Virus record (IMG/VR): IMGVR_UViG_3300037587_000108
Location: 1-20,342 of that record
Direction: 5' to 3' (one strand)
Length of the DNA: 20,342 nucleotides
Source: a virus
Part shown: piece by piece, positions 1-20,342 of the stretch
How the letters are laid out: each line of letters opens with the position of its first letter
How positions within the stretch are numbered: position 1 is the first letter of the stretch
The notes under the pieces: generated by a model
The model's input: only the letters and a program-made list of their open reading frames with translations
Databases searched by the model: none
What the model was told of the DNA's origin: nothing
Translations under genes and position numbers: made by a program

Positions 1-64
1 GTTGAACTCTAGCCGCTTCTCTAGCTGCGTCTTGCGCGCCTGTCGGGTCAAGAATATCAACCAT
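1..64 (-). CDS. Partial CDS, N-terminus of a probable virion protein
   Basis: An ATG at 64-62 overlaps the TAA stop of the upstream gene (TAATG), and the frame stays open to the window edge. It gives 21 residues beginning MVDILDPTGAQDAAREAARV. The Ala/Arg-rich helical start and the position after the Gly-rich protein fit an internal virion or ejection protein, but this is inference from order only. The rest of the gene lies outside the window, so no function can be assigned. Confidence 0.6.
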   Translation of the reverse strand, partial: MVDILDPTGAQDAAREAARVQ

Positions 65-840
65 TATCCAATCCTCCCAAGTGCGCCGGGGAACGCTTGT
101 AAATTAACCGCAGGCAGAGGCCCTTGACGGTTTAGAAATTGCCGTTGTTGTAACGCTCCTAGTTGCGGGAACTGAGGTGTTTGCTGTGTTGGAACTAGTC
201 CTGATTGCCTGCCTGCTGCTGCAACCTGTAGAGCTTGTCCTTCACCACCAAGCTGCGCTCCTCCTGGTCCCCCTTGTAATCCTTGCCCGCCTAGTGAGAC
301 TCCCGCCAATCCTGGCGCTGCTTGTCCTGGTGCTGCTTGTCCTGGTGCGAATCCACCGGGAGGGGCTTGTGTTGCCTGTTCTGCGGATGGGCCTATAGCC
401 GCGCCAATTCTGGCACCTGCTGTCGCACCGGTTAAAGGCCCTATTCCAGCTAATGTTCCCGCTAATGCTCCGATGCCTGCCCCAATCTGTGCCGGTGATA
501 GATTAGATATGAATTGAGCGAACGCTGATGGCTCCTGTACTTGGCTAAGCGCTCCTTCAAGCCCTCCGGGGGCTCCTTCGCTCGTGCTTGTTACATCGCC
601 TGTTTCTGGATCTAGGCCTATCGTTACTCCACCGCCTAGATCAACAGATAATTCCCCTCGACCGCTTAAACCACCGCGATCACCACCAGCACCACCAGCC
701 TCTGCCGCCCCGTCATCCTCATCACCCATCCCGCCACCGGGCTCACCAGCGCCTGGTCCTGTGCCTCCCGTGCCTTCGCCTTGTCTGTTCAGGATGCCCA
801 TCGACATAAGGCGATTAATCTTTTCATCATTCCAAATCAT
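64..840 (-). CDS. Gly/Ala-rich virion protein, possible ejection protein
   Basis: A 258-residue protein of strongly biased composition. Residues 1-20 form a short helical head, 21-100 are Gly-rich and acidic, and 119-150 are a Gly/Ala/Ile-rich hydrophobic stretch (GAGIGALAGTL, then GARIGAAIG) of the glycine-zipper kind that can insert in membranes. The C-terminal third is Gln/Pro/Gly-rich with a short tandem repeat (GQAAP twice). ATG follows an AGGGC Shine-Dalgarno site. In P22-like phages the ejection proteins are encoded after the tail accessory factors, which is where this gene lies. A membrane-active ejected protein is therefore plausible, but I do not recognise the family. It could also be a flexible tail or head component. 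Confidence 0.7.
   Translation of the reverse strand: MIWNDEKINRLMSMGILNRQGEGTGGTGPGAGEPGGGMGDEDDGAAEAGGAGGDRGGLSGRGELSVDLGGGVTIGLDPETGDVTSTSEGAPGGLEGALSQVQEPSAFAQFISNLSPAQIGAGIGALAGTLAGIGPLTGATAGARIGAAIGPSAEQATQAPPGGFAPGQAAPGQAAPGLAGVSLGGQGLQGGPGGAQLGGEGQALQVAAAGRQSGLVPTQQTPQFPQLGALQQRQFLNRQGPLPAVNLQAFPGALGRIG
317..346. repeat. 15-bp tandem repeat (two copies)
   Basis: The plus-strand unit gctgcttgtcctggt occurs at 317-331 and is repeated exactly at 332-346, with a partial unit (cctggc) just before it. On the coding strand it encodes the repeated GQAAP block of the Gly-rich virion protein. Exact identity of the units suggests recent slippage. Confidence 0.8.
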
Positions 841-849
841 AATTATGCC

Positions 850-1185
850 CTATGTTATTTCCTTACCTGATACTCGAAAGACAATAGATGTCGCTGTACT
901 TGACTCCATTCTCAACGTCCCGCCTGGAGGTATAAACTGGTTCACAATCGCAGAGCCAAGACTGTCTTTATTCCTGACTACGATAGTCAAAGGCACAACA
1001 GCGGGTAATGTTGTCCCTGTAGCGTCAAAGATATACGCCTTATAAGAGGCATTGGCTCCAGTATTATTAGAGGCAGTGAATGCAGTTATAAGCGTGCCTC
1101 CATCAGTTGCAGGCGATTCATAAAACTCCTGTATCGTGTCCACAAGCGTATTCTGGACGCTGTTAACCAATACTGCATCAGCCAT
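850..1185 (-). CDS. Small phage structural protein, 111 residues
   Basis: The product (start MADAVLVNSVQNTLVDTIQ) is beta-rich, with alternating hydrophobic residues and Gly/Pro turns (IPPGGTLRMES) typical of a single beta-sandwich domain. It has no Cys, signal peptide or membrane segment. ATG overlaps the TAA of the upstream fibre candidate (TAATG), so the two are translationally coupled. A small tail, fibre-associated or decoration protein is likely from its place among tail genes. The family was not recognised. Confidence 0.65.
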   Translation of the reverse strand: MADAVLVNSVQNTLVDTIQEFYESPATDGGTLITAFTASNNTGANASYKAYIFDATGTTLPAVVPLTIVVRNKDSLGSAIVNQFIPPGGTLRMESSTATSIVFRVSGKEIT

Positions 1186-2444
1186 TAGTTGACCCTTCCT
1201 GTAGCGCTGGAAACAAGAATATTAACTGTGGAAGTTTCATTTGTTGCGAAGTATTCCACGAAAGTGGCTGTAGCGAATATCTCTTGCCAAGGAATAGTTA
1301 TTGATGCGGGGTTGCCAGCAGATGAATTGGCTGTACGTTTTGAATTAGGGACTACTGATCCATCGATGGCTACCTCTATGGAGATATTAACAGCGCCACC
1401 CGAAACTGGCTCTACTGTAAATGATCCAGTGATCGGTAACGTGGCATCCTTACCGCCATCATAGGTAAGCCTGCCTGCTGTAGTCCCTGTCATCTGGCTG
1501 GATCTCTCAACAACCCAAGTACCGGCCACAAGGACAGGAGTACCTGCCACAGCTATTACCGTCGCTGTTGCATTAGCCTGCATTGATAACAACCCATCAG
1601 GACGAGTATCGGCAATGTCATCGTTATGGAAGAAGTTCCACAACGCATCATCTACGGTGACACCGGACAATATAGTTCCTGCTCCTGACGTTAACATCCT
1701 TGTGACAATGGCTGTGCCGCCTGTGTTTATATTTGCAGATGATGCAGCGCCAGTTATGAGAGTTGTGCCCGCTCCTAAATTCGCTAGAATTAGGTCTAAA
1801 ACAATTGCATCAAATGTGGCAGTCCCGAAGTTAAACAGGCTACCCCCTGTCAAATTGGTGGCTGAAACTTCCCATAGCCAAGTATTCCAATTTCCTGTAA
1901 TTGTGCAGCCACTTGATGTTATAGATGCCGGGCTCACATTGGTAAACCGAACTGTCGAACCGCTTGCCCCTCCGCTATTAAATAATCCGAAAGTCGAGCA
2001 AGAAACAGTACAGTCGGCCATTCTAAACAATGTATCAGTGTTGTCTGAAAAGTTAATTACTCGGCCTGATGCGCATGAGATCGTAAGATCGCTAATTCTC
2101 GCAGTATCGTTCAGAATAGTGAACATATCTGCTGTGCCAGTATATGTAAGAGTTACAGCAACAGACTCTATTCCTGATACAGCGCAACCATCTCCCATCA
2201 CTAGCTCATTGGTACCAAGACTAATATCATCACCGATTAGATATTCTGTATCATCAGCAAGTGTGATAACACCAGAAACAGGCGTAGGAAAGTCAGCTAA
2301 AACGTTCACCACGACTCTCTGAGTAGGGCCAGTGAGGCCAAACAATTCAGTGTCATTAGCGTTCACTTTAATAAAAGCATCACGCCATGTATCACCTGTG
2401 CCATCGTTAGCGGCTGCACCTACATTGATTAATTGCTGGGCCAT
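1185..2444 (-). CDS. Beta-rich tail fibre/spike candidate
   Basis: A 419-residue protein. Residues 1-35 carry the motif INVGAAANDGTGD followed by AFIKVNANDTELF, an N-terminal module found in many phage tail, baseplate and fibre proteins. Residues 45-270 show short repeating beta strands rich in Thr, Ser, Gly and Asn (ISDLTISCASG, FRMADCTVSCS, then later rungs), suggesting a right-handed beta-helix. The C-terminal ~130 residues look like a beta-sandwich. No enzymatic residues can be named. It follows the gp10-like adaptor and an 87-residue protein, a usual site for a receptor-binding or tail-tip protein. ATG follows a GAGG site inside the end of the upstream gene, whose stop is one base away. 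Fibre versus spike is not settled. Confidence 0.7.
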   Translation of the reverse strand: MAQQLINVGAAANDGTGDTWRDAFIKVNANDTELFGLTGPTQRVVVNVLADFPTPVSGVITLADDTEYLIGDDISLGTNELVMGDGCAVSGIESVAVTLTYTGTADMFTILNDTARISDLTISCASGRVINFSDNTDTLFRMADCTVSCSTFGLFNSGGASGSTVRFTNVSPASITSSGCTITGNWNTWLWEVSATNLTGGSLFNFGTATFDAIVLDLILANLGAGTTLITGAASSANINTGGTAIVTRMLTSGAGTILSGVTVDDALWNFFHNDDIADTRPDGLLSMQANATATVIAVAGTPVLVAGTWVVERSSQMTGTTAGRLTYDGGKDATLPITGSFTVEPVSGGAVNISIEVAIDGSVVPNSKRTANSSAGNPASITIPWQEIFATATFVEYFATNETSTVNILVSSATGRVN

Positions 2445-2445
2445 T

Positions 2446-2709
2446 CTACGCCTCGTCTTGATCTACAAAAAGAACATCTGAGTCTACAGAAAATCCGGTG
2501 TCATCTGATGTAAGAAAATCTCCAGAACCTACCCGTTCATTCAGAGATGCAATTAAACCTAAGACGCTAGAGCTTATCTGCGATTCTATTGAATCTGATG
2601 AGTCGTTAGTTGTTGTTGTCATCCGCTCTAGGAATTCATGAAACCTAGTCGTGCCGTTGCCATCCTTGGTTAATATCTCCCCTCGTCTTGGCGCTATGAT
2701 GTGTGTCAC
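2446..2709 (-). CDS. Small phage protein next to gp10-like gene
   Basis: An 87-residue protein. The start is GTG at 2709, overlapping the TGA stop of the gp10-like gene (GTGA), so it is translationally coupled to it. The N-terminal half holds a helix with TRFHEFLERMTTTTND, and the C-terminal half is acidic (SDDTGFSVDSDVLFVDQDEA). Proteins of this kind recur between tail adaptor and fibre genes of podoviruses, but I know no function. A connector or chaperone role for the following fibre protein is only a guess. Confidence 0.65.
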   Translation of the reverse strand: MTHIIAPRRGEILTKDGNGTTRFHEFLERMTTTTNDSSDSIESQISSSVLGLIASLNERVGSGDFLTSDDTGFSVDSDVLFVDQDEA

Positions 2710-4178
2710 TGTGTACCGCCTTCTGCATTGGCCTCAAGCTTCAGGATATTGCGTTTAACCGGATCAGATCCGCTAAATCTTAAAACCCTCTGGTTGGGTA
2801 TATCACCCTGTCTGCGCCAAATAGTTCTCTGGTTCCGTTCCCCGATTTTGCCATAGTTACGGCTGAACTCGCTTGAGAAGGTTCCCAGCGCTCCCCCCTC
2901 ATCTGAGAAGTCCATTCTGACAACCGGATCAGATCCCTGTCCTGTCGTTAGGCCTACTCCCGCTTCCATGAATACTTCGACTTCACCGAAGAAAGATCGC
3001 TGACCCTGGTTTGAGAATGGCGAAGTAGACTTAGACCAAAACAGGACGTTCCCATACTCATCAAACGTTTCTAAATCCAACTCACCAATACGACCGTCAA
3101 TCTGATCACCGACTAGAAGTTTTCCGCCTAGCCTGATCATTGAATTTACACGCCAACGGTTATCAGTAACCCCTGTTTGGCGCTCATGCCATGTGCTGCT
3201 GCCTGCTAGTGCAGATGTAGTGGCATCATAAACAAATGTCTTAGAGGGGATTCTGCTCGATGTGAACGTGAACCCCACAAAGAAGTTGCCACCCTCTGAA
3301 TATACCCAAGAGAATGCATCTGATATCTCTGCCTCTGTAAATTTCTGGATAGCATTGTCGATAGCTGATGTGCTGATCTTCTGAACTGAGCTTGAGCCGG
3401 TTACTTTCCAGACTGCAGCCTCTTCATTCCTACCACCACCGACAAAAACGAATGTATTATCAAACTCAGCCAGAGTGAATCGACCATACACGCCTTTCTG
3501 AATGTTCGCGCCTGGTATCCGTTGAAATGGGAAGCCTGAGCCGCCTACATTTTGGAATAGCTCGATTGTCTCTTCACCACCTACAAACAATTCGTTGTGG
3601 TTAACATGCAGAGCAACAATTCTATCTGGGTTAATCTCTGCCGTCCCGAAGTCCAGAGCGTCGTAGCTAAATGGGTCATTAAGGGCTGAATTGAAAAACA
3701 CACTGCCATCAGCGGAACTGAATACAAAGAAGCCGTCTTTGAATACGACTGTACTAGAAGTTATAAAGTCGATGTCTGTAATTTTAGCTAGCGTATTTGC
3801 AACGTTGTCAAAGGCGAACGAAGCACCACCAGGCACGACGATTACAATAAACTGCCCGTTATTAGCCAGCGATACCCTGCCCGATCCTGTGATAGAGCCA
3901 AGATCAACTATTACGCCCGCCGTAGTGACAGAGTAAAGCCGTGCCCCGTTGATGAAATAGCCCACGCCTTTCATCACTTGAGAGCCGCGATTAGAACCAA
4001 CTATGATCGCGCCTGATGTTGGATGTGTCTTGGTACCAGGACAGCCAAACAGAGCCCGCTGGTTGAGCGCTGTGGCCTGCGGAATGACGGGGTACAGATT
4101 GATGCACCTTTGAGCCGACAAAGGCAGAGAAGCGCTCTCATAGAACCCTGTGCCTATCTCAAGCTGAACGCGGGGCAT
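2706..4178 (-). CDS. P22 gp10-like tail hub / DNA stabilisation protein
   Basis: A 490-residue protein (P22 gp10 is about 470). The N-terminus carries RCINLYPVIPQ near residues 23-33 and LFGCPGTK soon after, resembling the opening segment of P22 gp10-type packaged-DNA stabilisation proteins. The middle shows repeated beta-strand blades (for example ELFVGGEETIELF and FVFVGGGRNEEAAVW) that fit a beta-propeller. In P22, gp10 binds below gp4 on the portal, helps hold packaged DNA and supports the tail. Its position directly after the gp4-like gene supports this. ATG overlaps the stop of that gene (TAATG). Assignment rests on motif and order; a profile search would settle it. Confidence 0.8.
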   Translation of the reverse strand: MPRVQLEIGTGFYESASLPLSAQRCINLYPVIPQATALNQRALFGCPGTKTHPTSGAIIVGSNRGSQVMKGVGYFINGARLYSVTTAGVIVDLGSITGSGRVSLANNGQFIVIVVPGGASFAFDNVANTLAKITDIDFITSSTVVFKDGFFVFSSADGSVFFNSALNDPFSYDALDFGTAEINPDRIVALHVNHNELFVGGEETIELFQNVGGSGFPFQRIPGANIQKGVYGRFTLAEFDNTFVFVGGGRNEEAAVWKVTGSSSVQKISTSAIDNAIQKFTEAEISDAFSWVYSEGGNFFVGFTFTSSRIPSKTFVYDATTSALAGSSTWHERQTGVTDNRWRVNSMIRLGGKLLVGDQIDGRIGELDLETFDEYGNVLFWSKSTSPFSNQGQRSFFGEVEVFMEAGVGLTTGQGSDPVVRMDFSDEGGALGTFSSEFSRNYGKIGERNQRTIWRRQGDIPNQRVLRFSGSDPVKRNILKLEANAEGGTQ

Positions 4179-5122
4179 TAGTCGAACTCCGGGCTGATAC
4201 TGATCGAACTCGGCTCTTCATCAAATCCCAGAATGTTCTCAAGGAACACTGCCGCTTTAGCCGTCACGCTCTGTAATTTAGCCACTGGTGCATCATAATC
4301 ATCTCCCAACCTTGCCGCTAGGTTGTAGATAACAGCCTGTAGCCACTCAACCGGTAAATCTAAGTTGTTTTCTTTGTCGTCAATATCCTCAATCGGGCGC
4401 TCGTAAGTAATACGAATGAAGTCGTCAATACTCGATGCAGTCTGCCACACGTAAAAGCGTCCATTTCCAAGCTGGGGAGAGTAGTAATAGTTAACAACGG
4501 TCCCTTCGGCTTCCTTCGCTGGTTGATTGAAGTAGTCAAATCGGCTCATCTTGGACACTTCTACTTCTGAATCGACGTTGAATGTCTTGCGACGCGCACC
4601 GATCACCTTCAAAGGCCGTTGAATCAGGTCGGTAAAGGTAAAGACGGTGCTTCCAGCTGCTGAAACAGTCGGAATACCGGTTGTAATGGTGATCTGAGTC
4701 GTCGAATCGACGCTGACGATCGTTGTCCAGTGCCGAATGCCTGAATCTAGAGCAACGCCAGCGTTATCTAGTGCAGCCATGCCGGTTGTGCTTGCAACCT
4801 CTATAACGACCGCTAATGCCGCCTCAGCGTTAGTTGTTGTGGTGCTTATGAAGTCGTCAAGGTCTGTCGCTTCGTCGCCTGTAGCGCCCAGCAAGTAGTC
4901 GGTCTTGCCTTTGTCGAGGAATATAACGCCTTCCTGCTTAGACCAGAGGTGCAGCCCTTGACCCTGCCACGCCTTAAGCATGACATTAAGTTCATCAAGC
5001 CCGTCTTGGATCTCAGATGCCTGAAGGTTTTGCTCAGCGACTTTTACACCGATCTTGCCGAAGGCTTTTTCGATGACCTTCTCGGCGGTCAATGTGAAAT
5101 CAACGCTTCCGCTTGTTGCCAT
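4178..5122 (-). CDS. P22 gp4-like portal adaptor / head-closure protein
   Basis: A 314-residue protein. The N-terminal ~60 residues (KAFGKIGVKVAEQNLQASEI, then DELNVMLKAWQGQGLHLW) match the helical signature of gp4-like head-completion proteins. The C-terminal ~70 residues (LPVEWLQAVIYNLAARLGDDYDAPV) match the conserved closing helices of the family. P22 gp4 has about 166 residues, so this form carries an insertion of roughly 130 residues between the two parts, including a Thr/Ala-rich beta segment near 85-160. Its expected role is to bind the portal ring after packaging and form the platform for the gp10-like protein. ATG lies directly after the TAG stop of the preceding gene. Confidence 0.78.
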   Translation of the reverse strand: MATSGSVDFTLTAEKVIEKAFGKIGVKVAEQNLQASEIQDGLDELNVMLKAWQGQGLHLWSKQEGVIFLDKGKTDYLLGATGDEATDLDDFISTTTTNAEAALAVVIEVASTTGMAALDNAGVALDSGIRHWTTIVSVDSTTQITITTGIPTVSAAGSTVFTFTDLIQRPLKVIGARRKTFNVDSEVEVSKMSRFDYFNQPAKEAEGTVVNYYYSPQLGNGRFYVWQTASSIDDFIRITYERPIEDIDDKENNLDLPVEWLQAVIYNLAARLGDDYDAPVAKLQSVTAKAAVFLENILGFDEEPSSISISPEFD

Positions 5123-5383
5123 CTATAAGTCATCCGGTGTCGGGTTATCGGGGAATTCATCAGAAGGTCGAACGCGGGTATCTTCAACCGCAATCTTATC
5201 TGTACGCCCTTTGATTTTGAGCTGTGGGTGTGCAGGATTCCAGTTGCGCTTATGAGTCAGCAAACCCTTTTGAGTGCCACTGAGTTTGCGCATCTCAGAA
5301 CGCTTATGCTTAAATCCGGTGATGTCATCAATCGCGTTAGAATCACCGAGCTTTAGGTTATTCCTGCGATTCTTGCGGCGCAT
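5123..5383 (-). CDS. Small basic phage protein, 86 residues
   Basis: The N-terminus is strongly basic (MRRKNRRNNLKLGDSNAIDD), followed by ITGFKHKRSEMRK; the C-terminus is acidic and Pro-rich (PSDEFPDNPTPDDL). No Cys or membrane segment is present. Its ATG overlaps the TAA of the 34-residue gene (TAATG). It sits between virion genes, and the positive N-terminus would suit contact with DNA or a scaffold. The family is familiar as a hypothetical protein beside gp4-like genes, but has no function I can name. Confidence 0.65.
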   Translation of the reverse strand: MRRKNRRNNLKLGDSNAIDDITGFKHKRSEMRKLSGTQKGLLTHKRNWNPAHPQLKIKGRTDKIAVEDTRVRPSDEFPDNPTPDDL

Positions 5384-5487
5384 TACTTAGGCTTCCGCTT
5401 AGCCTTTTTGCCACCTGTATTCTGTGGCTGGTTAGGCTCGATCTGAGAGCCTTTCTGTTGCTGTTCTGTTTGACGTAAACGGGACAT
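5383..5487 (-). CDS. 34-residue Gln/Lys-rich small protein
   Basis: This ORF runs from ATG at 5487 to TAA at 5385-5383 and encodes MSRLRQTEQQQKGSQIEPNQ followed by a basic tail ending KKAKRKPK. A strong GAGGTGAT Shine-Dalgarno site lies 3-4 bases before the ATG, and the stop overlaps the next start (TAATG). These two features argue that it is translated despite its size. The low-complexity Gln/Lys composition suggests a disordered peptide. Function unknown. Confidence 0.6.
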   Translation of the reverse strand: MSRLRQTEQQQKGSQIEPNQPQNTGGKKAKRKPK

Positions 5488-5530
5488 AGATCACCTCAAA
5501 GTAGGAAGCCTTCCTTGGCAAGAGAAACTA

Positions 5531-6493
5531 TTAAGACGCCTGAATAGAGCTGATAGACGTTGCGCTCGCCGCTGGACCGTTGACGAACACGCCGGTAGTA
5601 GTAGATAGGGCTGTACACCCGACCTCCATGCCACCCTGGACAACGATCACGCCCTGAGTCTGCGCACTGTCAAACTTGATAGCCTGTGCAGGATCAGCTG
5701 AACCAAGTACCGCGTTAATGTAAGTGCAGTTCTTGAGCAACAACATCCGCTCGATATCAGTTGCTCCGGTGCCGTGAAGCATTGAGGCCGCTGTCGAGGT
5801 GGTGTTGATCGGGAACAAACAATCCTCAAAGATCACATCACGCGCTACTTTGCCGGAGATAGTAACCCGGTTAAATTTAACGTTGGGCCGGTTGACTGTC
5901 ACCTGATGAACCAGGGAGCCGATAGAACACCGCAGATAATACGATGAATCACCGTTACACAAGAGAACCGCAGACGTTACCTGATCGAGATCCGTAGACT
6001 TGATCAACTCGCAGTTGGTCATCTGGGTAAACTCGCCACCATCCGCAAAGGCAAAGAGGCTAGTCGCCAAGGTATCTGCTGAATCAAATTTGATATTGGT
6101 AAACGTATTACCGACACCAGTGTTCTTTACGATTGCGATTGCTGATCCGGTAGTAACGCCCATAGTCCAGCGGGTACGCTGACCGATATAGCGAGAACCA
6201 CCACCCAAGCCGACAAAGTGTATGCGGCTTTTAGTCAGATCAAGCTGATCGTTGGTTGTTGACGTAGAATGCTCCGAGTTACCAGCCATCAGAATGACGG
6301 TGTTGGTGTCTGTTACTGCCTTATCGACAGCCTGGCCAACTGTAAGAAACGCGTTTTTCCGGTCCTTACCGTTATTTCCGCCAGTTGCATCTGGATCAAC
6401 CCAAATATACTCACCGAACGTGGTAGGAACACTCGCGCCAACGGCGGGGATACCGAAGCTGGTCACGCCGTTTGGAAAATTAGTAAAGCCCAT
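5531..6493 (-). CDS. Beta-helix virion protein downstream of capsid
   Basis: A 320-residue protein. Residues 31-60 (WVDPDATGGNNGKDRKNAF, then LTVGQAVDKAV) match the usual entry motif of right-handed beta-helix proteins of the pectate-lyase type. Repeating rungs follow (RIHFVGLGGG, NTFTNIKFDSAD, QMTNCELIKS, VKFNRVTISG, VIFEDCLFPIN). No catalytic residues are obvious. The fold is common in tail spikes, but this gene lies directly after the major capsid gene and before the portal adaptors, so a head fibre, head decoration or early tail part is more likely. It has a strong TTTGAGGTGG site before ATG, suggesting high expression. Confidence 0.7.
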   Translation of the reverse strand: MGFTNFPNGVTSFGIPAVGASVPTTFGEYIWVDPDATGGNNGKDRKNAFLTVGQAVDKAVTDTNTVILMAGNSEHSTSTTNDQLDLTKSRIHFVGLGGGSRYIGQRTRWTMGVTTGSAIAIVKNTGVGNTFTNIKFDSADTLATSLFAFADGGEFTQMTNCELIKSTDLDQVTSAVLLCNGDSSYYLRCSIGSLVHQVTVNRPNVKFNRVTISGKVARDVIFEDCLFPINTTSTAASMLHGTGATDIERMLLLKNCTYINAVLGSADPAQAIKFDSAQTQGVIVVQGGMEVGCTALSTTTGVFVNGPAASATSISSIQAS

Positions 6494-6518
6494 AATACCA
6501 CCTCAAAAGTTAGAAGCA

Positions 6519-6543
6519 GTGGGGAGCCGGGTAAGCCCCCCAC
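6519..6543 (-). terminator. GC-rich hairpin after major capsid gene
   Basis: In the 58-base gap after the capsid stop, the minus-strand RNA can pair GTGGGG (6543-6538) with CCCCAC (6524-6519) around a 13-base loop. Only a weak U-rich stretch (CUUUU) follows, about 10 bases later. It may be a weak terminator or a 3' end that protects the abundant capsid mRNA rather than a full stop. Confidence 0.35.
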
Positions 6544-6551
6544 CAGTATTG

Positions 6552-7475
6552 TTACACGCCAGCTGTACCGTAAGCGCCGCGTGGATCGCTCCAGCCATAG
6601 CTTTCGCGATAGTCAGCCTTGAAACGAGCATTGGAAGTACCAAAGTCGTTGTCTTGCTCGAAACGAACCTCTTGACGAAGCTTATGCCCCATGCCGTCAG
6701 GCGCATTGGTCTTGATAAACCAGGCAGTATCAGAGGTCAGATAGTTATTAACCATGTGACCAGCAGGCAGCATTCCGGTGGACCGGAGTGCGTTCACTGC
6801 GTTATTGCCTGTGTCATTTTGAAGTACCGAATTAAGCACTCGTTCGGCTTCAAATCCCAACTTAGGCGGAACGATCAGCCGCTCACCACGAAGGGCGATA
6901 CGCAGACCTCGGGGGTCGGTAGCCTCGTTGATGACGATCAGCAGATCCTCAAGCGCAGTCTCACTAAACGCAGCCGCAACTGCCAGCTCGTTAGCAAAGG
7001 TTGTGCTATCAGATGGACCATTGACGTGAAGCGAACTAAACAGCTCGGCACCATCGCCGCCAGTCATCAGGAACGCAGAGTTAAAGCCACGGTTATAAAC
7101 GTTGGCCGCAACAACTTCACGGGTTTGAGCCATTGAGAAAGCCAACGCCCGAGCCCGACGAGTAAACAGGTTATAAAGATTGTCCTCCATCGCTTCCCGC
7201 GTGACGATAAAGCCTTTGGCATACGTCAGGTTGGGAAATTTAGGAGAGAAACCTTCCTGTTGTGAATCATAAGCGACGCCTGCGCCTTCCGTCTTAACAG
7301 GGGCTAGACCGAAACCTTCGAACTGTTGATCTTGCTCGAATGCTTTACTTGATTGCTCAGTATCGAACAACATGGTGCGCTGAATTTGATGCTCTTCATA
7401 CGCTTGCCCGAATACATTTGCAACGCCTTCGACTAAAAGGCGCGAGATATTACCAGTTGTGATTACACCAGCCAT
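6552..7475 (-). CDS. Major capsid protein, HK97 fold, Mu gpT-like type
   Basis: A 307-residue protein of the size of Mu gpT-type major head subunits (about 305). The N-terminal region forms a helix (VEGVANVFGQAYEEHQIQRT). Residues 52-76 carry FEGFGLAPVKTEG followed by VAYDSQQEG, and then come YAKGFIVTREAMEDNLY and the long helix LFTRRARALAFSMAQTREVV, as in this family. The central part (TDPRGLRIALRGERLIVPP) and the Tyr/Trp-rich end (DYRESYGWSDPRGAYG) also fit. It forms the icosahedral shell on the scaffold. AAGGAG lies before the ATG. The gene is directly downstream of the cement gene. No protease domain is fused, and no head protease gene was seen in the window. Confidence 0.88.
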   Translation of the reverse strand: MAGVITTGNISRLLVEGVANVFGQAYEEHQIQRTMLFDTEQSSKAFEQDQQFEGFGLAPVKTEGAGVAYDSQQEGFSPKFPNLTYAKGFIVTREAMEDNLYNLFTRRARALAFSMAQTREVVAANVYNRGFNSAFLMTGGDGAELFSSLHVNGPSDSTTFANELAVAAAFSETALEDLLIVINEATDPRGLRIALRGERLIVPPKLGFEAERVLNSVLQNDTGNNAVNALRSTGMLPAGHMVNNYLTSDTAWFIKTNAPDGMGHKLRQEVRFEQDNDFGTSNARFKADYRESYGWSDPRGAYGTAGV

Positions 7476-7485
7476 GATCTGCTCC

Positions 7486-8055
7486 TTATACGCCTACAGC
7501 GCCGTTGATGGTGGATTCGTTGATACGCACAATCAGAGTGGTACCTGCGGCGGCAGGGAAAGTAATATCCCCTGAGTCTTTAACACCAACAACCCGAACC
7601 TGCTCAGTAGTAGAAGCAGCATTACCGGTAGTGTTTACGACCATGTTTGAATTAACCAGACCACCGGTAGCAGTTGCAGCAGTGACAGTTACAGGAAGGT
7701 TACCGCCCACGTCAGTCAGTGCGAAAGTGCCGCCAAGGGTTTCAGCTTCATAAAGAGTGGCTGGGTCAACATTGACCTTAACGAAACCGGCAGTTGATGC
7801 AGGTAGTCCGCGTTGTTCTAGGTCAGAAATGTTTGTATCGATCGAGATAATGGAGCCGGTAATCAGATTACCAGTACCAGCAGTGATCGCATCGACTTCA
7901 GAGATACCTGTTGTAGCGTCTAGGTTACCTGTCTCAACGACATAATCACCTACTGACAACAGAGTTGCGTGCGCCGCGTCAACCGCGAACGTTTGGACCT
8001 TACCAGTGTAACTCCCACCGGACTGGTCCTGAATAGGCCTGAATCCACCAGCCAT
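7486..8055 (-). CDS. Probable head cement / decoration protein
   Basis: I place the start at ATG 8055, giving 189 residues beginning MAGGFRPIQDQSGGSYTGKV. GAGG lies 9 bases before it, while the longer reading from 8103 would add a hydrophobic leader lying over a hairpin and a T-rich run. The product is small, beta-rich and rich in Thr/Val/Gly, with no Cys, and is encoded directly upstream of the capsid gene. Small beta-barrel cement proteins commonly occupy this place. The repeated Thr/Ala/Gly strands (VTVTAATATGG, VVNTTGNAAS) fit such a fold. A cement role is inferred from order, size and composition, not from a diagnostic motif. Confidence 0.7.
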   Translation of the reverse strand: MAGGFRPIQDQSGGSYTGKVQTFAVDAAHATLLSVGDYVVETGNLDATTGISEVDAITAGTGNLITGSIISIDTNISDLEQRGLPASTAGFVKVNVDPATLYEAETLGGTFALTDVGGNLPVTVTAATATGGLVNSNMVVNTTGNAASTTEQVRVVGVKDSGDITFPAAAGTTLIVRINESTINGAVGV

Positions 8056-8080
8056 AATAGAATCCTCAAATTGAGTAATC

Positions 8081-8101
8081 AAAAATAAGCCCACAATGGG
8101 C
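8081..8101 (-). terminator. Terminator-like hairpin before cement and capsid genes
   Basis: The minus strand reads GCCCA-UUG-UGGGC (8101-8089) followed by UUAUUUUU (8088-8081), the layout of a small intrinsic terminator. The stem has only 5 bp. It ends 26 bases before the cement start with no room for a full promoter after it. It may be a leaky terminator or attenuator that tunes capsid transcription, or simply part of a structured leader. Confidence 0.45.
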
Positions 8102-8111
8102 AAACGTTTAA

Positions 8112-8147
8112 CTAATCAATCGGGACATCTATCCTGGTATTGATTAG
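8112..8147 (-). repeat. 9-bp perfect inverted repeat
   Basis: CTAATCAAT at 8112-8120 is the exact reverse complement of ATTGATTAG at 8139-8147, with an 18-base spacer that can add a 3-bp inner pairing (8123-8125 with 8132-8134). It could be an RNA hairpin in the capsid leader or a dyad operator. Placement in a transcribed leader favours RNA. Confidence 0.6.
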
Positions 8148-8235
8148 GGGCTGAGTGCATCTACATCTCAACCACTAAATATGCTGTTTGTTGAAGGCTT
8201 CGTCTCCGGCCACCTAGCAAGCCTCGTCCGGTCTT

Positions 8236-8272
8236 CGACTTAAGCACACTTATCTGAAATGCACTTAAGTCG
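8236..8272 (-). repeat. Long hairpin downstream of the ribozyme
   Basis: Minus-strand RNA pairs CGACUUAAG (8272-8264) with CUUAAGUCG (8244-8236), 9 perfect pairs. The pairing continues inward as UGCAUUU with AAGUGUG, including three G-U pairs, to make a 16-pair stem closed by a 5-base loop (CAGAU). It lies 38 bases downstream of the stem I 3' strand, so after cleavage it would sit near the new 5' end of the capsid mRNA and could protect it. Confidence 0.65.
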
Positions 8273-8310
8273 GTGGCTTGCTTTTGTCCTATTCACAACC
8301 TTCTAATAGG

Positions 8311-8361
8311 CCTAAGAGACACCTTTCGGCGTTTCGTCCCTGCGGACTCATCAGTCTTAGG
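8311..8361 (-). ncRNA. Type I hammerhead self-cleaving ribozyme
   Basis: The minus strand carries the complete hammerhead core. Stem I is CCUAAGA (8361-8355) with UCUUAGG (8317-8311), 7 perfect pairs. Then come CUGAUGA (8354-8348), stem II GUCC/GGAC (8347-8344 with 8339-8336) with loop GCAG, GAA (8335-8333), and stem III ACGCC/GGUGU (8332-8328 with 8323-8319) with GNRA loop GAAA. C at 8318 is the cleavage base in a classic GUC triplet. The predicted cut is between 8318 and 8317. Stems II and III are closed and stem I is open, which makes it type I. The catalytic G8 and G12 positions are present. It is co-oriented with the late genes and would split the late transcript between scaffold-side and capsid-side genes. 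Confidence 0.93.
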
Positions 8362-8458
8362 AGTAGCGGGAAGAGATAGCGATTCTCTATTTAATACAGC
8401 TCGTCCTGTACCCGCATGTGCGTATTCTATATCAGAAAACGATATAAAACACTATTCC

Positions 8459-8872
8459 TTAAATGATGTCGCGCTCCACAACGCTCTTCTGCCCTAACGG
8501 TACGTATTCCGAGTCGCCCAAAGCTTGAATATTCCCCTGAGTCGCATCGATGTTCCGCGCCTGCTGTGCATCCATATCCTCATCATAATACTTTTGCTCG
8601 ATACGCATCAGAACGTGCATATTACCTTTCCCGGCAGGTTGCTCGACTTTCTCACCGTCATGCCATACGAATTCCCACCAAGCTCGTTCCATCTGCCCTA
8701 ATTTGCCTGGGTGATCCGGCCCTGTAATAGCCCAATAGTATTTATATCCTTCCACTTTCAATGAATCAGGTACAGACAGTTTATTACCTGATCCCATTGG
8801 CACGCGATTGGGTCGGGCTGAGTTGCGTTCGCCATCACGGTTAGGCGTACGTGGCTTTGGTCCTGGCTTCAT
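8459..8872 (-). CDS. Conserved phage protein between scaffold and capsid genes
   Basis: A 137-residue protein. The basic N-terminus (MKPGPKPRTPNRDGERNSAR) is followed by a conserved-looking core, VPDSLKVEGYKYYWAITG, then QMERAWWEFVWHD and VLMRIEQKYYDEDMDAQQ. The aromatic, charged core and the lack of membrane or signal segments suggest a cytoplasmic or virion protein. It resembles uncharacterised proteins found with scaffold and capsid genes in podoviruses. ATG follows GAGG and overlaps the stop of the scaffold gene by one base. It is the last gene before the ribozyme gap, so its mRNA would lie at the 3' end of the cleaved upstream fragment. Confidence 0.7.
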   Translation of the reverse strand: MKPGPKPRTPNRDGERNSARPNRVPMGSGNKLSVPDSLKVEGYKYYWAITGPDHPGKLGQMERAWWEFVWHDGEKVEQPAGKGNMHVLMRIEQKYYDEDMDAQQARNIDATQGNIQALGDSEYVPLGQKSVVERDII

Positions 8873-9690
8873 TATGATTTCCTCGCATCTGCAACTGATT
8901 TCAGAAACTGCTTCTCATCTTTGAACATCGACTTACCGAACAGCTCGTATTCGCGTGATTCTTGGGCTGTCAGATCGTTCATCGATAGTTCTTTGCCTGC
9001 CCGTTGTCGTTGGCGCGGCTGTAGGCTCTGCTCAGTCATGGTTGCACTCTCTCTGCGAGGGTTAGTCTGTTGTTGCTGCTCTGGATAAAGCTTGGAGATC
9101 TGGTCATTGACAAAGGCTAACGCCGATTGCGTGGTTGCTCCTGGCTTAGCTGCTGCTTGGCTAAAGAACATCTGCGCTTGTGATGCTTTATCGCTGCCGT
9201 CATCGATCCAAGGATTAGCCGCGTTCCAGTCTGCAATGGTTGGATCGATCTGTGGCGCTACCGGCTCAACTACTGCAGTATTTTCAATCTGCGTCTGTAG
9301 CTGGTCATACTTGACTGTATCGGCTTCCTCTACTGCCTGCCTTTGCTGAGCCTTCAGGTCGTTAATAGCCGCTGCCTGCTGGGCTGAGTGCAGCTTATTC
9401 AGGCTAGCAATACGGCTATCCATGTCGCTCTGTGCGCGGCGTGTCTCTGCCTTGGCATCACGTACCTGGGTCTGCATCTCGCCGTACAGGTTATATTCGC
9501 CTGCTGTCTTCCAGTTCTCAGCCTTACCGTCAAACTGATCCTCTGGCCTCCAGCCATCATCCCACGCCTTTTGCTCTGCTGGTGATAGATCGGGTTGCCC
9601 CTCTTGCTGATTATCAATCAACTGCTCGACATTATCAGGCAGCTCTTCGTTACCAGCGCCTAGCGCCTCTGCAATCTGTTCTTCAGACAT
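8872..9690 (-). CDS. Probable head scaffolding protein
   Basis: I choose ATG 9690 (MSEEQIAEALG), which has AAGGGG before it; the upstream extension to 9759 lies over the previous gene. The product has 272 residues (P22 gp8 has about 300). It is acidic, Gln/Ala-rich and mostly helical. An early motif, SPAEQKAWDDGWRPEDQF near residues 38-55, recurs in phage scaffold proteins. A long coiled-coil-like stretch (about 75-145) and a Gln-rich linker follow, and the end is basic and helical (FKDEKQFLKSVADARKS), as expected for a capsid-binding tail. It lies upstream of the capsid gene. Scaffold identity is well supported by order and composition, though there is no catalytic signature to confirm it. 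Confidence 0.75.
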   Translation of the reverse strand: MSEEQIAEALGAGNEELPDNVEQLIDNQQEGQPDLSPAEQKAWDDGWRPEDQFDGKAENWKTAGEYNLYGEMQTQVRDAKAETRRAQSDMDSRIASLNKLHSAQQAAAINDLKAQQRQAVEEADTVKYDQLQTQIENTAVVEPVAPQIDPTIADWNAANPWIDDGSDKASQAQMFFSQAAAKPGATTQSALAFVNDQISKLYPEQQQQTNPRRESATMTEQSLQPRQRQRAGKELSMNDLTAQESREYELFGKSMFKDEKQFLKSVADARKS

Positions 9691-9880
9691 TATCAACCCC
9701 TTCTTTGGTTGTGAATTGTAGTAATTCAATATCGCAATCGTCGCTCTCAGGGAAGCCACGCATTGCTAGAGCTTCTTTTACGACCTGTGTGACTTCCTCA
9801 CACCCTGATTGTCCTTTCAATCCATCCCAAAAGTCATCTGAGGCTTCTCTAATTTGCACTACGAAAGTGTAAGCTTTCAT
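9683..9880 (-). CDS. Small phage protein, 65 residues
   Basis: The product begins MKAYTFVVQIREASDDFWDG and ends acidic. An alpha/beta pattern (YTFVVQIRE strand, CEEVTQVVKEALAMRG helix, DIELLQFTT strand) suggests a compact small domain. Its ATG overlaps the upstream TGA (ATGA) behind a GGAGGATGACAC site, and its end overlaps the scaffold start by 8 bases, so it is coupled to both. Function unknown. Similar folds occur in small regulatory proteins, but no specific family is recognised. Confidence 0.65.
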   Translation of the reverse strand: MKAYTFVVQIREASDDFWDGLKGQSGCEEVTQVVKEALAMRGFPESDDCDIELLQFTTKEGVDNV

Positions 9881-9892
9881 GTGTCATCCTCC
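9876..9892. repeat. 17-bp junction repeat, copy 1
   Basis: The plus-strand string ttcatgtgtcatcctcc recurs exactly at 10085-10101. On the coding strand it contains the last codons of one gene (EDDT), its stop, the Shine-Dalgarno GGAGG and the next ATG. Confidence 0.85.
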
Positions 9893-10089
9893 AGCTTTAA
9901 TGAAAGCTCGCTTCTTTTGATCGCGACTCTCGCTTCGCTGATTAAGCTCTCGCATGCAATCACCATCGGGGTCGTATTAGTCATAAACGCCATGCCTTTT
10001 GCATCTTTAAGCCTGGTGATCTCGATCAATACGTTTTCTATAATCCTGCCCCATTCATAAGCCTTTTTATCGAACTCATCCAGGTTCAT
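9877..10089 (-). CDS. Small helical phage protein, 70 residues
   Basis: The product begins MNLDEFDKKAYEWGRIIENV and is helical throughout, with two likely helices (DEFDKKAYEWGRIIENVLIE and CESLISEARVAIKRSELSL) and the C-terminus KLEDDT. No known motif was seen. ATG is preceded by the same GGAGGATGACAC cassette as the next gene and overlaps the upstream stop. Placement between the co-chaperonin and the scaffold hints at an accessory assembly role, but nothing in the sequence proves it. Confidence 0.6.
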   Translation of the reverse strand: MNLDEFDKKAYEWGRIIENVLIEITRLKDAKGMAFMTNTTPMVIACESLISEARVAIKRSELSLKLEDDT

Positions 10090-10101
10090 GTGTCATCCTC
10101 C
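10085..10101. repeat. 17-bp junction repeat, copy 2
   Basis: Exact second copy of the string at 9876-9892, again spanning an EDDT-stop/Shine-Dalgarno/ATG gene junction. A diverged version (ccattgttatcctcca) lies at the 10337 start. Confidence 0.85.
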
Positions 10102-10337
10102 TGCGGATGTTTGGAAAAGTAGAGATTAATCGCGCCTTGTAGTGCGATCATTAACTGCTCATCTGTCTTGCAAGAATGTCGCGCCCGAATCTGCAGCCCT
10201 TCTTCGCACTCAGCCAGAGAGATACCGACAAAGACATTTGCCCCTGTTGATTCATAGTCAACCTTGCACTCGGAAAGGATGCCATCGATATCAGTAGAGC
10301 ATTCTGCAAAACTGATATCATCAATCAGGCTTTCCAT
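10086..10337 (-). CDS. Small acidic phage protein, 83 residues
   Basis: Acidic protein beginning MESLIDDISFAECSTDIDGI, with four Cys at about 13, 24, 44 and 56, too widely spaced for an obvious metal site. The C-terminal helix has EQLMIALQGAINLYFSK and the end is QEDDT. Its start lies inside the GroES-like gene's end, where GGAGGATAAC serves as both coding sequence and Shine-Dalgarno. Function unknown. Confidence 0.6.
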   Translation of the reverse strand: MESLIDDISFAECSTDIDGILSECKVDYESTGANVFVGISLAECEEGLQIRARHSCKTDEQLMIALQGAINLYFSKHPQEDDT

Positions 10338-10719
10338 TGTTATCCTCCAACTGCTGCTGCAGCATGGTTAGAAAATCTCCGTTAGCTAGCCCCATAATGT
10401 CCTGGTCGCTCACGTATCGGTAATTTTCAAACTGTTTGTTGTACTCATGCGCCCGAGTAAACTTGCCATCGTATCGGGTTGATAGCTCGACCAGATCGCC
10501 CTCTTTAACGCCCCAATCTTTAGGAGACTCACAACCGGCATAGCCCTTATACGCTGTAGGGCCAAACGCAATGATGCGGGCAATATCACGCCCTTTACGC
10601 TCACGCTCTACCTCTGCCTCAGATGAAGCAAGAATAATTCCCCCGCTTGATTGGATCTGTACTGGGATTATTTCTACCAGCACGTTATAGCCGAGTGGCA
10701 ATACAGGTGGGTTATTCAT
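10321..10719 (-). CDS. GroES-like co-chaperonin (Cpn10 family)
   Basis: A 132-residue protein (host GroES is about 97). Residues 7-31 (LPLGYNVLVEIIPVQIQSSG then GIILA) match the GroES N-terminal strand and mobile loop. GGIIL corresponds to the GroEL-binding GGIVL motif. VIAFGP-like (IIAFGPTAYKG, 49-59), VKEGDLVELSTRYDGK (71-86) and YVSDQDIMGLA (102-112) follow in family order. An insert of about 15 residues (SPKDWG region) and a C-terminal Gln-rich extension lengthen it. Phage co-chaperonins such as T4 gp31 replace GroES to fold capsid proteins, so helping fold the capsid protein in this window is a reasonable inference. AAGGGG lies before its ATG. Confidence 0.85.
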   Translation of the reverse strand: MNNPPVLPLGYNVLVEIIPVQIQSSGGIILASSEAEVERERKGRDIARIIAFGPTAYKGYAGCESPKDWGVKEGDLVELSTRYDGKFTRAHEYNKQFENYRYVSDQDIMGLANGDFLTMLQQQLEDNNGKPD

Positions 10720-10891
10720 CGGACGCCCCTTTAATCTTCACAACACTTGATGGGTTGTCGAATGAAGCCACTAACTCGGGGGGGTCAACCTCCAGGTGGA
10801 AAAGCGCTTGATGATCTTGCGTATAATCGAACCAGTCCGACTCAACATGGTTGATCATTCCACGGTTTGTAACAATCTCATACTTATTCAT
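10712..10891 (-). CDS. 59-residue phage protein upstream of co-chaperonin
   Basis: ATG at 10891 overlaps the TAA of the preceding gene (TAATG) behind GAGGAGG. The frame ends at TAA 10714-10712, overlapping the GroES-like start by 8 bases. The product begins MNKYEIVTNRGMINHVESDW and has a central HLEVDPPELVASFDN and basic-acidic end KIKGASDE. The beta-rich pattern, strong Shine-Dalgarno and tight coupling support translation. No function can be assigned. Confidence 0.65.
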   Translation of the reverse strand: MNKYEIVTNRGMINHVESDWFDYTQDHQALFHLEVDPPELVASFDNPSSVVKIKGASDE

Positions 10892-11112
10892 TAATCAGCC
10901 TCCTCTAAGGCATCTTCATAGGCGTTTGACAGGCTCGTTGCCCCATCAATAAAGCCCTCTTTGTACGCTGTTCTAAGCGCCGTCTGATCTACTGTTTCCA
11001 TCATGCTAGATTCTATTCTAGCGCCTTCAACTTCCTCTTTGATCTTACTGAATACTGCCTTGGTTACGGGGTGGCTGTTCCACTCCTGTAGGTCCTGCTT
11101 GGTTAATACCAT
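10891..11112 (-). CDS. Small helical phage protein, 73 residues
   Basis: The product begins MVLTKQDLQEWNSHPVTKAV and is mostly helical. The pattern DLQEWNSHPVTKAVFSKIKEE followed by ALRTAYKEGFIDGATSL looks like a short helical hairpin found in small phage proteins near portal genes. GGAGG lies before its ATG. It is acidic at the C-terminus (DALEEAD) and overlaps the next start. Function unknown; a structural accessory role is possible. Confidence 0.65.
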   Translation of the reverse strand: MVLTKQDLQEWNSHPVTKAVFSKIKEEVEGARIESSMMETVDQTALRTAYKEGFIDGATSLSNAYEDALEEAD

Positions 11113-11129
11113 TGCTTAGCCTCCTGCGG

Positions 11130-11489
11130 CTATTTGTGGTGCAACGAACACCTGAACGTTGCGGTTAGTTTATCTTTTTGTATCTCAATAGTCGGGGCCT
11201 GGCGCCAATGTATCTCGATATCCCGATGCTTTATCTCTTCTCCTTCTCGCTTCTGTGCGGTTTTCGATTTTGCTAGAGCATCTACGCAAAAATCTATCTT
11301 GCTCTCTAGCCAAGATATCTCGTTGTCTATCGATGAATCGTCGTCAATCTCAATCATAAAGCCATATGTTTGGTATTGAATATCAAACGAATCGCGCGCT
11401 CCAGCTAGCCCCAGTACAGAGGTTTCATCGGAGAGATAGAATTCCTCTAGCTGCTTATTATGATGTGATATTAGATCCTGTCGGTTCAT
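11130..11489 (-). CDS. Hypothetical phage protein, 119 residues
   Basis: The product begins MNRQDLISHHNKQLEEFYLS. It has an acidic central stretch (MIEIDDDSSIDNEISWLESK), a helix to about residue 85, and a C-terminal beta part (IEIHWRQAPTIEIQKDKLTA). The start overlaps the portal's last 32 bases and has GGAGC before the ATG. No recognised motif. Its position between portal and co-chaperonin genes, with several other small ORFs, suggests a variable accessory cassette. Confidence 0.6.
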   Translation of the reverse strand: MNRQDLISHHNKQLEEFYLSDETSVLGLAGARDSFDIQYQTYGFMIEIDDDSSIDNEISWLESKIDFCVDALAKSKTAQKREGEEIKHRDIEIHWRQAPTIEIQKDKLTATFRCSLHHK

Positions 11490-13650
11490 TCGTCAGCTCC
11501 TGTGGCTGCTGTAATTGCTGCAGAGCCTGCTGGTTTTGCAACTCCTGCTGGTCTAGCTGGAGTGCGGTGGTGTAAATGCTAGTTTGATTCTTGGTGTCTT
11601 CTGTCTCTGCTTCTTCCAGAGTCTTGATAGTCTTCGCTTCGTTTAGGGTTACTTCGGAACTACCCTTGTCTAAATCCATCGCTAGCTTAGCGTCTTCTCG
11701 TGCCTGCTCTCGCTCTTGTGCTTCAGCCTGTGCTTCAGCCTGTGCTGCTGCGATCAGGTCAAGACGTTCCTTCTCTCCCAAAATAAGCTGCTCAAGCTGT
11801 GGATTCTCTGCCAGCAACCGTTGCAAGCGCTCTTCTGGTGCTTCATCTGGGAATACCTCATCGACTACAGTCGAACCAATAGTCTCCAGGAAGTTCTTAT
11901 AGAGAGGCCTTGCATCTATGCCTACTAGAGCAAGCTTGTCAGCTATAGACACCTCTGCATTTGCCATGATGATTCGCTGTGTCTTTGTGGCAATCTCTGG
12001 ATTAGCAACAGGTACAATATCCATGCCGCGAAGGTTAAAGTCCTGTGCGAAGTCAGCCTGCGGGTCGTCAAGGATATCTTGATACTGTTCAGGGTCAACA
12101 AACTTAGCGTTCAGCTCAAACAGCTTGCGAAACTCTGAGGACATAGACCGATAGATACGCTTCACAATAGCGCCTGTACCCTGCATCTGCTCATCGATAA
12201 GGGCTAGGGTGGTGCCTACTGGTGCGTTGGTGCCTAGAGCGCCTTTGAGGTCTGCTGAGGCGGCTAGTTCTTGTGCTGAGCTGATCATGAATTGCATTAG
12301 AGCTAATAGGGTAGGCGACGGCTCTTTGAATGGCAGCGGTTTGATACCGTTCTGCAGATCAATAGCGCTAATGCCGGTCTGCTTCCACTCACCAGGTTTA
12401 AAGCTGCTCGATCCCATCTTCTTACGGAATCCGCGTGCAACCCACCCGCCTTGAAGGTTAGATAGCGTACCTGCATCAACCAGCTGGTTAGTGGTTGAGT
12501 TAATACCCGATACAATCGCGCTCAATAGGTGTGTATAGCCAACATCAAGGAAGCCGCCTTGTGGATCACGCAGGAAGCCATACTTGGTGATATTGATCTC
12601 TGGGCTTATCCTTACCACTTCACGCTCACCTGATGTCGCTGGTAGCTCACCGCCCTGCATCAGCCGGTCAAGAGTAGATGCGCGGTTGTTTTCCTCGTCC
12701 TTGATCAATACATCCTTTGGCTCAAAACGCGGCATGATCCGAACGATAACGCCGGTCGATTCCTGGAACACGAATGTATAAGGCTCTTCGTACCCATCAC
12801 CGTCTAGATCGAAATAGCCATCTTGCTCAATGAAGCTGGTGAACATGTCCGCTTCTGATTCTTCGTCTGTCTCTTCGTCGCGATCACCGAAACTCAGCTG
12901 AACATCTAACCAAATTCCTTGCCGTTGCTTCTCAATGATCTCGTTCTTGGCGAAGTCGTGGATCTCACTGAACCGACGCAACCTGGTAATTGATGCAGCG
13001 TCTTGGCTAACAGCGAAATTGGGGAAAGTGATCAACTTGGAAGTGTTGCGGCCTAGCTGTGCATCAAAGAATGTCTTCTTGAACACTGTGCCTGTGTATG
13101 GCAGATCATAGATAAGCTTCTCGTGCTCATCTCTCCATTCAGGCATCTCGATGTTAAGCTGCCAGTTCTGGAACTCTGACACTCGCTCACCACGCTCAAA
13201 CTTCTGATCTTGTGGATCATCACCGATAACCTTGGTCTTAAGGATGTCGTAGCTACGCAGCAACTCGGCAGATGCACGATCACTGAACTTAAGCGCGGCC
13301 TTCATCAACTCAGGGGATTTGAAGTTAGCAGCACCATCCCAAGGTGTGTTTTTGGTCTGTGTCTCTTGCTTAACAAGGTCAAGTCCGAAGTCTACCAGTT
13401 CAGCCCAATCATTCATTGAATCCTGATCAGCCTCGAACCCTTCTTTAGCCTGCCGACCTACTGCTAATAGCTGGTCATCAGAGAACATATCAGCGATGTT
13501 AGGCTTAGGCGCAAAGATCACCTGCCCGTCCTGAGCCTGAGACACCAGGAACATATCAGCGAGCAGTTCAACGCCTTCAAGCTCGGTGATGTCGCGCTCT
13601 TCCTCTCCGTCTAGCTCTTGGTCTTCTACATCGCTGCTAATGATTGCCAT
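11458..13650 (-). CDS. Portal protein, P22 gp1-like
   Basis: A 730-residue protein, close to P22 gp1 (725). The acidic N-terminus is followed by the helical clip/wing region containing TPWDGAANFKSPELMKAALK near residue 105 and MPEWRDEHEKLIYDLPYTGT, then a stem-like part. The C-terminal ~130 residues (from about 600) are helical and rich in Gln, Ala and Glu (EAQAEAQEREQAREDAKLAM), suggesting the long barrel seen in P22-type portals. It forms the dodecameric ring through which terminase packages DNA and to which the gp4-like adaptor binds. It follows the terminase block, as expected. ATG is preceded by AGGG. Confidence 0.88.
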   Translation of the reverse strand: MAIISSDVEDQELDGEEERDITELEGVELLADMFLVSQAQDGQVIFAPKPNIADMFSDDQLLAVGRQAKEGFEADQDSMNDWAELVDFGLDLVKQETQTKNTPWDGAANFKSPELMKAALKFSDRASAELLRSYDILKTKVIGDDPQDQKFERGERVSEFQNWQLNIEMPEWRDEHEKLIYDLPYTGTVFKKTFFDAQLGRNTSKLITFPNFAVSQDAASITRLRRFSEIHDFAKNEIIEKQRQGIWLDVQLSFGDRDEETDEESEADMFTSFIEQDGYFDLDGDGYEEPYTFVFQESTGVIVRIMPRFEPKDVLIKDEENNRASTLDRLMQGGELPATSGEREVVRISPEINITKYGFLRDPQGGFLDVGYTHLLSAIVSGINSTTNQLVDAGTLSNLQGGWVARGFRKKMGSSSFKPGEWKQTGISAIDLQNGIKPLPFKEPSPTLLALMQFMISSAQELAASADLKGALGTNAPVGTTLALIDEQMQGTGAIVKRIYRSMSSEFRKLFELNAKFVDPEQYQDILDDPQADFAQDFNLRGMDIVPVANPEIATKTQRIIMANAEVSIADKLALVGIDARPLYKNFLETIGSTVVDEVFPDEAPEERLQRLLAENPQLEQLILGEKERLDLIAAAQAEAQAEAQEREQAREDAKLAMDLDKGSSEVTLNEAKTIKTLEEAETEDTKNQTSIYTTALQLDQQELQNQQALQQLQQPQELTNEPTGSNITS

Positions 13651-13652
13651 TG

Positions 13653-13829
13653 TTATGCCCTGTTAGTGGCCAGTGAGGCCGGTGTTATCCGCATAATTCC
13701 GCGAGTGATAACGCCGCCAATGATACCAGCCTTGTATTTAGTTACCGCGCACTTCTCGCACCGTGGCTTGTTATCACCGCAGCAATACGGCTTGTCTGTT
13801 TTGGTTTGACAGTCCACACAAGTCGCCAT
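13653..13829 (-). CDS. 58-residue Cys-rich zinc-ribbon-like protein
   Basis: I take ATG 13829 (MATCVDCQTK) rather than 13859 because GGTGGTGAT precedes it and the upstream stop lies one base away (TGATATG). Cys occur at residues 4, 7, 16, 17, 24 and 27 as CxxC, CC and CxxC, consistent with a small zinc ribbon. The rest (YKAGIIGGVITRGIMRITPA) is hydrophobic and could be a short amphipathic or membrane-associated segment. Metal binding is inferred from spacing. The function in the phage is unknown; it lies just before the portal gene. Confidence 0.65.
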   Translation of the reverse strand: MATCVDCQTKTDKPYCCGDNKPRCEKCAVTKYKAGIIGGVITRGIMRITPASLATNRA

Positions 13830-13830
13830 A

Positions 13831-14103
13831 TCACCACCCGCCTTCTTCAATGAACTCATTGGCTAGAGCCTTGACGATCAAATGCATATCATCTTCGGTG
13901 TAGTTGTTACACATCTGCTGAGTCTGGAATACTTCACGAAACGGCTCAAGGTCGATGTGGCTCATATCCTCATCTGGGTCGAAACACATCTCAATCCAGC
14001 GGGTCTTTGATGGCTTGTAATCTTTTGGGTCTCCCTCCTCGCCCCCATCGTAACTACGAATATCGCCTTCACTTTTAATCGGTGCTAATCCAAAACCTTC
14101 CAT
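13831..14103 (-). CDS. 90-residue protein with a capsid-like N-terminus
   Basis: ATG at 14103 follows a TGA one base upstream (TGATATG). Residues 2-24 (EGFGLAPIKSEG then YDGGEEG) align without gaps to residues 53-75 of the major capsid protein, with 14 of 23 identical by my count. The remaining ~65 residues are acidic (CFDPDEDMSHIDLEPFREVF) with a helix (DDMHLIVKALANEFIEE) and do not resemble the capsid protein. It may be a capture of capsid sequence or a capsid-interacting mimic. It lies between the terminase ghost and the zinc-ribbon gene. Whether it is expressed is unknown, but the reading frame is intact. Confidence 0.7.
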   Translation of the reverse strand: MEGFGLAPIKSEGDIRSYDGGEEGDPKDYKPSKTRWIEMCFDPDEDMSHIDLEPFREVFQTQQMCNNYTEDDMHLIVKALANEFIEEGGW

Positions 14104-14104
14104 A

Positions 14105-14158
14105 TCAGTACCCCATCACTCCGACCTCTGAGAAGTCGTCTTCGTATTCATCCCAATC
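14105..14158 (-). pseudogene. Ghost copy of the large terminase C-terminus
   Basis: The 17 codons plus TGA read DWDEYEDDFSEVGVMGY. The real terminase end at 14681-14628 reads DWDDEEDDFSEVGVMGY, so 15 of 17 residues agree. At the DNA level about 45 of 58 bases agree including the following TATG, and most codon changes are synonymous. No start codon is in frame, and the preceding gene's stop falls at its edge. It is therefore a remnant of a terminase end, and because it diverges mainly at silent sites it probably came from a separate allele rather than a recent copy. Confidence 0.85.
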
Positions 14159-14417
14159 AATAAGGAGAAAAGTGTGTCCTCATGTCTGAAATCGCCCATA
14201 CGATAGCCACTATACCTGCTAATGCGTACTCACTAGGCAGAAGCCCTAGACCGCAGAATAACATGCCTGCATTGCAAGCAAGAAGAGCACCGTGACCAGG
14301 TATGAACCGCTGCCATAATCCTTTCTTTCGACATGGCTCCATGTTACCGCCGTCTTTTAGCGCCTCTTCCCACTCTTCTTTGCTGAGATTAGGCATACGC
14401 CCAAAGTTTACAGCCAT
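14157..14417 (-). CDS. Small membrane protein, 86 residues
   Basis: I choose ATG 14417 (MAVNFGRMPNLSKEEWEEAL), which has AAGGGA before it; the longer form from 14471 overlaps the upstream gene. The N-terminal half is soluble and charged. Residues ~43-80 contain two closely spaced hydrophobic segments (GALLACNAGMLFCGLGLL and YALAGIVAIVWAIS), with Cys in the first. The C-terminus is short (RTHFSPY). A small integral membrane protein is likely; a holin-like or superinfection-related role is possible but unsupported. Its stop overlaps the terminase ghost, so it belongs to the inserted segment. Confidence 0.6.
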   Translation of the reverse strand: MAVNFGRMPNLSKEEWEEALKDGGNMEPCRKKGLWQRFIPGHGALLACNAGMLFCGLGLLPSEYALAGIVAIVWAISDMRTHFSPY

Positions 14418-14431
14418 ATTAGCATCCCTTG

Positions 14432-14626
14432 TTAGGTAAAGAATTTCGATAGTAACCAGCCAAAAGGCCACCTCAATGTCATCATGTGCTCGCCTAGTAG
14501 CTGCAAACTATGGCGCTTGCATATACTCTTAGCATCATTCCAGTCAGCAGCGCTTATCCTTGTTAGATACCAATCATCGCAATAATAATATTGTACTAGA
14601 TAAGTTCTTGTATTGTCTTTTTTCAT
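14432..14626 (-). CDS. 64-residue protein directly after terminase
   Basis: Its ATG lies one base after the terminase TGA (TGATATG). The product has RTYLVQYYYCDDWYLTRISA followed by DWNDAKSICKRHSLQLLGEH, an alpha/beta arrangement with two strands and a helix that recurs in small uncharacterised phage proteins, and a hydrophobic end (WPFGWLLSKFF). No strong Shine-Dalgarno was found, so it may depend on termination of terminase translation. Function unknown. Confidence 0.6.
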   Translation of the reverse strand: MKKDNTRTYLVQYYYCDDWYLTRISAADWNDAKSICKRHSLQLLGEHMMTLRWPFGWLLSKFFT

Positions 14627-14627
14627 A

Positions 14628-16211
14628 TCAGTAGCCCATCACTCCAACTTCGCTGAAATCATCCTCTTCATCATCCCAGTCATCAGATGAATCGATGACA
14701 TATCCACCGCTGAAACCAAGTGCCATGTATTGTTCAGCGTCTGCGGGGTGAGAGTATTTATTCTTATCCGGCTTATCCCTATACCGCTCTTCACCTGATA
14801 CCTGGACACGCTTGTATTGATAGCCGCCGATCTTGCCTTTACGGAGCATTGGGCACTTGCGACTGACCAGATAACCAGGCTCACCGTCCACCAGCTTGAT
14901 GATGAATGAGTTGACCGCATCGATACGCTTAGTCGGGTCGTTGGTTGGCGCTGGCTCAGTCTCGAAACCTAGGTGGAGTGGCTGGATAATGTCGCCATCT
15001 TCGTTGTCGTCAATGTACTCATCGTTGAGTATACCCATTGCTGATTTTGCTTCTGCCTCTCCGCGTCCCTTGCCTGCTGGGTCAATGTAGGAGAAGGCTA
15101 TCTCTATGCCGTAGAAGTTACGCTGCAGGAACGGCTTGACCACATCCCGCGCAAACTGTCGTACTCCCATATCTTCTGAGGTTAACTCAGCGATAACCCG
15201 AAGCTGTCCGCGTTGTGTCATCTGTCCAATGATGCAGGAGGGCGTTAAGCCACCATCCCAGCCTAATCCTATGGGCAGATCCTCAATCACCCCCAATGGC
15301 TTCTCTGGGCAGTGCAGGCGGTCGTTGTACTGTGGATATACAGGCTTGCCATCCTTGATCGTGCCGTAGTTGCCAAGCACCATGACATTGATATGGTCTT
15401 CAGTGTTACCGGCGATCATGTCCAGGTAGTACTGATAGCCACCTGGTAGAAACTTGATGTTCTCGGCTAATGGGCTGGGCTCATACTCACCATCAGGCTT
15501 TTTGATTAGTGGTGATGGACCGCGTACAAAGTCGAATATCTGCGTCACTGCCTTCTTAGCTTGGCTGCTACTGTTGGATCTAAGGCAGCCCTCTTCTGCT
15601 AGCTGATACCACCAATGGTCATCTTCAGGCGGGTTAGTATCCATCAGTACAGATTTACGCGTGCATGGCTGATAGCTGCCTTGTGCGTCTCTCGGTGCCT
15701 TGTAGTCGCCCTTGTCTGTGTATCCATCGATCTGTGAAGGGTAACGTCCGATACGCTCTCTCGCAGCTTTAAGGACTGCATAAGGCAGTTCTTTAGCCTC
15801 GTTCATGAATACGCCTGTCACCTCAAGCGATAGCAGCTTCTTAACGTCATCAGGTCTATCGAGCGCCAGGAAGATAAACTTACACTGAACCCTGGTGCCA
15901 TCAGGCAGCGGATAGTTCATATCCCCACGCATAGGCTTGAGGGTTATGTCGCATATCTCGTGTGGTATCCACTGCCTAAACGTGGCTAGCGTGGTTGTCT
16001 CAAGCATGTCATAGGTGTTACGGACTACTGCCCACTTTGTGAGCCTGATGCTGTCGCAGTTAGGCTCTTGCAATACTGCTAGCCGGTGCATCTCGTTGAT
16101 ACACGTCACTGACTTGCCGTTTCCGACAGGGCCAAGAAAGCCACGCACAACCTTATCGGATGCGTGGAACTTAGCGCCTGTGGGTGATGCGATGTAGGTT
16201 ACAGTTTTCAA
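14628..16211 (-). CDS. terL: Terminase large subunit (packaging ATPase-nuclease)
   Basis: A 527-residue protein. Walker A is GPVGNGKS at residues 27-34 and the Walker B region is VTGVFMNE at 131-138, with the catalytic Glu at 138. A C-terminal nuclease is suggested by LGWDGGLTPSC, YIDPAGKGRGEAEAKSAM and SHPADAEQYMALG, each with conserved acidic residues. It pumps DNA into the head through the portal and cuts it. The start is TTG at 16211, the only option close before Walker A because a TAA lies in frame just upstream. It overlaps the previous stop (TTGA), and its AAGGAG is only 2 bases away. The acidic C-terminal tail ends FSEVGVMGY and is echoed at 14105-14158. Confidence 0.92.
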   Translation of the reverse strand: MKTVTYIASPTGAKFHASDKVVRGFLGPVGNGKSVTCINEMHRLAVLQEPNCDSIRLTKWAVVRNTYDMLETTTLATFRQWIPHEICDITLKPMRGDMNYPLPDGTRVQCKFIFLALDRPDDVKKLLSLEVTGVFMNEAKELPYAVLKAARERIGRYPSQIDGYTDKGDYKAPRDAQGSYQPCTRKSVLMDTNPPEDDHWWYQLAEEGCLRSNSSSQAKKAVTQIFDFVRGPSPLIKKPDGEYEPSPLAENIKFLPGGYQYYLDMIAGNTEDHINVMVLGNYGTIKDGKPVYPQYNDRLHCPEKPLGVIEDLPIGLGWDGGLTPSCIIGQMTQRGQLRVIAELTSEDMGVRQFARDVVKPFLQRNFYGIEIAFSYIDPAGKGRGEAEAKSAMGILNDEYIDDNEDGDIIQPLHLGFETEPAPTNDPTKRIDAVNSFIIKLVDGEPGYLVSRKCPMLRKGKIGGYQYKRVQVSGEERYRDKPDKNKYSHPADAEQYMALGFSGGYVIDSSDDWDDEEDDFSEVGVMGY

Positions 16212-16417
16212 AGCTCCTTAATCCACATATATGTATATGAATGGCGCGCAGGATTCCACCAAGACTTTATCTCCAGACCATCTCTCCAGCGTGGCGATGT
16301 TGTTCCTTCAATCGGTGCGCCTTTGTCTTTTAAGTAATGCAGAAGGTAATATTCTTCTTGCTTATAAGGAACGTCAATCAGAACAGAATTCGGAACTTCA
16401 ATCTTATTATCACTCAT
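16208..16417 (-). CDS. Small phage protein upstream of terminase, 69 residues
   Basis: The product begins MSDNKIEVPNSVLIDVPYKQ and has aromatic-rich EEYYLLHYLKDKGAPIEG and RHSYTYMWIKEL. Its stop TGA overlaps the TTG start of the large terminase (TTGA), making translational coupling likely. ATG overlaps the end of the upstream gene. No known family was recognised. An accessory of packaging can be suspected only from position. Confidence 0.6.
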   Translation of the reverse strand: MSDNKIEVPNSVLIDVPYKQEEYYLLHYLKDKGAPIEGTTSPRWRDGLEIKSWWNPARHSYTYMWIKEL

Positions 16418-16596
16418 CCCCCTTCTCCCCCGACGTTATTTTCAAATTGCTTCAAAAGCTCTTCAAGATCGTCTAGTTCGATCTTTTCGACTCCTGTTGC
16501 CGCAAGTGCCGCCACTCCATCTCTAATACTCGCTATGACATCCACAGCCCCTTGCGCATAGGTTTCAACCAGTAGTTTCTTCATCAGTTCATTCAT
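16414..16596 (-). CDS. 60-residue acidic helical protein
   Basis: I choose ATG 16596 (MNELMKKLLVETYAQGAVDV) because GGAGAAGGG precedes it within the previous gene; an earlier ATG at 16656 lies far inside that gene. The product is a helical bundle-like chain (VDVIASIRDGVAALAATG, then KIELDDLEELLKQFENN) with a Gly-rich end. Leu-rich heptad spacing around KIELDDLEELLKQ suggests a coiled coil. It may assemble with a neighbour; function unknown. Confidence 0.6.
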   Translation of the reverse strand: MNELMKKLLVETYAQGAVDVIASIRDGVAALAATGVEKIELDDLEELLKQFENNVGGEGG

Positions 16597-16864
16597 CGCC
16601 CTTCTCCCCATTGAATGCCATACCGCCTCCGATAGATTCCTCACCAACTCGTTCAAATGGGAATGTGAAGTCTGAGTGATTGGTTACGTATATGGCGTCT
16701 TCTGTCTCTTCGAACTTATAGCCCCATCTGTAGGAGGTACCGATAACCTTTTCCTGACTCGGTCTTTCGGACATCTGAACAACCGACCCATGCTTTAGGA
16801 CTTCATCTCTGTCGCCAATGTATTTTTTAATCTCTTGTGAAGCTTCTTTAAGATTCATCTTCAT
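16589..16864 (-). CDS. Small phage protein downstream of small terminase, 91 residues
   Basis: ATG at 16864 lies within the last codons of the small terminase gene. The product begins MKMNLKEASQEIKKYIGDRD and has a beta-rich middle (VIGTSYRWGYKFEETEDAIY) with YVTNHSDFTFPFERVGEE. Its C-terminus MAFNGEKGDE resembles the small terminase end MAFGGNEDES. No family recognised. The shared end may reflect an insertion event or chance. Confidence 0.6.
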   Translation of the reverse strand: MKMNLKEASQEIKKYIGDRDEVLKHGSVVQMSERPSQEKVIGTSYRWGYKFEETEDAIYVTNHSDFTFPFERVGEESIGGGMAFNGEKGDE

Positions 16865-17234
16865 TACCCCCGAACGCCATGTTGAACACTACATCAGTAT
16901 CAACCGCGACCTTTCGCACGTTAGCATCGAATCCACCAGTGAAGTTGCTCAGTTCTTTCCAGGCTGCATTGCGGGCAGGTGAGGTAGTGTCTGTCTGCTC
17001 TCCTGTCGCTTCCTTGAGAAACCCTTTGACCACATCTTCAATGGTAACCAGCGCCCGCTCAGCACCCTTAGATTTGAACTGTTTGATATGTGCATCGATG
17101 TCAACATTCGTCAACAATCGTCCGCCTTGTGATTTGGCTGTCTTCTCGCTATAGCCTGCAGTGATTGCGGCTTGGGTAGCGTTGAATCCATTGCAGCAAT
17201 ACGCTTCTACGAATGCTTGTTGTTTACTGTTCAT
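16848..17234 (-). CDS. terS: Terminase small subunit
   Basis: A 128-residue protein. Residues 1-50 (KQQAFVEAYCCNGFNATQAA, then GYSEKTAKSQGGRLLTN) match the helix-turn-helix of the Terminase_2-type small subunit, which recognises the packaging start site and regulates the large subunit. A helical oligomerisation segment with VTIEDVVKGFLKEATGE follows, and the C-terminal tail ends FNMAFGGNEDES. AGAGGG lies before the ATG. The large subunit follows after three small genes rather than directly, an arrangement seen in phages with small-gene insertions. Confidence 0.85.
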   Translation of the reverse strand: MNSKQQAFVEAYCCNGFNATQAAITAGYSEKTAKSQGGRLLTNVDIDAHIKQFKSKGAERALVTIEDVVKGFLKEATGEQTDTTSPARNAAWKELSNFTGGFDANVRKVAVDTDVVFNMAFGGNEDES

Positions 17235-17245
17235 CTTAACGCCCT

Positions 17246-17461
17246 CTAGCGCTTTAGGAATCCGCCTTTTGTTTCGCTCTTTAGCGTTTCGGCGTCTACC
17301 AGTTGTCTTTTAGTCTCTCTCATATCGCGCATGAGTTTTGCGCCTCGCTTCTTCATTATAGCCTCAAGCTTGGCGCTTACCTCTGGCGCGTCTTCAGGTG
17401 TACAGGTAAATAATGCTTCCCCGTCGCCTATCTTCGCATAGTGAATTTGTTCCTCGTTCAT
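17246..17461 (-). CDS. Small phage protein upstream of small terminase, 71 residues
   Basis: The product begins MNEEQIHYAKIGDGEALFTC, with a beta-strand start, a helix around EVSAKLEAIMKKRGAKLMRD and a basic, Lys/Arg-rich tail (RETKRQLVDAETLKSETKGG). AGAGGT lies before the ATG. It is charged and likely soluble; the basic helix could bind nucleic acid. No family is recognised. Confidence 0.65.
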   Translation of the reverse strand: MNEEQIHYAKIGDGEALFTCTPEDAPEVSAKLEAIMKKRGAKLMRDMRETKRQLVDAETLKSETKGGFLKR

Positions 17462-17477
17462 GCTTAACCTCTACGGT

Positions 17478-17645
17478 TTAACGTTTCTTCTCCGCTGCCT
17501 TTGCTTTGGAGATCGCAATCGCTATTGCCTGCTTCTTGCTCGTTACTTTCTTGCCTGATGAGCTTTTGAGCTTACCGCGCTTCTGCTCACCTAGAACCTT
17601 TTTTACTTTGTTCTGTCTTCGTTTAGCTGGTGTGTGCTTAGGCTT
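17478..17645 (-). CDS. Lys-rich small ORF with no normal start codon (DUF6496-like)
   Basis: The frame encodes PKHTPAKRRQNKVKKVLGEQ, then KRGKLKSSSGKKVTSKKQ and AIAIAISKAK, closely resembling small phage proteins annotated DUF6496. In relatives of this kind the chain usually begins MPKHT, but here the codon before Pro is AAG at 17645-17643 instead of ATG, and no ATG, GTG or TTG is in frame before a TAG further upstream. The frame is otherwise intact to TAA 17480-17478. It could be a start-codon mutation, a sequence error, or be reached by frameshifting from the upstream gene. Confidence 0.45.
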   Translation of the reverse strand, partial: KPKHTPAKRRQNKVKKVLGEQKRGKLKSSSGKKVTSKKQAIAIAISKAKAAEKKR

Positions 17646-17646
17646 G

Positions 17647-17922
17647 TTAAGACCCCTTACCCCATCCTCGTACTAATGAAGCAGTCATTGCATCACCTCC
17701 TTGGAAGGTTCCCCTGAACAAGTCGCCACGTCCGATTTCAATAAGCGCCGTTCCCGATGCGGTAAATACGCCGTCCGTTTCTGTCTGAAAAGACACCCCT
17801 TCATTGCTTGACACTGCGACCGTTGTCGGACCAGCAACAGCAATTATAATATTCAGCTTCCAAAGACCAGGCTCTAACGGAGTGCTCTTACCTGAGACGA
17901 TCGGAATTGGTGATGTAGCCAT
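17647..17922 (-). CDS. Small beta-rich phage protein, 91 residues
   Basis: The product begins MATSPIPIVSGKSTPLEPGL and is a compact beta protein (WKLNIIIAVAGPTTVAVSSN, GVFTASGTALIEIGRGD), resembling small virion or tail-associated domains. GAGGAT lies before the ATG. A strong AAGGAGGTGATG string occurs near its end at about 17700-17690, which could start a 13-residue peptide in frame, but this is probably coincidence. Family not recognised. Confidence 0.65.
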   Translation of the reverse strand: MATSPIPIVSGKSTPLEPGLWKLNIIIAVAGPTTVAVSSNEGVSFQTETDGVFTASGTALIEIGRGDLFRGTFQGGDAMTASLVRGWGKGS

Positions 17923-17933
17923 CTATCTATCCT

Positions 17934-18362
17934 CTATGTGAAATTGCGCGGTGATTGTATGCCGACCAGTACATTAACCTGCTTCAGATCTGTTGCAGCT
18001 GTCCGGCTAGTCTCGGCACCGTCCTGATCATATGTTACATCATCCGGCATGAACTTGATCAGCCTGGAGTCGATGGGGAAGAGTACAGACCCATCCGCTT
18101 TTAAGACCTGGGTGCCGTCCATCTTCCAGGCACCACCTACAACGACTTTCCCAGCGTGTGTGCCCAGCCAAGTTTTAATCTTAGTTTTGGATGCAGCAGT
18201 CGGTTCCACGTATACTGAATAGAGGGTCCACACCTTGCCAGCCAGCGTTTCGTGCTTCACGAGAGATTCAAAGTCCGAGACAATCGGATGCGTTAGGATT
18301 CGGCCCAGCTTCAGGTCATCTAGTCCGACATCCTCTCTGACTGCTATCCAGAGGTTGATCAT
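17934..18362 (-). CDS. Hypothetical phage protein following fibre gene, 142 residues
   Basis: The product begins MINLWIAVREDVGLDDLKLG and is alpha/beta, with TAASKTKIKTWLGTHAGKVV and GGAWKMDGTQVLKADGS suggesting beta hairpins. ATG overlaps the TGA of the large tail protein (ATGA), so it may be made in step with that protein. A fibre-assembly or virion role is an inference from coupling. No signature was found. Confidence 0.65.
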   Translation of the reverse strand: MINLWIAVREDVGLDDLKLGRILTHPIVSDFESLVKHETLAGKVWTLYSVYVEPTAASKTKIKTWLGTHAGKVVVGGAWKMDGTQVLKADGSVLFPIDSRLIKFMPDDVTYDQDGAETSRTAATDLKQVNVLVGIQSPRNFT

Positions 18363-19555
18363 GTCAGAGCATCCATAAAGCTATCAGGTTGCGAAAAGTT
18401 CCACACTCGGGACGATTCCATAGCTTGGAAGGACGGACTCTCTTCGATAGTGGTCATTAGCATTGTCCAGGGTGTCGTAGCGTCGCCTGCCGCTGTACTG
18501 ACTTTGGCTAGCCCATCTACCCATAGTCCGAGTCCGTTTTCGTCAGCGACTAACCTGACGTTCCGCTGGGTGCCCTGTACGTAGTTAAGTGCAGACACTG
18601 CCGTGGATAGCACAACCTCTGTCCCGCCTCCAATCCGCTTCTTCAGGTGTATTTGATCGTTCGTCTGATCATATGTGGCTCTCAGGTAGTTATCTTCTGT
18701 GCCGTCACTCAGGTTCACTATGATTAGGTCTGATCCTTTATCATCCGTGGCATCGAACTGCTGGAAGGGTTTAGCCTGGAAGCTGATACCATTAGCCGGG
18801 AAAGGCCAAAGACGCTGCATATCGGTTGTTGCTCGGGTGGCTGTTGCTCCGACTGGTGTCACTATATCTGATGATCCGATCTCGCCAAGCTCAACCTGTG
18901 GGTTGAACACGTACGCTTGATTTAATGTTGATGCTGGCCCGTCTCTGCGGTTTCCGACATACACGAATAGCGCAGCCGTCCCGTTGGTAGTCGTGATGGG
19001 AAATCGCTTCCAGGCTGTTGTTAGACTGACCTGAAACATCTGGTGCCCCAGTGTTGAGTTCAGTACCGTCATCGGATATGTGCCACTGCCAGAGACACTA
19101 CGAAGCCATATATTATACGTTTGGGTAGCGCCTGACCCAACCCCGACAATAGACTGACTAACTCGTGCGTTTACCCCGCCTGACAAGTCAACTAGGGATG
19201 CATTTAAGCCCCCTTCTGGGTCCGTCACTGCACCAGTGGGGGTAGCCGTCCCTAGTTCCGCACTAGCCCAATCAGACCCCGCCGAGTCAACAACTGACGA
19301 TCCGTCGACTAGATTAGTCCTCGCCCCCTCAAGCAAAATCCCCTCACCAAAGATATGCGCTGATACGTCTTGAGTAGAGCGAACCAGATTGCCGCCTGAG
19401 TCGATGCCAAACTGATCGCCTGCGCGCGTGAACGTGAAATCTGCCGTTCCTGTCAGGAATACCCATGTAAGCTGCAGCACCTGCTGAACGAACGAACCGA
19501 TCTGAATAGACCGGCGGATGGATGAGTGTACGATGCTGCGGAAAATACTGGTCAT
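18359..19555 (-). CDS. Lectin-like tail fibre / adhesin
   Basis: A 398-residue protein. Residues ~1-35 are a hydrophobic basic start (SIRRSIQIGSFVQQVLQLTW). Then come a virion-type region with GILLEGARTNLVDGSS near 70, a motif seen in many phage carbohydrate-binding tail proteins, and a jelly-roll pattern (YNIWLRSVSGSGTYPMTV, WKRFPITTTNGTAALFVYVG, QAYVFNPQVELGEIGSSDIV). The C-terminal ~150 residues look like a concanavalin-type lectin fold (FDATDDKGSDLIIVNLSDG, LVADENGLGLWVDGLAKVS). A role in receptor or capsule binding is likely. ATG overlaps the holin stop (ATGA). It is far from the other tail genes, which is common for adhesion modules next to lysis genes. Confidence 0.75.
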   Translation of the reverse strand: MTSIFRSIVHSSIRRSIQIGSFVQQVLQLTWVFLTGTADFTFTRAGDQFGIDSGGNLVRSTQDVSAHIFGEGILLEGARTNLVDGSSVVDSAGSDWASAELGTATPTGAVTDPEGGLNASLVDLSGGVNARVSQSIVGVGSGATQTYNIWLRSVSGSGTYPMTVLNSTLGHQMFQVSLTTAWKRFPITTTNGTAALFVYVGNRRDGPASTLNQAYVFNPQVELGEIGSSDIVTPVGATATRATTDMQRLWPFPANGISFQAKPFQQFDATDDKGSDLIIVNLSDGTEDNYLRATYDQTNDQIHLKKRIGGGTEVVLSTAVSALNYVQGTQRNVRLVADENGLGLWVDGLAKVSTAAGDATTPWTMLMTTIEESPSFQAMESSRVWNFSQPDSFMDALT

Positions 19556-19812
19556 TTATCTGCCTCTCTGCGGCCTTCTTTAGCTAGCTGGACCTTTGCT
19601 ATCTGGATGTCTATGTAGGCTTTGTACAGGAGCTCACAGGGAACCAAGAAGCCTACAATGATTGCCGCATCTCCTATCCACCCGATGTACGGAGCAAATG
19701 GGCTTGTGCTAGCCTCTACCGTTGCACCCGTTATCATGCCAGCTGCACTTGCTGCATTCTTCACTGGGTAATTTACAATCGACTGGACTGCTGCTGATGC
19801 TATCTCGTTCAT
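19552..19812 (-). CDS. Probable holin
   Basis: An 86-residue protein. After a polar/Ala-rich N-terminus it has a hydrophobic segment at about 42-66 (YIGWIGDAAIIVGFLVPCEL) and a charged C-terminal helix (IDIQIAKVQLAKEGRREADK), a shape typical of small phage holins that assemble in the inner membrane and trigger lysis. ATG overlaps the previous stop (ATGA) with only a weak AAGAA before it. No endolysin or spanin is seen in the window; they may lie upstream. A small membrane protein of other function cannot be excluded. Confidence 0.6.
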   Translation of the reverse strand: MNEIASAAVQSIVNYPVKNAASAAGMITGATVEASTSPFAPYIGWIGDAAIIVGFLVPCELLYKAYIDIQIAKVQLAKEGRREADK

Positions 19813-19927
19813 GATTGATTCTTGCCAATGTTAGCTTTAGAGCTATGTGACCGATGGTTACGAGAATAGCCAATCTTTGCAATATTTCTGGCCAGGTTAA
19901 ATCGCTGAATAGCTCGGTGAATTCCAT
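19709..19927 (-). CDS. Possible overlapping small membrane gene, 72 residues
   Basis: The frame starts at ATG 19927 with GAGG seven bases before, inside the end of the 176-residue gene, and runs into the holin. Its first 40 residues (MEFTELFSDLTWPEILQRLA, then ILVTIGHIALKLTLARI) look like a genuine protein with one membrane segment, while the C-terminal 30 residues look like a shadow of the holin frame. Overlap with two genes makes it uncertain. If real it could be a second membrane lysis component. Confidence 0.35.
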   Translation of the reverse strand: MEFTELFSDLTWPEILQRLAILVTIGHIALKLTLARINHERDSISSSPVDCKLPSEECSKCSWHDNGCNGRG

Positions 19928-20339
19928 TTGTCAGCCTCGGCGATAACATCAGCGCGATCTCAATTATGAATACTGCCCATACGATCGCTTGTTGGATAGC
20001 CTGGATTTGCTGGGCGTTGCCTTCCTGCATCCAGAAGTAGCCATTAGCCAATATTAGCATACTAAACAAACACATCAGAACCGATGCGAGTTTGTCACGA
20101 ATGAATGATAGAGCGACTATAGCTAGAAGAGGTGTTGCTGATTGGTAGCCGTATGATCCGAGCGCGTCAACGATTGGAAAATACCACTGTGTTTCGTAGA
20201 TTAGATAGCCGGGTAGCGTTGACAAAAAGACAGCGATGCAAGCCCAAGTTCGAGATTCTAAGCCTGATACACGCCACGAACAGAACGTTACGATGACCAG
20301 AGTCAGGATGACAAAGAATGGTATTAATGAGCTGTCCAT
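19809..20339 (-). CDS. Polytopic membrane protein, 176 residues
   Basis: Begins MDSSLIPFFVILTLVIVTFC at ATG 20339, three bases from the window edge, so an upstream start cannot be excluded. Five hydrophobic segments are visible: about 5-22, 31-48, 68-80, 84-104 and 114-132. The polar, basic C-terminus (RSHSSKANIGKNQS) overlaps another frame. It is an inner-membrane protein upstream of the holin. Functions could include lysis timing or envelope modification; the family is not recognised. Confidence 0.6.
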   Translation of the reverse strand: MDSSLIPFFVILTLVIVTFCSWRVSGLESRTWACIAVFLSTLPGYLIYETQWYFPIVDALGSYGYQSATPLLAIVALSFIRDKLASVLMCLFSMLILANGYFWMQEGNAQQIQAIQQAIVWAVFIIEIALMLSPRLTNGIHRAIQRFNLARNIAKIGYSRNHRSHSSKANIGKNQS

Positions 20340-20342
20340 AAC

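What the first reader, a model, noticed from the sequence alone, without database searches (positions are those of the whole stretch)
8311..8361. Canonical type I hammerhead ribozyme in the late operon, just ahead of the capsid genes
All core elements are visible on the minus strand: CUGAUGA, closed stem II GUCC/GGAC, GAA plus A15.1, closed stem III with a GNRA loop, the GUC triplet with predicted cleavage between 8318 and 8317, and a 7-bp stem I. Hammerheads have been reported in phage genomes by sequence surveys, but a role is not settled. Here it lies co-oriented in the only long gap, between scaffold-side genes and cement/capsid genes. Inference: it cuts the late polycistronic mRNA to give the capsid message its own 5' end and separate stability.
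Basis: partly seen in the sequence, partly recalled or inferred. Interest (0 to 1): 0.88.

Follow-up and report, generated by a model that had tools for sequence, protein, structure and literature searches.

The report
Hammerhead fused to new phage RNA
The self-cutting RNA (hammerhead ribozyme) seen near this phage's capsid genes is real, and it is the front end of a larger, previously uncatalogued folded RNA that recurs, always with its own hammerhead, in at least six unrelated phage lineages, so the ribozyme probably exists to trim that RNA rather than to serve the capsid genes.

Summary
The hammerhead at 8311-8361(-) is real: complete type I core, cleavage predicted at 8318/8317, 0 core matches in 100 shuffles. 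Rfam scores it 25 bits (E 0.033 over the window), below the curated cut-off, as it does nine other phage type I hammerheads. The important part lies outside the finding's coordinates. Directly 3' of the hammerhead (8310-8193) is a ~120-nt double-pseudoknot RNA absent from Rfam 15. Searches found it in six further phages (seven members, at least six lineages). Patterns that did not ask for a hammerhead still returned only hammerhead-bearing copies: 7 of 7, with the first RNA helix always starting exactly 7 nt after the cleavage site. Helices covary strongly: 23 of 42 core pairs and 8 of 14 hammerhead pairs change on both sides (0/500 shuffles). One copy has a rewritten stem II. Gene context is not conserved: capsid leader (here and L219), terminase, tail, DNA polymerase, tRNA-modification gene, or alone between opposite-strand genes. 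L001, with 98% identical capsid protein, lacks the RNA. The capsid-processing reading is therefore at best local to this lineage. Most likely the hammerhead trims the 5' end of a portable structured phage RNA whose role is unknown. No cleavage was tested.

The parts
8311..8361 (-). Type I hammerhead ribozyme; cleavage predicted between 8318 (C17) and 8317
   Evidence: RF00163 25 bits; geometry; 0 expected by chance; 8 of 14 stem pairs covary across 7 members, 100% of cells paired
8193..8310 (-). Double-pseudoknot RNA core directly 3' of the hammerhead
   Evidence: Covariance model R1 hit 113.9 bits (the window is one of the model's five building sequences); 7-member alignment, 23 of 42 pairs with two-sided changes, 0/500 shuffles
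8288..8310 (-). P4 hairpin: CCUAUU 8310-8305 with AAUAGG 8293-8288; loop carries the 5' strand of pseudoknot a (GAAGGU 8303-8298)
   Evidence: C-G to U-A exchanges
8217..8281 (-). P5 (GCAAGC 8281-8276 with GCUUGC 8222-8217) enclosing the long P6 hairpin 8272-8236
8206..8231 (-). Pseudoknot b: CCGG 8231-8228 with CCGG 8209-8206 (CUGC/GCAG, CCAG/CUGG, CCGAC/GUCGG in relatives)
   Evidence: 3 of 5 pairs change on both sides
8193..8198 (-). 3' strand of pseudoknot a (GCCUUC), pairs with the P4 loop
   Evidence: 5 of 7 pairs change on both sides
8366..8415 (-). Three-way-junction-like RNA 5' of the hammerhead (GCGGG-UACAG..CUGUA-..AGAGA..UCUCU-CCCGC), nearly identical in L219 only
   Evidence: Alignment; structure by inspection
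8424..8434 (-). Promoter-like extended -10 box TGATATAGAAT, conserved with L001 and L219 (L219: TGTTATATAAT)
   Evidence: Alignment; not called by the consensus scan; inference
8089..8173 (-). Conserved capsid-gene leader: two hairpins (8173-8149, 8147-8112) and hairpin GCCCAUUGUGGGC with T-run (8101-8089, terminator-like); partners co-vary in L219
   Evidence: present in L001, which lacks the ribozyme
7486..8055 (-). First gene after the leader (ATG 8055, 189 aa), function not identified by Pfam or PHROGs
6552..7475 (-). Major capsid protein
   Evidence: phrog_371 E 4.4e-15; annotated capsid proteins in GenBank relatives

Best explanation
The hammerhead is the 5' processing domain of a compact (~170 nt) phage RNA: hammerhead stem I continues with no or one nucleotide into helix P4 of a double-pseudoknot RNA. 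During transcription the hammerhead cuts itself off at 8318/8317 (inferred from its intact core), leaving the pseudoknot RNA with a defined 5'-OH end 7 nt before P4. The pseudoknot RNA is the functional product: a self-contained structured RNA that can be carried in many transcription units. In L220 and L211 it ends near an intrinsic terminator, as a small RNA would. In this phage and L219 it rides in the leader of the capsid message, where the 5'-OH end plus pseudoknot may also protect that message. Shown by comparison: the hammerhead, the composite RNA, its pseudoknots, its lack of a fixed gene partner. Inferred: cleavage in the cell, action as a discrete RNA, any benefit to the phage.
For: 7 members in at least 6 lineages, all with a complete hammerhead and P4 exactly 7 nt after the cleavage site. 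Patterns without any hammerhead term recovered L211, L212/L100, L219, L220, L249/L261 and L293, all hammerhead-bearing. L293 has a rewritten stem II (GAGUU/AACUC), long stem III and a UA cleavage site, so the hammerhead is kept by selection. Core: 95.5% of cells paired, 23 of 42 pairs change on both sides, 0/500 shuffles, slid controls 30-42% paired (before L249 and L293, on a MAFFT alignment, 94.3% and 18 pairs). Neighbours differ in every lineage. L220: only opposite-strand genes around it, terminators on both sides; L211 terminator about 27 nt downstream. Not in Rfam 15 and no full-length match in 50,697 GenBank phages.
Against: No RNA data: neither cleavage nor a stable product was observed. 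In the window, L219, L293 and L212 the RNA lies upstream of a co-oriented gene, which also fits a cis role. No independent promoter was recognised with confidence for most copies. Only seven members; alignment A6 was fitted to the model, though one search gives the same result on an unfitted alignment of five. No target, partner protein or phenotype is known, so acting as a discrete RNA is an inference.
Confidence: 0.55

Rival explanations
1. Cis-acting mRNA module: the hammerhead cuts the transcript and the pseudoknot caps the new 5'-OH end, stabilising or regulating the downstream gene, here the capsid operon.
For: Co-oriented leader position before capsid genes (window, L219), TerS-TerL (L212) and DNA polymerase (L293). 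Relatives without it carry other 5' hairpins at the same place in the leader (by inspection). Hammerheads flanking prophage genes were proposed to process operon RNA (PMC3088659).
Against: No co-oriented gene close downstream in L220; terminator between RNA and gene in L211. Downstream genes share no function. L001 runs the same capsid operon without it.
Confidence: 0.3
2. Gated ribozyme: the double pseudoknot is a sensor (ligand or protein) that controls the hammerhead through the stem I-P4 stack, a natural allosteric ribozyme.
For: P4 starts exactly 7 nt after the cleavage site in 7 of 7, so stem I (6-7 bp) abuts P4; compact pseudoknotted fold with near-invariant unpaired-looking blocks (ACAA, AAGAC, GAUACGAAGC).
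Against: No conserved downstream gene to regulate; no ligand known; pseudoknot RNAs have many other uses.
Confidence: 0.08
3. Selfish mobile RNA/DNA cassette that is merely tolerated; the hammerhead limits harm to host transcripts.
For: Scattered distribution over unrelated phages, presence/absence between close relatives.
Against: Strong compensatory evolution of both pseudoknots; no mobility gene shared by the copies; replacement, not clean insertion, in L001.
Confidence: 0.06
4. Chance or decayed hammerhead without activity.
For: Rfam score under the curated cut-off.
Against: Full core, no chance matches, covarying stems in all members.
Confidence: 0.01

Closest known systems
Hammerhead ribozyme type I (Rfam RF00163)
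   Same: Core CUGAUGA..GAAA, A15.1-U16.1, NUH site, open stem I, closed stems II and III
   Different: Gaplessly fused at stem I to a conserved double-pseudoknot RNA; scores 25 bits, under the curated 34
Phage and prophage hammerheads of Perreault et al. 2011 (PMC3088659)
   Same: Hammerheads in phage intergenic regions; processing of long phage transcripts proposed; gene identities not constant
   Different: No conserved partner RNA was reported in the text read here
Theta ribozymes (HDV-like) of gut phages (PMC10879173)
   Same: Small ribozyme used by phages to trim a functional non-coding RNA
   Different: Other ribozyme class; trims tRNA 3' ends, whereas here a hammerhead would trim the 5' end of an unknown RNA
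Pseudoknot-containing hammerheads (PMC11300833)
   Same: Hammerhead and pseudoknot in one RNA
   Different: There (from the abstract) the pseudoknot is part of the ribozyme fold; here both pseudoknots lie outside it, in the 3' domain
RAGATH RNAs (RAGATH-18 / reRNA, PMC11061315)
   Same: RNAs from gene neighbourhoods linked with hammerhead and twister ribozymes
   Different: No Rfam match here; no TnpB among the neighbouring proteins searched

Membership tests
Hammerhead ribozyme type I | Conserved catalytic core and NUH cleavage triplet | tested here: met
   CUGAUGA, GAA, A15.1-U16.1, GUC
Hammerhead ribozyme type I | Three helices with stem I open, stems II and III closed, kept by compensatory change | tested here: met
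   7/4/5 bp; 8 of 14 pairs covary in 7 members
Hammerhead ribozyme type I | Rfam RF00163 match (the curated 34-bit cut-off is a database convention) | tested here: inconclusive
   25 bits, E 0.033, under the cut-off; nine phage hammerheads with complete cores score 27.6-33.9, also under it
Hammerhead ribozyme type I | Self-cleavage with Mg2+ | not testable with these tools
   No wet-lab data
Known structured RNA family (any in Rfam 15) for 8193-8310 | Match to an Rfam covariance model | tested here: not met
   also L220: only hammerhead and sub-threshold hits
Pseudoknot hammerhead (PMC11300833 type) | Pseudoknot within the hammerhead fold | tested here: not met
   Pseudoknot partners are the P4 loop with the 3' end and the P6-P5 junction with a 3' strand, outside the hammerhead
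Theta ribozyme system | HDV-like ribozyme at a tRNA 3' end | tested here: not met
   No tRNA in the window; ribozyme is a hammerhead
Capsid-operon regulatory element | Conserved association with capsid genes | tested here: not met
   0 of 80 fetched MCP relatives, though L219 has it; other members next to unrelated genes

The most novel reading that the evidence does not exclude
The double pseudoknot senses a ligand or protein and gates the hammerhead through the rigid stem I-P4 stack, which would make this a natural allosteric hammerhead spread among unrelated phages.
Probability: 0.08. Interest if true: 0.95.

Novelty: new variant of a known kind. Interest (0 to 1): 0.7.

Why it matters
What hammerheads do in phages is an open question: many are known, with no conserved partner. 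Here a hammerhead is fused at fixed spacing to a defined, covarying RNA in seven of seven cases, which gives phage hammerheads a concrete candidate client and makes the question testable: make the RNA, kill the core, ask what changes. It also adds a double-pseudoknot RNA not present in Rfam 15, and shows that the obvious capsid reading came from looking at one genome.

Tried and rejected
Capsid-linked conservation: none of 80 MCP relatives has the element. Relatives in GenBank phages and plasmids by blastn: no full-length match; the 40-nt match in E. coli Kuraviruses is only the P6 hairpin, without hammerhead or pseudoknots, and the longer versions of that Kuravirus gap gave no model match. 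A pattern scan of 84,980 prokaryote genomes gave 7 stretches, none a member; that pattern would miss copies like L249 and L293. Of the loci fetched for having a same-core type I hammerhead, only L100 (the L212 contig) gave a convincing match to the pseudoknot RNA. False pattern hits (for example L216-L218, L221-L229, L235-L248) were rejected by model score. A tRNA-like reading and a phi29 pRNA analogy were considered and dropped for lack of evidence. Group I intron-like P3/P7 topology was considered; no core sequence or Rfam match supports it. Literature searches found no description of the composite RNA, but only open-licence papers are held.

Full report
OBSERVATION. The hammerhead reported at 8311-8361 is present on the minus strand exactly as described. 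Stem I has 7 bp, stem II 4 bp, stem III 5 bp with a GAAA loop; C17 is 8318 and cleavage is predicted between 8318 and 8317. Rfam's type I model finds it as the only hit with E up to 1 in the window, 25 bits, E 0.033. That is below the curated 34 bits, but nine other phage type I hammerheads with full cores also score 27.6-33.9. The isolated 51-mer has the hammerhead as its minimum-energy fold, z -3.1, and the core pattern is never met in 100 shuffles.

TYPE I HAMMERHEADS ARE COMMON IN PHAGES. By itself the finding would be a new member of a known kind.

THE CAPSID LINK IS NOT CONSERVED. 80 loci encoding relatives of the major capsid protein were fetched. None has a hammerhead or the RNA described below. 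L001, 98% identical in the capsid protein and 89% in DNA over 8179-6500, has about 62 nt of unrelated sequence in place of 8180-8415. L219 (84% identical over the 129 capsid residues its contig holds, same gene order) does have it at the same place.

THE HAMMERHEAD IS THE FRONT OF A LARGER RNA. Flank comparison showed that L100/L212 shares sequence with the window beyond stem I. Stepwise pattern scans, filtered by a covariance model of the downstream part alone (R1), gave seven members: window, L219, L220, L211, L212 (=L100), L249 (=L261) and L293, scoring 71-135 bits. The five that built the model match it by construction; L249 (71 bits) and L293 (94 bits) are independent finds.

STRUCTURE. 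Helix P4 (CCYAUU/AAURGG) is followed by ACAA, helix P5 (GCNNGC/GCNNGY), a long hairpin P6, the block AAGAC, and a 3' block GAUACGAAGC. Pseudoknot a joins the P4 loop to the 3' end: GAAGG:CCUUC (window), GAGAGG:CCUCUC (L219), GUAGAGC:GCUCUAC (L220), GACCGG:CCGGUC (L211), CCGGCGC:GCGCCGG (L212), GCUGGG:CCCAGC (L249). Pseudoknot b joins the stretch after AAGA to the stretch before GAUACG: CCGG:CCGG, CCAG:CUGG, CCGAU:GUCGG, CUGC:GCAG, CCGAC:GUCGG. On seven sequences 95.5% of cells pair, 23 of 42 pairs change on both sides, 0 of 500 shuffles reach this, and slid controls pair in 30-42% of cells. That alignment was fitted to the model; the first five on a plain MAFFT alignment give 94.3% and 18 pairs. 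Rfam 15 has no such family.

THE HAMMERHEAD IS OBLIGATE IN THIS SET. Four of the scans contained no hammerhead sequence, yet every member found has one, and P4 starts exactly 7 nt after the cleavage site in all seven. Stems I-III pair in 100% of cells and 8 of 14 pairs change on both sides. L293 has replaced stem II (GAGUU/AACUC), lengthened stem III and uses a UA site, which is not expected of a dead motif carried along by common ancestry.

GENE CONTEXT. Window and L219: leader of the capsid operon. L211, a phage with P22-like portal and coat proteins: RNA, terminator about 27 nt on, then a tail-protein-like gene. L212: ahead of a terminase small subunit (Terminase_2 fused to a GIY-YIG domain) and large subunit, with a strong terminator directly upstream. 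L293: between an ssDNA-binding protein and a family A DNA polymerase. L249: after a queuine tRNA-ribosyltransferase, before an opposite-strand integrase and then terminase. L220: neighbours on the opposite strand on both sides, terminators before and after. No gene partner is shared.

LEADER IN THIS PHAGE. By inspection of the alignment of window, L219, L001, L002 and L003: a promoter-like box TGATATAGAAT at 8434-8424 is conserved in window and L001, with TGTTATATAAT in L219. Window and L219 then have an almost identical three-way-junction-like stretch (8415-8366), the hammerhead and the pseudoknot RNA. Downstream, two hairpins and a terminator-like hairpin (8101-8089) are conserved also in L001, which lacks the ribozyme. 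The box was not called by the consensus scan and no transcription start is known.

MECHANISM. Established by comparison: a functional-looking hammerhead welded to a conserved RNA fold. Inferred: co-transcriptional cleavage at 8318/8317, leaving a 5'-OH RNA whose P4 begins 7 nt in. Because gene partners change while RNA and hammerhead stay together, I take the pseudoknot RNA as the functional product and the hammerhead as its 5' trimming device (0.55). A cis role as a 5' cap for the downstream message is the main rival (0.3), and both may be true here. Gating of the hammerhead by the pseudoknot domain is the most novel reading not excluded (0.08).

COMPARISON WITH WHAT IS KNOWN. Perreault et al. 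2011 (PMC3088659) reported bacterial and prophage hammerheads, suggested processing of long phage RNAs, and noted that flanked genes are not constant. Theta ribozymes trim phage tRNAs (PMC10879173). I found no account of a hammerhead with a conserved pseudoknot client in the held literature, which lacks most papers of subscription journals, so priority is not assured.

LIMITS. Seven members; uncultured phages; hosts unknown (the nearest GenBank capsid relatives, under 50% identity, infect diverse proteobacteria and cyanobacteria). The metagenome collection was not scanned.

Noticed in passing
L084 49-300(+), L101, L112, L146, L190: A second hammerhead-led RNA: stem I CUGUCU/AGACAG is followed in all by a conserved ACCUURUGGUGUA hairpin loop whose GUGGU/AUGGU could pair with a distal ACCAC/ACCAU in most; some copies lie beside tRNA genes.
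   Followed up: partly
L316 1502-1541 (Escherichia phage ES17), L322 644-683 (phiEco32): The P6 hairpin alone (UAAGUGCAUUU..AGUGUAUUUA) recurs in E. coli Kuraviruses between two terminators, without hammerhead or pseudoknots; in sister phages that slot holds unrelated sequence.
   Followed up: partly
L249 1448-1525(+): A tRNA-like sequence with a complete-looking T arm and acceptor stem but an 8-nt anticodon loop follows the RNA directly, next to a queuine tRNA-ribosyltransferase gene; ARAGORN does not call it.
   Followed up: no
window 8366-8415(-): Three-way-junction-like stretch 5' of the hammerhead, almost identical in L219 although the two proteins encoded just upstream are only 55-59% identical.
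   Followed up: partly
window 8089-8173(-): Capsid-operon leader hairpins conserved with covariation in L219 and nearly unchanged in L001, including a terminator-like hairpin shortly before the start codon; possible attenuator.
   Followed up: partly
L139 1892-6179(+) and L199: Five hammerheads in series along one phage contig, a clear case for multiple processing of one transcript.
   Followed up: no
Xanthomonas phage RiverRider MG983743 17815-17840; L108 12039(+): A named phage record carries what looks like a complete type I hammerhead where nothing is annotated; possibly useful for experiments (the link between the two records rests on equal length, 76,335).
   Followed up: no
window 10321-10719(-): GroES-like co-chaperonin gene in the head-gene cluster.
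   Followed up: no
L212 5410-6108(+): Terminase small-subunit domain fused to a LEM-3-like GIY-YIG nuclease domain.
   Followed up: no

Follow-up and report, generated by a model that had tools for sequence, protein, structure and literature searches.

A peptide resembling a putative capsid E-loop starts a 90-residue phage protein and other, unrelated small proteins

Introduction

The HK97 capsid is cross-linked covalently through a lysine of its E-loop, with asparagine and glutamate partners on the neighbouring subunit. Capsid subunits are also bound by Sid, the capsid size-determination protein of satellite P4, which changes assembly. Virion assembly of invading phages can be blocked by the prophage protein Tab, which acts on the tail (PMC10884400), and bacteria possess sensors that bind newly made capsid protein (PMC9712102, PMC11578894). 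One of these, CapRel, senses both the capsid protein and Gp54, a small protein of Bas11 phages, and the two triggers were called completely unrelated and structurally different (PMC11578894). Our literature searches turned up no account of a small phage protein that bears a piece of capsid sequence. Here, we analyse such a protein in a viral stretch of 20,342 nucleotides (IMG/VR record IMGVR_UViG_3300037587_000108, positions 1 to 20,342; hereafter the window), for which an original prediction from the letters had proposed that a 90-residue protein starts with a near copy of a major capsid segment.

Results

The open reading frame at 13831..14103 (-) is translated into 90 residues starting MEGFGLAPIKSEGDIRSYDGGEEGDPKDY, and its alignment with homologues divides the product into an E-loop-like N-terminal motif, a variable linker and a TRWIEMC domain. 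Residues 2-24 (EGFGLAPIKSEGDIRSYDGGEEG; 14032..14100 (-)) align without gaps with residues 53-75 of the major capsid protein (EGFGLAPVKTEGAGVAYDSQQEG; 7251..7319 (-)), with 14 of 23 residues and 40 of 69 bases identical, and the similarity spans all 23 residues, YD...EG included. When the 90-residue protein was used as the query against the whole record, it matched only itself and this capsid segment (E 5.5e-5). The ungapped BLOSUM62 score was 74. Across 400 shuffled versions each, the small protein reached at most 42 and the capsid at most 39 (extreme-value P of ~1e-7 and ~8e-9, respectively), and the top score among the 31 other genes of the window was 34. The proposed match of 14 in 23 is therefore confirmed and lies far beyond that of shuffled sequences; these scores, together with the ATG-anchored pattern scan below, rule out chance similarity. 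When 80 related capsids are aligned, the similar residues prove to be those at conserved positions. The similarity is limited to the E-loop segment: the spine helix, P-domain and A-domain of the capsid are absent from the 90-residue protein, which has no capsid match in Pfam or PHROGs and whose remainder is, as had been described, unrelated and acidic. A low-confidence model, with residues 1-42 disordered and helices at 53-66 and 70-84, predicts that the motif is disordered.

The capsid gene (6552..7475 (-)) was identified by profile matches (PF25209, E 1.8e-13; phrog_371, E 4.4e-15), a modelled fold and structure matches. The predicted structure adopts the HK97 fold with modest confidence (mean pLDDT 68); HK97 itself is among its top structure matches, and the P4 procapsid with Sid is also among its matches. 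In this model, the matched segment follows the N-terminal strands and precedes strands 79-91 and the long helix 102-130, which places it in the E-loop, in agreement with its original placement near that loop and before the long helix. Across all 157 distinct capsid sequences, neither the Lys nor the Gly of K.EG is ever replaced.

Three homologues of the 90-residue protein, found through terminase relatives (L090 2756-3016, L108 4528-4866 and L123 2391-2684, the last upstream of terL), all retain the motif. The four aligned members keep FGL..[IV][KR].EG....[YF]D and the domain TRWIE[ML]C, with a linker that varies in length and composition. No convincing homologue was found among 50,697 records of isolated phages, one scan of bacterial and archaeal genomes returned a single capsid and nothing else, and the 90-residue protein, its homologues and the other motif proteins tested had no significant match in Pfam, PHROGs or PADLOC.

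The same motif starts other small proteins with different continuations, in L126 (MNGFGLAHIKSEGMCSSYDGAKEW), L114, L279, L119 and L115 and likewise in L142, L227, L262, L244 and L226; in L114 and L279 it is followed by IHPDD. A second motif family, of about 50 residues, carries a WEC.CE.C part (L134, L140, L144, L152, L175, L267 and others). The peptide of the 90-residue protein follows the pattern conserved in the capsid E-loop, GFGLA.[IV]K.EG....YD. An ATG-anchored motif pattern, run over all viral contigs, gave 29 matches, namely 16 capsids of the PF25209/phrog_371 family and 13 small proteins whose C-terminal parts are of several unrelated kinds, in scans that are biased to GFGL-like motifs and over contigs that are mostly fragments of viruses without known hosts. 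There were no chance matches in this collection of ~20 Gb, whose size was estimated from 38 matches to a random 15-base pattern and for which ~0.3 matches were expected by chance. The motif is a single shared and selected feature connecting orphan genes that have no other relationship.

Comparison of the small-protein motif with the window's own capsid revealed differences at 13.5 of 16 synonymous sites and 15.5 of 53 non-synonymous sites. The synonymous sites are nearly saturated, and the motif is therefore not a recent duplication; recent copying of DNA from the capsid gene of the window itself can be rejected. In the second motif family, the motif has a pS of 0.71 and a pN of 0.08, a pattern of purifying selection at the protein level. 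For most small proteins, the capsid of the same phage is not the best match to the motif, and tracking of each phage's own capsid is not supported as a general rule by this comparison. The window is an exception, as its own capsid is the best match and its score over the first 12 residues is exceeded by no other of the 157 distinct capsids. Only one of these 157 capsids, that of L115 (16966-17910), has Phe at motif position 8, and the L115 small protein (7485-7766) has it too, a suggestive single case of a small protein tracking its own capsid. The E-loop Lys, capsid residue 61 (within 7251-7319), is kept in nearly all motif small proteins, and in that of L123 this invariant capsid residue is replaced by Arg. 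The original idea of captured capsid sequence thus holds insofar as the capsid-related sequence on the small protein is real; capture from the own phage is too simple, given the near-saturated synonymous sites, the many unrelated motif proteins and the general lack of own-capsid tracking.

The PF25209/phrog_371 capsid family is encoded by 11 of the 13 motif-protein contigs of at least 19 kb and by 0 of 18 random contigs of at least 19 kb and 0 of 38 random contigs in all, searched with a profile that does match in the carriers (Fisher P 9e-7 for 11/13 versus 0/18, with several of the 11 in one related group and hence fewer independent cases). The other two long carriers show no capsid gene; one is a fragment whose related portal lies only ~3 kb from the contig end, and its capsid gene may therefore be outside the contig. 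Motif small proteins are thus nearly confined to phages with this capsid.

The 90-residue gene lies in a variable cassette bordered upstream by the terminase large subunit gene (terL; 14628..16211 (-)) and downstream by the portal gene (11458..13650 (-)). The cassette also contains two further small open reading frames of 104 and 64 residues (14157..14626 (-)), with relatives in L085 and L120, and, as the next gene, a 68-residue frame with cysteine pairs (13653..13859 (-)). Directly before the 90-residue gene, and including its translation start region, is a second copy of the terL 3' end (14101..14161 (-); codons DWDEYEDDFSEVGVMGY-stop, then TGATATG). In about half of the relatives (L083-L121) terL abuts the portal gene, and in the others ~160-1740 bases of changing small frames lie between them; GGGGTA[CT]TGATATGG repeats, similar to the duplicated terL tail of the window, precede small genes in L001 and L090. 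Because of these variable inserts and the repeated terL tails and start regions, the 90-residue gene is one of a set of exchangeable cassettes at a hypervariable terL-portal junction. Members of the second motif family are found in operons of tiny, probably early genes together with a polymerase-like gene (assigned from sequence), and the motif is therefore not restricted to the block of structural genes. Across otherwise different proteins of such operons (L144 ~8500-13900, L175 ~7500-10700 and L158), the end modules EWVGLTDEEI...KLKEKNT and IRARGQA recur. The window also encodes a Cpn10-type co-chaperonin (10321-10719; PF00166, E 1.7e-5), which presumably serves capsid folding with host GroEL. 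Near the co-chaperonin gene, frames of L120 (9043-9243) and L094 (7868-8098) start with KIEYDSQQQG and KVEYDSQQEG and resemble AYDSQQEG, the latter half of the E-loop segment of the capsid, with weak profile matches.

A search of 40,327 small open reading frames with the capsid profile at E<20 gave 61 matching stretches versus 4 in reversed frames, in a set partly chosen by motif and with one match to a normal but incomplete capsid gene. Among the frames that had not been selected by the motif, the capsid profile matched nine at E<1 versus none in reversed or shuffled frames, the portal profile matched two, and the terminase profile matched only a true terminase piece. The capsid long helix is carried by a frame of L116 (E 1.4e-4), and three stretches in capsid order by one of L115 (E 0.014 together); of eight small frames starting with RR.FL, six contain a stretch resembling the capsid, with a weak resemblance in one case. 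These frames are leads rather than proofs, as most single matches are weak. The twin-arginine-like RR.FL frames are located at L116 2712-2912, L135 1667-1897, L115 8259-8558, L119 1812-2060 and L226 6224-6688 and 6673-6969, and the segments behind their starts resemble the capsid long helix, P-domain, C-terminus and E-loop. Segments like the portal (profile positions ~364-423, E ~0.005) were observed in L089 (977-1294) and L117 (6443-6667). Two candidates in the window were rejected: GGVITRG in 13653-13859, a look-alike of the capsid N-terminus, was unsupported by the profile, and a look-alike of capsid residues 171-209 in 9877-10089 was not significant (E 5.8).

Discussion

The motif opens many small proteins that are otherwise unrelated, and the phages encoding them nearly always have the same capsid type; this suggests a reusable tag whose function concerns the capsid. 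We propose, tentatively and with a probability of roughly 0.38, that the 90-residue protein is an accessory protein in which a disordered linker joins a portable N-terminal peptide to a small C-terminal domain. This peptide would dock at the site used by the capsid E-loop itself, either on adjacent capsid subunits or on an assembly factor engaging the loop, and would thereby deliver the C-terminal part to capsid precursors; alternatively, it might tune or block assembly, either of the phage's own capsids or of those of related competitors in the same cell. A covalent link through the E-loop Lys is conceivable, because HK97 cross-links through a lysine of its E-loop. Docking is favoured because the similarity is far above that of shuffled sequences and falls on positions conserved in capsids, because the motif is kept in all homologues, is under purifying selection and was matched by the ATG-anchored pattern in the capsid family and small proteins only, and because 11 of 13 long carriers, but no random contig of that length, encode the capsid, in whose HK97-fold model the segment takes the E-loop position. 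In addition, a disordered motif followed by a variable linker is what would be expected of a docking peptide. Docking is disfavoured by the fact that the motif mostly does not track its own capsid, by the location of the second family outside the structural block, by the Arg in place of the invariant Lys in L123 and by the two long carriers without a capsid gene.

The main rival is that the protein is a decoy or antagonist of capsid-sensing immunity, in which a host sensor would meet the capsid epitope on the peptide and be occupied or blocked by the C-terminal part. The sensors of newly made capsid protein, such as CapRel, provide a precedent (PMC9712102, PMC11578894), the carriers possess the very capsid that would be sensed, a consensus-like motif independent of the own capsid would suit a generic epitope, and some small frames carry other capsid or portal segments. 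We nevertheless consider a decoy unlikely, as no sensor is known for the E-loop of PF25209 capsids, the motif proteins tested, including the 90-residue one, have no similarity to defence-system models, and a peptide mimicking the trigger might also activate the sensor. Less likely still is a by-product of mosaic recombination, in which a piece of capsid once became the start of a small frame and spread with cassettes, with no capsid-related function. The terL-portal site is indeed a hot spot for cassettes, and the terL tail is duplicated there; the shared end modules of small genes near the second family form an obvious pattern of shuffling; however, a by-product would hardly be expected to show purifying selection with saturated synonymous sites, to be kept on several unrelated C-terminal parts in different gene settings and in all homologues, or to be linked to one capsid family. 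The least probable of these readings, and an improbable one, is resemblance through common constraint and not descent: the capsid and the small proteins would each use a short motif to bind a third partner, for instance a host protein or the co-chaperonin of the phage. The core motif is short and occurs on unrelated backgrounds, and the window does encode a Cpn10-type candidate partner, but the 23 residues of similarity in the window family, YD...EG included, are more than a short motif needs.

A broader and doubtful reading is that phages of the PF25209 capsid family keep a repertoire of small proteins that display virion segments as baits, decoys or assembly poisons. The displayed segments would be chiefly the capsid E-loop and also spine-helix, P-domain, C-terminal and portal segments, some of them behind twin-arginine-like starts; if so, these proteins would constitute a class not described before. 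If, as we prefer, the motif is a docking tag for the E-loop site, it would allow accessory proteins directed at the capsid to be recognised by sequence among unannotated phage genes, and it would provide a short, defined peptide for testing the control of capsid assembly and the bacterial sensing of the E-loop.

Among known systems, Sid of P4 resembles the 90-residue protein in the docking reading, as an accessory protein that binds capsid subunits; to our knowledge, Sid is not built on a copy of the capsid E-loop. Tab, compared by description only, is similarly a small phage-encoded protein acting on virion assembly, which is one reading of the motif proteins, but it acts on the tail and has not been described with a capsid segment. 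Gp54 and the capsid of one phage act on the same partner, CapRel, whereas here no sensor is known and the small protein shares sequence with the capsid. With the E-loop of the PF25209/phrog_371 capsid itself, the 90-residue protein shares a 23-residue pattern with the invariant K.EG, in the same phages, and it differs from that capsid in having the loop segment only, placed at the N-terminus of an unrelated acidic domain.
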